Of a stretch of DNA of 64,000 bases, positions 1 through 64,000 are shown piece by piece. Each line of letters opens with the position of its first letter. Position 1 is the stretch's first letter. The notes beneath the pieces were generated by a model. The model was given only the letters and a program-made list of their open reading frames with translations. It was not told where the DNA came from and made no database searches. This stretch comes from Pseudacidovorax sp. NFM-22 (GTDB lineage: Bacteria > Pseudomonadota > Gammaproteobacteria > Burkholderiales > Burkholderiaceae_C), in the NCBI RefSeq assembly GCF_021401245.1, contig NZ_JACBFY010000006.1, positions 310,001-374,000 on the forward strand, in the 5' to 3' direction. The position numbers were made by a program, and so were the translations under genes.

Positions 1-2168
1 AGGCGATGGGCCAGCACGAAGAGCAGCAGGAGCAGCAGCAGCGCGAAGGCGATCACCGGCACGCCCCACGACAGGTGGCGGCGCCATTCGGCCAGGAAGC
101 CGGAGCCTTCGGGCGCGGCGTCGCTGTTGGCCGCGGCGCTGCCGTCGGACCAGGCCACCGGGCCTTCATCGCCCAGCACGGCCAGGTCCCCGCGGTTGAG
201 CACGAAGGGCTTGCCCAGCGCCGGCTGCGTGCCCAGCACCTGGTAGACGAGGCCGTACTGGCCGTGGCTGCTGGCCACCTCGATGGCGCTGGCCTGCGTC
301 AGGCCGCCGACGTCCAGCCAGGGCGACTGCTTGCCGTTGATGCGCAGGTGGCCGTCCTTGACGGACACGCGGGCATTGGCACCGTCGACCGGCACCTGCA
401 GCGCCAGGAAGGGGCGGGCGGGGTTGAAGGCGCCCTGGCCCTGCACCACCAGCTCGGCGCGCACGGGGCTCACGCCCGAGGCGGCGGCGATGCGCACCAG
501 GCGCGGCAGCGTGGCGATGGCGTCGGCCAGGTAGGACTCGGGCACAGCCACCTGCGGGTGGTAGGCCATCAGCGGCAGCAGGCCGACGAAGGTGCCGTCG
601 GGCGCGGCGTCGCCCGTGCGCAGGGCGGTCGTGCGCAGCACCTGCACGGGGTAGGCCTGAGGCGCCTCGTTGCAGCCGTCGTAGTAGGGCTGGCGCTGGA
701 TGGCCACGCGCAGCACGTTGTTCAGGCCCAGCACGTAGCTGGGCACGCGGGCGTCGATGCGCTCGGGATGGCCGTCGGCGTTGAGCTGGCGGGCGCCGAG
801 CAGGGTGTCGTTCCAGTACACCGTGGCCACCGGGCGCGAGCGGCCCGCGCTGGGCGAGACGGCCAGGTCGACGCCGATGTCGGTGGGCAGGCGGCCATCG
901 GCCGACAGCGCGGCCAGCGGCATGGTGACGGTCCAGTCGCCCTTGGCGAGCACGTCGAAGTTGGGGTTGGTGCCACCCCATTGCGTCGGATGGATGACCG
1001 TGCGGCTGGTGGCCTCGGCCTGGTCGGCCTTGTCGATCACGGCATTGCGACCGATGAGCACGTTGCGCCACGCGTCGGCGAAGGCACCGGCGGCCTGCGC
1101 GCCGGCATCTTCGGCCAGCACGATCACGGGCCGCGCACCCAGCGTGGCCAGGCGCACCATGTGCGAGGGCATGCCGTCGGCGGCCAATGCGGTCTGGCGG
1201 CCGCGCCAGTCCGACAGCGCGCGGGCGGCGTCGGCATCGGCATTGAGTTGCGTGGCCAGCGCGTCGAGCGCGGCATTCATCTGCTGGCGCAGGGTGGCGT
1301 CCATGACGAGCAGGTCGCCCGTGGCGGCGCCGGAGCCCAGCACCATCAGCGCGCCCACCTCGGCGGCATCGCGGATCTGGTGGCGGGCCTCGCCGGCGGC
1401 CAGGCCCGAGAAGGCGGGCAGGCCGGCCAGCGCGGGCGGGATCTGCCAGCCCTGGGTGTCGACGCTGTCGCCCACCGCGGGGAAGCTGCGCACGTTGATC
1501 TGGCGGCCGGCCTGTTCCATGGCCAGGCCGATGCGCCAGGCGCTGTCGTAGGCGCCCTTGGACAGCCGCTTGCCGGCCACGATCATCGTGGGCCTGGCGG
1601 GCAGCGCCACCCAGGCGTCGGCCAGGTTGGTCAGGGCGCCGCTGGTGAAGCGGTAGCTGAAGCGGGTGTCGGGCTCGACGGCCAGCACATTGCCCGAGGG
1701 ACGCTCATAGGCGCAGATGCGCTCGGGCGAGTTGTTGATCCAGCTGACGCCCAGGCGCAGGAAGCCGTCGACGATGGTGCGGGTGTCCACCTTCAGCACC
1801 TGGCTGGCGTCGCCCTCGGCCGTGTCCACCCGGGTGGCATAGCTGGGCCGGCCGTTGACGGCCAGCGTCATCGAGGTGCGGGCCTCCTCGGGCTTGTAGT
1901 AGCGGCCGCGGAAGTCGATGCCCGCATCGGCAATCGCCACGTTGCGCGGCACCGGCAGGTAGAACTCCTGCTTGGCGTCGAAGCCGGTGAGCAGCACGGT
2001 GCGGGTGATCCCCAGGTCGGCCAGCGTGAAGCTGCGCGTGACCCAGGTCTCGCCCTGCAGCCGCTGCAGGGCGTCGCCCGCGGGGCTGGCCAGGGCGGCG
2101 ACGGGGGCCAGCAGGCCGATCCCGAGGACCAGTGGAAGAGGATGAAGCAGGCGTTGGGGCAGTCTCAT
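1..2168 (-). CDS. BcsB-like exopolysaccharide synthase accessory protein (partial, 3' end outside window)
   Basis: The frame is open from an ATG at 2168 to the left edge, giving 722 visible residues. The first 25 or so residues form a signal peptide (hydrophobic GIGLLAPVAALAS). A membrane anchor rich in Leu lies at about residues 700-720, so only the extreme C-terminus is missing. The segment between is soluble and beta-rich. It follows the BcsB pattern, including NNSPERICAYE near residue 140, where BcsB-type proteins have a conserved Cys. BcsB is the periplasmic, inner-membrane-anchored subunit that guides cellulose-like polymers. The start overlaps the wecB stop as ATGA, so translation is probably coupled. 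The family assignment rests on architecture and scattered motifs and is not certain. The synthase subunit would be expected just outside the window. Confidence 0.65.
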   Translation of the reverse strand, partial: MRLPQRLLHPLPLVLGIGLLAPVAALASPAGDALQRLQGETWVTRSFTLADLGITRTVLLTGFDAKQEFYLPVPRNVAIADAGIDFRGRYYKPEEARTSMTLAVNGRPSYATRVDTAEGDASQVLKVDTRTIVDGFLRLGVSWINNSPERICAYERPSGNVLAVEPDTRFSYRFTSGALTNLADAWVALPARPTMIVAGKRLSKGAYDSAWRIGLAMEQAGRQINVRSFPAVGDSVDTQGWQIPPALAGLPAFSGLAAGEARHQIRDAAEVGALMVLGSGAATGDLLVMDATLRQQMNAALDALATQLNADADAARALSDWRGRQTALAADGMPSHMVRLATLGARPVIVLAEDAGAQAAGAFADAWRNVLIGRNAVIDKADQAEATSRTVIHPTQWGGTNPNFDVLAKGDWTVTMPLAALSADGRLPTDIGVDLAVSPSAGRSRPVATVYWNDTLLGARQLNADGHPERIDARVPSYVLGLNNVLRVAIQRQPYYDGCNEAPQAYPVQVLRTTALRTGDAAPDGTFVGLLPLMAYHPQVAVPESYLADAIATLPRLVRIAAASGVSPVRAELVVQGQGAFNPARPFLALQVPVDGANARVSVKDGHLRINGKQSPWLDVGGLTQASAIEVASSHGQYGLVYQVLGTQPALGKPFVLNRGDLAVLGDEGPVAWSDGSAAANSDAAPEGSGFLAEWRRHLSWGVPVIAFALLLLLLLFVLAHR

Positions 2169-3340
2169 GCGAAGTCCAGGCTCGGAACGGAAGCGGGTTG
2201 GAGGGGCGGGGGCGCGAACTCGGCCACGGGGCGGCCGCACAGCGCATCGACGATGCGGCGGCAGGCATGGCCGTCGCCGTAGGGGTTGCCGCGGCGGGCG
2301 ATCTCGGCATGGGCGTGCGGGTCGTCCAGCAGGCGCCGGGCGGCGCGCAGGATGCGCTCGGGCGCCGTGCCCACCAGGTGGGCGGTGCCGGCGGCCACGG
2401 CCTCGGGGCGTTCGGTCACGTCGCGCATCACCAGCACGGGTTTGCCGAGGTGGGGCGCCTCTTCCTGCACGCCGCCGGAGTCGGTCAGGATCAGGTGGGC
2501 GCGCCGCATCAGCCAGATGAAGTCCAGGTAGCCGACCGGCTCGATGAGGTGGACGTTGGGCAGGCCGTGCAGCAGCTGCATCACGACGCCGCGCACGTTG
2601 GGGTTCATGTGCACCGGATAGACCACCTCGACGTCGTCGCGCAGGGCCAGCTCGCGCAGGGCGGCGCAGATCTGCCGGAAGCCGTCGCCGAAGTTCTCGC
2701 GCCGGTGGCCGGTGACCAGCACCAGGCGGCGGCCGGGCGTCAGCCAGCCGTAGCGGCCGGAGACGGTGGCCGACAGCGCTGGATCGGCGTCCAGCCGGGC
2801 CAGCGCGGCGGCCAGCGCGTCGATGACGGTGTTGCCCGTCACCCAGGCGCGGCCGCCGAGGTTCTCGCGCCGCAGCGCGTCGCGTGCGGCGGGCGTGGGG
2901 GCGAACATCCACTCGCTCATCACGTCGACGACGCGGCGGTTCATCTCCTCGGGGAAGGGCGCCTTCATGTCTCCGCTGCGCAGGCCCGCCTCCACATGGC
3001 CGACCGGGATGCGCAGGTGGAAGGCCGCCAGGGCGCAGGCGGCGGCCGTGGTGGTGTCGCCATGCACCAGCACGCAGTCAGGGCGCAGTTCGCGCAGCAC
3101 CTCGTCCATGCGCGTCGTGAGGCGGGCGCTGAGCTGGTTGAGCGTCTGGTCCGGCTGCATCACGTCCAGGTCATGGTCGGCCTTCAGGCCGAACAGCCCC
3201 ATGGCCTGCGCCAGCATCTCGCGGTGCTGGCCGGTGATGCACAGGGTGCTGCGCAGCTGGGGCTCCGCAGCCAGCGCGGACACCAGGGGTGCCATCTTGA
3301 TGGCTTCGGGGCGGGTTCCAAAAATCGAGAGGACGTGCAT
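2165..3340 (-). CDS. wecB: UDP-N-acetylglucosamine 2-epimerase (non-hydrolyzing)
   Basis: This 391-residue protein interconverts UDP-GlcNAc and UDP-ManNAc in the cytoplasm, supplying ManNAc units for surface polysaccharides. Family signatures are GTRPEAIKMAP at the N-terminus, HGDTTT, HVEAGLRSGD, GHRRENFGDG and TDSGGVQEEAP, in the usual order. The length matches the family. I start at the ATG at 3340 because the family begins a few residues before GTRPEA; a longer frame adds 11 residues with no support. It is followed by a BcsB-like gene through an ATGA overlap, so the pair probably belongs to an exopolysaccharide locus extending left of the window. The upstream region has paired GTTAAC motifs that may control it. 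Confidence 0.93.
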   Translation of the reverse strand: MHVLSIFGTRPEAIKMAPLVSALAAEPQLRSTLCITGQHREMLAQAMGLFGLKADHDLDVMQPDQTLNQLSARLTTRMDEVLRELRPDCVLVHGDTTTAAACALAAFHLRIPVGHVEAGLRSGDMKAPFPEEMNRRVVDVMSEWMFAPTPAARDALRRENLGGRAWVTGNTVIDALAAALARLDADPALSATVSGRYGWLTPGRRLVLVTGHRRENFGDGFRQICAALRELALRDDVEVVYPVHMNPNVRGVVMQLLHGLPNVHLIEPVGYLDFIWLMRRAHLILTDSGGVQEEAPHLGKPVLVMRDVTERPEAVAAGTAHLVGTAPERILRAARRLLDDPHAHAEIARRGNPYGDGHACRRIVDALCGRPVAEFAPPPLQPASVPSLDFA

Positions 3341-3424
3341 CGGAAAGCGGAAAACGCGCTGCGGCCACGGCACTCGGACGGCGGACTCCGCCGCGTCCCC
3401 GGGGCTCTTGGCTTCAACGGTATG

Positions 3425-3520
3425 GACTGTTAACTTTAGTTAACTATGGTATCGACCGTGCCAGACGAGACGCCGAACTGCAGGTCGAAAAAGCGCGGAA
3501 ATGTGAACTATTGTTAACTA
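3425..3520. promoter_or_regulatory. Two pairs of GTTAAC-type half-sites upstream of wecB
   Basis: GTTAAC occurs at 3429-3434 and again at 3439-3444. GTGAAC at 3503-3508 is followed by GTTAAC at 3513-3518. Within each pair the copies are 10 bp apart, one helical turn, and the pairs are 74 bp apart, about seven turns. In this G+C-rich DNA, such phased A+T-rich copies look like binding sites for a dimeric regulator of the wecB promoter. The regulator is unknown. Confidence 0.45.
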
Positions 3521-3599
3521 ACGGCGAGCGTCGCTGTGCTTTCCCAGCGGAGCCTGACTCGGCGCACCCTGGCCATATGGCCGATGGCCCGGCCCAAAG

Positions 3600-3637
3600 C
3601 AAAAGGTCCCCCTGCCGGTGAAGGCAGGGGGACCTCG
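3600..3637 (-). terminator. Rho-independent terminator of csbD
   Basis: A perfect 13-bp stem (3604-3616 pairing with 3623-3635, AGGTCCCCCTGCC and its complement) has a 6-base loop. Read on the minus strand it is followed by TTTTGCTTT. It lies about 115 bp downstream of the csbD stop. The stretch 3341-3751 has no convincing gene otherwise. Confidence 0.75.
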
Positions 3638-3751
3638 AAAAAAAGGGGGCAGCGGGAATCGCCGCCAGCCATGCGGCCCCGGCGCCCGGCATCTCCGGCC
3701 GCGCCTCCTGGGCGGGCAGCGAAGAAGTGCGGGGCCGGCGGCGGCCCGCGC

Positions 3752-3943
3752 TCAGTGGCGCAGCTTGTCGGCGGTGTCCTTGGCCGCTTCCTTGGTGTCG
3801 CCGTAGGCTTCCTGGGTCTTGCCAGCGGCCTTGTCGACCATGCCTTCGGCCTGCATCTTTTCGCTGCCGACGGCCTTGCCCACGGTCTCCTTGACCGAAC
3901 CCTTGGCCTGCTTCAGGTTGCCCTGCACGGAATCCTTGTTCAT
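3752..3943 (-). CDS. CsbD family stress-response protein
   Basis: This is a 63-residue, hydrophilic, helical protein without Cys or Trp. It begins MNKDSVQGNLKQAKGSVKE and continues with lysine- and alanine-rich repeats of the CsbD type (GSEKMQAEGMVDKAAGKTQ). CsbD-like proteins are small cytoplasmic proteins induced by general stress; the biochemical role is unknown. The start at 3943 is fixed by a strong AGGAGG seven bases upstream; the longer frame has no such site. It stands alone and ends at its own terminator. The 3944-4312 gap upstream carries no gene and must hold its promoter and that of the pilin operon. Confidence 0.88.
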   Translation of the reverse strand: MNKDSVQGNLKQAKGSVKETVGKAVGSEKMQAEGMVDKAAGKTQEAYGDTKEAAKDTADKLRH

Positions 3944-4189
3944 GAATACCTCCTGGTCGAAGCGCCTGCGGCGGGATTGCCCCAGGCATTCGCGATGCGG
4001 CGAATGCATTCCATGCTAGGCAGACAAGGCGCGCCGAACAGGGCGGTGTACGCCATGCCGGCGTAGTGCGGAAAGCTTGCCGCCTGTAGGCGTCGGATGG
4101 CGTCGCCCGCCACGGGCACGCGCGCGCCACTGCCTCGCCGGCGTGGGCCAGTCCATCCCCCAGACGGTGCACGTTGTGGCAAAGCTACT

Positions 4190-4268
4190 AGCACGTCAGT
4201 TCCCGGTCCTGCAAGCAGCCGTTCGATTGACGTCATCGTTACGTCAGTTAACAATTGCGTAACAATTA
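4190..4268 (+). promoter_or_regulatory. Repeat-rich promoter region of the minor pilin operon
   Basis: ACGTCA occurs at 4193-4198, 4230-4235 and 4241-4246. TAACAATT occurs at 4249-4256 and 4260-4267, and GTTAAC at 4247-4252, the same hexamer as upstream of wecB. The last two ACGTCA copies and the two TAACAATT copies are each spaced 11 bp apart. This is probably an activator-binding and promoter region for pilE and the genes after it; no clear -35/-10 pair was identified. Confidence 0.4.
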
Positions 4269-4312
4269 GGCAAGCATCTCCTTTCTTTTCTCCATATTCG
4301 GCAAAGGCCCCG

Positions 4313-4771
4313 ATGAGGTTCAGCACGCGGCACGCTCGGGGCTTCACGCTCATCGAGGTCATGATCGTGGTCGCCATCGTGGCGATCCTCACGGCCATCG
4401 CCCTGCCCAGTTACCGCGACTATGTGCTGCGCGGCCAGATGGTGGACGGCACCAACGGCCTGGCGACGATGCAGGCCAACATGGAGCGGTACTTCCAGGA
4501 CAACCGGCAGTACTCCGACGTGAGCAGCAGCGTGCAGTCGCCCTGCCGCACCGGCACGGACCTGTCGCGTACGGTCGGCAAGTTCCTCATCTCCTGCGAC
4601 AGCACGACGGCCAGCGCCTATTCGATCCAGGCGGTCTCCAGCGCGCTGGGCGGGCTGACCTTCAAGCTCGACCAGACCGGCAAGCGCTCCACCTCGAACC
4701 TGCCCTCCGGCTGGGGCGCCGACTGTGCCAATGCGTGGATCCTCAAGCGAGGCCAGACGTGTCCCTCCTGA
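4313..4771 (+). CDS. pilE: Type IV pilus minor pilin PilE
   Basis: This 152-residue prepilin has a short basic leader ([10 protein letters not shown]) cleaved before the N-methylated Phe in [11 protein letters not shown] hydrophobic N-terminal helix ([22 protein letters not shown]) forms the filament core. The C-terminal part has two Cys pairs (SPCRTG, ISCDST and DCANAW, QTCPS), consistent with a D-region disulphide. It starts the operon pilE-fimT-pilV-pilW-pilX-pilY1; in many relatives pilE is last. The start is the ATG at 4313, just upstream of the leader. Minor pilins prime type IV pilus assembly at the inner membrane together with PilY1. Confidence 0.9.
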
Positions 4772-5388
4772 GGCGCGGCGCGCGCGGGGGGCGGGGCCGC
4801 GTGGCCGGCTTCACCCTCGTCGAGCTGATGATCACCGTCTCACTGCTGGCGATCCTGCTGGCGGTGGGCGTGCCCTCGCTGGCCGACTGGGTCCGCAACA
4901 GCCGCATCCGCACCGCGGCCAACAACATCCAGGACAGCCTGCGCACCGCCCAGGCCGAGGCGATGAGCCGCAGCCGTCCCATGGTGCTGGTGTTCACCGA
5001 CAGTCCGCCGGCCACCGCCCCCGCGTCGGTGGCCGTGCGCAGCGGCGGCAAGTTCTGGGCCGTCTACCAGCTGCCGCTGGACGGCTCGGCCGAAACGGCG
5101 CAACTGGTCGTCTCGGGCAACTTCAGCGGCGCGGCCGATGGCGTGGCGGTGACGGGGCCCGCGGCCCTGTGCTTCAGCAGCCTGGGGCGCGTCGTGTCCA
5201 CCGGCGCGAGTTCGGGCCTGACGGCCGCCTGCCAGGTGCCCACCGGCACACCGCCGCAGCAGGCCTACAACATCACGCTCACGGGCGCCGACCGCCCCCT
5301 GCGCGTGACCGTGGGCCTGAGCGGCCAGGTGCGCATGTGCGACCCGGCCCGCAACATCACCAGCAGCCCCGACGGCTGCCCGAGCTGA
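4759..5388 (+). CDS. fimT: GspH/FimT family minor pseudopilin
   Basis: This protein of about 209 residues has a basic leader and a prepilin cleavage site [22 protein letters not shown] followed by the GspH/FimT pattern ([35 protein letters not shown]). Two C-terminal Cys residues (VRMCDPA, GCPS) may form a disulphide. I chose the GTG at 4759, preceded by GAGG eight bases upstream; a GTG at 4735 is the alternative. It overlaps the end of pilE by 13 bp. The likely role is in the initiating minor-pilin complex of type IV pili. Confidence 0.85.
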
Positions 5389-5395
5389 GCGCCGC

Positions 5396-5821
5396 ATGCC
5401 CCGCCACACCGATCGCGCCGCCCCGTCGCGCGGCCCCCGCCAGGCGGGTGTCGCGCTGATCGAGGTGCTGGTGTCCATCTTGCTCTTCTCCATCGCCCTG
5501 CTGGGGCTGATCGGCCTGCAGGCCCAGGCGACCTCGCTGTCGCTGGAGGCCGACTATCGCAGCCGCGCGGCCCTGCTGGCCGACGAGATCGCCGCCCAGG
5601 TCTGGATGAAGAAGACGGTCGCGCTGGACAACGACGCCATCACGAGCTGGAAGAACAAGGTGGCCTCGTCCGCCAGCCTGCTGCCCAGCGGCACCGGCGG
5701 CTTCGACCGCGTCGGCAGCACCAACGCGGTGGACATCACCATCACCTGGAAGCCGCCCTCGCGCAGCAGCACCGACGCCGCCAGCAGCTTCCGCACGCGG
5801 GTCACCGTGCCTTCGCTGTGA
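5396..5821 (+). CDS. pilV: Type IV pilus modification/minor pilin PilV
   Basis: This 141-residue minor pilin has a leader ending in RQAG and then VALIEVLVSILLFSIALLGL, the PilV form of the prepilin helix with Glu at position +5. It is followed by LQAQATSLSLEADYRSRAALLADEI, typical of PilV. It lies 7 bp after fimT and overlaps pilW by 4 bp (GTGA), as expected for a translationally coupled pilin operon. Known PilV proteins belong to the PilVWX-FimU complex that primes pili. Confidence 0.88.
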   Translation: MPRHTDRAAPSRGPRQAGVALIEVLVSILLFSIALLGLIGLQAQATSLSLEADYRSRAALLADEIAAQVWMKKTVALDNDAITSWKNKVASSASLLPSGTGGFDRVGSTNAVDITITWKPPSRSSTDAASSFRTRVTVPSL

Positions 5822-7023
5822 ACCGGATGGCTGCACGCACGATGCTCCTTCGCGCTGCCGCGGGCCGGCGGTGCGCGCGCGGCGTTTCGCTGATCGAACT
5901 GCTGGTCGCCATGGCGCTGGGCCTGATCGTGGTGCTGGCCGTGATGAGCATGCTGGTGGTGGGCGAGGCCAACCGCCGCACCACCACCGGCACCAACGAC
6001 ATGACCCAGACCGGCGGCTTCACGGTCGCCACGCTCGACCGGGCGCTGCGCTCCGCCGGCGCCGGCTTCGCCCAGGGCTTCGACTGGGGCGTGATGGGCT
6101 GCAAGCTCCATGCGGCGCGCAACGGCACCAACGTGCTGCCGGTGAGCGCCGCCTTCCCGGCCCCCTTCGCAGGCCTGCTGGGCGGCGCGACGGACAGCGC
6201 CGACCTGCGCCTGGCGCCGGTGCTGATCGGCCAGGGCCAGAGCCAGACCGGCTCCGACATCCTCGTCACCATGGGCGGCAGCGCGGCGCTCGGCGACCTG
6301 CCGCGCCTGGTGCGCGGCAATGCCGGCACCCAGAAGATCCTGCTGGACAACACCCTCGGCCTGCAGGCCAACGACGTGCTGCTCATCAGCGCCAAGAGCG
6401 CGGGCGACTGCGTGGTCACGCAGGTCGACGGCAGCTTCGCACCGCCCGCGGGCGGCACCGACACGCTGCCGCTCGCCGGCCTGTACTTCCGCGCCAACAC
6501 CACCAGCAGTTCGCTGGCCGGCATCGCCGGCAGTTCCGATGCCTACATGACCGCCCTCGGCAACCAGGATGCCGACAACCTGCAGATGCAGATGTTCGGC
6601 GTGGGCACCGGCGGCATCCTGTACCGCTACGACCTGCTGCGCTCGACCGGCAGCAGTGCCGCCGAGCCGCTGGCCGAGGGCGTCTATGCGCTGCGGGCGC
6701 TCTATGCCGTGGACAGCAGCGCGACGCCGGACGGCGTGTGGGACGGCGGCTATGTGGCGCCCACGGGCGACTACACCATCAAGACCCTGATGAAGACGCC
6801 GGACACCCAGCGCCGCATCGTCGGCGTGCGCGTGGCCATGCTGGTGCGCAGCCCCGTGTACGAGAAGACGATGGTGTCGCCGGCCACGTACGTGCTGTTC
6901 AGCGACCAGACGGCGCTCAAGTACCCGATCAACCTTTCCGACGACGACCGGCACTACCGCTACCGCGTCGTCGACACCGTCGTTCCCCTGCGCAACCTGC
7001 TGATGAAGCAGCCCGCCTCATGA
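5818..7023 (+). CDS. pilW: Type IV pilus minor pilin PilW
   Basis: This 401-residue protein has a basic leader and the cleavage region RGVSLIELLVAMALGLIVVLAV, followed by the PilW pattern (SMLVVGEANRRTTTG, FTVATLDRALRSAGAGFAQ). It is larger than the other minor pilins, as PilW usually is. The GTG at 5818 overlaps the pilV stop (GTGA). The in-frame ATG at 5827 is an alternative. The pilW stop overlaps the pilX start (ATGA). Confidence 0.88.
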   Translation: MNRMAARTMLLRAAAGRRCARGVSLIELLVAMALGLIVVLAVMSMLVVGEANRRTTTGTNDMTQTGGFTVATLDRALRSAGAGFAQGFDWGVMGCKLHAARNGTNVLPVSAAFPAPFAGLLGGATDSADLRLAPVLIGQGQSQTGSDILVTMGGSAALGDLPRLVRGNAGTQKILLDNTLGLQANDVLLISAKSAGDCVVTQVDGSFAPPAGGTDTLPLAGLYFRANTTSSSLAGIAGSSDAYMTALGNQDADNLQMQMFGVGTGGILYRYDLLRSTGSSAAEPLAEGVYALRALYAVDSSATPDGVWDGGYVAPTGDYTIKTLMKTPDTQRRIVGVRVAMLVRSPVYEKTMVSPATYVLFSDQTALKYPINLSDDDRHYRYRVVDTVVPLRNLLMKQPAS

Positions 7024-7649
7024 GCCTTCGTCCCGTGTCACGGCCGCGTCGCGCGGCCGGCCTGCGGCGCCAGCGTGGCGTCGTGCTCGTCTTCTGCCTG
7101 ATCGTGCTGGTGGTGCTGCTGGCCGGCGGCGTCGCCGTCACGCGCTCGATGAATGCCTCGCTGTCCAACACCGGCAGCCTGGCGCTGCGCCGCGACCTGG
7201 TCAACCAGGCCGAGTCGGCCATCAAGCGCGCCATGGACCAGACCTATCCGGTGGGCGGCACGGCCGCCGCCAACAAGGCGCTCAACTACAGCCCGACGCC
7301 GCTGGCCGTCAACGACATGGGCATTCCCAACGCGCTGCTCACCGACACGGCCTTCGCCGCCGTCGGCAGCACGGCCAACGACACGGACGGCGCCATCGGC
7401 GACCTGACCGGGGGCGTGCGCATCCGCTACGTGGTGGACCGCATGTGCGACATCGCCGCCCAGAGCGCCACCGACCAGGGCCGCGGCCACTGCGTGCCGA
7501 TCACGCGCGAGGCCGTGGGCGGCAGCGCCCAGCTCGCCACCCGGGCGCCGCCGCCGGTGCAGCCCATCTACCGCGTCACCGTGCGCGTGACCGGGCCGCG
7601 CAACACGCAGGTCTTCGTCCAGAGCTCGTTCACCAAGCCCGAAAGCTGA
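7020..7649 (+). CDS. pilX: Type IV pilus assembly protein PilX
   Basis: This 209-residue protein begins with a basic segment (RRAAGLRRQRG) and one hydrophobic helix (VVLVFCLIVLVVLLAGGVAV). It is followed by MNASLSNTGSLALRRDLVNQAESAIKRAM, corresponding to the PilX region where the chain leaves the filament core. It lacks the Glu+5 of classic pilins, as PilX-like proteins often do. It starts inside the pilW stop (ATGA) and ends one base into the pilY1 start (TGATG). Its position between pilW and pilY1 supports the assignment. Confidence 0.86.
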   Translation: MSLRPVSRPRRAAGLRRQRGVVLVFCLIVLVVLLAGGVAVTRSMNASLSNTGSLALRRDLVNQAESAIKRAMDQTYPVGGTAAANKALNYSPTPLAVNDMGIPNALLTDTAFAAVGSTANDTDGAIGDLTGGVRIRYVVDRMCDIAAQSATDQGRGHCVPITREAVGGSAQLATRAPPPVQPIYRVTVRVTGPRNTQVFVQSSFTKPES

Positions 7650-10600
7650 TGCGGGCCCGCCCCGAGCCGCCTCGCCTACCCGTCGTGAAGCACGAACCCG
7701 CCATGCCCAAGCCCCTCCTTCGATGCGCGCAGCGCCTGTGCTGCCTGCTGCTGATGCTGGTGCTGCCCTTCCATGGGGTGGCGCTGGCGGCGTCGCTGGC
7801 CGACCAGCCGGTGTTCTCCAGCTCCAGCGTGCCCGGCAACCTGGCGCTGGCGCTGTCGGTGGAATGGCCGACGGCCTCGCGCACGGCGCACACCGACAAC
7901 TACGCCAACACCAGCCGCTTCCTGGGCTACTTCGACACCGAGAAGTGCTACCGCTACGTGCAGAACACGGCGGCCAACGTGACGGACGGCGGCATCACGA
8001 TCGAGACCGGCAAGGGCGACCAGAGCTACTTCACGCCCATCGGCGCCGCCACCAACCGCACCTGCAGCGGCGCCTGGAGCGGCAACTTCCTCAACTGGGC
8101 CACCACCGCGGCCATCGACCCCTTCCGCTGGGCCATGACGGGCGGGCGTCGCGTGGTCGACACGGTCGACACCACCATCATCGAGAAGGGCTGGCATTCG
8201 GGCCAGGGCCTGTTCAACGACCGCAACCTGCCGCAGCAGTACATCGCCGGCGCGACGCCGTTCACCAGCGCCACATCGCTGGGCATTTCCATCAACGGCC
8301 GCGGCTTCGCGATGCGGCTGACGCCCACCACCGGCATCCGCGGCGACTACTACGCCAACACCGTCAACCAGAACCCCGCCGGCAATCCCACCTATACCAA
8401 CTACGCCGATTCGCTCAACACCAACTGGGGTACCGGCGGGCCGGGCAACGGCGTGGGCACGGACAACTTCACGGCGATCTACAACGTCACCTTCGCCGCG
8501 CCGACCAGCGGCAGCTACCGCTTCCGCACCACGTCGGACGACGGCGTGCTGCTCTACGTCAACGACGTGCTGCAGATCAACCAGTGGAACGACCACGGCA
8601 CGCAGCAGGACGTGACCGGCGACCTCGTCTTCACGGCCGGGCAGTCGGTGCGGGTGCAGGTCAAGTACTACGAGCGCGGCGGCGGCGCCGTCATGCAGCT
8701 GGAGATGCAGCCGCCGGGCGGCAGCTACGCCTCGCTGTCCTCCCAGCTCGCGCCGACGCTGGACTACACGGTGCGCGTGAAGGTCTGCGACCCCTCGGCC
8801 GGTGCTGGCGGCGTGGAGGCCAACTGCACGCAGTACGGCAACAACTGGAAGCCCGAGGGCCTGGTGCAGCAGTACGCGGGCGACATCCGGTTCAGCGCCT
8901 TCGGCTACCTCAACGACAGCTCGGCCACCCGCGATGGCGGCGTGCTGCGGGCACGCCAGAAGTTCGTGGGACCGACGATGCCGGTGCCCGGGCAGCCCGA
9001 CACCGCCAACACGGCAGCCGCCGAATGGGACGCGACCACGGGCCAGTTCGTGCGCAACCCCGACAGGGACGATGCGCTGGCGACCTCCACCACGGCCGTG
9101 CCCATCGCCGACAGCGGCGTCATCAACTACCTGAACAAGTTCGGCCAGATCTACCCGGGCAGCTACAAGGACTACGACCCCGTCAACGAGCTGTACTACG
9201 CCACGCTGCGCTACTACCGCAACCTGGGCAATGTGGCCGAGTGGTCGAACCTGCCGGGCACCGGCAACGCCACCGACGTGGCGGCGCGTCGCAAGCAGCT
9301 CGACGGCTTTCCGGTGATCACCACCTGGGACGATCCCATCCAGTACTCCTGCCAGCGCAACTTCGTGCTGGGCATCGGCGACATCTACACCTGGAACGAC
9401 AAGAACGTGCCGGGCAACAACACCGGCACCGACTCCGAGCCGCGCAAGCCCGATCCGGTCGCCAACGACGCCTCGGTCGACGCGGTCGTGGCCACCAACC
9501 GCGTCGGCGTGCTGCAGAACAAGGACGACTCGACGGTGAGCGTGAACCTGGCCTCGGTCAACACCGGCGCCGGCGCCTCGCGCTTCTACATGGCGGGCCT
9601 GGCCTTCGACGCCAACACCAAGGACATCCGGCCCGACAACGCCGCCGTGGCCAAGACCATCGGCAAGCAGACGGTGCAGACCTACTGGGTGGACGTGCTG
9701 GAGCAGCCCTTCCAGAGGAACAACAAGTTCTACCTGGCGGCCAAGTTCGGCGGCATGAAGGTGCCGGCCGACTTCGATCCCTATGCCTTCGCCGGCACCA
9801 TTCCGACGGAGTGGTGGTCCACCAACGGCGACATGCTGACCGACGCCCGCGACAACCCGTTGAAGCCTCAGGCGCGCCCCGACAACTACTTCACCGCGGG
9901 CCGGCCCGACACCATGGTCTCGGGCCTGACGCGGGCCTTCGAGAGCATCGTGGGCAACATCAAGGCCTACACCAGCACCTTCTCGCTGGCGGGCCGGCAG
10001 GTGACCACCCAGGCCGACGTGTCGTATGCGGCGCAGTACGACTCCAGCAACTGGTCGGGCGAGGTCACCGGCACCGCCATCCGCTTCGACACCGACGGCA
10101 CGCCCACCCCCGCCGCCACGGCCAGCTGGACCACCAACACCGCCTTCGAGGGCCAGCTGGGCAGCGGCGACGGCTGGAGCACCGCGCGCCGGGTGGTGAC
10201 CTGGTCGGGCACCGCGGGCGTGGCCTTCCGCTACGACAGCCTCAGCAGCACGCAGAAGAGCGCGCTGGACACCAGCTACGTCAGCGGCAACGACGGCGCC
10301 AACTACCTGCAGTGGCTGCGCGGCGACCGCACGCTGGAAGGCCAGGGCTACCGCGCGCGCGTGGTCACCTCCACCGACAGCAGCGGCACCACGCAGCGGC
10401 TGCCGCGCCGGCTGGGCGACATCGTCAACTCCCGCATCGCGGTGGTCGGGCCGCCGGCGGGGCCCTATTCCGACGCCGCCAACCCGGGCTACAGCGCCTT
10501 CAAGACCGACGCCAACAATGCCGCGCGTCCCACCGTGCTCTACGTGGGCGCCAACGACGGCATGCTGCACGCCTTCCGCGGCGGCACCGGCACCACGGCC

Positions 10601-12022
10601 GGGCAGGAACTGTTCGCCTATGTGCCCTCGGTGCTGTTCGCCCGCGATCCCGGCGATGCCACCAATCCGGCCGACGGACTGCTGGCGCAGCTGGGCAAGC
10701 CCACCTACGCGCACCGCAACTATGTGGATGCGACCCCGCAGGTCATCGACATCGACTTCGCCCGCGCCGGTCAGGCCTTTGCCGACACGGCCGCCGGCCA
10801 GAGCCCGACGCCGGCCTGGCGCAGCCTGCTGATCGGCGGGCTGGGCAAGGGCGGGCGCAGCTACTACGCCATCGACGTCACCCGGCCCGACCTCATGACC
10901 ACCGAGGCCACGGTGGCCAGCAAGGTGCTGTGGGAGTTTCCGAGCGCGGCGCAGCTGCCCTCCGCGGCGGGCGGCACCTGCAACCTCAGCAGCGGCAACT
11001 GCGTCGACATCGGCTACAGCTTCGGCGACCCGGTGGTGGTCAAGACCGCCAAGTGGGGCTGGGTGGCGCTGTTCACCTCGGGCTACAACAACCAGGACGG
11101 CAAGGGCTGGCTGTTCGTCGTCGATCCGCGCAACGGCCAGTTGCTGGAGAAGATCTCCACCGGCACCACCGCCGCCGACGGCATGGCCCGGCCCACGGCC
11201 TATGTGCGCGACTACAACGACTTCACCGCCGATGCTGTCTACGTGGGCGACCTCGGCGGCCAGCTCTGGCGCTTCGACCTGACGGCGCCCAAGGGCGGCG
11301 GCGCCTATCCCGCACCCACGCGCCTGGCGATCTTCAAGGACGGCAGCGGTGCCGTGCAGCCCATCACCACCGCGCCGCTGGTGGAGGTGCATCCCGTCAC
11401 GCGCCAGCGCTTCGTGCTGGTGGGCACGGGCCGGCTGCTCGACCGCTCCGACATCCTCAGCAGCCAGAACCAGAGCTTCTATGCGCTGATCGATGGCGGC
11501 ATCGGCAGCTTCGCCACCGCGGCGGCCGACGCCAGCGGCACCAGTGCCGGCAGCTATCCGGTGGACGGTCGCACCCGCCTGGCGGCGGTGACGCCCGCCG
11601 GCGCCACGGGCAGCGCCAACGGCGGCACCCTGACCGCGCCCGTGAACCTGGCCGGCAAGGCCGGCTGGTACATCGACCTGGGCCAGAGCGGCTCGGTGGG
11701 CTGGCGTGCCATCTCGCCGGCCACGGCCTTCAGCGGCCTGATCGCCTTCAGCGCCACGCTGCCCACCGGCGACGCCTGCAGCCCGGGCGGCCAGAGCCGC
11801 ATCTATGCGCTCAACTACGCCAGGGCCACCTCGGTGCTCGACAGCAGCGTGGCCTACGTGCCCCAAAGCTCGGTGCTCACCGACCTGAGCTTCTACAACG
11901 CCCGCGGCAAGCCGCGCCTGATCGCCGGCAACACCAAGGGCGAGGTGGCCGCGCCCACGGGCAGCTTCTGGGCCTTCGATCCGCGCCAGCTGGGTTGGCG
12001 CGAGGTCGGCACGGTCAGGTAG
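7649..12022 (+). CDS. pilY1: Pilus assembly/adhesin protein PilY1 with PA14-like insertion
   Basis: This protein of about 1457 residues has a signal peptide (LLRCAQRLCCLLLMLVLPFHGVALA, given in parts). The N-terminal PilY1 part includes WSGNFLNWATTAAIDPFRWAM. A PA14-like domain at about residues 225-365 has TSDDGVLLYVNDVLQINQW. PilY1 then continues with VRVKVCDPS and KPEGLVQQY, and a C-terminal beta-propeller begins near residue 950 (YVGANDGMLHAFRGG, YAIDVTRP, VGDLGGQLWRFDL). The loop before VGDLGGQ, near residue 1188, reads DYNDFTAD, one residue short of the usual PilY1 calcium-binding spacing. The ATG at 7649 is coupled to pilX; the ATG at 7703 is an alternative start that keeps the signal peptide. 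PilY1 is the tip-associated, surface-exposed pilus protein. Confidence 0.9.
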   Translation: MRARPEPPRLPVVKHEPAMPKPLLRCAQRLCCLLLMLVLPFHGVALAASLADQPVFSSSSVPGNLALALSVEWPTASRTAHTDNYANTSRFLGYFDTEKCYRYVQNTAANVTDGGITIETGKGDQSYFTPIGAATNRTCSGAWSGNFLNWATTAAIDPFRWAMTGGRRVVDTVDTTIIEKGWHSGQGLFNDRNLPQQYIAGATPFTSATSLGISINGRGFAMRLTPTTGIRGDYYANTVNQNPAGNPTYTNYADSLNTNWGTGGPGNGVGTDNFTAIYNVTFAAPTSGSYRFRTTSDDGVLLYVNDVLQINQWNDHGTQQDVTGDLVFTAGQSVRVQVKYYERGGGAVMQLEMQPPGGSYASLSSQLAPTLDYTVRVKVCDPSAGAGGVEANCTQYGNNWKPEGLVQQYAGDIRFSAFGYLNDSSATRDGGVLRARQKFVGPTMPVPGQPDTANTAAAEWDATTGQFVRNPDRDDALATSTTAVPIADSGVINYLNKFGQIYPGSYKDYDPVNELYYATLRYYRNLGNVAEWSNLPGTGNATDVAARRKQLDGFPVITTWDDPIQYSCQRNFVLGIGDIYTWNDKNVPGNNTGTDSEPRKPDPVANDASVDAVVATNRVGVLQNKDDSTVSVNLASVNTGAGASRFYMAGLAFDANTKDIRPDNAAVAKTIGKQTVQTYWVDVLEQPFQRNNKFYLAAKFGGMKVPADFDPYAFAGTIPTEWWSTNGDMLTDARDNPLKPQARPDNYFTAGRPDTMVSGLTRAFESIVGNIKAYTSTFSLAGRQVTTQADVSYAAQYDSSNWSGEVTGTAIRFDTDGTPTPAATASWTTNTAFEGQLGSGDGWSTARRVVTWSGTAGVAFRYDSLSSTQKSALDTSYVSGNDGANYLQWLRGDRTLEGQGYRARVVTSTDSSGTTQRLPRRLGDIVNSRIAVVGPPAGPYSDAANPGYSAFKTDANNAARPTVLYVGANDGMLHAFRGGTGTTAGQELFAYVPSVLFARDPGDATNPADGLLAQLGKPTYAHRNYVDATPQVIDIDFARAGQAFADTAAGQSPTPAWRSLLIGGLGKGGRSYYAIDVTRPDLMTTEATVASKVLWEFPSAAQLPSAAGGTCNLSSGNCVDIGYSFGDPVVVKTAKWGWVALFTSGYNNQDGKGWLFVVDPRNGQLLEKISTGTTAADGMARPTAYVRDYNDFTADAVYVGDLGGQLWRFDLTAPKGGGAYPAPTRLAIFKDGSGAVQPITTAPLVEVHPVTRQRFVLVGTGRLLDRSDILSSQNQSFYALIDGGIGSFATAAADASGTSAGSYPVDGRTRLAAVTPAGATGSANGGTLTAPVNLAGKAGWYIDLGQSGSVGWRAISPATAFSGLIAFSATLPTGDACSPGGQSRIYALNYARATSVLDSSVAYVPQSSVLTDLSFYNARGKPRLIAGNTKGEVAAPTGSFWAFDPRQLGWREVGTVR

Positions 12023-12030
12023 GGGCGGCG

Positions 12031-12058
12031 GCGCCGGGCCGCGGCCGCGGCCCGGCGC
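12031..12058. terminator. Perfect 28-bp palindrome between convergent genes
   Basis: Two 14-base arms meet without a loop (GCGCCGGGCCGCGG and its exact complement). It lies between the pilY1 stop (12022) and the stop of the convergent GGDEF-EAL gene (12066). There is no T-tract on either side, so it is a possible bidirectional transcription block rather than a classic intrinsic terminator. Confidence 0.45.
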
Positions 12059-12065
12059 GGGCGGC

Positions 12066-14204
12066 TTACAGCGGCGCGAACAGCGAGGGCGAGAAGTCGC
12101 CGTGCGAGCCGGCCGGCCGCCGGCCCAGGCTCCACGCGAGCAGCTGGTCCGCCGGCATCGGCCGGGCGAAGAAGAAGCCCTGCAGCTCGTCGCAGCCCAT
12201 GCCCAGCAGGATGTCGCGCTGGCCGGCCGTCTCCACGCCCTCGGCCACCACGCGCAGGCCCAGCGCGTGCGACAGGCGCACCACCGCGTCGACCACGGCC
12301 CGCGCGTCGGCGCTGGTCTCCAGGTCGCTCACGAAGCTGCGGTCGATCTTGAGCTGGCGCGCCGGCAGCTGGCGCAGGTAGCTCAGGCTGGAGTAGCCGG
12401 TGCCGAAGTCGTCGATGGCCAGGAAGACGCCGATGTGCGAGAGGCCGTCGAACACCCGCTGCGTCGTGGCCACGTCCTCCATGGCCACGCTTTCGGTGAT
12501 CTCGCACAGCAGCTGCTCGGCCTGGATGCGGTAGCGACTCAGGGCGTCGGCGATGCGCACCACCAGGTCGGGCTCGCGCAGCTGGTGGGCCGACAGGTTG
12601 ATCGCCACGCGCATGTTCAGCCCTTCGTCCTCCCATTGCGAGAGCTGGCGGCAGGCTTCCTCGATCACCCAGTGGCCCAGCGGATTGATCAGCCCGAAGC
12701 GCTCGGCCAGCGGGATGAACACCAGCGGGCTGATGGGCCCCAGCGTCGGATGCGTCCAGCGCAGCAGGGCCTCGACGCCGCGGATCTGGTTGCGCTTGCC
12801 ATCGATCTTGGGCTGGTAGTGCAGCTGCAGCTCTCCGCGCTGGATGGCCATCCGCAGGTCGGACTGCAGGCTCAGCTGGTTCTCGGCATTGGTGCCCATG
12901 CGCGACTCGAACATGGCGTAGTTGCCGCCGCCCGCGCGCTTGGCCGCGTACATGGCCGCGTCGGCGCACGCCACCAGCTTGTGCTTCTCGCCATGGTCCG
13001 GGTAGACCACGATGCCCACCGAGGCCGAGATCTGCACGGGCCGCTGGCCCACGAGAAAGGGCTCGCGGATGGCGTCCACGATCTTGCAGGCCACCTCGGT
13101 GCAGTCCGCGGCATAGACCACGTTCTCCATCAGCACCACGAACTCGTCGCCGCCGATGCGGGCCACGGTGTCGGTGCTTCGGGCCACCGCGCGCAGGCGG
13201 TCTGCGGCGTCGCGCAGCACGGCGTCACCCAGCGAATGGCCGAAGGAGTCGTTGACCGGCTTGAAGCCGTCCAGGTCCACGAACAGCACCGCCAGCTTCT
13301 CCTTGCCGCCGTCGGTGCGGGCCAGGGCATGGCCCAGCCGGTCGTCGAACAGCACCCGGTTGGGCAGGTCCGTGAGCGGGTCGAGGAAGGCGCGGCGGTG
13401 CAGCTCTTCGTTGGCTTCCTGCAGCTGGTGGTTGGCCTCCTTCAGCGAGCGCGCCAGCTGCATGGTGCGTCCGCGCAGGCGGGCATCGAGCACCGAAGTG
13501 AAGAGCGTGAGCATCAGCATCAGCAGCGTCGCCGCCATGACCATCAGGCCCAGGCTGCGGCCGCCGAGCGCGTCGGCACTCAGGCAGACGCTGCCTTCCA
13601 CGAACCCCGCCGCCGCCATGCCCGCGTAGTGCATGCCGCTGATGGCCAGGCCCATCACCACCGCGGCGCCCAGCTGCAGCAGCCGGGCCCGGCCGCCGTC
13701 GCTGTCGCGCAGCAGGAAGAACAGCAGCAGCGCGGCCGCCGAAGCGCCCCAGGCGATGACGCCCGACGCGACCACCAGGGCCCAGTGCCAGCGGATGCCC
13801 GGGACGACGTCGATCGCGGCCATGCCCAGGTAGTGCATTGCACAGATGCCCAGCGCCATGGCGGCCGAGCCATACAGCAGCGATCGCGCCCCAAGACGAC
13901 TGCGGGCGGCCAGTTGCAGCGCGAGGGCAGAGACCGCGACGGCCGCCAGCCAGGACAGGGCGGTCAGCGCATAGGTGTAGCCCAGCTCGATGGGCAGCGA
14001 GTAGGCCATCATGCCCACGAAGTGCATCGACCAGATGCCGGTGCCCATCACCAGCGAGCCGGCGGCGCACCAGGTGCGCGAGACGACACGGTCGCGCGTG
14101 TGCACGCGCTTGGCCAGGTCCAGCGCCACGTAGGAGGCGAAGGCGGCGATGAGGATCGAGGCGGCCACGATCCACAGGTCGTAGCGGGGAAGAAGCAGAG
14201 TCAC
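12066..14204 (-). CDS. MHYT-GGDEF-EAL bifunctional c-di-GMP cyclase/phosphodiesterase
   Basis: This is a 712-residue membrane protein. About seven hydrophobic segments make up an MHYT sensor, with the three motifs MHFVGM (60), MHYLGM (123) and MHYAGM (191). A short coiled stretch (SLKEANHQLQEANEELH) leads to a GGDEF domain with an intact GGDEF (351-355) and an RSTD inhibitory-site motif five residues before it. A complete EAL domain follows (EALLRW from 478, AIDDFGTGYSS, KIDRSFV, AEGVET). Both halves look catalytically competent, so the net activity cannot be predicted. MHYT domains are proposed to sense gases or redox state through metal. The start is a GTG at 14204. Convergent with pilY1, it may set c-di-GMP levels for the pili and polysaccharide loci nearby. 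Confidence 0.93.
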   Translation of the reverse strand: MTLLLPRYDLWIVAASILIAAFASYVALDLAKRVHTRDRVVSRTWCAAGSLVMGTGIWSMHFVGMMAYSLPIELGYTYALTALSWLAAVAVSALALQLAARSRLGARSLLYGSAAMALGICAMHYLGMAAIDVVPGIRWHWALVVASGVIAWGASAAALLLFFLLRDSDGGRARLLQLGAAVVMGLAISGMHYAGMAAAGFVEGSVCLSADALGGRSLGLMVMAATLLMLMLTLFTSVLDARLRGRTMQLARSLKEANHQLQEANEELHRRAFLDPLTDLPNRVLFDDRLGHALARTDGGKEKLAVLFVDLDGFKPVNDSFGHSLGDAVLRDAADRLRAVARSTDTVARIGGDEFVVLMENVVYAADCTEVACKIVDAIREPFLVGQRPVQISASVGIVVYPDHGEKHKLVACADAAMYAAKRAGGGNYAMFESRMGTNAENQLSLQSDLRMAIQRGELQLHYQPKIDGKRNQIRGVEALLRWTHPTLGPISPLVFIPLAERFGLINPLGHWVIEEACRQLSQWEDEGLNMRVAINLSAHQLREPDLVVRIADALSRYRIQAEQLLCEITESVAMEDVATTQRVFDGLSHIGVFLAIDDFGTGYSSLSYLRQLPARQLKIDRSFVSDLETSADARAVVDAVVRLSHALGLRVVAEGVETAGQRDILLGMGCDELQGFFFARPMPADQLLAWSLGRRPAGSHGDFSPSLFAPL

Positions 14205-14371
14205 GGCGGCGGTGGGCCCGCCGACTTGGAGGCCAAGCGCAGACCGTAAGAGGAAAAACGTCCAGGACTTCGTCTATACGCAGCCGGACCCGGGTTGGAT
14301 GCAGCCGCGGATTGGACGGCTTTCGCTTGCCCCGGGCTGGCGTAGGGAGATTGCTGGCCGCCGCGCAGCCG

Positions 14372-15190
14372 TCAGTGGGCCGGCGAGGGCCGGCCTTCGC
14401 CGACGATGCTGTCGTGCTGGGGCTGCCACATCGCGCGGGCCGCCTGGGCATCGGCCCGGGGCGTGCACAGCCACATCTCGTGCCCGGGCCGGGCCCGTAT
14501 CTGCAGGCCCGACGAGCGCAGCATGGCTTCCACCGCGGCAGCGTTGGGGGCCCACCAGTTGGTGGGGTCGCCGGCCAGGCGCTCCTCGATGAAGGCCATG
14601 CGCGGCCAGCCGGGTGCGCACAGCCGCGCGCGCTCGTCGATGCCGCAGTCGGGGGCGCCGTCCACCGCGTCGCCGGGCAGGGTGAGCGTCTGGAACATCA
14701 TCAGCCGCCGGGTGCGGCGGGCCAGCAGGTCCAGCGCCAGCAGCGGGTAGCGCAGGTGGTAGAAGACGCCCATGAACCACACCAGGTCGAAGTCGCCCGG
14801 CTCGCCGGCCAGGTCATAGACCTGGGCGCAGCGGAAGTCGATGCGCCCGGCCAGGCCCATCTCGCCGGCGGCCCAGCGCGCCTGGTCGAGGTAGTGCGGG
14901 TCCACGTCCAGCGCCAGCACCTGCGCGCCGCGCCGGGCCAGCTCGAAGCTGTAGAAGCCGGCGTTGCAGCCCACGTCCAGCACGCGCCAGCCGCGCAGGT
15001 CCTCGGGCAGATGCGGCGCGATCTGCAGCCATTTGAAGCGCGGGAAGTCGCCGCCCAGCGGGTGTTCGGGCAGCGTCTGCAGGCCGCTGGGCAGGTGCAG
15101 GTTGTGGAACCAGGGGCCGAGTTCGCGCACGCGGCGGCGCTGGGCGTCGAGGGCGGCCTCGATGGCCTCGGGCGGTGGCGCGCTGGTCAT
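14372..15190 (-). CDS. SAM-dependent methyltransferase (CmoB-like, of the type found in glycosyltransferase clusters)
   Basis: This 272-residue protein has a Rossmann methyltransferase core: GWRVLDVGCNAGFYSFELA (motif I), VLALDVDPHYLDQA, and FDLVWFMGVFYHLRYPLLAL, which resembles the motif of tRNA-modifying CmoB. The N-terminal segment (LGPWFHNLHLPSGLQTLPEH) is also CmoB-like. From memory it resembles the Rta_06860-type methyltransferases that sit with CgeB-like glycosyltransferases; I cannot check this. It is the last gene of the polysaccharide operon and starts inside the stop of the previous gene (ATGA at 15187-15190). The substrate is probably a sugar or cyclitol glycoside intermediate (inference). 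Confidence 0.8.
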   Translation of the reverse strand: MTSAPPPEAIEAALDAQRRRVRELGPWFHNLHLPSGLQTLPEHPLGGDFPRFKWLQIAPHLPEDLRGWRVLDVGCNAGFYSFELARRGAQVLALDVDPHYLDQARWAAGEMGLAGRIDFRCAQVYDLAGEPGDFDLVWFMGVFYHLRYPLLALDLLARRTRRLMMFQTLTLPGDAVDGAPDCGIDERARLCAPGWPRMAFIEERLAGDPTNWWAPNAAAVEAMLRSSGLQIRARPGHEMWLCTPRADAQAARAMWQPQHDSIVGEGRPSPAH

Positions 15191-16512
15191 GGCGAGGCCT
15201 CCGGCGACACGGCCACACCCATCGCCTCGGCCACATAGGCCTCCAGTTCGCGCGCCCGGTGTTCTGCGGTGTGCGCGCCCAGCACGCGCTGGCGCGCGGC
15301 CTCGCCGGCGGCGCGGCGCTGGTCCTCGGGCAGGTCGGTCAGCAGGGCCAGCACCTCGTCGGCGCTGTCGGCCAGGAAGATCTCGCGCCCCGGCGTCAGC
15401 ACGTCCTCGATGCCCGCCCAGCGGTCGCTGATGATGGGCGTGCCACAGGCGGCGGCCTCGAACAGCCGCACGCTGGGCGACCAGCCGGCCGCCCGCATAT
15501 CGGCGCGCGTGAGGTTGAGTGTGAAGCGCTGGCTGCCGTAGAAGGCGCGGTGCTCCGGCGGCGGCAGGTGCGGCACGTAGCGCACGTTGGCCGGCCAGTC
15601 CTCGGTGCCGGGATGGTTGGCGCCCGCGACCGCGAAACGGCCCTGCGGCCAGCGGCGTGCGGGGGCCAGCAGCAGCGTCTCCAGTCCGGCGCGGCGGTCG
15701 GTGCTGTCGGTGCCCATGTAGCCCAGGTCCAGGCTGCATGCCACGTCCTGCATCGCATGCAGCTGCGGGTCGACCGCGCAATACAGCACCCGCGCCGCGC
15801 GGGCGCCGAACTGCCGCTCCAGCCGCTCCAGGGTGGGGCCGCCGGTGAACGAGAGGTACAGGTCGTAGCCGGGCAGCTGGCTGTGCGAGAGGTAGGTGCA
15901 GGCCTGCTGTGCCAGCGCGGCGAGGGTGACGGGCGTGTCGATGTCATAGAAGGCCGTGACCCCGCGCGCCTGCTTCTGCACCCAGTCGCCCACCTCGATG
16001 CCGTCGGGCACGAAGGAGCCGACGATCACCAGGTCGGCGCCGGCGATGGCCTCGCCCCACTGCGTGCGCAGAGTCTCCAGGTCTTCGTACAGGACGGTGC
16101 GGCACCAGGGGGGATCGGGCAGATCGCGGTGGCTGGCATACCAGGGCACGTCGCGCTCCAGGAAGAGCACGTCGTGCCCGCGCTGCGCCAGGGCGCGAAC
16201 CAGCGCGCGCCAGGTGGTCGCGTGGCCGTTGCCCCAGGAGGAGGTGATGGACAGGCCCAGGATGGCGATGCGCAGCGGGCGCTCGGCGAGGGAGTGAGCG
16301 ATCTCCAGCGGTTCGGGCTGAGCGTCCCCGGACCATTCGGAAGGAGCACCTTCCAGCCGTCCGGGCTGAGCACCCCCCGACCGTTCGGGCTGAGCAAACC
16401 CCATCCGTTCGGGCTGAGCCTGTCGAAGCCGGGGCCCCTCCGTCGCCCGCGCGCCGTCCTGCCCTTCGACAGGCGCAGGGCGAACGGAGTGGGGTGCTGC
16501 GCCTGCGTTCAT
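15187..16512 (-). CDS. CgeB-like glycosyltransferase 1, with repeat-encoded N-terminal extension
   Basis: This 441-residue protein has a conserved GT-B fold from about residue 80 (LRIAILGLSITSSWGNGHATT) and a C-terminal nucleotide-sugar domain (NLTRADMRAAGWSPSVRLFEAAACG, then PIISDRWAGIEDVL), as in CgeB/DUF3880-type enzymes. The first 75 or so residues are low-complexity and consist of eight-residue repeats (PERMGFAQ, PERSGGAQ, PGRLEGAP, SEWSGDAQ) encoded by a DNA repeat array. The start at 16512 overlaps the previous stop as ATGA. A later internal start would remove the repeat part, but I see no obvious one. It is one of three paralogues in tandem; the acceptor is unknown. Confidence 0.82.
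   Translation of the reverse strand: MNAGAAPHSVRPAPVEGQDGARATEGPRLRQAQPERMGFAQPERSGGAQPGRLEGAPSEWSGDAQPEPLEIAHSLAERPLRIAILGLSITSSWGNGHATTWRALVRALAQRGHDVLFLERDVPWYASHRDLPDPPWCRTVLYEDLETLRTQWGEAIAGADLVIVGSFVPDGIEVGDWVQKQARGVTAFYDIDTPVTLAALAQQACTYLSHSQLPGYDLYLSFTGGPTLERLERQFGARAARVLYCAVDPQLHAMQDVACSLDLGYMGTDSTDRRAGLETLLLAPARRWPQGRFAVAGANHPGTEDWPANVRYVPHLPPPEHRAFYGSQRFTLNLTRADMRAAGWSPSVRLFEAAACGTPIISDRWAGIEDVLTPGREIFLADSADEVLALLTDLPEDQRRAAGEAARQRVLGAHTAEHRARELEAYVAEAMGVAVSPEASP
16303..16490. repeat. Array of 24-bp repeats bounded by inverted TTCGACAGGCTCAGG-type elements
   Basis: About five degenerate 24-bp units built on CGTTCGGGCTGAGC lie between about 16305 and 16420. They are followed by CTGTCGAAGCC and, after a spacer, by the inverted copy GCCCTTCGACAGGCGCAGGG with GCGAACGG near 16461-16487. 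The array lies inside the 5' part of the CgeB-like gene and stays in frame (eight codons per unit). The same core forms the array at 20.9-21.2 kb. Confidence 0.75.
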
Positions 16513-17618
16513 ACCGCCTCCCGCACGCCGGGCGCCACATCGGCGCCCTCGAACAGCGCCTCCACCTGCGCGGCCCGGTGCGCATAGGTGTGGTGGGCCA
16601 GCACGCGCCGCAGGGCGGCCTGGCCGATGGCGCGGGCGCGGGCCGGGTCCAGCGCGTCCAGGTGGGCGGCGACGGCGGCCCCGTCCTCGGCCACCAGCAC
16701 CTCGGTGTCCGGCTCCAGGAAGTGCTCGATGCCGGGCCAGGCGTCGGTGATCAGGCAGGCGGCCGCGCCCGCCGCCTCGAACACCCGGGTGGCCGGCGAG
16801 AAGCCGCAGCGCGCCATGCTCTCGCGGCTGATGTTGAGCACGGCCCGCGTGCTGCAGTTGAAGGCGTTGTGGTCGGCCGTGTAGACATGGCCCAGGTGCC
16901 GCACGTTGGCGGGCAGGGCGCGGTCCTGCCAGCCGCTGCCGCCCAGCAGGAAGGCGCGGTGTGGCAGGCGCCCGGCGGCATTGAGGAAGAAGGCCTCCAC
17001 CCGGGCCTCGCGGTCGGGCAGGCGGTTGCCCAGGAAGCCCAGGTCGGCCTCGAAGCGCGGATCGGCCGCGACCGGGAAATGCGTCTCCGGGTCCAGCGCG
17101 TTGTAGACGGGCACGCAGCCGCGGGCGCCCAGTTCGAGGTAGGCCGCCACCACCGGCTCGCCCCCGCCGTAGGTCAGCACCAGGTCGAAGTCGGGCACCA
17201 GCGCGCGCAGCGGGTCGGTCGCATCGGCCTGCATGCGCGCCAGGGTGGCGGGCGCGTCCACGTCCCAGAACACCACCTGGGCGGTGGGCGCGCGCAGGGC
17301 CAGCACGGCGGACTCCAGCAGCGAATCGAACACGCCCACGCCGCTGGCCTTGACGATCAGGTCCGCGCCGCGGGCCTCTTCCACGCAGCGCAGCGCGGCG
17401 GCGGCGTCGTCGCCGGGATAGACCGTCACGCGGGCCCAGGGTGGGTCCGGGATGTCGCGGTGCTGCTGGCGGCCATAGGCATCGGGTTCGTAGAAGCGCA
17501 CGCGGTGGCCGCGCGCGGCCAGGGCGCGCAGCATGCCGCGGTAGTAGGTGGCGGCACCGTTCCAGTAGGCCGAGACCAGGCTCGAGCCGAAGAAGGCGAT
17601 GTCCAGCGGACGGGTCAT
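16509..17618 (-). CDS. CgeB-like glycosyltransferase 2
   Basis: This 369-residue GT-B enzyme begins MTRPLDIAFFGSSLVSAYWNGAA in parts, and has the CgeB-type C-terminal signature NISRESMARCGFSPATRVFEAAG followed by CLITDAWPGIEHFL. It shares a plan with the two neighbouring paralogues: an N-terminal domain starting with an IAFFGSSL strand, a central FDLVLTYGGG strand where the other copies have YDLYLSFTGG, and a C-terminal donor-binding half. It overlaps both neighbours by 4 bp (ATGA at 17615-17618 and 16509-16512). It probably adds one sugar in a glycolipid or polysaccharide pathway; donor and acceptor cannot be read from the sequence. Confidence 0.83.
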   Translation of the reverse strand: MTRPLDIAFFGSSLVSAYWNGAATYYRGMLRALAARGHRVRFYEPDAYGRQQHRDIPDPPWARVTVYPGDDAAAALRCVEEARGADLIVKASGVGVFDSLLESAVLALRAPTAQVVFWDVDAPATLARMQADATDPLRALVPDFDLVLTYGGGEPVVAAYLELGARGCVPVYNALDPETHFPVAADPRFEADLGFLGNRLPDREARVEAFFLNAAGRLPHRAFLLGGSGWQDRALPANVRHLGHVYTADHNAFNCSTRAVLNISRESMARCGFSPATRVFEAAGAAACLITDAWPGIEHFLEPDTEVLVAEDGAAVAAHLDALDPARARAIGQAALRRVLAHHTYAHRAAQVEALFEGADVAPGVREAV

Positions 17619-18745
17619 GCAGGGCTCCGGGTGTGGGTGACGGTGGTGGCAGGGGCGGACGAGGAGAGCGCCCGGTGGATGGCCAGCAGCTGGTCCACGC
17701 GGTGAGCGCAGGTGTGGCGGGCCAGCACGGTGGCGCGGCCACGGGCGGCCATCTCGCGGGCCATGGCGGGGTCGTTCTTCAGCGCCCGCAGGTGCTGGCG
17801 CATCTCGTCGCCGTCGCGGGCGACGAGGTAGTCGCTGCCGGGGTGGAACAGGTGCTCGCTGTCGTTCCAGGGCGCGGTGACCAGCGGGATGCCACAGGCC
17901 AGCGCCTCGAACATGCGGATGGTGGGAATGCCCGGCAGCTGTTGCGCATAGGGCCGCCGCGGCACGTGCACCGTGCAGCCGAAGCGGGCGAAGGCGCGGG
18001 GCACCGCATGGTTGGGCAGCCAGCCGCGGTAGTCGATGCCGCAGGCGCGCAGGCGGCCCAGGGCCTCGGGCGGATAGCGCACGCCATGCACGCGGGCCGA
18101 CAGGTGCAGGTCGGCCACGGGCTTGAGCAGGAACTCCTCCAGCTCGGCGGTGCGCTCCTCGTCGCCCCAGTTGCCGATCCAGATCAGGTCGCCGGCCCGC
18201 GGCAGGTTGGCCACCGGATGGAAGCGCCGCGCATCGGCCGCCTCGTGCCAGGTCCAGGCGCGGTGGGCCCAGCCCTGGGCCAGGTAGAGCTCGCGGATCA
18301 CTTCGCCGAAGGCCAGCACGCCGTCGTAGTCCTCCAGCGCGTAGGCGCTCATGGCCTTCGGGTCGGTCCTGCTCCTGTGGTGCGTGTCGTGGAAGAACAG
18401 GCGGTAGCGGTGGTCGCGCCGGTGGCGGCCGATGCGCTTGACCAGGGCCGGGTCGCTCCATTCGTGCACCAGCACCAGGTCGGCGCCGGCGAGGGCGCGG
18501 TCCAGGTCCAGGCTGGCGGGCTCGTAGAGATGGCTGCGCAGGCGCGGATAGGCCTGACGGAAGCCTTCGAGGGCCGAGGGGCCCTGCTCGGCCACCATCT
18601 GGGTGCGGCTCCAGCTGTCCTGCGGCTCGTACACGCGCAGGCTGTGGCCGCGCAGCAGCAGCTCCTGGCAGACACCGCGCAGGAAGTGGGCGTTGCCATG
18701 GTTCCAGCAGGAGACCAGCGAATGGCAGAAGAGGACGATGTGCAT
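17615..18745 (-). CDS. CgeB-like glycosyltransferase 3
   Basis: This 376-residue GT-B protein begins MHIVLFCHSLVSCWNHGNAH. It has LIWIGNWGDEERTAEL in the donor half, then VHVPRRPYAQQLPGIPTIRM and FEALACGIPLVTAPWNDSEHLF, the usual CgeB-type glycosyltransferase ending. The start at 18745 is preferred because the fold begins with IVLFCHSL; a start at 18784 would add 13 unsupported residues and overlap the upstream gene. It lies 16 bp after the GT4 gene and overlaps the next gene by 4 bp. It is more diverged than the other two paralogues. Confidence 0.83.
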   Translation of the reverse strand: MHIVLFCHSLVSCWNHGNAHFLRGVCQELLLRGHSLRVYEPQDSWSRTQMVAEQGPSALEGFRQAYPRLRSHLYEPASLDLDRALAGADLVLVHEWSDPALVKRIGRHRRDHRYRLFFHDTHHRSRTDPKAMSAYALEDYDGVLAFGEVIRELYLAQGWAHRAWTWHEAADARRFHPVANLPRAGDLIWIGNWGDEERTAELEEFLLKPVADLHLSARVHGVRYPPEALGRLRACGIDYRGWLPNHAVPRAFARFGCTVHVPRRPYAQQLPGIPTIRMFEALACGIPLVTAPWNDSEHLFHPGSDYLVARDGDEMRQHLRALKNDPAMAREMAARGRATVLARHTCAHRVDQLLAIHRALSSSAPATTVTHTRSPA

Positions 18746-18761
18746 CGGGTTCGGGGCTCCG

Positions 18762-19946
18762 TCAGATGAAGGGCTGGGCCGCACGCTGCGCGCCCGGGGC
18801 GCCGGAGGCCGGGCCGGCGGCAGGCGGTGTGGCAGGCGGATGGCGATCGGGCGCCTGCCTCAGCGCCTGGTACAGGCCGAGATAGGCGCCGGCCATGCGT
18901 GCGGGCGTGAACTGCAGCGCCCGCTCGCGGGCGGCGTCCGCCAGTTCGCGCCGCCGCGGCTCGTCGGCCAGCAGGCGCACCAGGGCGTCGCCCAGCGCGG
19001 CTGCGTCGCCGGGCGGCACGAAGATGGCGGCGCCTTCCCAGGTTTCGCGCAGGCTGTCGATGTCGCCCAGCACCAGCGCGCAGCCGCTGAGGGCCGCCTC
19101 CAGCACGGTCTGGCCGAAAGGCTCGTAGCGGGCCGGCAGGCAGTAGACGGCGGCGGCGGCATAGGCGCGCGCCATGCTGCTGGGGGGCAGCGGGCCGAGC
19201 GCGCAGAGCGGATGGGTGTCGACGGCCTGGCCGTCGGGTCCGCGGGTGGGGCCGGCCACGCGCACTTCCCAGCCCGCGGGCAGCGCAGAGGCAGCGCGGC
19301 GCAGCGTCTCCAGGTTCTTGGCCGGATCCCACAGCCGGCCGGCACTGAGCACCAGCGGCCGCTTGGTGCCGGCGACGAAGCGGCGCGGGTTGCGGCCATT
19401 GGGCAGCACATGGCCGGCGCGGTGCACGCCGTGGTGCCGTGCCACGGCGGCCAGCATGGCCTGCGTGGGGGCCGCGATGGCGCTGGCGCCTTCCAGGCCC
19501 GCGCGCACGGCGGCGCGGTAGCGGTCCCACTGGGCGGGCGCCGCTTCGCCATGCACGGCCTGCCACCACGACAGCACGCAGGAATGGGCCACCACCAGCG
19601 TGGGCGCGTCGAAGGGCAGGGCGCCGAAGGCGAACTGGTTCAGGTGCACCACGTCCGGCCGCAACCGGCCGGCCAGGGCCAGCAGCCATTCGCCGGCGCG
19701 GCGCACCTCGTCCCAGGGTTCGTGCATCCACTCCAGCGTGCCCTCGTGCACCTGCAAGGTCAGCCCGCGCACGGCGCCGGCTTCGGCGCGCTGGCGCTGC
19801 GTGGGCGGTGGCCCCAGTGCGGCCAGCACCACGCGGTGGCCCCAGCCCGCGAGAGCGCGTGCCAGTTCGATGCTGTGCTGCCACACGCCGCCGACGGTGT
19901 CGGTGGTCATCAGCACGCGCAGGGGCCGCGCCTCAGGCACGTCCAT
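18762..19946 (-). CDS. Family 4 glycosyltransferase
   Basis: This 394-residue GT-B retaining glycosyltransferase begins RVLMTTDTVGGVWQHSIELA, with the glycogen synthase-like GGVW. It has VLSAGRLWDPAKNLETLRRA in the middle and the GT4 nucleotide-sugar motif PARYEPFGQTVLEAALSGCA. Part of the N-terminal domain (PDVVHLNQFAFGALPFDAP) is also typical. The C-terminal 35 residues are Pro/Ala-rich and probably disordered. It overlaps the preceding oxidoreductase gene by 14 bp. It is likely to act in the cytoplasm on the same glycoconjugate as the CgeB-like enzymes. Confidence 0.9.
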   Translation of the reverse strand: MDVPEARPLRVLMTTDTVGGVWQHSIELARALAGWGHRVVLAALGPPPTQRQRAEAGAVRGLTLQVHEGTLEWMHEPWDEVRRAGEWLLALAGRLRPDVVHLNQFAFGALPFDAPTLVVAHSCVLSWWQAVHGEAAPAQWDRYRAAVRAGLEGASAIAAPTQAMLAAVARHHGVHRAGHVLPNGRNPRRFVAGTKRPLVLSAGRLWDPAKNLETLRRAASALPAGWEVRVAGPTRGPDGQAVDTHPLCALGPLPPSSMARAYAAAAVYCLPARYEPFGQTVLEAALSGCALVLGDIDSLRETWEGAAIFVPPGDAAALGDALVRLLADEPRRRELADAARERALQFTPARMAGAYLGLYQALRQAPDRHPPATPPAAGPASGAPGAQRAAQPFI

Positions 19947-21213
19947 AGAGCTGGTCCAGCAGTTCGGCCACGCGCAGGGCCTGCCAGGCCTCGGCGTCGA
20001 AGCGCCCGCCTGTCGCCACGGCGCGGGCCCATTGCACCGCGGCGCGGCCGCCCCAGTCGTCGGGCGGGCCGGCCAGGCGCTCGGCGCGGGTGCCGTGGCA
20101 GCGCTCGGCCACGAAGTCGTAGAAGGAGCCGTCCACGTTGGTCATGCGCGCGCTGCCGCGGGTGCCGTGGAAGTGGGCCTCGATCACCGCGTCGCGCCCG
20201 GCCGAAAGGTTCCAGGAACAGGCCAGCCGCACGCTGGTGCCCGGCGCCAGGGTGAACTGGGCCAGGGCATGGTCCTCGACCTCGTCGGGCGCGGGGCCCA
20301 GGCGTCGGCCCTGCGCGTACAGCCGCGCCGAGGCTTCGTCGGCCACGGGAAAGTCCATGACCCACAACGCCAGGTCCACCAGGTGCGTGCCCAGGTCGAT
20401 CAGGCAGCCGCCGCCCGCGAGCGCCGGGTCGCGGAACCAGGCCTTGTCGGGCCCATAGGCGTTGTGGAAGACCAGGTCGATGGCATAGACCTCGCCCAGC
20501 TCGCCGCTGCGCACCTGCGCGGCCACGGCCCGCGCGGCGGCGGTGTGGCGGTAGCACAGGTCCACGCCCAGCCGCCGGTCGGCGCGCTGCGCGGCCTCGA
20601 TGACGGCGCGCGTTTCCGCGGCGGTGCGGGCCAGGGGCTTCTGGCAGAAGACGGCGAGGCCGGCCTCCAGCGCCGCGCGGGCCTGGGCGGCATGCAGGGC
20701 GCTGGGCGTGGCGATGACCAGGCCGTCGAGCGGCAGCCCGGCCGGCAGGTCGAGGGCGCCGGGCAGGGTGCGGGCCGCCGGGGCCAGCGCCGCCGCGGCA
20801 TTGAGGCTGGCGGGGTCGCTGTCGCACAACAGCAGCGCCTGGGCGGCGCCGTCCTGCAGCAGGGCCTGCATGCGGTGGCGGCCGATCCAGCCCACGCCGA
20901 GAAAGCCGAGCTGGGCGGGCCTGAGCGCCGCCTGCGCGCCGTTCTGCCCTTCGACAAGCTCAGGGCGAACGGGGTCAGGGTCTTGGTGACCCCCTTCCCG
21001 TTCGGGCCCAGGGCGAACGGAGCCAGGGTCTTGGCGACCCCCTTCCCGTTCGGGTCCAGGGCGGACGGAGGCAGGGTCTTGGTGGCCCCCTACCCGTTCG
21101 GGCCCAGGGCGAACGGAGTCAGGGTCGTGATGACCCCCTGCCCGTTCGGGCTGAGCTTGTCGAAGCCAGGGCGCGCCTGCCGCCTGCGCGCCGTTCGTCA
21201 TCCGCGCGTTCAC
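19933..21213 (-). CDS. Gfo/Idh/MocA family oxidoreductase with repeat-encoded N-terminus
   Basis: This 426-residue protein has an NAD(P)-binding fold that starts only near residue 98 (LGFLGVGWIGRHRMQALL). It is followed by CQKPLARTAAETRAVIEAA, with the conserved EKP-type lysine as QKP, and by GGCLIDLGTHLVDLALWVM, with the catalytic D-x-x-x-H. The first 95 residues are mostly four 16-residue repeats (PERVGGHQDPASVRPG and variants) encoded by a 48-bp DNA repeat. The GTG at 21213 overlaps the upstream stop (GTGA). It probably oxidises or reduces a sugar or inositol intermediate; inositol is plausible because an inositol-phosphate synthase gene is nearby. Confidence 0.85.
   Translation of the reverse strand: MNARMTNGAQAAGAPWLRQAQPERAGGHHDPDSVRPGPERVGGHQDPASVRPGPEREGGRQDPGSVRPGPEREGGHQDPDPVRPELVEGQNGAQAALRPAQLGFLGVGWIGRHRMQALLQDGAAQALLLCDSDPASLNAAAALAPAARTLPGALDLPAGLPLDGLVIATPSALHAAQARAALEAGLAVFCQKPLARTAAETRAVIEAAQRADRRLGVDLCYRHTAAARAVAAQVRSGELGEVYAIDLVFHNAYGPDKAWFRDPALAGGGCLIDLGTHLVDLALWVMDFPVADEASARLYAQGRRLGPAPDEVEDHALAQFTLAPGTSVRLACSWNLSAGRDAVIEAHFHGTRGSARMTNVDGSFYDFVAERCHGTRAERLAGPPDDWGGRAAVQWARAVATGGRFDAEAWQALRVAELLDQLYGRA
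20927..21195. repeat. Four 48-bp tandem repeats in an inverted-repeat-bounded element with 17-bp flanking direct repeats
   Basis: Units of 48 bp (CAGGGCGAACGG, then CAGGGTCTTGG, then CCCGTTCGGG) repeat four times between about 20960 and 21150. The array is bounded by CCCTTCGACAAGCTCAGG at about 20947 and its inverse CTGAGCTTGTCGAAG at about 21151. The 17-mer GCCGCCTGCGCGCCGTT flanks the whole block at 20927-20943 and 21179-21195. The block is in frame inside the oxidoreductase gene. Confidence 0.8.
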
Positions 21214-22238
21214 GCGATGCCCTCCGGCACCACCAGCGCCTTGAGGAAGCCGTCGGGCCGCTCCCGGGTGAGGGTCAGGGCCTCGTCCAGCCGCGACATC
21301 GGCAGCTGGTGGGTGAAGAACTCGCGCGGGTCCAGCCGGCCTTCCTGCACCCAGGCGATGGCGCGGCGCATGCCGTCGATGTAGCGCGCGGGCTGGCGCT
21401 CGTGCGCGTTCACCACGTCCAGGCCGCGCCAGTTCCATTGCTGCAGGTTGACCTGGCGCAGGCCGTCCTGGTGGTAGCCGGCGATCACCAGCCGGCCGCC
21501 TTCGGCCGCGAGGGCGCTGGCCAGGTCGAGCGTGGACTGCAGGCCCGCCGCCTCGATCACCCGCTCGCACAGCCGGCCGCCGGTCAGCTCGGCCACGGCG
21601 GCGGTGGCGGCCTGCAGGTCGGCCACGTCCAGGGCCTCCTCGGCCCCGAAGCGCAGCGCCATCTGGCGCGCATAGGCCCGGCGCGAGAGCGCGATCACCC
21701 GCGCGCCGGCCTGGCTGGCCAGGCGCGTGAGCACCGCGCCCAGAAAGCCGATGCCCACGATGGCCACCGTCTGGCCCGCGCGGATGTCGCTGCGTTCCAG
21801 GATGTTGGCGGCGCAGGCCAGCGGCTCGCCCGGGAAGGGCAGGCCCTCCAGCGAGGGCGGCAGTGGCAGCACCGCGGCGGCGTCGGCGACATCGAATTCG
21901 GCATGGCCGGCGTAACTCAGCGCGGCGACGCGCTGCCCGGGCCGCAGCCCTTCCACGCCCGCCCCCACGGCCTCGATGCGGCCCCAGGCCTCGTGGCCCG
22001 GCGCGCCCGGCGGCAGCGGATAGTCGAACCAGGGCCGGCCTTCCCACACCGGCAGGCTGGAGGCGCAGACGCCGCAGCCTTCCAGGCGCAGCAGCACCTG
22101 GCCCGGGCCGGGCCGGGGACGCGCCACCTGCGCGACGGCGAAGCGGCCCGGCTCGGCGAGCACGGCGGCCTGCATGCTCGGCGCGGCCCCGGCCCCCGCG
22201 GCGGTGCGGTCGACCTCGAATGCGGCGGCGTCGTTCAT
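21210..22238 (-). CDS. Medium-chain (zinc-type) alcohol dehydrogenase family protein
   Basis: This 342-residue MDR protein has the catalytic-domain Cys motif LEGCGVCASSLPVWEG, PGHEAWGRIEAVGAGVEGL, and an NAD-binding motif VAIVGIGFLGAVLTRLA. The four-Cys lobe that binds structural zinc in classical alcohol dehydrogenases is absent. It begins inside the stop of the epimerase gene upstream (ATGA) and ends inside the oxidoreductase start (GTGA). Sorbitol/threonine dehydrogenase-like members act on polyols, so a role in making the sugar or cyclitol donor of this cluster is possible. Confidence 0.87.
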   Translation of the reverse strand: MNDAAAFEVDRTAAGAGAAPSMQAAVLAEPGRFAVAQVARPRPGPGQVLLRLEGCGVCASSLPVWEGRPWFDYPLPPGAPGHEAWGRIEAVGAGVEGLRPGQRVAALSYAGHAEFDVADAAAVLPLPPSLEGLPFPGEPLACAANILERSDIRAGQTVAIVGIGFLGAVLTRLASQAGARVIALSRRAYARQMALRFGAEEALDVADLQAATAAVAELTGGRLCERVIEAAGLQSTLDLASALAAEGGRLVIAGYHQDGLRQVNLQQWNWRGLDVVNAHERQPARYIDGMRRAIAWVQEGRLDPREFFTHQLPMSRLDEALTLTRERPDGFLKALVVPEGIA

Positions 22239-23383
22239 GCGGCCTCCTTGCCCTGCAGCGGTGCGGGCACCTGGACGGCCTGCGCCACGCCGGCGCCGGC
22301 CTCGGCCGCCGAGCGGGCGGCGGTCTGGCCCAGCCGCTCGTGCAGCCAGTCCCGCAGGCGATGCAGCCCTTCGGCCACGCCCACGCGCGGCAGCCAGCCG
22401 GTGGCGGCCTGGAGGGCGCGGGTGTCGCTCACGTAGTAGCGCTGGTCGCCGGTGCGCCAGCCGTCGTAGCCCAGTCGCATCGGCGCCCCCTGCATGGCCT
22501 CGATCAGCGCCACCATGCGCCGCAGGCTCACGGTGTTGGCCGGCCCGCCGCCCACGTTGAACACCTGGCCGCGCAGCGTGTCCATGCGCGCGTCCAGCCG
22601 CAGCATGGCGTCGAGCAGGTCGTCCACATGCAGCACGTCGCGCACCTGCTGGCCATCGCCGTACAGCGTCAGGGGCTCGCCCTGCAGCGCCCGCAGCAGG
22701 AAGTGCGCGACCCAGCCCTGGTCCTCGGTGCCGAACTGCCGCTGGCCGTAGATGCAGCTCATGCGCAGCACCACCGTGGGCAGGCCGAAGCTGCGCGCGT
22801 AGTCGCGCACGTACTGGTCGGCCGCGCCCTTGGAGCAGCCATAGGGGCTGTGGAAGTCCAGCGGCCGGTCCTCGCCGATGCCATGGGCGGCCAGCTGCGC
22901 GTCCTGCGGCGCGTAGCCCTCGTCGCCCAGCTGCAGCGGCACGTCGTCGAGCGCGCCGTAGACTTTGTTGGTGGAGGTGATGAGCACGCTGGGCGGCACC
23001 GCCTGTCGGCGCGCGGCCTCCAGCACGTTGAGCGTGCCCAGCGCGTTGACCTCGAAGTCGGTGCGCGGATCGTCCAGGCTGGTGGTCACGGCCACCTGCG
23101 CCGCGAAGTGGAAGACGCGCCGCGCCTGCGCCACGGCCTCGCGCACGGCCGCGGCGTCGCGCACGTCTCCGGTCATCACCGACAGGCGCGCGCCGTGCTG
23201 CGTGCGCAGCCATTCGAGGTTGTCGGCCACGCCGGCGCGCGAAAGGTTGTCGAGCACCAGCACCCGCTCGCCCGCCGACAGCAGGCGGTGCGCCAGGTTG
23301 CTGCCGACGAAGCCGGCGCCGCCGGTGATCAGGGTCAGGCCCTCGCTGCCGTGCGCGTCGCGCGTGGCTTCTGCCGCCGTCAT
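22235..23383 (-). CDS. NAD-dependent epimerase/dehydratase (CDP-paratose 2-epimerase-like SDR)
   Basis: This 382-residue extended SDR has a cofactor motif TLITGGAGFVGSN, a catalytic YGCSK (Y-x-x-x-K) with an upstream STNKVYG, and a C-terminal sugar-binding part (RGQVFNVGGGPANTVSLRR, then DQRYYVSDT). STNKVYG and MSCIYGQRQFG are features of CDP-tyvelose/paratose 2-epimerases, so the substrate may be a CDP- or UDP-sugar. It begins 8 bp after the preceding gene and overlaps the dehydrogenase by 4 bp. Confidence 0.85.
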   Translation of the reverse strand: MTAAEATRDAHGSEGLTLITGGAGFVGSNLAHRLLSAGERVLVLDNLSRAGVADNLEWLRTQHGARLSVMTGDVRDAAAVREAVAQARRVFHFAAQVAVTTSLDDPRTDFEVNALGTLNVLEAARRQAVPPSVLITSTNKVYGALDDVPLQLGDEGYAPQDAQLAAHGIGEDRPLDFHSPYGCSKGAADQYVRDYARSFGLPTVVLRMSCIYGQRQFGTEDQGWVAHFLLRALQGEPLTLYGDGQQVRDVLHVDDLLDAMLRLDARMDTLRGQVFNVGGGPANTVSLRRMVALIEAMQGAPMRLGYDGWRTGDQRYYVSDTRALQAATGWLPRVGVAEGLHRLRDWLHERLGQTAARSAAEAGAGVAQAVQVPAPLQGKEAA

Positions 23384-23391
23384 GGCGCCGC

Positions 23392-24510
23392 TCACAGCGC
23401 CAGCCCCCGGCGCGCCAGCTCGGCGCTGGCCTGCGACACGCGGTCGATGGCGGCCTGGCCTTCGAGCCAGGCGGCCAGCTCGGTCAGGCCGCCGCTCAGG
23501 TCGACCTGCGGTGCATAGCCCAGCACCCGCCTGGCCTTGTCGATGTCGGCATAGCAGTGGCGGATGTCGCCGGTGCGGTACTTGCCGGTGATCTCGGGCG
23601 CGATGTCCTCGCGGCCCACGGCGCGGGCCACGCGCTCGGCCACCTCGCGCACGGTGTAGGGCACGCCGCTGCCGAGGTTGAACACCTCGCCGGCGGCGGC
23701 CTCGCTCTCCATCGCCAGGCGGCAGCCGCGTGCGATGTCGTACACGCTCACGAAGTCGCGTTGCTGCAGCCCGTCCTCGAAGATCTGCGGCGCATTGCCG
23801 TTGAGCAGCCGCGCCGCGAAGATGGCCAGCACGCCGGTGTAGGGATTGGAGAGCGCCTGCCGCGGCCCGTAGGCATTGAAGAAGCGCAGCGCCACGGTCT
23901 TGAAGCCGTAGGCGCGGCCGGTCATCAGGCACAGCCGCTCCTGGTCGTACTTGGACAGCGCATAGACCGAGGCCAGGGCCGGCGCCTTGCTCTCGGGCGT
24001 GGGGGCCGGCACCAGGGCGCGACCCTGCGCGTCCTGCCACTCCCACTGGCCGGCACGCAACTGCGCCAAGGGCCGCTCGCCCATGTCGCGCACCTGGCCG
24101 TCGGCATCGCGGTACAGGCCTTCGCCGTACAGGCTCATGCTGGAGGCCACGATGAGCTGCTCCACCGGCTTCTCGATCAGCGCCTCCAGCAGCACCGCGG
24201 TGCCCAGGTTGTTGGTGCGCGTGTAGTGCGCGATCTCGTACATGCTCTGGCCCACGCCCACCGCGGCGGCGAAGTGGTAGACGGTGTCGATGCCCTGCAG
24301 CGCCGCGCGCACGGCCTGCGGGTCGGTCACGTCGCCCACCCTCAGCTCCACCGCGGCGTCCAGGTACTCGGGCCGTCCCCCGCCGTCGCCATGCACCTGC
24401 GGCACGAGGCTGTCGAGCACCCGCACATGGTGGCCGCGGGCGAGCAGCTCGTCCGCGAGGTGGGAACCGATGAAACCGGCGCCGCCGGTGATCAGCACGT
24501 TCTTGGGCAT
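23392..24510 (-). CDS. NAD-dependent sugar-nucleotide epimerase (UDP-glucose 4-epimerase/dTDP-rhamnose 4-epimerase-like)
   Basis: This 372-residue extended SDR begins MPKNVLITGGAGFIGSHLAD, has FAAAVGVGQSMYEIA, a catalytic YALSKYDQE (Y-x-x-x-K) and FFNAYGPRQALSNPYTGVLA. It ends with RTGDIRHCYADIDKARRVLG. It is the first gene of the nine-gene minus-strand operon. The start at 24510 gives the N-terminus expected for the family. The 24511-24797 gap separates it from the divergent inositol-phosphate synthase gene; it must contain both promoters, although I could not define -35/-10 boxes. Confidence 0.88.
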   Translation of the reverse strand: MPKNVLITGGAGFIGSHLADELLARGHHVRVLDSLVPQVHGDGGGRPEYLDAAVELRVGDVTDPQAVRAALQGIDTVYHFAAAVGVGQSMYEIAHYTRTNNLGTAVLLEALIEKPVEQLIVASSMSLYGEGLYRDADGQVRDMGERPLAQLRAGQWEWQDAQGRALVPAPTPESKAPALASVYALSKYDQERLCLMTGRAYGFKTVALRFFNAYGPRQALSNPYTGVLAIFAARLLNGNAPQIFEDGLQQRDFVSVYDIARGCRLAMESEAAAGEVFNLGSGVPYTVREVAERVARAVGREDIAPEITGKYRTGDIRHCYADIDKARRVLGYAPQVDLSGGLTELAAWLEGQAAIDRVSQASAELARRGLAL

Positions 24511-24797
24511 GAAGGCCTTTCTCGTCGTCTTGCCCCGCTGGAAACGGCGACGGCGCCGAAGGGCGCCGCGGCAGGCGGGCCGGGTGCGTGCCCCCACTGC
24601 GAAAGCCAGCGTGGAGCGGGGGGCGCGCGCGGCCTTGTCGGCCAACTTCCGGGGTGCCGTAGGTGGGACGCTGGACCGCCCCGCAGCCCGCGCAGCCAGG
24701 TAGAAGCCGGCGCTAATCTGGCCGCGAGCCCAGGTCGCCGTGCGCGCCCTGACGGCTTGCATTGCGCAGCGCGCACAACCAACCAGGCACATCGCAA

Positions 24798-25970
24798 ATG
24801 GACCCCAACTCGAAGATCCGCGTCGCCATCGTCGGCGCGGGCAACTGCGCCTCGTCGCTGGTGCAGGGCGTGCAGTTCTATGGCGGCATCGAGCCCGCGG
24901 GCTTCGTGCCCGGCCTCATGCATCCGGTGCTGGGCGGCTGGCGGGCGCAGGACATCGAATTCAGCGCGGCCTTCGACGTCAGCGCCCACAAGGTGGGGCT
25001 GGACCTGTCGGAGGCCCTGGCCGCGCCACCCAACAACACGATCCGCTTCGCCGAGCTGCCGTGGCTGGGCGTGCCCGTGCACCGCGGCCCGGTGGCCGAC
25101 GGCATCGGCGCCTACCTGGCCGACGAGGTGCCGGTGGCCCCGGGCCAGCCGGCCGACGTGGCCCAGGTGCTGCGCGACACGCGCACGCAGGTCGTCGTTT
25201 CCTACCTGCCGGTAGGATCGGAACAGGCCACGCGCTGGTATGCCCAGCAGGCGCTGGATGCGGGCTGTGCCTTCGTCAACTGCGTGCCGGTGTTCCTGGC
25301 CTCCGACCCGCTGTGGCAGGCCCGCTTCGCGGCCAAGGGCCTGCCGCTCATCGGCGACGACATCAAGTCGCAGGTGGGCGCGACCATCGTGCACCGCGTG
25401 CTCACCGACCTGTTCCGCAAGCGCGGCGTGCGGCTGGACCGCACCTACCAGCTGAACTTCGGCGGCAATGCCGACTTCCTCAACATGCTCGAGCGCGAGC
25501 GGCTGGTGTCCAAGAAGATCTCCAAGACCCGCGCGGTGACCAGCCAGCTGGGCAATCCCATGGAAGGCCGCAACGTGCATGTGGGCCCCAGCGACCATGT
25601 GCCCTGGCTGGAAGACCGCAAGTGGTGCCACATCCGCATGGAGGGCACGGCCTTCGGCAACGTGCCGCTGACCTGCGAGGTCAAGCTGGAGGTGTGGGAC
25701 TCGCCCAACTCGGCCGGTGTGGTGATCGACGCCGTGCGCTGCGCGCGCCTGGCGCTGGACCGTGGCATCGGCGGCGCGCTCATCGCGCCGGCGGCCTGCT
25801 TCATGAAGTCGCCGCCGCAGCAGTTCACCGACGACGAGGCGCACGAGCTGGTCGAGGCCTTCATCCGCGGGCAGGCGGCCGGATGCGGCGCGGCGCGCGG
25901 CGATGTGCCGGCCCTCGCCACCGACGATGCCGCGGCGCCCGCGGCCCAGCCGGAGGGCGTGCAGCCGTGA
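24798..25970 (+). CDS. ino1: Myo-inositol-1-phosphate (inositol-3-phosphate) synthase
   Basis: This 390-residue enzyme converts glucose 6-phosphate to 1L-myo-inositol 1-phosphate using NAD. Family features are the Rossmann motif [44 protein letters not shown], the substrate-site [27 protein letters not shown] and [16 protein letters not shown]. The length is like the compact bacterial and archaeal type. The start at 24798 matches the conserved N-terminus. About 30 C-terminal residues are Ala-rich and lie beyond the fold. The stop overlaps the next start (GTGA). Such genes are uncommon in betaproteobacteria, and the setting suggests an inositol-containing glycolipid or glycoside. Confidence 0.92.
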
Positions 25971-26841
25971 TCGAAGCCGTCAAGTTCTGGAACGAGCCCA
26001 ACAACAAGTCGCACTGGGACCTGGAGCTGGACCCGCAGTGGCGGGCCTTCTCGGCCATGGTGCGCGCCGCCGCGCCCGCGGTGCGGGCCGAGAACCCGGC
26101 CCTCACGCGCGTGCTGGGCGGCATCTCGCCCATCGACCCCGGCTTCATGTCGCACCTGGTGGGCATGGGCACGATGGAAGACCTGGACGCGGTGGCCGTG
26201 CACGGCTTTCCGCTGGACTGGAACCACTGGCCGCTGGATGCCTGGCCCGAGCGCCTGGCCGAGATCCAGGCCGTGGTGCCGCTGCCGGTGTGGGTGACCG
26301 AGGTGGGCGTCTCCAGCTTCGGCGCGGAAGAGGTGCAGGCCTTCGGCCTGGCGCGCACGGCGCAGCTGCTGGCGGGCCGCAGCCCGCGCATCTTCTGGTA
26401 TTCGCTCTACGACCTGCCCAGGGCCTGGCCCGCCACCACGCGCCACCGCGAGGCGGAAGGCTCCAGCTACTACCGCCACTTCCACATGGGCCTGCTGCGC
26501 GAGGACGGCAGTCCCAAGCCCTCGGCCGCGATCTTTCCGGCCTACACGCCCGAGTTCGGCATCTGCCAGTGGTTCCACTTCGAGGACCACCGGCTGGACG
26601 ATGCGGTGCGCTGGCTGCGCCGCCTGGGCGTGCGGCGGCTGCGCACGGGCCTGAGCTGGGCCGACAGCTTCCGGCCCGGGGCCGATGCCTGGTTCGACCG
26701 GCAGATGCGGGCGCTGGAGGAGTTCGAGCTGACGATCACCTTCTGCTTCACGCCCGAGCACCGCGGCGTGGCGCCGCACCACAGCAGCCCGCCGCTGGAG
26801 GCGGGCGAGTACGCCGAGTTCTGCGCCCGGATGGTCAAGCG

Positions 26842-27933
<1,092 letters not shown>

Positions 27934-27972
27934 GGAGGAGGGGCGATGGAAGGTGGCGTGGAGCCGGGCGGG

Positions 27973-29358
<1,386 letters not shown>

Positions 29359-29516
29359 GTTGTTGTGCGTGTGGTGAGGTGAGAAGAAGCTGCACCGCAA
29401 GGCGGTACGCCGGCCACGCTAGGACGGGGCTGCGGCGCGCATGTGGGACAAAGCTGACCACCTTGTGGGTCGCCAGTGCTTGCGCATGCATGGGCCCGCC
29501 CGCCAAGATCGGCGCC

Positions 29517-30101
29517 ATGGATTCGCTGCGCCCTTCTCCTCATTTCGACTGGATCACGCCCCAACTGGCCGTGGGCGGCCACGTCCCGGTCGGCTTCTAT
29601 TCCGAGCTCGCGAGCACCCATGGCGTGCGTGCCGTGATCGACCTGCGCGAGGAAGACCGCGATGACGAGGAAGCACTCACGCGGCACGGCGTGCGGCTGC
29701 TGCACCTGCCCACGCCCGACATGTGCAGCGTGGGCGATGCGCACCTGGACCACGGCATCCGCTTCGCCCAGGCCAGCCTCGATGCGGGCGAGCGCCTGTT
29801 GATCCACTGCCAGTGGGGCATCGGCCGTTCGGCCACGCTGGCGCTGTGCGTGCTGGTGGCGCGTGGCATGCCGCCGCTGCAGGCGCTGGCGGACATGAAG
29901 TCGCGGCGCGCGGTGGTCTCGCCATCGCCCGCGCAACTGGGCTGCTGGATCGCGTGGATGGAACGCCATCGCGACGTCGCGCCCGAGCCCTTCGCGGTGC
30001 CCACCATGGCGCAGTGCCAGCGCATCGCCTATGCGCACCTGATGGGCGGCACGGGCACCGGCACGGCCGACGCCGCGACGCGCGGCGCCCCCGACCGGTG
30101 A
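29517..30101 (+). CDS. Dual-specificity protein phosphatase family protein
   Basis: This 194-residue protein has the Cys-based phosphatase loop HCQWGIGRSATLALCVL (H-C-x5-R-S). The general-acid loop probably lies in LPTPDMCSVGD, and the N-terminal WITPQLAVGGH resembles the start of other dual-specificity phosphatases. There is no signal peptide, so it is cytoplasmic. The ATG at 29517 is chosen because the upstream frame is not conserved-looking. It is followed 16 bp later by a large hypothetical gene, with which it probably forms an operon. The 29359-29516 spacer separates it from ugd on the other strand. The substrate is unknown. Confidence 0.85.
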   Translation: MDSLRPSPHFDWITPQLAVGGHVPVGFYSELASTHGVRAVIDLREEDRDDEEALTRHGVRLLHLPTPDMCSVGDAHLDHGIRFAQASLDAGERLLIHCQWGIGRSATLALCVLVARGMPPLQALADMKSRRAVVSPSPAQLGCWIAWMERHRDVAPEPFAVPTMAQCQRIAYAHLMGGTGTGTADAATRGAPDR

Positions 30102-30117
30102 GGCGCCCGGCCCGGCC

Positions 30118-31896
30118 ATGATCGTCTACGGCGACGGGCGGCGGAAGGAGCGTTCCGGGGCCAAGCTGGCGCGCGTGTGCATCGGCCTGCGCCGTGCACG
30201 CGCATTGCCGCCGGGCATCGTGCGGCATGCGCGGCTGGTGGAGGCGCTGATCGAGGCCGGTGAGCTGCTGCAGGGCGTGGCCGATGCGGTGGGCGACGAG
30301 GCGATGTCCCATGGCATGCCTCCGGGCGTGGCCAGCGCCACCCAGCTCACGCTGGCCCTGGCGCGCTGCTGTCTGCACAGCTGGTGCTACGGCTTTGCGC
30401 TGGCCCATGAGGACGCGGTGGAGGACGCCGTGCGCGACTGCGCCCGCCAGCCGCTGCCGGCCTGGATCACCGTGCACCGCTGCGAGGGCTATGCCTTCTA
30501 TGGGCTCTACCCCGAGGGCCACGGCATGGCGGCGCTGCAGGTGCGCGAGTCCGGCGCGCTCTCGGGCGAGCGCACGCGCGTGGTGGGGCTGCGCAGCATC
30601 GGCACCAGCCTCGCTGCCATGGTGGCGGCCGGCCTGCGTGCGCCGGGCTTCGAGACACTGCGGCCGCAGGGCCATCCGTTCGACCGCCAGGCCGGTGCCT
30701 TGCCGCCGGCCGGCTGGGCCCCCGATGCCGCCCTGGTCGACGAGGGGCCGGGCCTGTCGGGCAGCAGCTTCCTGGCCGGCGTGGAGGCGCTGCGGCGCGC
30801 GGGCGTGCCGCCGCCGCGGGTGCATCTCTTTCCTTCTCACGGCCATGGCCCGGGTCCGGCGGCAAGCCCGCCGGCACGCCAGCTCTGGCGCGAGCAGCCG
30901 GTGCACTACCTGGGCTTCGACGACGTGGCCGGCGCCGCCGCCATGCCGCCGCACCGTGTGCTGGACTGGGTGCGCGACCCACTGCAGGGCGTGAAGGGGC
31001 TGGAGGGGGTGAAGGGCGACATGATCGACCTGTCGGGCGGCGCCTGGCGGGCCTGGCACGGCGAGGGGGCCGAGGCGCTGCCCGCGCAGGTGCACATGGA
31101 GCGGCTCAAGTTCCTGCTGCCGGCTGACGGTGGCGACTGGCTGCTGCGCTTTGCGGGCCTGGGCCGTGGCAGCCGCCTGGCCTGCGCGCGGCGGCACCTG
31201 CTGGCCCGGCATGGCTTCTGCCCGCCGGTGCAAGGCTTGTGGCATGGCTTCACGGCCGAGCGCTGGCTGGCCCATGCACCGCCGCTGCCGCTGTGGCCGG
31301 CGGCGCAGCAGCCCACCCGCGGCCTGCTGCTGGAGCGGCTGGCCGAGTACCTGGCCTTCCGCGGCACACGGCTGCCGGCACCTGCCACAGCCGGCGCCAC
31401 GCGCGAGGTGCTGCTCGACATGGCGGGCCACAACATCGCCAAGGGCCTGGGCGACGAGGGCGCGCGCGCCTGGCAGGCCTGGCGCGGCGCACTGCCGACC
31501 GCCGCCCTGGCGATGCCGTTGCGCCGCGTGCTCACCGACAACCGGCTGCATGCGTGGGAATGGCTGTGGGACGGCCGCACGCTGCGCAAGACCGATGCGG
31601 TGGACCATGCCGTGGCCCATGACCTGGTGGGCAGCCAGCCGCTGGAGTGGGACGTGGCCGGTGCCACGGTGGAGTTCGGGCTAGATGCCGGTGAGCGGCA
31701 CTGGCTGATGGGGCGATTGCGGGCGGCCGGGATGGCCGTGCAATCGACACTGCTGGCGCTGTACCTGCCGCTGTATGCGGCCTTCCAGCTGGGTGCGTTC
31801 ACCATGGCCCTTCAGGCCGCGCCCGACGCGGAGAAGGCCGCGCTCGCGCGCGAGGTGCGCCGCTATGGGCAATGGGTGCGGCGCGTGCTGGGCTGA
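30118..31896 (+). CDS. Hypothetical protein with phosphoribosyltransferase-like and kinase-like halves
   Basis: This 592-residue protein has no signal peptide. Residues of about 155-175 (VVGLRSIGTSLAAMVAAG) and 204-218 (ALVDEGPGLSGSSFLAG) look like the pyrophosphate and PRPP loops of type I phosphoribosyltransferases. The C-terminal half has a nucleotide-kinase look: FAGLGRGSRLACARRHL, then VLLDMAGHNIAKGLG, TDNRLHAWEWL and KTDAVDHAVAHDLVG, which recall the catalytic and metal-binding loops of APH-type kinases. I recognise no named family. It follows the phosphatase gene by 16 bp, suggesting a linked phosphorylation-related role. These domain calls are by motif only. Confidence 0.6.
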   Translation: MIVYGDGRRKERSGAKLARVCIGLRRARALPPGIVRHARLVEALIEAGELLQGVADAVGDEAMSHGMPPGVASATQLTLALARCCLHSWCYGFALAHEDAVEDAVRDCARQPLPAWITVHRCEGYAFYGLYPEGHGMAALQVRESGALSGERTRVVGLRSIGTSLAAMVAAGLRAPGFETLRPQGHPFDRQAGALPPAGWAPDAALVDEGPGLSGSSFLAGVEALRRAGVPPPRVHLFPSHGHGPGPAASPPARQLWREQPVHYLGFDDVAGAAAMPPHRVLDWVRDPLQGVKGLEGVKGDMIDLSGGAWRAWHGEGAEALPAQVHMERLKFLLPADGGDWLLRFAGLGRGSRLACARRHLLARHGFCPPVQGLWHGFTAERWLAHAPPLPLWPAAQQPTRGLLLERLAEYLAFRGTRLPAPATAGATREVLLDMAGHNIAKGLGDEGARAWQAWRGALPTAALAMPLRRVLTDNRLHAWEWLWDGRTLRKTDAVDHAVAHDLVGSQPLEWDVAGATVEFGLDAGERHWLMGRLRAAGMAVQSTLLALYLPLYAAFQLGAFTMALQAAPDAEKAALAREVRRYGQWVRRVLG

Positions 31897-31917
31897 TGCG
31901 GGTGCGTCCGCGCCTGC

Positions 31918-32565
31918 TCAACCCGCAGCGAGCATCCCGCGTTCCTCGATGAAGCGCACCACCTGGGCCAAGCCGTCCTGCGTCTTGAGGTTGGTCATCA
32001 CGAAGGGCTTGCCCTTGCGCATGCGCACCGTGTCCGCTTCCATCACGCCCAGGTCGGCGCCCACGTGCGGCGCCAGGTCGGTCTTGTTGATGACGAACAG
32101 GTCGCTCTTGGTGATGCCGGGGCCGCCCTTGCGCGGGATCTTCTCGCCGGCGGCCACGTCGATCACGTAGATGGTCAGGTCCGACAGCTCGGGGCTGAAG
32201 GTGGCGGCCAGGTTGTCGCCGCCGCTTTCCACGAACACCACGTCGGCATCGGGAAAGTCGCCCAGCATGCGGTCGATGGCCTCGAGGTTGATGGAGGCGT
32301 CCTCGCGGATGGCGGTGTGCGGGCAGCCGCCCGTCTCCACGCCCAGGATGCGCTCGGCCGGCAGCGCGCCGGCCACGGTGAGCAGGCGCTGGTCTTCCTT
32401 GGTGTAGATGTCGTTGGTGATGGCGATCAGGTCGTACTGCGCGCGCATCGCCTTGCAGAGCATCTCCAGCAGGGTGGTCTTGCCCGAGCCCACCGGGCCG
32501 CCGATGCCCACGCGCAGGGGCGGCAGTTTCTTGGTGCGGTTCGGAACGTGGTGCAGGGCGGTCAT
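31918..32565 (-). CDS. ureG: Urease accessory GTPase UreG
   Basis: This 215-residue SIMIBI-class GTPase delivers nickel to urease. The P-loop is [15 protein letters not shown], followed by [12 protein letters not shown], the nickel-binding [15 protein letters not shown] (Cys-Pro-His), [17 protein letters not shown], and [13 protein letters not shown] for guanine recognition. It is the last gene of the urease operon, 37 bp after ureF, and converges with the hypothetical gene ending at 31896. There is no His-rich N-terminal tail; the operon's UreE has a long one instead. Confidence 0.97.
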
Positions 32566-32602
32566 GGTCTTGTTGCGTGAAGGTGGGGAAGGGCCGTCGG
32601 GC

Positions 32603-33280
32603 CTAGCTGCGGAACAGCCGTGAATACTGCGTCTCGTGCCGCGCCGACAGGATGGCCAGCATGGGCGAGAAGGACTGGCGCCGTTCGTCGGGCAGGACCA
32701 TCGCGGCCTCGACCGCGGCGGGGATCTCCTTCGCCAGCCGCGCCAGGATGCGCTGGCCGGCGCTCTGGCCCAGCGGCACGGCCTTGATGGCGGCGGCGCT
32801 CATGTTCTCGGCCCAGCCGAAGGCGAAGGCCAGACAGCCGTCCTGGGCGCTGGCACCCGCGCGCGCGGCCGCGAAGGCGAAGGCCACGGGGTAGGTGGGC
32901 GGCAGCTCGGCGAAGCAGGCGGCGGCATCGGCATGGTGCAGCTTGAGCCATTCGACGAAGGAGCGGCCCATCTGCTCGGTCTGCAGCAGGAACTCGGCGG
33001 ATTCGCGCGTCTGCCTCACCCAGTCGTTGAGCGACTGCACGCGGGCCAGGTCGCCCGCCGACCAGGCGGCGATGGCCTGGGCCACCACCGACAGGTCGCC
33101 GCGCGCGAGGCTCAGGTGCAGCTGGCCTGCCAGCCAATCGGCCGCGGTGGCCTCGTCCTTGACGCCGGCCCATTCGATGGCGGCCTCGAGCCCTTCGGAA
33201 TACGAGAAGCCACCCACGGGCAGCGCGGGCGAGGCGAGCCAGATCAGTTGCAGAAGGCTGTGTGGGGCGAGCGGCATCAT
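32603..33280 (-). CDS. ureF: Urease accessory protein UreF
   Basis: This 225-residue all-helical protein works with UreG and UreD to activate urease. It has [37 protein letters not shown] and the C-terminal [15 protein letters not shown] region conserved in UreF. It is separated from ureE by 198 bp containing a dispersed inverted repeat, which is unusual in an otherwise tight operon. No ureD gene is seen in the window. Confidence 0.96.
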
Positions 33281-33328
33281 GGCGTGACGATGGCCTGCTT
33301 CGAAGGCCCAGCGCCGTTGGCTGTTTCT

Positions 33329-33444
33329 CCCTCTCCCCTCGTGGGAGAGGGCCGGGGAGAGGGGGCGGCCCGCACGAGGGGGCTGCGTGGGTGGGGCGCG
33401 GGCCGCCCCCTCTCCCCAACCCCTCTCCCACGAGGGGAGAGGGG
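33329..33444. repeat. Dispersed inverted repeat (CTCTCCCCTCGTGGGAGAG type) between ureF and ureE
   Basis: Two near-identical arms of about 42 bp (33329-33370 and 33401-33444) are inverted around a 30-bp loop. Each arm contains a smaller palindrome, CTCTCCCctcgtGGGAGAG. A second copy of the same element is at 60495-60605. It could form a large hairpin in the urease transcript and lower ureF and ureG expression. Confidence 0.85.
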
Positions 33445-33478
33445 CGCGAACGGGGGCTGGCTGCGGCGCACGTGCGCC

Positions 33479-34138
33479 TCAGTGCGAATGGTCATGGCCG
33501 CAACCGGGCCCATGCACATGGCCGCCCTGTGCCTTGCCGTGGTCGTGGCCTTGGCCGTGCTCGTGGTCATGGTCATGGTCATGGTCATGACCGCCGTGCG
33601 CATGCGCATGGTCGTGGTCGTGGTCGTGCCCACCCCCGTGCGCATGCCCATGGTGATGGTGCGAATGCCCATCGTTGGTCACATGCCCGCCATAGGCGCC
33701 GCCCTCGGGCTCGAAGCTTTCTTGCACCTCGTTCACGATCAGGTGCATGGCGCGCAGCATGTCGGCCAGCACATGGTCGGGCTCGATCTTGAGGTGGTCG
33801 GGCTGCAGCTCGATGGGCACATGGCGGTTGCCCAGGTGGTAGGCGGCGCGCACCAGGTCGAAGGGCGTGCCGTGGGCCGTGCAATGGGTGATGCGCAGCA
33901 CCGTCTGCGGCGCCGCGATCACGCGCACCAGCGAGCCGTCTTCCACCACCAGGATGTCGCCGCCGCGCACGGCCGTGCCGCGCGGCAGAAAGACGCCGAT
34001 GCGCCGGCCCTGCGAGTCGGTGGTGTCGAAGCGGCTCTTCTGGCGCACATCCCAGTCGAGTTCGATCGTGGCGGCGCGCTTGACTAGCACGGGCGCGAGG
34101 CCGCGGCCCTGGGGCATGAGTTTGTTGGCGGTGAGCAT
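33479..34138 (-). CDS. ureE: Urease accessory nickel chaperone UreE with long His-rich tail
   Basis: This 219-residue protein has an N-terminal peptide-binding domain (residues 1-75) and a metal-binding domain with HCTAHGTPFDLVRAAYHLGNRH in parts, including the conserved metal-site His in YHLGNRH. The C-terminal 69 residues hold 27 His in HD/HA/HG repeats (GHDHDHDHAHAHGG and similar), a nickel store. UreE hands nickel to the UreG complex. The His tail is longer than in many UreE proteins. It is preceded by a 299-bp gap on its strand, in which a small gene runs on the other strand. Confidence 0.96.
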   Translation of the reverse strand: MLTANKLMPQGRGLAPVLVKRAATIELDWDVRQKSRFDTTDSQGRRIGVFLPRGTAVRGGDILVVEDGSLVRVIAAPQTVLRITHCTAHGTPFDLVRAAYHLGNRHVPIELQPDHLKIEPDHVLADMLRAMHLIVNEVQESFEPEGGAYGGHVTNDGHSHHHHGHAHGGGHDHDHDHAHAHGGHDHDHDHDHEHGQGHDHGKAQGGHVHGPGCGHDHSH

Positions 34139-34151
34139 GGTGGTGTGGAGA

Positions 34152-34361
34152 ATGCCGTCCGATCAACGGACACAGGCAGTGAACGTGTACGAAACGCGCA
34201 TTGTCGAAGTGAACGGCGAAATGATCGTGCCGCTGCCGCAGGAGATGATCGGACGCTGGAATCTGGAGCCAGGCATGGCCCTGGAGTACACCTGGGAGGG
34301 TCGCTCGCTTCTGCTCAAGCCGCCCAGCAGCGAGGCGCCCGCCGAAACCTCACAGACATGA
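34152..34361 (+). CDS. Small AbrB/SpoVT-like protein on the opposite strand inside the urease operon
   Basis: This protein of about 69 residues has VYETRIVEVNGEMIVPLPQ followed by EMIGRWNLEPGMALEYTWEG and LLLKPPSS. This is the swapped-hairpin pattern (G-x-I-x-x-P-x-x, then L-x-P-G-x-x-x-E) of AbrB/MazE/SpoVT DNA-binding proteins, often antitoxins or regulators. The ATG at 34152 has GGAG too close upstream; the GTG at 34179 is another possible start. It sits in the gap between ureE and ureC, divergent from ureE. No toxin partner gene is seen beside it. Confidence 0.55.
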   Translation: MPSDQRTQAVNVYETRIVEVNGEMIVPLPQEMIGRWNLEPGMALEYTWEGRSLLLKPPSSEAPAETSQT

Positions 34362-34437
34362 GGCCGCGCCTGGTCTGCGCTGGGCCGGCCCCGAAAGCGG
34401 GCAGGGCGCCGAGCGGCCCCTTGCCTGCGCCTTCTCT

Positions 34438-36156
34438 TCAGAACAGGAAGTAGCGCTGCGCCATCGGCAGCACCTTGGCCGGTTCGCAGGTCAGCAGCAC
34501 GCCGTCGGCGCGTACGGCGTAGGTCTGGTGGTCGATCTCCATCACCGGCGTCAGGCCGTTGTGGATCAAGTCCTTCTTGCGGATGTTGCGGATGTTCTTG
34601 ACCACGCCCAGCGTCTTGGCCAGGCCGTAGCGACGGCCGACGTCGGCGTCGTAGGCGGCCTGCGATACGAAGGTCAGGCTGCTCCTGGCCAGGTTGCCGC
34701 CGAAGGCGCCGAACATGGGCCGGTAGTGCACCGGCTGCGGCGTCGGGATGCTGGCGTTGGGGTCGCCCATCGCCGCCATGGCGATGCTGCCTCCCTTGAT
34801 GATGCAGAAGGGCTTCACGCCGAAGAAGGCCGGCTTCCAGATCACGATGTCGGCCCACTTGCCCAGTTCGAGGCTGCCCACCTCGTGGCTGATGCCGTGC
34901 GAGATGGCCGGGTTGATCGTGTACTTGGCGACGTAGCGCTTGGCGCGGAAGTTGTCGTTGCGCGCGCTGTCCTCGGGCAGGCTGCCGCGCTGCGCCTTCA
35001 TCTTGTGCGCCGTCTGCCAGGTGCGGATGATGACCTCGCCCACGCGGCCCATGGCCTGCGAGTCGCTGCTCATCATGCTGATGGCGCCCATGTCGTGCAG
35101 GATGTCCTCGGCCGCGATGGTTTCCTTGCGGATGCGCGATTCTGCAAAGGCCAGGTCCTCGGCGATGGCGGCGTCCAGGTGGTGGCACACCATCAGCATG
35201 TCCACGTGCTCGTCCAGCGTGTTCTGCGTGTACGGCATGGTGGGGTTGGTGGACGAGGGCAAAAAGTTGGCCTCGCCCACCACGCGCAGGATGTCCGGCG
35301 CATGGCCGCCGCCCGCACCCTCGGTGTGGAAGGCGCACAGCGCGCGGCCCTTGGTGGCGGCGATGGTGTCCTCGACGAAGCCCGACTCGTTGAGCGTGTC
35401 CGAATGGATGGCCACCTGCGTGTCGGTGGCCTCGGCCACCTCCAGGCAGTGGTCGATGGCCGAGGGCGTGGTGCCCCAGTCCTCGTGCAGCTTCAGGCCG
35501 ATGACGCCGGCCTCGATCTGCTCGTGCAGCGGGCCGGTGCGGCTGGCGTTGCCCTTGCCCAGGAAGCCCAGGTTCATCGGAAAGGCGTCGGCCGCCTGCA
35601 GCATGCGCTCGATGTGCCAGGGGCCGGGCGTGCAGGTGGTGGCGAAGGTGCCGGTGGCCGGGCCGGTGCCGCCGCCGAGCATGGTGGTCACGCCGCTGGC
35701 CAGCGCCTCTTCGATCTGCTGCGGGCAGATGAAGTGGATGTGGCTGTCGATGCCGCCCGCGGTGACGATGTTGCCTTCGCAGCTGATGACCTCGGTGCCC
35801 GGGCCGATGACGATGTCCACGCCCGGCTGGGTGTCGGGGTTGCCGGCCTTGCCGATGGCGGCGATGCGGCCGTCCTTGAGGCCGATGTCGGCCTTGACGA
35901 TGCCCCAGTGGTCGAGGATGAGCGCATTGGTCAGCACCGTGTCGACGGCGCCTTCGGCGCGCGTGCGCTGGCTCTGGGCCATGCCGTCGCGGATGGTCTT
36001 GCCGCCGCCGAACTTGACTTCTTCGCCGTAGCCGCCGGCACGCAGCGTGTAGTCCTGCTCGACCTCGATCACGAGGCCGGTGTCGGCCAGGCGCACGCGG
36101 TCGCCGACGGTGGGGCCGAAGATTTCCGCGTAGGCGCGGCGCGAAATGTGGGCCAT
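34438..36156 (-). CDS. ureC: Urease subunit alpha
   Basis: This 572-residue catalytic subunit hydrolyses urea to ammonia and carbamate. It has the nickel ligands HIHF, the carbamylated Lys in [11 protein letters not shown], the [10 protein letters not shown] region, the flap MVCHHLD with its Cys and His, and a C-terminal domain ending MAQRYFLF. All active-site residues I can recognise are present. It overlaps ureB by one base (TGATG). The length is usual for bacterial UreC. Confidence 0.98.
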
Positions 36157-36461
36157 CAGAGTTTTCCTTGCACCAGGCCGCGGAAGCCGTAGACGATGCG
36201 GTCGCCCGCGAAGTCGACCAGCTCAACGGTGCGCTGCTGGCCGGGCTCGAAGCGCACGGCGGTGCCCGAGGCGATGTTCAGCCGCATGCCGCGCGCGGCC
36301 TCGCGGTCGAAGTCGAGGGCGCCGTTGGTTTCGGCGAAGTGGTAGTGGGAGCCGACCTGGATCGGCCGGTCCGAGCCGTTCTTGACGACGACGGTGAGCG
36401 TGCGGCGACCGGGGTTGAGGTCGTGGTCGCCCGCGTCGATGAGCAGTTCGCCCGGGATCAT
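36156..36461 (-). CDS. ureB: Urease subunit beta
   Basis: This 101-residue structural subunit begins [20 protein letters not shown] and carries [19 protein letters not shown] and [20 protein letters not shown], the highly conserved UreB core. The start at 36461 leaves 16 bp to ureJ. It assembles with UreA and UreC in the cytoplasm. Confidence 0.97.
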
Positions 36462-36477
36462 GGGTGTGCCCTTTCGA

Positions 36478-37083
36478 TCAGGCGACGCCGCCCAGCAGGG
36501 CCAGGCCGAACAGGCCGACGGCGGCACCGGCGATGCGCGGCAGCCAGCGGGTGGCATGGCGCAGCGCCAGGCCCAGGCCGATGCCCGCGGCATGCAGGCC
36601 GACGGTGGCCAGCAGCATGCCGGCCAGCGTGGCGACGGCGCCGCCGTGCTCGGCCAGCTCGCGGCCATGGGCGATGCCGTGGAACACGGCGAACACGCCC
36701 ACCAGCGCGGCGGCGGCCGGTGCCGGCAGGCGGCGCTGCGTGGCCACCAGCAGGCCCAGCACCAGCAGCGAGGCGGCGATCATGGGCTCCACCGCCGGCA
36801 GCGAGAGGCCAGCCAGGCCTGCCAGCGCGCCGGCCAGCAGCATGCCGGCAAAGCCGATGGGCGCGGCCAGCAGCTCGCGGCGGCTGTTGGCGGCCAGGGC
36901 GCTCCACAGGCCCACGGCCACCATGGCGGCCAGGTGGTCCAGGCCGGTCAGCGGATGCACGAAGCCGGCGACGAAGCCGTGGTGCGCGCCGGCATCGGCG
37001 CCGGTGTGGGCCAGCGCGGGCAGGGCGGCCGTGGCGGCCAGGGCGGTGGCAATGCGAAGGAGCAGGGGGCGGGCAGTGCGCAT
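36478..37083 (-). CDS. ureJ: HupE/UreJ family nickel permease
   Basis: This 201-residue membrane protein has a signal-like first segment ([19 protein letters not shown]), then [19 protein letters not shown], the metal-binding signature of HupE/UreJ, with further His in [13 protein letters not shown]. There are about six hydrophobic segments. HupE-type proteins bring nickel into the cell, which suits its position between ureA and ureB. The start at 37083 is favoured over an upstream ATG at 37155 that would overlap ureA. Confidence 0.92.
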
Positions 37084-37151
37084 GGGCGTCTTTCGGAGGA
37101 ATCGGGGAAGAAGAGCGGGTCGGGCCGGGCAGTGCAGGGCGGGCCGGGGGC

Positions 37152-37454
<303 letters not shown>

Positions 37455-37592
37455 GGTTCGCTTTGCTCTGGTGTCCGTGCGGCGACGGGCGGCCGCATGC
37501 CGGCAGGAAGGGCCGGGCGCCGCATGATAGGCAGCGTCAACGCGTTGCAACAGTCGTGCCTTGCTCGGCATGAAAGCTGCACTCTGCCGCCT

Positions 37593-40500
37593 GTGAACGC
37601 CGACGCCTCACCCCTGCCCGCCGCGCCCGACGCCGACGACGCGCCCCAGCGCATCGTCAAGGTCCGCCGCGACTACAACAGCTGGGTCGGCAGCGAGACG
37701 CTGGAGGACTACGCCCTGCGCTTCACGCCGCAGCGCTTTCGCAAGTGGTCCGAATGGCGGGTGGCCAACACGGCCTTCGGCGCCGCCTCCTTCCTGATCC
37801 TGGAGGCCGTGGGCGCCACGCTGCTGGTGCAGTTCGGCTTTGCCAATGCCTTCTGGGCCATCGTGGCGACGGGGCTCATCATCTTCCTGGCCGGCCTGCC
37901 GATCAGCGCCTATGCGGCCCGCTACGGCGTGGACATGGACCTGCTGACCCGCGGCGCCGGCTTCGGCTACATCGGCTCGACCATCACTTCGCTGATCTAC
38001 GCGAGCTTCACCTTCATCTTCTTCGCGCTCGAAGCCGCGGTCATGGCCTATGCGCTGGAGCTGGCGCTGGGCATTCCGCCGGCCTGGGGCTACCTGGTGT
38101 GCGCGCTGGTGGTGATTCCGCTGGTGACGCACGGCGTCTCGGCCATCAGCCGCCTGCAGGTCTGGACGCAGGCCATCTGGCTGCTCATGCTCGTGGTGCC
38201 CTTCGCCTTCGTGCTGGCGCGCGATCCTGGTGCATTTTCGGGCATCACGCACTATGGTGGTGATCGTGGTGGCGCTTCCAGCTTTGGATTGCACGGATTT
38301 GGTGCCGCATTGACCGTGGGCATCGCCCTCATCACCCAGATGGGGGAGCAGGCCGACTACCTGCGCTTCATGCCGGCGCGCACCGCCGCCAACCGCGGGC
38401 GGTGGTGGGCGGCCGTGGTGGCCGGCGGCCCGGGCTGGGTGGTGCTGGGCGTGGCCAAGATGCTGGGCGGCGCCCTGCTGGCCTACCTGGCCATCACCCA
38501 CATGGTGCCCACCGAGCGGGCGGTGGACCCGAACCAGATGTACCTGGCCGCCTACGAATACGTCTTTCCGCAGTACGGCTGGGCGGTGGCGGCCACGGCG
38601 CTGTTCGTGGTCATCTCGCAGCTCAAGATCAACGTCACCAATGCCTATGCCGGCTCGCTGGCCTGGAGCAACTTCTTCTCGCGCGTGACGCACAGCCACC
38701 CGGGCCGGGTGGTGTGGGTGGTGTTCAACGCCTTGATCGCCTTCATGCTGATGGAGATGAACGTCTTCGAGGCCCTGGGCGACGTGCTGGGCCTGTACGC
38801 CAACATCGCCATCGCCTGGATGATGGCCGTGGTGGCCGACCTGGTCATCAACAAGCCGCTGGGCCTGTCGCCGCCGGGCATCGAGTTCAAGCGGGCCTAC
38901 CTGTGGGACATCAACCCGGTGGGCGTGGGCGCCATGGTGCTGGCCTCGGGCGTGTCGATCACGGCGCACCTGGGCGTGTTCGGGCCGATGGCGCAGGCCT
39001 TCTCGGCCGTGATCGCGCTGGGCACGGCGCTGGTCGCCTCGCCGCTGATCGCCTGGGCCACGGGCGGGCGCTTCTACCTGGCGCGGCATCCGGGGGCGCC
39101 TGCCGCCGCTGCGCCCGCTCCCTCCAGCGGCGCCAAGGCTGTTCCCCCCTCCCCCCCTGGGGGTGGGCAGGGGTGGGGGCCAGCTCAGGCGCAGCGCTCA
39201 TCACTGGGCGCAGTGGCCCCCATCCCCGCCTTCCCCCAGCGGGGGAAGGCGCAACAGCCATCGGCGTCGCGGCAGCGGGCCCATCGCATCCACTGGGTCG
39301 CCCCCGAAGCCACCTACCAGCGCCTGGCCCCCCGCCGCTGCGTCATCTGCGAGCGCGAGTACGAAGGCCCCGACATGGCCCATTGCCCGGCCTACCAGGG
39401 CGACATCTGCTCGCTGTGCTGCACCCTCGACGCCCGCTGCGGCGACCTGTGCAAGCCGCATGCGGGCCTGTCGGCGCAGTGGTCGGCCGTGCTGCGCTGG
39501 CTGCTGCCCCGGCGCGTGTGGCCCTACCTCGACACGGGCCTGGGCCACTTCCTCATGCTGATGCTGATCGTGGTGCCGCTGCTGGCCGCCGTCTTCGGCG
39601 TGCTCTACCAGCAGGAGCTGCGCGGCATCGGCGACTGGATCGACAGCGGCGGCGCGCCCTCGGTGGCCGCGGGTCGGGCCGCCGGCAGCGAGGCCGCGCA
39701 GGCCCTGGGCTCGGGCTTTCTCAAGGCCTACATGGCGCTGCTGCTCATCGCCGGCATCGTGGCCTGGTGGCTGGTGCTGGCGCACCAGAGCCGCAAGGTG
39801 GCGCAGGAGGAATCGAACCGCCAGACCCGCCTGCTGATGCGCGAGATCGAGCTGCACCGCCAGACCGACCGTGCCCTGCAGGCCTCGCGCCAGGCCGCCG
39901 ACGAGGCGCGCCAGACCGCCGAGGCCGCCAACCAGGCCAAGAGCCGCTACATCAGCGCCATCAGCCACGAGCTGCGCACGCCGCTCAACAGCATCCTGGG
40001 CTACGCGCAGCTGATGGGGCAGGACCCGTCGGTGCCGCCGCACCGCCAGCAGGCCGTGGCCGTCATCAAGCGCGGCGGCGAGCACCTGCTCTCGCTCATC
40101 GAGGGCACGCTCGACCTGGCCCACATCGAGGCCGGCAAGCTCACGCTGCAGGCCCGGCCCATGGCCTTCGGCGACATGCTGCAGTCGCTGGCCGACATGT
40201 TCGAGCTGCAGGCCGCGGACAAGGGCCTGCGCTTCGTCTTCGAGCCGGCCGCGCAGTTGCCGGCCGTGGTGCGCGCGGACGAGCGCCGCGTGCGGCAGAT
40301 CCTCATCAACCTGCTGGGCAACGCCATCAAGTTCACGGCCCGGGGCCAGGTCACGCTGCGCGCCGCCTATGCCCGCGAGTTCGCCACGCTGGAGGTGGAA
40401 GACACCGGCCCTGGCCTGAGCGCGGACGAGATGGACCGCATCTTCGAGCCCTTCGCCCGCGGCGATTCCCGCGGCAGCGCCCCCGGCGCCGGCCTGGGCC

Positions 40501-41363
40501 TGACCATGGCCAAGATGCTCACCGACCTGATGGGCGGCGAGATGAAGGTCAGCAGCACGCCGGGGCAGGGTGCGCTGTTCCGCGTGCGGCTGTTCCTGCC
40601 GCGGGTGCACGAGGCCATGGCCGGCACGCTGGGCCACGGCGCCGCCATCGGCAGCACCAGCCTGGCGGCGGGACCGGCGACCGAGCTGCCGACGCCGCGC
40701 CGTGGCTACGAAGGCCCGCGCCGCCAGCTGCTGGTGATCGACAACGAAGAGGCCGACCGCGACCTGCTGGTGCACCTGCTGCAGCCCCTGGGCTTCGAGC
40801 TGCGCACCGCCGCCAGCGGCCACGACGCGCTCGACCTGCTGGCCGCCGGCTACCGGCCGCACGCCGTCTTCGTGGACCTGGCCATGCCGGGCATCGACGG
40901 CTGGGAGACCATCCGGCGCGCGCGTGCACTGCTGGCGGCCGGGCGCGGCGCCGGCCATGACGCCCAGTTCGCCATCGTCTCGGCCAACGCCTTCGACAAG
41001 CGCCTGGAGAACGACGTCGGCATCACGCCCGAGGACTTCTTCGTCAAGCCGGTGCGCCACAGCGAGCTGCTCGACTGGATCGGCCGCCGGCTCGACCTGC
41101 GCTGGACGGCCGACCCGGCCACGGCCGCCGCGGCGCAGCCCGCCGTGCCGGCCGCCATCGTCGCCCCGGCGCCCGGGCGCCTGCGCGCCCTGGAAGAGGC
41201 CGTCCAACTCGGCTACCTTCGCGGGATCATGACCAAGCTCGACGACATCGACGCCGCCCAGCCCGAATGCGCGGCCTGGACGGCGCAGCAGCGCACGCTG
41301 GCGCGGCAGTTCCGCTTCGACGACATGGGCCGCGCCCTGGCCGAAGCGCTGGAAGCTTCCTGA
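37593..41363 (+). CDS. NCS1-type permease fused to Cys-rich domain, hybrid histidine kinase and receiver
   Basis: This 1256-residue fusion has four parts. Residues 30-500 are a 12-helix NCS1 (nucleobase/allantoin/hydantoin) permease, with [19 protein letters not shown] near the N-terminus. Residues 500-570 are a linker encoded partly by a dispersed repeat. Residues 581-623 are a Cys-rich segment with eight Cys (CVIC, DICSLCC, ARCGDLC). Two further membrane helices and a coiled coil lead to a HisKA domain ([14 protein letters not shown], His792), an ATPase domain ([22 protein letters not shown]) and a receiver (Asp1095 in VFVDLAMPG). The plan recalls CbrA, which fuses a different transporter family to a kinase. 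The GTG start at 37593 is tentative; the ATG at 37524 is possible. It is divergent from urease and followed by a LuxR-type regulator. Confidence 0.88.
39139..39256. repeat. Dispersed inverted repeat in the permease-kinase linker
   Basis: An arm at about 39139-39183 (GTTCCCCCCTCCCCCCCTGG, then GGGTGGGCAGG) is inverted at about 39215-39256 (GGCCCCCATCCCCGCC, then TTCCCCCAGCGGGGG). It is in frame and encodes a Pro/Gly-rich stretch exactly between the transporter and the kinase half. This differs in sequence from the CTCTCCCCTCG-type repeats at 33.3 and 60.5 kb. Confidence 0.75.
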
Positions 41364-41367
41364 GACC

Positions 41368-42450
41368 ATGAACGGCATCGGCATCGACGACCTCTCCGAC
41401 GGCGGCAGCGCCTCCGCGCCCGCCATCTCCCCCCTGGCCGCCAGCCTGCGCGAGAACACCGCCCGCGGCGACCTCGTGCTGGTGGTCGACGACGTGCCCG
41501 ACAACCTGGCCGTGCTGCACGACGCGCTGGACGAATCGGGCTACACCGTGCTCGTGGCCACCGACGGCCCCACCGCGCTGGCCCGTGCGGCGCAGGCCCA
41601 TCCGGACATCGTGCTGCTCGACGCCATGATGCCGGGCATGGACGGCTTCGAGGTGGCACGCCGCCTCAAGGCCGATGCGGCCACGGCCGACATCCCCATC
41701 GTCTTCATGACCGGCCTGACCGAGACCGAGCACCTGGTCGCGGCGCTGGAGTCGGGCGGCGTGGACTACGTCACCAAGCCCATCAAGCCCAAGGAAGTGC
41801 TGGCCCGCATGAACGTGCACCTGCAGGGCGCCCGCCGCGCGCGCCAGCAGGCCCAGCAGGCCGGCCAGGCCCGCAACGCCCTGGACGCCTTCGGCTACGC
41901 CAGCATCACCGTGCGCATGCCCGAGGGGCGGCTGATCTGGCAGACCTCCTTGGCGCGCGAACTGCTGATGCGCTACTGCGGCACCGAGGCGCCCGCCACG
42001 CCCGCCGCCATCGTGGCCTGGCTGCAGCGCCACCTGCCCCAGGCCCAGCAGGCCGGCGCCGAACCTCCGCCCCTGGAGATTGGCCAGCAGGCCGCCAGCC
42101 GCCTGCAACTGCGCGTGCACCGCCAGACCGGCGACGCGGACGGCACCGCCAGCGCGACGGTGCCCGGCGCGGGCGACTGGCTCATCATCATCCGGGAGCT
42201 GTCCGATACGGCGGTGATCGAGGCCATGAGCCTGGCCCTGAAGCTCACCGCCCGCGAGGCCGAGGTGCTGTACTGGGTGGTCAAGGGCAAGACCAACAAG
42301 GACATCGGCGAGATCCTGGGCGCCAGCCCAGCCACCGCCAAGAAGCACCTGGAGCGGGTGTATGTGAAGTTAGGCGTGGAGACCCGCACCGCGGCGGCGG
42401 GGGTGGCGATCAAGCGGATTCGGGAGATTCAGCCGCATTTTGAGGTGTGA
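41368..42450 (+). CDS. LuxR-type response regulator
   Basis: This 360-residue protein has a receiver at residues 35-155 (VLVVDDVPDNLAVL, phosphorylated Asp in DIVLLDAMMPGMDGFE, FMTGLTETEHL, YVTKPIKPKE). A middle region of about 130 residues (VRMPEGRLIWQTSLARELL) looks PAS-like, and the C-terminal LuxR helix-turn-helix is LTAREAEVLYWVVKGKTNKD to GVETRTAAAGVAI. It starts 4 bp after the permease-kinase gene, so it is surely its partner and probably acts as the DNA-binding output. Candidate targets are the urease operon and transport genes (inference). Confidence 0.92.
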   Translation: MNGIGIDDLSDGGSASAPAISPLAASLRENTARGDLVLVVDDVPDNLAVLHDALDESGYTVLVATDGPTALARAAQAHPDIVLLDAMMPGMDGFEVARRLKADAATADIPIVFMTGLTETEHLVAALESGGVDYVTKPIKPKEVLARMNVHLQGARRARQQAQQAGQARNALDAFGYASITVRMPEGRLIWQTSLARELLMRYCGTEAPATPAAIVAWLQRHLPQAQQAGAEPPPLEIGQQAASRLQLRVHRQTGDADGTASATVPGAGDWLIIIRELSDTAVIEAMSLALKLTAREAEVLYWVVKGKTNKDIGEILGASPATAKKHLERVYVKLGVETRTAAAGVAIKRIREIQPHFEV

Positions 42451-42829
42451 GGCTATCAAGATGCTCTCCACACCAATCTATGCGCCATGCTGAAGTACGT
42501 TCAAAGGCCTTGGTGGTCGAAGGCCCTAGTTGCACCGCAGATGATTTGCTGAGTTCGGCAAGCGGAACTGGACGGGTAATGTAGCCGGTGAAAATAGAGA
42601 GAGCGAGACAAGAAATGTTGACGAATATCGTTGCCGTCCCGGCGCCGTTCGGGGTCGGAAGCTGGGGTAAGAACAGAATAATATAAATTATCGCAGTGGC
42701 AAAGGTCATTGCGATAAATAACGACGGTGGAAGCCTGAGAAATATTGCAAGCGCTGGGAGTGTGAAAAGAGCGGATACAAATGGGCTTTGTCGACTACCG
42801 CCGGAGCAAAGTATCAAATAACTCACCAA
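42410..42829 (-). CDS. C-terminal part of a frameshifted membrane protein (see 42838-43155)
   Basis: This 139-residue frame starts at a weak TTG, but its upstream codons continue without a stop back into the T7 run at 42840-42846, so it is most likely the second half of the gene upstream. It holds several hydrophobic segments (PFVSALFTLPALAIFLRLPP, FIAMTFATAIIYIILFL, IFVNISCLALSIFTGYI) and a polar C-terminal tail. The last 41 bp overlap the 3' end of the LuxR-type gene on the other strand, so the tail may be partly derived from flanking chromosomal DNA. Function unknown; A+T-rich. Confidence 0.5.
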   Translation of the reverse strand: MVSYLILCSGGSRQSPFVSALFTLPALAIFLRLPPSLFIAMTFATAIIYIILFLPQLPTPNGAGTATIFVNISCLALSIFTGYITRPVPLAELSKSSAVQLGPSTTKAFERTSAWRIDWCGEHLDSLTPQNAAESPESA

Positions 42830-42837
42830 GAGTATAT

Positions 42838-42850
42838 CTAAAAAAATACC
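42838..42850 (-). other. T7 run: possible frameshift site or indel
   Basis: On the minus strand the codons GTA TTT TTT TAG end the upstream frame. Stepping back one base at T TTT TTT gives TTA GAT ATA CTC TTG, which runs into the downstream frame. This is either a deleted T in a former T8, a sequencing error, or a programmed -1 slippage site. Confidence 0.55.
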
Positions 42851-43155
42851 AAGGCGATCGAAGTGGTAGCCGATACAGTATTGATTCCAACGCCCTGAAA
42901 AATCGGGCTCCAGATTGAGTAAAGTTCCTCCGACACCAACAATGTCGCAAGAGAAAATAAGGCGATGAAAAGGAGCGGTGATCGACGAAGGCCGCGGGCG
43001 GCTAAACCAGAAAACCTATCGCTCATCCCAGCCGAATAATTTGACCTGCGGTCATGAAGTGATGCAGCTACAGCAAGGAGAGAAATAAAAAGTAGCTGTA
43101 TCAGTATCGTCGCAGCGGCAACGTTGAGTGGTTTGATTGTTTGTTCAAGTTGCAT
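42838..43155 (-). CDS. Small multi-pass membrane protein, N-terminal part (frame broken at T7)
   Basis: This 105-residue frame has a strong GGAGG site eight bases before its ATG at 43155. Hydrophobic segments are AAATILIQLLFISLLAVAAS and LLFIALFSLATLLVSEELY, with a third beginning in TTSIALVFF just where the frame ends. One extra T in the T7 run would join it to the downstream frame, giving about 247 residues with five or six membrane segments in all. It lies 49 bp after the AIPR gene on the same strand and shares its low G+C, so the two are probably co-transcribed. I recognise no named family. Confidence 0.6.
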   Translation of the reverse strand: MQLEQTIKPLNVAAATILIQLLFISLLAVAASLHDRRSNYSAGMSDRFSGLAARGLRRSPLLFIALFSLATLLVSEELYSIWSPIFQGVGINTVSATTSIALVFF

Positions 43156-43204
43156 TAACGTTCCCCTCCGTTGTAAGATAATTCTTAGAAAACAGGGGTC
43201 AGCG

Positions 43205-44917
43205 TTAGGTATTGACCAAATTTAGTTTAGGTAGCTTCCATGCACTAAATCGCGTCATTTTTAGGGAGAGATTTCGCTTCAATTTATCCAAAAATGGTTT
43301 CACGCGCAGTTCATTTCTTGCATTCGATGAGCCATCATCTGTGCTAATTATATTGATTGCGATCTCGGCGTAAAGTTCGATTGCCTTTCGCGCATATTTG
43401 GCGAGCGCCGATTTAAAGTCCGGTGACGTCATCCTCTTCAGCGTTAACTTGCTCATGTCAGACCCGGAGTTCTCGATAAGCACATTAGCGACATATATGC
43501 CCCAAGGTGTGCCGTGTATTCCCAGTATTGCACGCATTACCGGATCATCTTTTGCCTCTGTTGCCGACAGCATGTGAGAGCGCTCGGCCTCGATCTCTTG
43601 AGCTATTAACCAAGCAAGCAAAACCCGCTCCGGCTTCAGGCTTCGTGGGAATATGCTCTTATATGAGCGATCGAAAAGTTCTGCCTTTTTTGCGACCGCT
43701 TCTAATATTGTTTCATCCGACATCGCAGCCAGATATTGTGTAATTCTGTCGAGTTCGATGCGTTTGGAATTTTTTACCGTTTTCGCCCCTTCCTGCTTTG
43801 GGGCGTATAAATAGTCAATTGTCGCTAATGCAGTACGAAGACTTTCTTGTATTGGGTCTAAAAGACGTACGGCGGCAAGTTTTACCGGGTTCTGAGTATT
43901 GTTATACCTAACAATATCAGTTAATAATGCCTTTTTCGCACCGACAATTCTGACAAGGACTTGAGATTTTCCGGCATCAGTGGAACCTTCGATTGCCTTG
44001 GATAAACTTACGGTGGTCTGGCAGCCGTTAACAATTGAGAATCTTGTAATAGCGTATCTCGTAGAAGTTTCGCTTTCAAAATCATCTGCCACAATGGTGA
44101 TCCCATTATTCAGGGCCCAAAATTCGCCCGGGCGTTCCCTGGCAGTCTCAACTATTTTTTCGTTAATGCCTCCTTTTCTTTGACCAATAAACAGGCGCAC
44201 ATTGCCTTCGAAGAGTTGGTTCTTATATTTGGCATGCAGTCGTACTAGTTCTGAAGCCGGAACTGCCCCAACTATTGCGTGGCCAAATTCCCCTTTGACG
44301 TCTACTACTGGACCATTGAAGGTTATAGTGTCACGACCGACATTTCGATCTGCCGCTCGCGCGACAACAAATTTATCGTATAGTGACTCCTGATATTCAT
44401 AGAAAAAATTTGAATCGTTGTAAACTCTAGACCGTGTGGTGGACTCAAGATGGCGAGCGATTTGATCAGATTTAGATGCTAGCGTAACTAAACCAAAAAC
44501 TAGAGAAAAAGATTTAACGTCGACTTCACTTAGACGCTCGAAAATATCTTGTCGGCCGCTGTGCTTGAACGATACTGGGTCTTTGATACTTGAAACTGCT
44601 GCTAGCAGGGCGTTCCACTTTTTTATGCCAGCTGTTCTTTCTGGCCGGTCAGAAACGTAGCCCTGCAAGACATAAACAGTCTCTTGATCCTCATCAATAT
44701 AAATAAAGTCGCAGCCGCCATCTTCTGGCCCGTCTACTGATGCAGCGTCGATCGCTTCATCTTCATCAATGCCGAGCAGCGTAGATGCATACCAAGCGGT
44801 AATTGCTTTATCACGAGGGATGCCGCCGCGCTTTGCTACGGAATCGACGGCTTGAAGTAGCTCTTTCCGCGGGTCTGAGCTTGATGTGCCTGAGACTCCG
44901 CCGTAAGTAGTTGCCAT
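43205..44917 (-). CDS. AIPR family (abortive infection phage resistance) protein
   Basis: This 570-residue protein has the AIPR core FWALNNGITIVADDFE and ITRFSIVNGCQTTVSLSKA, with SQVLVRIVGAKK and IVRYNNTQNPVKLAAVRLLD after it. The N-terminal 100 residues (GPEDGGCDFIYIDEDQETVY, then VLQGYVSDR) resemble the PD-(D/E)xK-like nuclease part of AIPR proteins, but the usual Q-x-K at the end of the second strand reads QGY, so activity is uncertain. Strong GGAGG precedes the ATG at 44917. The gene is A+T-rich compared with its neighbours and lies in a likely acquired island. Related proteins act in phage abortive infection. Confidence 0.88.
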   Translation of the reverse strand: MATTYGGVSGTSSSDPRKELLQAVDSVAKRGGIPRDKAITAWYASTLLGIDEDEAIDAASVDGPEDGGCDFIYIDEDQETVYVLQGYVSDRPERTAGIKKWNALLAAVSSIKDPVSFKHSGRQDIFERLSEVDVKSFSLVFGLVTLASKSDQIARHLESTTRSRVYNDSNFFYEYQESLYDKFVVARAADRNVGRDTITFNGPVVDVKGEFGHAIVGAVPASELVRLHAKYKNQLFEGNVRLFIGQRKGGINEKIVETARERPGEFWALNNGITIVADDFESETSTRYAITRFSIVNGCQTTVSLSKAIEGSTDAGKSQVLVRIVGAKKALLTDIVRYNNTQNPVKLAAVRLLDPIQESLRTALATIDYLYAPKQEGAKTVKNSKRIELDRITQYLAAMSDETILEAVAKKAELFDRSYKSIFPRSLKPERVLLAWLIAQEIEAERSHMLSATEAKDDPVMRAILGIHGTPWGIYVANVLIENSGSDMSKLTLKRMTSPDFKSALAKYARKAIELYAEIAINIISTDDGSSNARNELRVKPFLDKLKRNLSLKMTRFSAWKLPKLNLVNT

Positions 44918-45360
44918 TTCGTCCTCCGAACTGCTAGATGCTGAGGAGTCTAACCAAAAATCCAGCTGTTTCTGTAGCGCAAGTAGAGCAAATAGGCTAG
45001 TGCAGCAGACCCTGGCAAGGGAATGCAGTATTGGCAGCGCTGGCTATCTCTGCTAGAGGCAGGGTCTTGCATCCCGATTACATCCACTGACCGCCGACGC
45101 CCTCATCACGTGGCGATCTCATATTGCCCCGAGCGCGTTCTGGATTGAATCCTGTGCAGTCAGTTACCGCCAAGTCGAATTCTCCAAGTGCCTAATAGTC
45201 CCCTGCCGCGGCTGACAGCGCAACTGCCAAGGTGGACTATGTATGGTTACACGGCGTCGGTCCTCGGATTAAGAGCCGGGTTGCGCGCCCGAGCCACTTT
45301 AACTTCACCGACTACAGGCAAAAATTGAAAGACGACGTGGGTGCAGGATCAGCCCGAGGC
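44918..45360. other. A+T-rich gene-free right part of the island
   Basis: This stretch of about 440 bp must contain the AIPR promoter near its left end. I see no convincing gene, terminator or repeat. A 63-codon frame at 45232-45423 has no family features. The composition shifts back towards the high G+C of the host near 45360-45430. Confidence 0.5.
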
Positions 45361-46080
45361 TTATGCAGAAGTGGCCGTAGTGAGCGGAGTGCTGAGTTCC
45401 ATCGCGACCCGCTGGATTTCTAAGTCATGCATGCCGAGGCTAGCCAACGCATCGACCGTGTGCTGAAAGTAATCCCTGCAGGTCCCCAAAGCTCCCCGCC
45501 CACTGGCGATATACCGCGCCACCTCCCCCGGCTCCATCCGCCCCGCATACCGCGGATGCGCCCGGTTCGCGACAAAGGTCAGCATCCGCCGCCGCTCCCC
45601 CTGGCACTCGGCCGTCACCCAGCGCGCGGCATAGGCCCCCGACAGCATCTCCCGCCGCCACACCAACTGCAGCTCGCTGCGCACCTGCTCGGCCGCGATG
45701 CGCAGGGCGATGCCGCGGCAGGCGCCGCCGCGGTCCAGGGCCAGCATCAGGCCGGGGTGTTCGACGGAGCCGCGGGCCATGTACAGCCACAGGCAGAAGC
45801 GCCGGCCCCAGCCGCGCACCAGGGCGGGCGCGGCGTCGATGTGGTGGATGGCGGGGTTCCACATCAGCGAGCCGTAGCCGAAGAGGTAGAGGTCGTCGGC
45901 CGGGTCGTGGCTCGCCAGGGTGGCGTCCAGGCAGGCGTCCAGCTCTTCCTGGGTGCGCAGCCGCACGTCGGGCGGGGCGCAGGCCTTCAGGGCGGCCATC
46001 ACGGAGCCGTCGAACAGGCTCTCGCGGGTGAAGGGTTGACCGGCAGGCGCCGGAGGCAGCGGGCTGAGGCTGGCGGGCAT
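45361..46080 (-). CDS. ChaC-like gamma-glutamylcyclotransferase
   Basis: This 239-residue protein has the substrate-binding loop YLFGYGSLMWNPAIHH, RGWGRRFCLWLYMARGSVEH, then PGLMLALDRGGACRGIALRI and VTAECQGERRRMLTFVANR, typical of ChaC enzymes, which release 5-oxoproline from glutathione. The ATG at 46080 gives a normal N-terminus; a GTG at 46152 overlapping the preceding stop (GTGA) would add 24 Arg/Ala-rich residues. It is the last gene of the catabolic run on this strand, next to the island. Confidence 0.88.
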   Translation of the reverse strand: MPASLSPLPPAPAGQPFTRESLFDGSVMAALKACAPPDVRLRTQEELDACLDATLASHDPADDLYLFGYGSLMWNPAIHHIDAAPALVRGWGRRFCLWLYMARGSVEHPGLMLALDRGGACRGIALRIAAEQVRSELQLVWRREMLSGAYAARWVTAECQGERRRMLTFVANRAHPRYAGRMEPGEVARYIASGRGALGTCRDYFQHTVDALASLGMHDLEIQRVAMELSTPLTTATSA

Positions 46081-46148
46081 GGCGTTCGATTGTGCGACGG
46101 GCGGGCTGACCGCCAGCATGTTTCGTGCGCGCCCGCCCGCCCGTTTGC

Positions 46149-47135
46149 TCACTCCAGCTTGACGCCGGCGTCAGTCACCACCTTGGTCCACTTGGGAATC
46201 TCCTTGGCCAGCAGCTCGCCGAAGGCCTCGGGCGTGCTGGCGACCACCTCGACGCCCTGGTCGCGGAACAGCTTGACCACCTCCGGGTCCTTCAGCACGG
46301 CCACGATGTCGCGGTTGGCGCGCTCGACGATGGGCTTGGGCACGCCCGCCGGCATCTGCATGCCGAACCACACGATCACTTCGTAGCCGGGCACGCCGGC
46401 CTCCTGCACCGTGGGCACCTCGGGCAGCAGCGCCGCGCGGCTGGCGCCGGTCACGCCGATGGGCTTGAGCTTGCCGGCCTTGATCTGCTGCATCAGGTTG
46501 GGCACGTTGTCGAACAGCACGTCGATCTCGCCGCCCAGCATGGCCATCACCGCCGGGGCGCTGCCCTTGTAGGGCACGTGGGTCATCTTCGTGCCCGTCA
46601 TGCTCATGAAGAGCTCCATCGACAGATGGTTGGACGAGCCCGAGCCGGTGGAGCCGTAGTTGAGCTTGCCGGGGTTCTTCTTGGCGTAGGCGATGAGTTC
46701 GCGCACGTTGGTCACGCCCTGCAGGTCGGGCCGCACGACCAGCGCGTTCTGCGTGGAGCCGGCCCACACCAGCGGCTGGAAGTCGGCCGTGGCGTTGTAG
46801 GGCAGCTTGTTGCCGTACAGCGCGGGCAGGGCCGAGAAGGGAAGGGGCGTGATGAGGATGGTGTAGCCGTCCGCCGGCGACTTGGCGGCCAGGTTGTTGC
46901 CCAGCACGGTGTTGCCGCCCGGGCGGTTGTCCACCACCACCGACTGCTTCCAGGTGCGATTGAGGCGGTCGCTCACGGTGCGCGCGAGCGTGTCGTTGAA
47001 GCCGCCCGGCGTGTACGGCACGATGATCCGCGTGGGCTTGCTCGGGTAGTCGTCGTTGGCCCAGGCGTGGCCCACGGCCAGGGTCAGGGGGGCTGCGGCC
47101 ATGGCCCGCAGCAGTTGGCGCTTGTCGAATTGCAT
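46149..47135 (-). CDS. Bug family tripartite tricarboxylate transporter receptor
   Basis: This 328-residue periplasmic solute receptor has a signal peptide (LLRAMAAAPLTLAVGHAWA). The Bug core is PTRIIVPYTPGGFNDTLAR, VVVDNRPGGNTVLGN, SPADGYTILI, LNYGSTGSGSSNHLSMELF and HVPYKGSAPAVMAMLGGEID. The ATG at 47135 is preceded by GGAG. Bug receptors bind carboxylates for TctAB-type transporters. It sits in an operon with an enolase-superfamily enzyme and a D-2-hydroxyacid dehydrogenase, so a hydroxy or sugar acid is its likely ligand. Confidence 0.93.
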   Translation of the reverse strand: MQFDKRQLLRAMAAAPLTLAVGHAWANDDYPSKPTRIIVPYTPGGFNDTLARTVSDRLNRTWKQSVVVDNRPGGNTVLGNNLAAKSPADGYTILITPLPFSALPALYGNKLPYNATADFQPLVWAGSTQNALVVRPDLQGVTNVRELIAYAKKNPGKLNYGSTGSGSSNHLSMELFMSMTGTKMTHVPYKGSAPAVMAMLGGEIDVLFDNVPNLMQQIKAGKLKPIGVTGASRAALLPEVPTVQEAGVPGYEVIVWFGMQMPAGVPKPIVERANRDIVAVLKDPEVVKLFRDQGVEVVASTPEAFGELLAKEIPKWTKVVTDAGVKLE

Positions 47136-47213
47136 GGCTTGTCTCCGTTGTTCGTCGTCGTTGTCGTGATGCCGGTTGCGCACCGGCGGGCGGGGTGGCG
47201 GCTGCGGCGTGGG

Positions 47214-48362
47214 TCAGAACTTCACGACATAGCCCGGGCCGTCGACCATGGGGTACTTGTCGAAGATCGACTCGTCTACCTCGATGCCGATGCCGTGGCC
47301 GCGCGGCGGTTCGACGCAGCCGTCGTCGCCGATCTGGAAGGTGCTGCCGAACATGTCGCGGAAGGGGTTGAAGTGCGACACACAAGCCTCGAAGTAGCCG
47401 GCGTTCTCGGTGGCCGCTAGGAAGTGCAGCGTGGCCGCATGGTTGAGCCCGGTGGCCGAGCTGTGGGCATGCAGCGGAATGCGGTAGGCCGAGGCCATGG
47501 CCGCGATGCGCACGCCTTCGGTGATGCCACCGCTCTTCGACAGGTCGGGCTGCCACACCTGCACGGCGCGCGCGTCGAGCATCTGGCCGAACTCGAAACG
47601 GGTGAAGTGGTTCTCGCCGGCCGCAATGGGCACCAGCGGCGAGATCTTGGCGGCTTCGCGGTACGAGGCGAAGTCGTTGCAGGCGAAGGGCTCCTCCAGC
47701 CAGCCCGCCTGGATCTCGGCCAGCACGGGCATCACGCGACGCACGTCGGCGATGGTGTAGGCGGTGTTGGCATCGGTGAGGATGTCGATGTCGTCGCCGA
47801 GCACCGCGCGCACCTTGCGCAGGCGCGCGACGTCGTTCTTGACGGTGTCGCCGATGCGCAGCTTGACGGCCTTGTAGCCCTGCGCCACATAGGACTGCGC
47901 TTCTTGGGCCAGCGATTCCGGGCTCTGGTAGCCCAGCGCGATGCCGCCCGCGTAGGCCGGAATGCGGCGGTGCGAGCCGCCGAGCAACTCGTACAGCGGC
48001 ATCTTGGCGGCCTTGCCGCGGATGTCCCACAGCGCCATGTCGATGCCCGACAGCGCCAGGCAGGTGCCGGCGCCCAGCCCGTGGCTGGACAGCTGCATGC
48101 GGTGCACCCGCTGCCAGGCGCCCACCACGTCGGTGGCGTTCATGCCCACCAGCAGCGGCTGCAGCGTGTTGTGGATCAGGCTCACGATGGCGCCGGGGCT
48201 GCGGCCGGGATGCGCCTCGCCGTAGCCGGTGATGCCCTCCGAGGTCTCCACGCGCACGATGATGCAGTCGCGCTTGAGCGTGCTGCCGATGCCCATGGTG
48301 ACGGTCTTGCCCTCGGGCAGCCGGTACGACAGTGGAATGGCGGTGATGCGGGTGATCTTCAT
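47214..48362 (-). CDS. Mandelate racemase/muconate lactonizing enzyme family protein
   Basis: This 382-residue enolase-superfamily enzyme has an N-terminal capping domain (YRLPEGKTVTMGIGSTLKRD). The barrel carries the general base in YKAVKLRIGD (K-x-R), metal ligands in ILTDANTAYT (Asp), WLEEPFACND (Glu) and AAGENHFTRFEF (Glu), and a final PLHAHSSATGLNHA. It resembles the mandelate racemase or sugar-acid dehydratase subgroups; the exact reaction is not evident. It lies 78 bp upstream of the Bug gene in the same operon. Confidence 0.9.
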   Translation of the reverse strand: MKITRITAIPLSYRLPEGKTVTMGIGSTLKRDCIIVRVETSEGITGYGEAHPGRSPGAIVSLIHNTLQPLLVGMNATDVVGAWQRVHRMQLSSHGLGAGTCLALSGIDMALWDIRGKAAKMPLYELLGGSHRRIPAYAGGIALGYQSPESLAQEAQSYVAQGYKAVKLRIGDTVKNDVARLRKVRAVLGDDIDILTDANTAYTIADVRRVMPVLAEIQAGWLEEPFACNDFASYREAAKISPLVPIAAGENHFTRFEFGQMLDARAVQVWQPDLSKSGGITEGVRIAAMASAYRIPLHAHSSATGLNHAATLHFLAATENAGYFEACVSHFNPFRDMFGSTFQIGDDGCVEPPRGHGIGIEVDESIFDKYPMVDGPGYVVKF

Positions 48363-48397
48363 CGGTTGTCTCCTGTTCTGGATTGGGGTGGGCGGCT

Positions 48398-49393
48398 TCA
48401 GCGGCCGGCCTGGGGCTCGGCGTCGAAGGCCGCGGGATTGACGATGTTGGGTGGCCGCTCGCCGCGCAGCAGCACGGCGGCCAGGGTGTCCACGGCCATC
48501 AGGCCCATGGCCCGCTCGGCCTCCTGCGTGATGCCCGCCAGGTGCGGCGTCAGCAGCACGCGGGGGTGATGGCGCAGGCCACTGTCGGCGGGCAGTGGCT
48601 GGGTCTCGAAGACGTCGAGCACGGCACCGCCAAGGGGGCCATGGGCCAGCGCCTGCACCAGGTCTTCCTCACGCACGACGGGGCCGCGGCCCACGTTGAC
48701 CAGCACTGCGCCGGGCCGCGCATGGGCCAGAACGTCGGCGTCGACCATGCCGCGGGTCTGCGGCGTGAGCGGGCACGCCACCACCACGAAGTCGCTGGCC
48801 TCGAACAGCGCCGGCAGCGACAGCGCCTGCATGCCCGCAGGCACCTTGGCGGGCGTGCCGGTGCACACCGCCACCGCCATGCCGAAGCCCTGCTGTGCGA
48901 TGGCGGCGATGCGCTGGCCGATGGCGCCAAAGCCGATCAGGCCCAGCGTGCGGCCCCGCAGTTCGAAGGTCCGGGCGCCGGCCTGGGCCCGCACCGCCCA
49001 GTCGCCTGCGCGCACGCTGGCGTCGAAGTCGGCCAGCTGCCGGGCGTGCGCGAGCAGGGCGGCAAACACGTATTCGGCCACCGCATTCGCATTGACGGCC
49101 GGCGTGTTGCCCACGGGAATGCCGCGCGCGGTGGCGAGCTCGATCGGAATGAAGTCCAGCCCCACGCCCTGGCGCATCACGCAGCGCAGGCGCTGAGGGC
49201 GGTCGAACAGGTCGGCCGGGAGCAGTCGCCGCACCACGATGCCGTCGAAGCGGTCGATGGCGTCGCGCAGCCAGGCGTCGCTGGCTTCACGCACCACGCC
49301 GTCGGGAATCTGCTCGGCCTCGGCCCACTGCGTGAGCTGTGCAAAGGCGTCGGGATGCAGCGGGTCGGTCAGCAGGACGCGAGGTGGACTCAT
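48398..49393 (-). CDS. D-isomer specific 2-hydroxyacid dehydrogenase (1)
   Basis: This 331-residue NAD-dependent enzyme has the Rossmann motif LGLIGFGAIGQRIAAIA, VNVGRGPVVREEDLVQAL with the catalytic Arg region, DVFETQPLP with Glu, and TPHLAGITQEAERAMG with the catalytic His. The ATG at 49393 is chosen because upstream codons are Arg/Pro-rich and not conserved-looking. It is the first gene of the minus-strand operon 49393-45361 and lies behind a strong palindrome at 49494-49525. Confidence 0.93.
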   Translation of the reverse strand: MSPPRVLLTDPLHPDAFAQLTQWAEAEQIPDGVVREASDAWLRDAIDRFDGIVVRRLLPADLFDRPQRLRCVMRQGVGLDFIPIELATARGIPVGNTPAVNANAVAEYVFAALLAHARQLADFDASVRAGDWAVRAQAGARTFELRGRTLGLIGFGAIGQRIAAIAQQGFGMAVAVCTGTPAKVPAGMQALSLPALFEASDFVVVACPLTPQTRGMVDADVLAHARPGAVLVNVGRGPVVREEDLVQALAHGPLGGAVLDVFETQPLPADSGLRHHPRVLLTPHLAGITQEAERAMGLMAVDTLAAVLLRGERPPNIVNPAAFDAEPQAGR

Positions 49394-49493
49394 GGCGGAG
49401 GCGTTGGCGGGTGCAGGGCCTGCCGCACGCCGAAGGTGCCTGCAGGGTGGGCGGCGGCGGTGTCCGTGCGGAGCCGCTCGCCAGATTTTTGCC

Positions 49494-49525
49494 AAAGTTG
49501 TGTGATGAATCTATCAGACAACTTT
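49494..49525. promoter_or_regulatory. Imperfect palindrome, likely operator of the minus-strand operon
   Basis: Arms AAAGTTGTGTGAT (49494-49506) and ATCAGACAACTTT (49513-49525) are inverted with a 6-bp spacer and one mismatch. It sits between the end of the FadR/GntR gene (49543) and the hydroxyacid dehydrogenase start (49393). It contains TTGT and ACAA ends, as in GntR-type operators. Confidence 0.7.
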
Positions 49526-49542
49526 GCGCGCGGACCCCGTGT

Positions 49543-50388
49543 TTACCTTGGGGCGGAGGGCTTGCCCGCCTTGGCTGTCGCGGGCGATGCCGTGCCCAGC
49601 TTGGCGCGGGCCACGCGGCGTGCGGCGGCCCGGCTGTCGCCGGTCCAGAAGTCCTGGCCCGCCTGCTCGATGCGCCCTGCGGTGTTGTGCATGTGCATGA
49701 AGGCGGCGGTGCGGGCCGCCGCGGCATCGCGTGCCTTGATGGCGGCGCAGATGGCCTCGTGCTCGGCCTGCACCTGCGCGGCCAGGTCGGTGCGCCGCGC
49801 CTCATTGGAGCGGGTGAGGCGGATCGCGTCGTGCAGTGCACGCGTGAGCATGCCGAGCAGTTCGGTGTAGTGCGGGTTGTGGGCGGCCCGGGATATGGCG
49901 ATGTGGAAGGCCAGGTCTTCCTCCACGCCGTCGCGGCCTTCCTTCTCGGCGCGGGCAATGGCGCGCAGCGCCTGCTGGATCTGCGTCATCTCGGCGCCGG
50001 TGCGGCGCTCGGCGGCCAGCGCGGCCATCTCGGCCTCGATGCCACGGCGCAGCTCCAGGATGCGCAGCACGCCCTGAGCGGGCGGCTCGGCAGTCGTGGC
50101 GCTGCCCTGGCCCAGGCGGAAGGCATCGGCGGCCTTGGGGTCGCGCACCACCGTGCCGCTGCCCTGGCGCGTCTCCACCAGCCCTTCGGACTTGAGGCGC
50201 GAGATGGCCTCGCGGATCACGGTGCGGCTCACGCCGTACTGCTGGGTCATGGCCAGCTCGGTGGGCAGGCGCGTGTTGGCGGGGTAGACGCGGGCACGGA
50301 TGTCCGCCGCGATCAGGCCGGTCACCCGGTCGGCCAGCGTGCCTTCGGCAGCGCGGGAGGTCGCATCGTCTTGGATCGGGAAGGCCAT
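49543..50388 (-). CDS. FadR subfamily GntR transcriptional regulator
   Basis: This 281-residue protein has an N-terminal winged helix (LADRVTGLIAADIRARVYPA, then LAMTQQYGVSRTVIREAISR and LVETRQGSGTVVRD). The all-helical FCD effector domain has LRRGIEAEMAALAAERR, DLAFHIAISRAAHNPHYTEL and HEAICAAIKARDAAAARTA, with candidate metal-binding Asp/His. The ATG at 50388 is within the usual N-terminus. It is divergent from the 50526-56050 operon and probably represses both sides; TTGTAATACAA lies between. Confidence 0.92.
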   Translation of the reverse strand: MAFPIQDDATSRAAEGTLADRVTGLIAADIRARVYPANTRLPTELAMTQQYGVSRTVIREAISRLKSEGLVETRQGSGTVVRDPKAADAFRLGQGSATTAEPPAQGVLRILELRRGIEAEMAALAAERRTGAEMTQIQQALRAIARAEKEGRDGVEEDLAFHIAISRAAHNPHYTELLGMLTRALHDAIRLTRSNEARRTDLAAQVQAEHEAICAAIKARDAAAARTAAFMHMHNTAGRIEQAGQDFWTGDSRAAARRVARAKLGTASPATAKAGKPSAPR

Positions 50389-50461
50389 GATGAGGGCAGG
50401 CAGGTCGGGGGCCGAAGAATAGCACCGGCGCTTCGTGCTTGACAGAAGTGATGTGACGTAT

Positions 50462-50472
50462 TTGTAATACAA
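50462..50472. promoter_or_regulatory. FadR-type operator TTGTAATACAA
   Basis: The sequence matches the FadR/GntR operator consensus T-N-G-T-N3-A-C-N-A with perfect TTGT/ACAA symmetry. It lies between the divergent regulator gene and the dehydrogenase operon, where autoregulation and operon control would be expected. Confidence 0.7.
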
Positions 50473-50525
50473 CTTGAGCGCGAAACGGCGATGGCCGGCG
50501 CAACGAAGAACCCAGAGAGACAGTC

Positions 50526-51497
50526 ATGAACCTTCCCGAGCGGCCCCGGGCCTTCCTCTGCCGACGCTTCACCCCCGCCGTCGAGGCGGCCCTGGCCGAG
50601 CGCTTCGAGCTGGTCGTCAACGACGACGATTCGATTCTTTCCGCCGCGCAGATCCCGGCGCGTGCGCAGGGCTGCCACCTGCTCTTCGTGACGGCCACCG
50701 AGCCGGTGACGGCCGAGGTCATCGCCGCGCTGGCGCCCTCGCTCGCCGTGGTGGCCACGCTGTCGGTGGGCCACGACCACATCGACCTGGCCGCCGCCCG
50801 CGCCCACGGCGTGCAGGTGCTGCACACGCCCGACGTGCTCAGCGATGCCTGCGCCGAGATCGCGCTGATGCTGCTGCTCAATGCCTGCCGCCGCGGCTTC
50901 GAGGCCGACCGGCTGGTGCGCAGCGGCGCCTGGCAGGGCTGGGCGCCCACCCAGCTGCTGGGGATGGGGTTGGTCGGGCGGCGCCTGGGCATCTTCGGCA
51001 TGGGCCGCATCGGCCGCGCCATCGCCGAACGCGCGCGGGCTTTCGGGCTGGCCATCCACTATCACAACCGCTCGCGTCTCGTGGCCGAGCTGGAGGCGGG
51101 GGCCACCTACCACCCGACGCTGGAAGACATGCTCCCGGGCATCGACATCCTCATGATCGCGGCGCCCGGTTCGCCGGCGCTCAAGGGCGTCTTCAACGCC
51201 GAGCGTCTGGCACGCCTGCCGGCGGGCTCGGTGGTGGTCAACATCTCCCGCGGCGATCTGGTCGATGACGAAGCGCTGATCGATGCGCTGCGCCGTGGCC
51301 ACATCCGCGGCGCGGGGCTCGACGTGTTCGCCAACGAGCCCCACGTGCACCCCAGCTACCGCGGGCTCGACAACGTCTTCCTTTCGCCGCACATCGGCAG
51401 CGCCACGCACGAGACGCGCGATGCCATGGGCTGGCTGCTCATCGACGGCATCGAGGCGCTGCGTGCCGGCCGTACGCCCGACAACCTTCTGCGCTGA
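50526..51497 (+). CDS. D-isomer specific 2-hydroxyacid dehydrogenase (2), glyoxylate/hydroxypyruvate reductase-like
   Basis: This 323-residue enzyme has AVVATLSVGHDHIDLAAARA, the NAD motif LGIFGMGRIGRAIAERA, VVNISRGDLVDDEALIDAL, the Glu motif DVFANEPHVHP and SPHIGSATHETRDAMG with the catalytic His. These match the GRHPR-like branch. It is the first gene of the plus-strand catabolic operon and is followed by the aldehyde dehydrogenase 24 bp later. Confidence 0.93.
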   Translation: MNLPERPRAFLCRRFTPAVEAALAERFELVVNDDDSILSAAQIPARAQGCHLLFVTATEPVTAEVIAALAPSLAVVATLSVGHDHIDLAAARAHGVQVLHTPDVLSDACAEIALMLLLNACRRGFEADRLVRSGAWQGWAPTQLLGMGLVGRRLGIFGMGRIGRAIAERARAFGLAIHYHNRSRLVAELEAGATYHPTLEDMLPGIDILMIAAPGSPALKGVFNAERLARLPAGSVVVNISRGDLVDDEALIDALRRGHIRGAGLDVFANEPHVHPSYRGLDNVFLSPHIGSATHETRDAMGWLLIDGIEALRAGRTPDNLLR

Positions 51498-51521
51498 CCC
51501 TTTTCATTCCAAGCACGCACC

Positions 51522-52991
51522 ATGAAGCTCCAACACACCCAACTCTTTCGCCAGCAATGCCTCGTCGGCGGCCGCTGGGTCGACGCCACCGACGGCGCCA
51601 CGTTGACGGTCACCAACCCCGCGGACGACAGCACGCTTGGCACGGTGCCGCGACTCGGCGCCGCCGACGTTCGCGCGGCCATCGATGCCGCCAACCAGGC
51701 GCTGCCGGCGTGGCGCGAGACCAGCGCCAAGGAGCGATCGCGCCTGATGCGGCGCTGGTTCGACCTGTGCATGGCGCACCAGGACGACCTGGCCATGATC
51801 CTCACGCTGGAGCAGGGCAAGCCGCTGGCCGAGGCCAAGGGCGAGATCGCCTACGGCGCCAGCTTCATCGAATGGTTTGCCGAAGAGGCCAAGCGCGTCT
51901 ATGGCGACGTGATCCCGGCCGCCAGCATGGACCGGCGCATCGTGGTGCTCAAGCAGCCCGTGGGCGTGGTGGCGGCCATCACGCCGTGGAACTTTCCCAA
52001 CGCGATGATCACGCGCAAGGCCGGCGCCGCGCTGGCGGCCGGCTGCACCATCGTCATCAAGCCCGCGTCGGCCACGCCCTACTCGGCGCTGGCCCTGGCG
52101 CAACTGGCCATGGAAGCGGGCATTCCCGCGGGCGTGCTCAACGTGGTCACCGGCTCGGCCTCGACCGTGGGCGGCGAGCTCACGGCCAACCCGGTAGTGC
52201 GCAAGCTCTCCTTCACCGGTTCCACCGAGGTGGGCAAGACCCTGATGGCGCAGTGCGCCGGCACGGTCAAGAAGGTGTCGATGGAACTGGGCGGCAATGC
52301 GCCCTTCATCGTCTTTGACGATGCGGACCTCGACGCCGCCGTGGCGGGCGTCATGGCCTCCAAGTTCCGCAACGCGGGGCAGACCTGCGTGTGCGCCAAC
52401 CGCATCTTCGTGCAGTCGGGCATCTACGAGCGCTTCACCGCGCTGCTGCGCAAGGCGGTGGAGGCGCAGGTGGTCGGCAACGGCCTGACGCCCGGCGTGC
52501 AACTGGGGCCGCTGATCGATGACGCGGCCGTGGCCAAGGTGCGCGAGCACATCGACGATGCGGTGACCCTGGGCGCGAGCATCGTCACGGGCGGCACGCC
52601 GCATCCGCTGGGCGGGCGCTTCTTCACGCCCACCATCCTGGCCGAGGTGTCGCCGAAGTCCCGGCTGATGCAGGAAGAGACCTTCGGCCCGGTGGCGCCG
52701 CTGATCCGCTTCGAGACCGACGACGAGGCCGTGGCCATGGCCAACGACACGCCCTTCGGCCTGGCGGCCTACTTCTACACGCAGGACTACGCCCGCGCCT
52801 GGCGCGTCGCCGAGGCGCTGGAGGTGGGCATCGTCGGCCTGAACGAAGGCCTGATCTCCACCGAGCTGGCGCCCTTCGGCGGCATCAAGGAATCGGGCGT
52901 GGGCCGCGAAGGCTCCAAGTACGGCGTGGACGACTACGTCGAGATCAAGTACGTGTGCGCCGGCGGCCTCGGCCGGCCCATGCCGCGCTGA
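51522..52991 (+). CDS. NAD(P)-dependent succinate-semialdehyde dehydrogenase family protein
   Basis: This 489-residue aldehyde dehydrogenase has [20 protein letters not shown], the Glu motif [18 protein letters not shown], the nucleophilic Cys in [19 protein letters not shown] and the C-terminal [13 protein letters not shown]. It is closest in pattern to GabD. In this operon it probably oxidises an aldehyde-acid formed from a sugar or hydroxy acid rather than acting in GABA breakdown. Confidence 0.93.
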
Positions 52992-53032
52992 GTGCGGCGC
53001 ATCGTGTGCAGAGACCCCCAAGGAGACATCGA

Positions 53033-53920
53033 ATGAAAGACAGGAAGATCGGCCTGATCGGCGTGGGCCTGATGGGCCACGGCATCGCCACCAACATCGT
53101 GCGTCATGGCCATTCGCTGGCCGTGCTGGCGCATGCGGGCAACCAGCCGCTGGACGCCCTCGAGGCGGCAGGGGTGCGCATCGTGGGCAGCGCACGGCAA
53201 CTCGCGGCCGAGGTCGACGTGCTGCTGCTGTGCGTCACCGGCTCGCCGCAGGTGGAGGCCGTGCTGCTGGGCGACGACGGCGTGCTGCAGGGCCTGCCGC
53301 CGGGCGGCATCGTCATCGACTGCTCCACCGCCATCCCGTCGTCCACCGAACGTCTGGCCGGCGTGGTGGCCGAAGCCGGCGGGCGCTTCATGGACGCCGC
53401 CATGACCCGCACGCCCAAGGAGGCCGCGGAAGGCCGGCTCAACCTGCTGGTGGGTGCGCCGACCGCGCTGTTCGACGAATGCCGCCCGCTGCTGGCCTGC
53501 TTTGCCGAGAACATCACCCACTGCGGCCCGGTGGGCGCCGGCCACCGCATGAAGCTGCTGCACAACTACGTGTCGCTGGGCTCGGTGGCGTTGATCGCCG
53601 AGGCCGCGGCCTGCGCGCAACGCGCGGGCGTGGCGGCGGAGGTGTTCGTCGAGGTGCTGGCCAAGGGCGGCGGTGGCGGCACGGCACTGGAGCGGCTGCG
53701 GCCCTTCCTGCTGTCGCAGGACCCGAGCGGCCTGCGCTTCAGCATGGCCAACGCCTTCAAGGACCTGAGCTACTACACCACCATGGCCCGCGACAGCGGC
53801 GCCGCCGACACGATCGCCGAAGGCGTGCGGCAGACGCTGGAGACGGCCGTGGCGCATACCGGCGGCCAGCGCCTGCTGCCCGAACTGGTGGCCGTGCTGG
53901 CCGAACACCAATCGACCTGA
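53033..53920 (+). CDS. NAD-binding beta-hydroxyacid dehydrogenase (3-hydroxyisobutyrate/tartronate semialdehyde reductase family)
   Basis: This 295-residue protein has IGLIGVGLMGHGIATNI, the substrate motif DAAMTRTPKEAAEG (in place of the usual DAPVSGG), GAGHRMKLLHNYVSLGSVAL with the catalytic Lys, and LRFSMANAFKDLSYY. AAGGAG precedes the ATG at 53033. It is part of the same operon and probably reduces or oxidises a C3-C4 semialdehyde. Confidence 0.92.
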   Translation: MKDRKIGLIGVGLMGHGIATNIVRHGHSLAVLAHAGNQPLDALEAAGVRIVGSARQLAAEVDVLLLCVTGSPQVEAVLLGDDGVLQGLPPGGIVIDCSTAIPSSTERLAGVVAEAGGRFMDAAMTRTPKEAAEGRLNLLVGAPTALFDECRPLLACFAENITHCGPVGAGHRMKLLHNYVSLGSVALIAEAAACAQRAGVAAEVFVEVLAKGGGGGTALERLRPFLLSQDPSGLRFSMANAFKDLSYYTTMARDSGAADTIAEGVRQTLETAVAHTGGQRLLPELVAVLAEHQST

Positions 53921-53942
53921 CCTCAGAGGAGAACGAGAACCC

Positions 53943-55040
53943 ATGTCCCCCTATCGGATCGCCACCATCGACGGCGACGGCATCGGCCCCGAGGTGTGCC
54001 AGTCGGCCACCCGCATTCTTTCGGAGGCCTGCGGCAGTGCACTGCTGGACTTCGTCCGCTGCGACGGTGGTGCCGCGCACTACGCACGCACGGGGCAGGT
54101 GCTGCCCGAGGACACCTTCGCGCTGTGCCGCGACTCGGCGGCCATCCTGCATGGCGCAGCCGGGCTGCCCGGTGTGACCTATCCCGATGGCACCGAGGTC
54201 GGCAACGACCTGCATCTGCAACTGCGCTTCCGGCTCGACCTGTATGCCAACGTGCGGCCCGTGCGGCTCTGGCAGGGCGTGAAGTCGCCGCTCGCCGGCT
54301 GGCAGGCGGGCCAGATCGACTACGTGATCGTGCGCGAGAACACCGAGGGCCTGTACGCCAGCCGCGGCGGCGGCATCAACCTGCGCGGCGAGGTGGCGAC
54401 CGACACCATCGTGGTCACCCGCAAGGGCGTGGAGCGCGTGGCCCGCTTCAGCTTCGGCCTGAGCCGCAAGCGCCAGGGCGCGCCGCGCGACGGCAAGCGG
54501 CGGGTGACCGTCTGCGACAAGGCCAACATCCTGCGCAGCTATGCCTTCTTCCGCGCCGTGTGCGAGGAGGTGGCCCGCGAGCATGAGGACGTCGAGATCG
54601 ACTACGCCTATGCCGACGCGATGACGGTCCACCTGGTCAAGCGGCCCGACTTCTACGACGTGATCGTGGCCGAGAACATGTTCGGCGACATCATCTCGGA
54701 CCTGGGTGCCGCCACCATCGGCGGCATGGGGCTGTCGCCCTCCGCCGAGCTGGGCGAGCACCATGGCCTGTTCCAGGGCGCCCATGGCTCGGCGCCCGAC
54801 ATCGCGGGGCAGAACCTGGCCAGCCCGCTGGCGACGATCCTCTCGGGCACGTTGATGCTGCAGTGGCTCGCGGAGCGCCATGGCGACGAGCGCCTGGCCG
54901 TCGCGGGCCGCCGCATCGAGACCGCCGTCGGCGAGGTGCTGGCCCATGGTGACGCGGTGCCGCGCGACCTGGGCGGCTCCGCCAGCTGCACCGAGGTGAC
55001 CGAGGCCGTGCTGCGCCGCATGGCGCGGGCGCCCGCCTGA
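53943..55040 (+). CDS. Isocitrate/isopropylmalate/tartrate dehydrogenase family protein
   Basis: This 365-residue beta-decarboxylating dehydrogenase has the N-terminal TIDGDGIGPEV, LYANVRPVR with the substrate-binding Arg, VIVRENTEGLYASRGGG, CDKANILRSYAFF, DAMTVHLVKRPDFYDVIVAE and GAHGSAPDIAGQNLASP. The context of hydroxyacid and semialdehyde dehydrogenases favours a tartrate/malate-type substrate over a leucine-pathway role. Confidence 0.9.
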   Translation: MSPYRIATIDGDGIGPEVCQSATRILSEACGSALLDFVRCDGGAAHYARTGQVLPEDTFALCRDSAAILHGAAGLPGVTYPDGTEVGNDLHLQLRFRLDLYANVRPVRLWQGVKSPLAGWQAGQIDYVIVRENTEGLYASRGGGINLRGEVATDTIVVTRKGVERVARFSFGLSRKRQGAPRDGKRRVTVCDKANILRSYAFFRAVCEEVAREHEDVEIDYAYADAMTVHLVKRPDFYDVIVAENMFGDIISDLGAATIGGMGLSPSAELGEHHGLFQGAHGSAPDIAGQNLASPLATILSGTLMLQWLAERHGDERLAVAGRRIETAVGEVLAHGDAVPRDLGGSASCTEVTEAVLRRMARAPA

Positions 55041-55081
55041 GCCATCGCCTTTCACTTCCAGAACAAGAACGGAGACCTTTC

Positions 55082-56050
55082 ATGCGCAAGACCCCCATCC
55101 TCTTCCTGGCCGCAGCGCTGACCTGCCTGGCGAGCGCACCGGCGCGCGCGGAGGGCGCGCCCATCACCATGATCGTGACCGTGCCGCCCGGCGGCTCGTC
55201 CGACGCGCTGGCCCGGCTGGCGGCCACCGCGCTGGGCAACCGGCTCAAGCAGTCCGTGGTCGTCGAGAACGTCACCGGAGCGGGCGGCCTGGTCGGCATG
55301 CAGCGCTTCCTCAAGGCCAGGCCCGACGGCAGCACGCTGCTGTTCATCAACCAGTCGCTCACCATCCTGCCGCACCTGTACAAGCAGGCCGGCTACTCGG
55401 CCGTCGGCGATGTGGCGCCGGTCGGCATCGTGGCCAAGGTGCCGATGGTGCTGTCGGTCAGCAATGCCAGCGGCATCCAGGATCTGTCCAGCCTGATCGG
55501 CCGGATGAAGAGCGCGCCCGGCACGCTCAACTTCGGCTCGGGCGGACCGGGCACCACGGCCCACTTTGCGGAGGCGCTGTTCCTGCAGCAGGCCGGTGTG
55601 CAGGGGCAGCTCGTGCAGTACCGCGGCACGGGGCCTGCGCTGACCGACCTGATGGCCGGCACCATCCACGCCGTGATCGACCAGACCGTGACGATGCTGC
55701 CGCTGCACAAGGATGGGCGCGTGCGCGCGCTGGCCGTCTCGGCGGCGGCGCGGGTGCCGCAGGCGCCCGATGTGCCCACCTTTGCCGAGGCGGGCCTGCC
55801 CGCCTTCGATCTGGCGATCTGGAACGGCGTGGTGGCGCTCAAGGGCACGCCGGCCTCGACGCTGCGGCGCATCGAGCAGGCGCTCTCCGACGCGGTGGCC
55901 GAGCCCGAACTGCGCGCCCGCCTGGAAAGCCTCGGCGCCCAGGCCCCATCGGCCGAGGAGCGTGGACCGCAGCACCTGCGCCAGCTCATCGAGCAGGATG
56001 CGGGCCGCGTGGAGGCTTTGGCGAAGACGGGCGTCTTCGTGGCCAACTGA
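55082..56050 (+). CDS. Bug family tripartite tricarboxylate transporter receptor (second copy)
   Basis: This 322-residue protein has a signal peptide (LAAALTCLASAPARA) and the Bug core IVTVPPGGSSDALARLAATA, VVVENVTGAGGLVGM, LNFGSGGPGTTAHFAEALF, QYRGTGPALTDLMAGTIHAV and ARVPQAPDVPTFAEAGLPAF. It ends the plus-strand operon and faces tctA, with which it may work as TctC. Confidence 0.92.
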   Translation: MRKTPILFLAAALTCLASAPARAEGAPITMIVTVPPGGSSDALARLAATALGNRLKQSVVVENVTGAGGLVGMQRFLKARPDGSTLLFINQSLTILPHLYKQAGYSAVGDVAPVGIVAKVPMVLSVSNASGIQDLSSLIGRMKSAPGTLNFGSGGPGTTAHFAEALFLQQAGVQGQLVQYRGTGPALTDLMAGTIHAVIDQTVTMLPLHKDGRVRALAVSAAARVPQAPDVPTFAEAGLPAFDLAIWNGVVALKGTPASTLRRIEQALSDAVAEPELRARLESLGAQAPSAEERGPQHLRQLIEQDAGRVEALAKTGVFVAN

Positions 56051-56074
56051 GGGGCGCCCAATCGGCGCTCGAAA

Positions 56075-56106
56075 CGAAAAAGCCCCGCGGCGTCCGACCG
56101 TGGGGC
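56075..56106 (-). terminator. Rho-independent terminator of tctA
   Basis: The stem GCCCCACGG/CCGCGGGGC (one G-T pair) is read on the minus strand and followed by TTTTTCGTTTC. It lies about 45 bp past the tctA stop and about 30 bp past the convergent Bug gene's stop. Confidence 0.8.
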
Positions 56107-56151
56107 CATGGGTCCGCTGCCGCAAGGGCAGCGGGTGCCTGCCGGGGAGGT

Positions 56152-57663
56152 CTATTCCTCGACGAAGGCCTCTTCCCGCTTGGCCTTCACCGACGGCAGC
56201 AGCACGATCACCAGCAGCAGGGCAGAGGCCGCCAGCAGGAAGGCCGAGATGGGCCGCGTGACCAGCACGCTCCACTCGCCGCGCGACAGCAGCAGGGCGC
56301 GCCGCAGGTTCTCTTCCATCATCGGCCCCAGGATGAAGCCCAGCAGCAGTGGCGCCGGCTCGCACTTGAGCTTGAGGAAGGCATAGCCCACCACGCCGAA
56401 CACGGCCACCATCCACACGTCGAAGGTGTTGTTGTTCTCCGAGTACACGCCCACCGCGCAGAACAGCACGATGGCCGGGAAGAGCCACTTGTACGGAATG
56501 GTCAGCAGCTTGATCCACACGCCGATCAGCGGCAGGTTCAGGATGATCAGCATCAGGTTGCCGATCCACATCGAGGCGATCAGGCCCCAGAACAGCTCGG
56601 GGTTGCTGGTCATCACCTGCGGGCCGGGCTGGATGTTGTGGATGGTCATGGCACCCACCATCAGCGCCATCACCGGGTTGGGCGGAATGCCCAGCGTCAG
56701 CAGCGGGATGAAGGAGGTCTGCGCACCGGCGTTGTTGGCCGACTCGGGACCGGCCACGCCGCGGATGTTGCCCTTGCCGAAGGGCACCTCGCCCGGGGCG
56801 CGGCGCATCTTCTTCTCCAGCGTGTACGAGGCGAAGGACGACAGCAGTGCGCCGCCGCCGGGCAGGATGCCCAGGGCCGAGCCCAGCGCCGTGCCGCGCA
56901 GCACCGCAGGCGTCATGCGCCTGAAGTCGGCGGCCGTGGGCCACAGGCCCTTGACCTTGGCCGTGAACACCTCGCGCTGCTCGGCCGGCTGCGACAGGTT
57001 GCCGATGATTTCGCCGTAGCCGAACACGCCCATGGCGATGGCGATGAAGCCGATGCCGTCGGTCAGTTCCGGGATGTCGAAGCTATAGCGGGCCACGCCC
57101 GAGTTCACGTCCGTGCCCACCAGGCCCAGGGCCAGGCCCAGCAGGATCATGGTGATGGCCTTGAGCAGCGAGCCGGAGGCCAGCACCACGGCGCCGATCA
57201 GGCCCAGCACCATCAGGCTGAAGTACTCGGCCGGGCCGAACTTGAAGGCCAGCTCGGTCAGCGGCGGCGCGAAGGCGGCCAGGATGATGGTGCCCACGCA
57301 GCCGGCAAAGAAAGAGCCCAGGCCGGCGGCGGCGAGCGCCGGTCCGGCCCGTCCCTGCCTGGCCATCTGGTAGCCGTCGATCACCGTGACCACCGACGAG
57401 GATTCGCCGGGCAGGTTGACCAGGATGGCCGTGGTGGAGCCGCCGTACTGCGCGCCGTAGTAGATGCCCGCCAGCATGATCAGCGCCGACACCGGTGGCA
57501 GCGCATAGGTGGCCGGCAGCAGCATGGCGATGGTGGCGACGGGGCCGATGCCCGGCAGCACCCCGATCAGCGTGCCCAGCAGGCAGCCGAGGAAGGCGTA
57601 GACGAGGTTCTGGAAGGTGAAGGCGACGCCGAAGCCGATCGCCAGGTTATTGAAGAGATCCAT
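56152..57663 (-). CDS. tctA: Tripartite tricarboxylate transporter permease TctA
   Basis: This 503-residue membrane permease has about 11-12 hydrophobic segments. Signatures are LLGTLIGVLPGIGPVATIAM near the N-terminus, the second LGILPGGGALLSSFASYT, YGAQYGGSTTAILVNLPGE, and GVAGPESANNAGAQTSFIPL with LTLGIPPNPVMALM. It is the large subunit of the TctABC carboxylate importer. It ends at its own terminator. Confidence 0.96.
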   Translation of the reverse strand: MDLFNNLAIGFGVAFTFQNLVYAFLGCLLGTLIGVLPGIGPVATIAMLLPATYALPPVSALIMLAGIYYGAQYGGSTTAILVNLPGESSSVVTVIDGYQMARQGRAGPALAAAGLGSFFAGCVGTIILAAFAPPLTELAFKFGPAEYFSLMVLGLIGAVVLASGSLLKAITMILLGLALGLVGTDVNSGVARYSFDIPELTDGIGFIAIAMGVFGYGEIIGNLSQPAEQREVFTAKVKGLWPTAADFRRMTPAVLRGTALGSALGILPGGGALLSSFASYTLEKKMRRAPGEVPFGKGNIRGVAGPESANNAGAQTSFIPLLTLGIPPNPVMALMVGAMTIHNIQPGPQVMTSNPELFWGLIASMWIGNLMLIILNLPLIGVWIKLLTIPYKWLFPAIVLFCAVGVYSENNNTFDVWMVAVFGVVGYAFLKLKCEPAPLLLGFILGPMMEENLRRALLLSRGEWSVLVTRPISAFLLAASALLLVIVLLPSVKAKREEAFVEE

Positions 57664-57702
57664 GAGGCCCGTGTTCTTGTATGTCTCTGGAGAAAGGTGG
57701 GA

Positions 57703-58188
57703 TCAGGCGATGAACGTGGGCCAGACCGGGAACTGCAACTTGAGTGCGACGACGAAGGCGAGGTAGCTGCCCACCGCCAGGATGGTGGCCAGCACCAGCG
57801 AGGACTTCACGCTGAAGTGGTCGCCCGCCAGGTTGGCGATGAAGGTGAGCGCATAGATGGCCACGATCAGCCCCATGGGCGGCAGGCCGATGCTGGGCAG
57901 GCCGCCCAGCAGCACGCCGAAGGCCAGGTTGGCACTGATGATGAAGACGAGCGGCCGCCAGGCGATGCGGCCGATGGGCTCGCCGTCTTCCGTGTCCACC
58001 GTCATCGCCTTGAGCGTGATCAGCGTGCCCATGATGGCGATGAGCACGCCGACGATGAGCGGAAAGTAGCCCGGGCCCATGCGGGCGCCGTCGCCCACCG
58101 TGTACGAGGTGGCGCCCCAGGCGAACGCCACGCCGAAGGCGCAGAACAGCGCGCCCGAAAAGAAATCTCTCTGACTCTTGATCTTCAC
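57703..58188 (-). CDS. tctB: Tripartite tricarboxylate transporter small subunit TctB
   Basis: This 161-residue protein has four hydrophobic segments (FFSGALFCAFGVAFAWGATS, GYFPLIVGVLIAIMGTLITL, LVFIISANLAFGVLLGGLP, LATILAVGSYLAFVVAL) and GDGARMGPGYFPL, the usual TctB motif. The GTG at 58188 is favoured, with GGAG nine bases upstream. It is 39 bp before tctA and forms the membrane part of the transporter with it. Confidence 0.92.
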   Translation of the reverse strand: MKIKSQRDFFSGALFCAFGVAFAWGATSYTVGDGARMGPGYFPLIVGVLIAIMGTLITLKAMTVDTEDGEPIGRIAWRPLVFIISANLAFGVLLGGLPSIGLPPMGLIVAIYALTFIANLAGDHFSVKSSLVLATILAVGSYLAFVVALKLQFPVWPTFIA

Positions 58189-58304
58189 CCTGCAGGTCTC
58201 CTTGATCGTTGATGAGCAATCCGCGCACGGCGGAGGGCCCGCCATGGCAGGCGGGAAAGCGCGGGCGATCGTAGGAAAGGGGGCGTGCGCCGTGGGTTAC
58301 CGAA

Positions 58305-58324
58305 ACATTGCCATTCGGCAATGT
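58305..58324. promoter_or_regulatory. Inverted repeat ACATTGCC-attc-GGCAATGT upstream of tctB
   Basis: Two perfect 8-bp arms with a 4-bp centre lie about 117 bp before the tctB start and 41 bp after the vapC stop. It may be an operator for tctBA. The minus-strand TTTC after it makes a weak terminator for vapC possible. Confidence 0.5.
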
Positions 58325-58364
58325 GGGCGCGGGCGCACGGGCGGCTTGCTGGGCCGCTTGCGCA

Positions 58365-58751
58365 TCAGACGTGCAGGATGCGGTCGCTGTAGAGCGCCAC
58401 GAGCGGGTCGTGCGTCAGCAGGTGCATGGGTTCGACCAGGGCCTGAGCCACCAGCAGGCGGTCGAAAGGATCCTTGTGGTGCGCGGGCAGCGTTTCCACT
58501 TCGATGATGTGTTCGGGCTTGATCGGCAGGAGCTGGTAGCCCGCCTCGCGGAAGTAGGTCCATGCCTCTTCGCTGCTGACCGGCATGTCGCCCCGGCCGA
58601 GCGAGTGTTTGATGGCAATCTCCCACAGGGATGCGACGCTCACCCACACCGTGGCCCGAGGCGACACGATGCGCTCGCGGGCGGCAGAAGGAAGGCGGGG
58701 GCTGTCGGCGATGGCCCACAGCGCGATGTGGGTGTCCAGCAGCAGGTTCAA
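58365..58751 (-). CDS. vapC: PIN-domain toxin, VapC type
   Basis: This 128-residue PIN-domain endoribonuclease has LLLDTHIALWAIADSP (first Asp), SLWEIAIKHSLGRG (Glu), DPFDRLLVAQALVE (Asp) and LTHDPLVALY (Asp). These are the four acidic positions of the metal site. It overlaps the antitoxin stop as ATGA, typical of coupled vapBC pairs. Confidence 0.93.
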   Translation of the reverse strand: MNLLLDTHIALWAIADSPRLPSAARERIVSPRATVWVSVASLWEIAIKHSLGRGDMPVSSEEAWTYFREAGYQLLPIKPEHIIEVETLPAHHKDPFDRLLVAQALVEPMHLLTHDPLVALYSDRILHV

Positions 58752-58996
58752 GACTTGGTCTCGCCAGTGAACAGCGCGGCCACTTCGGCGTTGTGCGTGT
58801 CGATCGAGTCAGGTACCTTGAACTTGCCCTTTGCCACACCGATGCGCTTTTGCACGATGGGCTCGTCCACGGGCACGAGCTTGGCGACCGGCCGACCGTG
58901 CCGGGCGATGACGATCTCGCTCTCCGTGCCGGCCTCGATGGCCTCGACCAGCCGCGACAGCGAGGATTTGGCTTCGAACATGTTGACGGGTTGCAT
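58748..58996 (-). CDS. vapB: Phd/YefM-type antitoxin (VapB)
   Basis: This 82-residue protein has MQPVNMFEAKSSLSRLVEA and ESEIVIARHGRPVAKLVPVD, the Phd/YefM DNA-binding fold, followed by an acidic C-terminal tail that would wrap the toxin. The ATG at 58996 has AGGA at a good distance; an ATG at 59005 adds three residues. It directly precedes the toxin gene. Confidence 0.92.
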   Translation of the reverse strand: MQPVNMFEAKSSLSRLVEAIEAGTESEIVIARHGRPVAKLVPVDEPIVQKRIGVAKGKFKVPDSIDTHNAEVAALFTGETKS

Positions 58997-59009
58997 GGCG
59001 GACATCCTG

Positions 59010-59031
59010 GGTTAGCCAACCTTAGTCTAAA
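59010..59031. promoter_or_regulatory. Probable autoregulatory operator of vapBC
   Basis: TTAGTCTAA (59022-59030) is a 9-bp palindrome and GGTTAGCCAACC lies just before it. Both are immediately upstream of the antitoxin start, where Phd/VapB proteins bind to repress their own operon. Confidence 0.5.
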
Positions 59032-59059
59032 TTGCTCGCCATGTGGTCACAAGGCCGGA

Positions 59060-60436
59060 TCAGTTGTGTGATGGAGAGCCGATTGGCAGCGCCAGCCGCA
59101 TCCGCAGCCCCGGCTGCGCGCCCTCCGCCGCCAGCCGGCCGCCATGCAGGGCGGCGACGGCGCGCACGTTGGCCAGGCCCAGGCCGTGGCCGGGCAGCTC
59201 GGGCTGGAGGCGGGTGAATCGCTCGCCGATGCGGGCCAGGTCGGCCTCGGGCACGCCGGGGCCGTCGTCCTGCACGTCGACGATGGCCTGGCCGGCGGCC
59301 ATCGCGGTGCCGATGCGCACGGTGCTGCCGGGGCCTCCGTACTTCAGCGCGTTGTCCACCAGGTTGGCGATGGCGCCGGCCAGCAGGTCGCGGTCGCCGT
59401 CCACCCAGGCCTCGTCCGTGGGTTCGCGCAGCAGGTGCGCGCCCTGGCTCTCGGCGACGGCCTCGTACAGCTCCAGCACGTCGTCGGCGATGGTGTGCAG
59501 GGCCACGGGCGCGAAGGCGCGGCGGCGGGCGCCGGCCTCGGCCTCGGCGATCTGCAGCAGCTTCTGGAACACGGTGCCCAGGTCCTGCAACTCGTGCACC
59601 GCGCGGTCGATGGCCTCGCGGCGCGCCGCATCGTCCGCGCTGGGCGCCTGCGCCGCCTGCAGGCCCAGCAGGGCGCGGGTAAGCGGCGTGCGCAGCTCGT
59701 GCGCGATGGTGTTGGAGACATGGCGCACGCCTTCCATCAGCGACTCGATGCGGTCGAGCATGGCGTTGATGTCCTGGCCCAGGCGCGCGAATTCGTCGTC
59801 GCCCGTGGCCATGTCCACCCGCTCGGCCAACCGGCCTTCCTCGGCGATGCGGCCCGCCGTGCGGCGCACCCGGCCCACGGCCTGCTCCAGCTCCTGGCGG
59901 AACACGAAGACGCCACCCACCAGCAGCAGCAGCGCGATCAGGCCCGCGGCGGCGCTGGCGCTGACGACCAGCGATTCGAGCGCGTCCTGGTCGCTCAGGT
60001 CATGCCCGACGACCAGCAGCGCGTCGCCCGGCAGCCGGCGCACGGCCAGGTAGCCGGTGATGGTGGTGCCGCCCCGTTGCGCGCGCTGCTGGCCGTCGCG
60101 GTTGCCGGTGGCGTCGGCCGGCGGCGCATCCAGGTTGCCGGCCAGGCGCGTGCCGTCCGGCTGCCACAGGCCGAAGAGCTCGGTGTCGGATTGCCGGCCG
60201 TCGTCCAGCGCGCGGCCGATGGCGGCGGCCACGGCCTCCAGGCCCTGCTGCTCGGCCCGTGCCTGCATCTGCGTGGTGGTGACACCCACTTGCCGCGCGA
60301 TGCGCTGGTGCAGCACGCCCACGGTCTGCAGGTAGACGATGGCCAGCGCCGCCATCATGGTGATGGCCACGAGCACGGCGTACTGGAAGGCGAGCCGGAA
60401 GCCCACCGAGGCCCACAGGCGGCGCCAGGCCTTCAT
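59060..60436 (-). CDS. Sensor histidine kinase
   Basis: This 458-residue protein has two membrane helices (QYAVLVAITMMAALAIVYL and AGLIALLLLVGGVFVFRQ) around a periplasmic domain of about 130 residues, then HAMP, HisKA (IAHELRTPLTRALLGLQ) and an ATPase domain (LVDNALKYGG, VQDDGPGVPEAD, GHGLGLANVRAVAA). It is the partner of the OmpR-type regulator upstream. The ATG at 60436 is favoured over 60457. The signal is unknown. A 198-bp spacer carrying a dispersed inverted repeat separates the two genes. Confidence 0.93.
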   Translation of the reverse strand: MKAWRRLWASVGFRLAFQYAVLVAITMMAALAIVYLQTVGVLHQRIARQVGVTTTQMQARAEQQGLEAVAAAIGRALDDGRQSDTELFGLWQPDGTRLAGNLDAPPADATGNRDGQQRAQRGGTTITGYLAVRRLPGDALLVVGHDLSDQDALESLVVSASAAAGLIALLLLVGGVFVFRQELEQAVGRVRRTAGRIAEEGRLAERVDMATGDDEFARLGQDINAMLDRIESLMEGVRHVSNTIAHELRTPLTRALLGLQAAQAPSADDAARREAIDRAVHELQDLGTVFQKLLQIAEAEAGARRRAFAPVALHTIADDVLELYEAVAESQGAHLLREPTDEAWVDGDRDLLAGAIANLVDNALKYGGPGSTVRIGTAMAAGQAIVDVQDDGPGVPEADLARIGERFTRLQPELPGHGLGLANVRAVAALHGGRLAAEGAQPGLRMRLALPIGSPSHN

Positions 60437-60494
60437 GGCTGCTGCACCGGATGCCACGCGCCGACGGCGTGCGATGGCGACAGGCGGACTTCCT

Positions 60495-60605
60495 CCCTCT
60501 CCCCTCGCGGGAGAGGGCCGGGGAGAGGGGGCGGCGGCGCTTGCGGAGGTCGTGCGTCGTGGGCACGCCCCCTCTCCCCAACCCCTCTCCCGCGAGGGGA
60601 GAGGG
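60495..60605. repeat. Dispersed inverted repeat (CTCTCCCCTCGCGGGAGAG type) between response regulator and kinase
   Basis: Two arms of about 38-40 bp (60495-60533 and 60566-60605) are inverted and share their sequence with the element at 33329-33444. The repeat lies in the gap of an otherwise normal two-gene operon. Confidence 0.85.
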
Positions 60606-60634
60606 GCTCATACGGGCCCCCATGCTGCGCCATG

Positions 60635-61348
60635 TCAGTTCTGAGCCGGGTCGTCCGGGGCTGCCAGCCGATAGCCCACGCCGCGCTCGGTGTGGATCAG
60701 CGGCGGGCCGCCGGCACCGTCGAGCTTGGTGCGCAGGCGGCTGATCTGCACGTCGATCACATTGGTCTGCGGATCGAACTGGTAGTCCCACACGGCTTCG
60801 AGCAGCATGGTGCGGGTCATGACCTGGCCCGCGTTGAGCATCAGGCAGGCGAGCAGGCGGAACTCGCGCGGCTGCAGCGCCACCGGCTTGCCGCCGCGCT
60901 CGGCCTTGCGCGTGCCCAGGTCCAGCCGCAGGTCGGCCACCTGCAGCACGCGCTGCTCGGGGCCGGGTCGGGCGCGCCGCACCAGCGCCTCGGCGCGTGC
61001 CGCCAGTTCGGAGAAGGCGAAGGGCTTGGCCAGGTAGTCGTCGCCGCCGGCCTTGAGGCCGCGCACCCGCTCGTCGAGCGCGCTCAGGGCGCTGAGCACC
61101 AGCACCGGCGTGCGCAGGCCCAGGTTGCGCAGCGTGCCCAGGATGGCCAGCCCGTCGATGCCGTTGGGCAGCATGCGGTCGAGGATGACCAGGTCCCAGG
61201 CCTCGCCCGTGGCGCGCGCCAGCGCATCGGCGCCGTCGCGGCTGACGGCGACCGTGTGGCCCATGCGGCGCAGGCCGTCGGCGATGTAGCGGGCGTTGGC
61301 CTCGTCGTCCTCGACGAGCAGGCAGCGCCAGGGCAGGGTCTCGTTCAT
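60635..61348 (-). CDS. OmpR/PhoB-type response regulator
   Basis: This 237-residue protein has a receiver (CLLVEDDEANARYIADGL, phosphorylated Asp in DLVILDRMLPNGIDGL, VLSALSALDERV, YLAKPFAFSELAAR) and a winged-helix output (ALQPREFRLLACLMLNAGQV, then VDVQISRLRTKLDGAGG and TERGVGYRLAAPD). It starts inside the recJ stop (ATGA), an unusual coupling of signalling to DNA repair. Confidence 0.94.
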   Translation of the reverse strand: MNETLPWRCLLVEDDEANARYIADGLRRMGHTVAVSRDGADALARATGEAWDLVILDRMLPNGIDGLAILGTLRNLGLRTPVLVLSALSALDERVRGLKAGGDDYLAKPFAFSELAARAEALVRRARPGPEQRVLQVADLRLDLGTRKAERGGKPVALQPREFRLLACLMLNAGQVMTRTMLLEAVWDYQFDPQTNVIDVQISRLRTKLDGAGGPPLIHTERGVGYRLAAPDDPAQN

Positions 61349-63096
61349 CCTGGCAGCTCGGCGCCTTCGACCATCAGCCGCAGCCGGCGCACGCCCTGCC
61401 ATTCGTCGGCGTCGAGCCGGAAGGCCAGGCGCACGCGGGGCGGCAGCGGCTCGGTCTGGCCGAACCAGATGCCATCCACCGGCTGGCCGGCCAGGCGCAG
61501 CTTGAGCGACAGGTGCTTCTCGCCCACCAGCCGCTGCGAGACGACCTCGACCTCGTCGCTGAACGTGGGTGGCGCAAAGCCCTGGCCCCACACCTCGCGG
61601 TGCAGCGTGTCGACCAGCTCCACGCGCAGGTATTCGCGGGCGATGGGGCCGTCGGTCTCCAGCCGGCGCGTGAGCGTGGCGGCGTCCAGCCATTCGGCCG
61701 CGACCTGCGCCAGCGCCCGCTCGAACACCGGGAACTGCTCGCGCGCGATGGTGCAGCCGGCCGCCATGGCATGGCCGCCGAAGCGCAGCAGCACGCCGGG
61801 GTGGCGCTTGGCCACCAGGTCCAGTGCATCGCGCAGGTGAAAGCCGGGGATCGAGCGGCCCGAGCCCTTGAGCTCGTGCGACTTGCCCTCGGCCCCGCTG
61901 GCCGCGAAGACGAACACCGGCCGGTGGTGCCTGTCCTTGAGGCGCGAGGCCACGATGCCCACCACGCCTTCATGGAACTCGTCATCGAACACGCTGATGG
62001 CGGCGGGCATGCCGGCCGCGGGCCGGTCCTGGCCCTCGACGGCCTGCTGCATGCCGAACAGCGATTCGGCCAGGCGGATGGCCTGCTTGCGCATGCCGCC
62101 TTCGATGTCGCGGCGCTCGCGGTTGATGCCGTCGAGCAGCTTGGCCAGTTCGTCGGCGCGGCCAGGGTCGTCGGTCAGCAGGCATTCGATGCCCAGCGTC
62201 ATGTCGGCCAGCCGGCCGGCGGCATTGATGCGCGGGCCCAGGGCAAAGCCGAAGTCGAAGGTGGTGGCCACCTCGGGCCGACGGCCGGCGGCACGGAAGA
62301 GGGCGGCCAGGCCCGGCGGCATGGCGCCGGCGCGGATGCGGCGCAGGCCCTGCGCCACCAGGCGGCGGTTGTTGGCGTCCAGCCGCACCACGTCGGCCAC
62401 GGTGCCCAGGGCGACCAGCGGCAGTAAGGCATCGAGCTTGGGCTGTTGGGCACCCGGGGCGTTCCAGGCACCGCGCGCACGCAGCTCGGCGCGCAGGGCC
62501 AGCAGCACGTAGAACATGACGCCTACGCCGGCGATGCTCTTGCTGGCGAAGTCGCAGTCCGGCTGGTTGGGGTTGACCAGCACATCGGCTGCCGGCAGCT
62601 CGGCGCCGGGCAGGTGATGGTCGGTCACCAGCACCGCGAGGCCCAGCTCGCGTGCCCGGGCCACGCCTTCGACGCTGGCGATGCCGTTGTCCACCGTCAG
62701 CAGCAGCTCGGCGCCGGTGGCGGCCACGCGCTCGGCGATGGGCGGCGTCAGGCCATAGCCATCGGTCACGCGGTCGGGCACCAGGTACTGCACCTGGCGC
62801 GCGCCCAGCAGGCGCAGGCCGCGCAGGGCGACCGCGCAGGCCGTCGCGCCGTCGCAGTCGTAGTCGGCCACCACGCAGATGCGGCGGTCGGCGGCGATGG
62901 CATCGGCCAGCAGGCGGGCGGCTGCATCGGCGCCGCGCAGGCCGGCGGGCGGCAGCAGGCGGGCCAGGCCGTCGTCCAGCTCGTCGGCCGAGGCCACGCC
63001 GCGGGCGGCATACAGGCGCGCCAGCAGGGGATGCAGGCCGGCCTGTTCCAGCGCCCAGGCGGTGCGGGGCGGCACGTCGCGGGGAATGATCTTCAC
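61345..63096 (-). CDS. recJ: Single-stranded-DNA-specific exonuclease RecJ
   Basis: This 583-residue 5'-3' single-strand DNA exonuclease has DHH-family motifs: ICVVADYDCDGATACAVAL, LLTVDNGIASVEGVARAREL, VTDHHLPGAELPAADVLVNP, ALGTVADVVRLDANNR and RFGGHAMAAGCTI (DHHA1). The family length is about 570-580. The GTG at 63096 overlaps the upstream stop (GTGA). It acts in recombinational repair and mismatch repair. Confidence 0.96.
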   Translation of the reverse strand: MKIIPRDVPPRTAWALEQAGLHPLLARLYAARGVASADELDDGLARLLPPAGLRGADAAARLLADAIAADRRICVVADYDCDGATACAVALRGLRLLGARQVQYLVPDRVTDGYGLTPPIAERVAATGAELLLTVDNGIASVEGVARARELGLAVLVTDHHLPGAELPAADVLVNPNQPDCDFASKSIAGVGVMFYVLLALRAELRARGAWNAPGAQQPKLDALLPLVALGTVADVVRLDANNRRLVAQGLRRIRAGAMPPGLAALFRAAGRRPEVATTFDFGFALGPRINAAGRLADMTLGIECLLTDDPGRADELAKLLDGINRERRDIEGGMRKQAIRLAESLFGMQQAVEGQDRPAAGMPAAISVFDDEFHEGVVGIVASRLKDRHHRPVFVFAASGAEGKSHELKGSGRSIPGFHLRDALDLVAKRHPGVLLRFGGHAMAAGCTIAREQFPVFERALAQVAAEWLDAATLTRRLETDGPIAREYLRVELVDTLHREVWGQGFAPPTFSDEVEVVSQRLVGEKHLSLKLRLAGQPVDGIWFGQTEPLPPRVRLAFRLDADEWQGVRRLRLMVEGAELPG

Positions 63097-64000
63097 AGCG
63101 ACCCCAGCACGGCGGCCACGTCGGGCGTGCGCTGCAGCCAGCGCTGCAGCAGGCCACGCTGGCCCTGGTAGCGGCGAGCCGTGCGGTCGCCGCACAGGGT
63201 CAGCGTCACGGGCTCGCCGGCCCGGCTGCGTGCCAGCCATTGCGCGATGGGGCCGGCGTCGAGCGCGGCCCAGGCGGCGGCCCAGGCCTCGCCATGGTCG
63301 TCGAGTGCGGCGGGGCGCAGGCGCTCGTCCACAGCGGGCTCTGCAGCTGGCGCATGCACGAGCGGCGCGCGGCCGGTGCCGCTGAACCACAGCGAATTGA
63401 CCAGCAGCTGCCGCCGGTCGCCACGCGCGTCGTTCACCGGGTGGTTGTAGAGCAGCATCTGCATTTCGTTCTGCAGCCGCCGCAGCGTGCGGGCGCCATC
63501 GGCCATGGGCAGCCAGGCGTCCAGCGGCTGGCCGATGGCGCGGTCCAGCGAGGCCGTGGGTAGCGCGTCGAAGACCGGGCCGCTGGCCAGCCAGGTGCCC
63601 GGTGCGTCGGTGGTGAAGAGGTGGATCTCGTCCTCTTCGAAGAAGGGCCGCACGGCGGCCAGCAAGGCCTGCGATTCGGCCGGCTGCACGCCCAGGTGCA
63701 AGGGATCGATCAGCACCACCTCGCTCATGCCGGCCTGCCAGTGGCACAGCGTGACCCAGGCCCAGGCCTGGTCGGTGGCGCCGGGCAGGCCGGCGCGGCG
63801 GGCCGCCAGCGCGGCCCAGGGCAGGGTGCCGTCGGCGGCGGGGGGCAGGCCCAGCGCGGCGGCGCGGGCGCGCTCGTGCGGCGGGGTGAGGCTGTGCTCG
63901 TCGTGCACATCGGCCGCGGCCTCGGGCAGGCGGGCGAGCAGGGCGGCCAGGTTGGGCAGCTTCAGGCCCGGCAGGGCGGCCTGGCAGGCAGGCGTGCCGC
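63093..64000 (-). CDS. Phosphoglycerate mutase-like protein, N-terminus outside window
   Basis: The frame is open to the right edge, giving about 302 visible residues. Segments such as LPGLKLPNLAALLARLPEAA, TPPHERARAAALGLPPA, WAWVTLCHWQAGMSEVVLID and QNEMQMLLYNHPVNDARGDR are like the Burkholderiales proteins annotated as cofactor-independent phosphoglycerate mutase-related that commonly precede recJ. The usual metal-binding motifs of that enzyme are not visible here, so function is uncertain. It is translationally coupled to recJ. Confidence 0.65.
   Translation of the reverse strand, partial: GTPACQAALPGLKLPNLAALLARLPEAAADVHDEHSLTPPHERARAAALGLPPAADGTLPWAALAARRAGLPGATDQAWAWVTLCHWQAGMSEVVLIDPLHLGVQPAESQALLAAVRPFFEEDEIHLFTTDAPGTWLASGPVFDALPTASLDRAIGQPLDAWLPMADGARTLRRLQNEMQMLLYNHPVNDARGDRRQLLVNSLWFSGTGRAPLVHAPAAEPAVDERLRPAALDDHGEAWAAAWAALDAGPIAQWLARSRAGEPVTLTLCGDRTARRYQGQRGLLQRWLQRTPDVAAVLGSL

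Follow-up and report, generated by a model that had tools for sequence, protein, structure and literature searches.

The window analysed here is a 64,000-nucleotide stretch of the genome of Pseudacidovorax sp. NFM-22. At the locus of interest, an oxidoreductase gene of the GFO/IDH/MocA type lies on the minus strand directly downstream of a gene for a zinc-binding alcohol dehydrogenase-type protein, and the 5′ portion of its reading frame carries a compact cluster of repeats. A second cluster of the same kind occupies the start of a glycosyltransferase-like gene. The features are as follows, the anatomy of the first cluster being our interpretation of its parts.

15187-16512, minus strand: glycosyltransferase-like gene (PF13524), whose N-terminal tail includes the second cluster in frame
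16288-16484: second cluster of the same repeat family, a dimer with a 37-nt spacer (right core with one mismatch) plus half units of 24-nt period; absent from the syntenic site of the related genome G008
19933-21213, minus strand: GFO/IDH/MocA-type oxidoreductase gene carrying the first cluster, recognized by Pfam PF01408 and PF22725 and by its start and frame
20927-21196: first cluster, REP-like, read as the right half of one dimer, core-deleted units and the left half of another dimer
20927-20949, plus strand: 23 nt that match the final part (positions 15-37) of a dimer spacer of 37 nt, holding the first 18-mer (20927-20944)
20950-20972, plus strand: right arm, core TTCGACAAGCTCAG at 20950-20963 followed by CGAACGG at 20966-20972
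20961-21151, plus strand: four tandem 48-bp units, each CGRACGG, linker and CCGTTCGG, with the hairpin core absent at inner junctions
21142-21164, minus strand: left arm, CCGTTCGG at 21142-21149 and inverted core at 21151-21164
21165-21196, plus strand: 32 nt that match the first part (positions 1-32) of such a spacer, holding the second 18-mer (21179-21196)
21210-22238, minus strand: zinc-binding alcohol dehydrogenase-type gene, directly upstream of the oxidoreductase gene

An initial reading made from the letters alone had recognized four 48-bp repeats at this site, and TRF agrees, reporting 4.0 copies of the unit with 88% matches and a score of 305. The same reading described the array as bounded by inverted copies and flanked by identical 17-mers. 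The inverted copies are indeed identical over 14 nt, although the fifteenth base differs in the second copy, and the direct repeat at the cluster edges is exact but one base longer than had been given, at 18 nt, with a start-to-start distance of 252. The window's own pieces fold little or no better than shuffled sequences, with z-scores of -1.33 and -0.37 for the first cluster and -1.82 for the second; the weak folding of the two first-cluster pieces is in keeping with their missing cores.

What the sequence-only reading overlooked, along with the in-frame cluster in the glycosyltransferase-like gene, is that these repeats belong to a family dispersed throughout the genome. Exact copies of the 14-nt core TTCGACAAGCTCAG occur 85 times in the 6.4-Mb genome and those of a second 14-nt core, TTCGACAGGCTCAG, 103 times (188 exact cores together), and neither core occurs even once when read backwards; the repeats are not a product of chance. 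Each family unit consists of a conserved CCGTTC tag and a small hairpin whose short, covarying stem surrounds the sequence GAGCYTGTCGA. Each position of the tag is conserved in 160 to 166 of the 169 distinct units. Invariance of the core follows from its use as the search pattern, but the covarying positions lie outside it: the first variable stem pair is paired in 165 of 169 units (shuffle mean 91.6, maximum 109) and the second in 158 (shuffle mean 80.9, maximum 103). The next pair outward, paired in 83 of 169 units against a shuffle mean of 89.7, has no covariation support. The supported stem is thus 4 bp long and encloses an 11-nt loop, and there is no fixed tail.

Units are frequently arranged head to head. 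We counted 53 pattern matches to such dimers in the examined regions and the window, of which 45 fall into three recurrent spacer classes (14-16 nt, n=19; 24-27 nt, n=16; 34-37 nt, n=10; other lengths, n=8), a feature typical of REPs. Other broad REP features are likewise present, namely a small palindrome in high copy number and compensatory changes in the stem. A full-length copy at positions 413534-413633 of contig C18 of the window genome, in an intergenic-looking location, folds as one long hairpin (z -8.45 against shuffles) and is missing from the syntenic site of G008; one 208-kb contig of that genome, C4, contains no exact core of either kind. Contigs C11 (353966-354339) and C15 (396040-396322) of the window genome hold larger, mixed groupings of this family, in which several cores share a span of a few hundred bases.

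Knowledge of the family changes how the edges of the first cluster are best understood. The initial reading took the flanking direct repeat as a duplicated target, and a mobile element that duplicated 17-18 bp of target and then expanded would leave exactly such a repeat at both ends of an insert that is absent from two close orthologues. However, the 18-mer belongs to the dimer spacer of the family itself. An 18-nt stretch that overlaps it (13 of its bases plus TGCCC) is found at 28 places in the genome with no more than two mismatches, compared with 2 places for the reversed control. Fifteen of the 28, the window's own included, directly adjoin an exact core; the 13 others include the second window cluster, with its mismatched core. 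Moreover, the right-hand spacer piece followed by TGCCC measures exactly 37 nt, the length class of six other dimers (five elsewhere in addition to the second window cluster), and the direct repeat corresponds to spacer positions 15-32, the stretch common to both truncated spacer pieces. Two dimers cut inside their spacers therefore explain the direct repeat, and no target duplication is needed.

The remaining evidence on this question concerns empty sites. Neither close orthologue, in G008 or in G005, carries the 18-mer. At the full-length copy on contig C18, a single 11-nt stretch of the empty site in G008 aligns with both flanks, which are alike at 8 of 10 positions, as a short target duplication might leave them; random flank pairs reach that score 594 times in 2000, so that the likeness could come from a short duplication or from chance. 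Inspection by eye revealed no target duplication at the second cluster of the window, nor in alignments of the four genes considered below. For the first cluster we regard a 17-18 bp target duplication as very unlikely, on the grounds that the 18-mer is family spacer and is absent from both orthologues.

A different account of the same anatomy deserves slightly more weight. A circular repeat intermediate that recombined into a pre-existing spacer remnant could have yielded a permuted dimer flanked by a shared 18-mer. The parts stand in the order right arm, array, left arm, which corresponds to a dimer (left arm, spacer, right arm) permuted as a circle, and if the two ends are joined at the 18-mer an exact 37-nt spacer is restored. 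Circular intermediates also form part of a published REP model cited in the main text of Di Nocera et al. 2013 (PMC3733652). Yet truncation of two dimers at unrelated points of their spacers leads to an identical arrangement and calls for no special event, and no spacer remnant is visible in the orthologues, such that we consider recombination of a circle unlikely. Our preferred anatomy for the cluster would be two dimers truncated inside 37-nt spacers, with core-deleted 48-bp units between them, and the 48-bp array might have grown by slippage or unequal exchange.

The consequences for the host gene depend on its reading frame. The proposed GTG start of the oxidoreductase overlaps the stop codon (TGA) of the alcohol dehydrogenase-type gene upstream, and the same GTG is in frame with the oxidoreductase in the window genome and in the two close orthologues. 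Most of that upstream gene is absent at the G008 locus, where short pieces of it align. The minus-strand frame is open across the whole cluster and runs on into the enzyme, as had been noted from the letters, and three of the six frames of 20927-21196 are free of stops. Only two start codons lie 5′ of the element, the GTG at codon 1 and an ATG at codon 5; the next is codon 107, which is already within the Rossmann glycine motif, and none is present between the element and the motif. A complete oxidoreductase product must therefore carry the N-terminal tail of about 84 residues that the cluster would add, in front of the NAD-binding fold as first described. Its Pfam content consists of PF01408 and C-terminal domains.

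The enzyme itself is conserved. Codon changes private to the window genome comprise 29 synonymous and 4 non-synonymous substitutions, a count that spans lineage time both before and after the insertion, compared with 36 and 7 for G008 and 22 and 13 for G005. An AlphaFold model of the oxidoreductase has pLDDT values of at least 90 for 272 of 426 residues and below 50 for residues 1-94, where the input homologues, trimmed to the fold, provide no alignment depth and low confidence is to be expected anyway. The tail is accordingly predicted to be disordered, ahead of an intact enzyme.

These observations bear on the possibility that the element serves as a signal for transcription or mRNA stability in front of a gene that is dead or that starts elsewhere. 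Many family copies do lie beside gene ends: of 101 clusters, 26 have convergent coding flanks and 3 have divergent ones. Di Nocera et al. caution in their main text that N-terminal REP copies may be extragenic if translation starts downstream. That caution does not carry over to this cluster, because no downstream start is available before the fold, and with the reading frame intact and the lineage's changes mostly synonymous, a signalling role ahead of a dead or differently started gene retains only a slight probability.

Another interpretation, that the repeats form an old functional N-terminal domain of the oxidoreductase, could appeal to an in-frame, stop-free array with a periodicity of 16 residues. 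The initial reading had proposed that repeats shared by homologues in distant genera would argue for such a domain. The core was found in none of 80 homologous loci, most of them searched with 3 kb on each side, and the distance from the nearest start codon to the fold in these loci is just 1-46 codons. The same cores, moreover, occur at many other places in the genome, mostly outside any continuous coding frame, and an old domain is scarcely credible. The gene without the element can be inspected directly in close relatives: the closest named homologues, from Pseudacidovorax sp. RU35E (94%) and P. intermedius NS331 (91%), taken here as the orthologues of G008 and G005, lack the cluster, and the N-terminal stretch is unlike in all three species compared (the window genome and the two orthologues). 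The claim that an insertion had occurred has thus held up, and the insertion looks confined to the lineage.

Taken together, the open frame, the lack of a start between the element and the Rossmann motif, the predominance of synonymous changes and the absence from relatives make a lineage-specific and tolerated N-terminal insertion the most likely explanation. We are rather confident that the cluster is an in-frame, REP-like insertion from a dispersed family that spreads in the genus, composed of two spacer-truncated dimers. According to the course of events that we envisage, a family of REP-like hairpins bearing the CCGTTC tag, often as head-to-head dimers, would spread within the genus, and one cluster would have entered a non-conserved N-terminal stretch of the oxidoreductase after its lineage had split from the sequenced relatives. 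It would owe its persistence to a length divisible by three and to a reading frame free of stops. The family may be mobilized in trans by some nuclease or transposase. We expect that the tail is translated and that it brings the enzyme no benefit; most likely, the cluster is selfish and tolerated.

The family is found well beyond this strain. Element DNA was matched in 13 of 15 genomes of the genus (the window genome included) and in neither G002 nor G003. Among 299 genomes drawn from the phylum, TTCGACAAGCTCAG occurs at least once in 44 and at least five times in 14, three of the latter belonging to the window genome's own bacterial family (itself included), seven to one other family and four elsewhere. 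The dimer also has matches in 20 named plasmid records, which in 17 cases cover at least 80% of the query; their hosts are Sphingobium (13), Comamonas (2) and Polaromonas, Sphingomonas, Variovorax, Novosphingobium and Methylotuvimicrobium (1 each). No annotated feature is listed under the best-matching place on any of the 20 records, in a gene table that is itself incomplete. The distribution of the family is patchy and extends across classes, Pseudacidovorax being a betaproteobacterium and the sphingomonads alphaproteobacteria. Neither the Rfam search of positions 16000-22000 (up to E 1) nor phage records produced a match.

Within the window genome, most copies lie outside genes. The comparison covers 101 clusters, made up of 97 regions and two window regions and including the listed TTCGACAAGCTCAG regions and 40 of the 46 clusters that contain only TTCGACAGGCTCAG (six left out), the TTCGACAGGCTCAG clusters having been drawn from 100 of 103 places. 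By a strict codon-score classification, only seven of the 101 have the same coding frame on both sides, five of them open throughout. The corresponding figure is 40% for 2000 random points in a 244-kb region around the window, a comparison in which stops in the gap were left unchecked. This difference indicates that the family is mainly extragenic, another REP feature. Because the classifier misses terminal insertions, neither window cluster was called intragenic, and the assignment of both rests on comparison with orthologues; at the glycosyltransferase-like gene, the tail in G008 is short.

A looser pass of the codon-score method yielded six clusters that are open throughout, YgiQ being the addition. 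The internal hosts, named from Pfam and NCBIfam matches to partial proteins, are Tex, UvrA, a carboxyltransferase, Mfd, YgiQ and a GlcD-like FAD/Fe-S protein. For four of these genes, element-bearing and element-free orthologues exist among genomes of the same genus. Tex carries an exact core in 3 of 15 genomes and UvrA in 6 of 15; for the carboxyltransferase the figure is 9 of 13 (G005 and G001 being set aside, owing to a contig end and to a match that was only weaker and paralogue-like), and for Mfd 10 of 15. When remnants identified by eye in alignments and translations are included, the counts become 3, 8, 11 and at least 13, respectively. An open, stop-free frame was confirmed for 56 of 58 rows; the remaining two are Tex in G007 and G004, in which the anchors were not located. 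All four genes are free of cores in the two genomes of the genus with no element match.

The left arm is read as VRAEPVEA and variants thereof in all six internal cases and in both window clusters. Of the two further left-arm frames, one contains a stop, and the other (PFGLSLSKP) occurs in a single C-terminal tail. This regularity is an impression and not a statistic.

Comparison with known systems places the family near, but apart from, described REPs. The main text of Di Nocera et al. (PMC3733652) describes REPs tagged GTAG or CGTC that form head-to-head dimers, often with conserved spacers, favour the gaps between co-directional and convergent genes and include intragenic copies, many of them in repair genes such as uvrA. 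The family reported here resembles these REP/BIME systems in its small tagged stem-loops, head-to-head dimers, recurrent spacers and clusters, in having some in-frame copies, one of them in uvrA, and in its preference for gaps between convergent or co-directional genes. However, its CCGTTC tag is not of the GTAG type, and it has no core near the Y1 genes that were examined, in contrast to the GTAG-tagged superfamily as that text presents it. The CGTC-tagged superfamily is portrayed there as having a CGTC tag, a stem of 8-9 bp, a loop of 4-5 nt and a CCA-type tail, which differs from the tag, shorter supported stem, larger loop and lack of a fixed tail found here. Acidovorax, Delftia, Variovorax, Polaromonas and names beginning with Burkholderi- or Sphingo- do not appear in that main text. 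We file the family as REP-like and outside both tagged superfamilies.

Adjacency to RAYT (Y1) genes was considered and rejected. Of the 15 genomes, 14 have a single Y1_Tnp gene each, and none of these 14 genes has an exact core within 1.5 kb. Such a gene is present in all 13 element-bearing genomes and also in the element-free G003. The sole Y1_Tnp (IS200-like) match found in the window genome lies at 138034-138324 of contig C16, with no exact core within about 1.5 kb.

For entry into proteins, the known in-frame case is that of the Rickettsia palindromic elements (RPEs), which, as outlined in two reviews (PMC10969869, PMC2229807), are palindromic repeats found in frame in unrelated protein genes, as here. 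The likeness is one of description and extends to in-frame insertion in conserved genes that lack the element in some orthologues. Unlike what those accounts convey for Rickettsia, few clusters here lie inside a gene frame, given the seven that share a frame on both sides in a genome of this size. MITEs with in-frame fusions, such as ERIC and Correia (covered in part of PMC2229807), are also small, non-autonomous repeats able to extend reading frames, but here we find no clear target duplication and no autonomous partner.

The first cluster is ordinary in kind, and its interest lies in the entry of the family into housekeeping genes and in the fact that we found no paper on it. Among the papers listed by full-text literature searches with the letters of the core or the peptide, none concerned such a repeat, which, given that titles and the starts of abstracts were consulted and that subscription journals are thinly covered, is weak evidence of absence. 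Searches by subject pointed to work on REPs, MITEs and RPEs. Our findings suggest that a process of the Rickettsia type, by which palindromic repeats become protein sequence, also operates in the genus Pseudacidovorax and reaches the housekeeping genes uvrA, mfd and tex, for which closely related genomes provide ready-made pairs of occupied and empty sites. They also serve as a warning against taking every direct repeat that borders a repeat cluster for a target duplication, since it can instead be spacer that belongs to the family.

A more ambitious proposal, which we consider improbable as a whole, is that CCGTTC marks a third, undescribed REP-like tag class common to betaproteobacteria and sphingomonads. 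Members of such a class would move in trans without an adjacent Y1 gene, perhaps through circular intermediates that give rise to permuted arrays, and would repeatedly occupy the same loops of UvrA, Mfd and Tex. Copies in a frame of the VRAEPVEA type would persist, thereby feeding disordered linkers into the proteome.

The genome also harbours another palindromic family, with arms of the form CCCTCTCCC ... GGGAGAGGG, which was not seen at the syntenic sites of G008. Its members lie in the window at 33273-33475 and 60431-60653, and on contig C18 of the window genome at 396222-396419.
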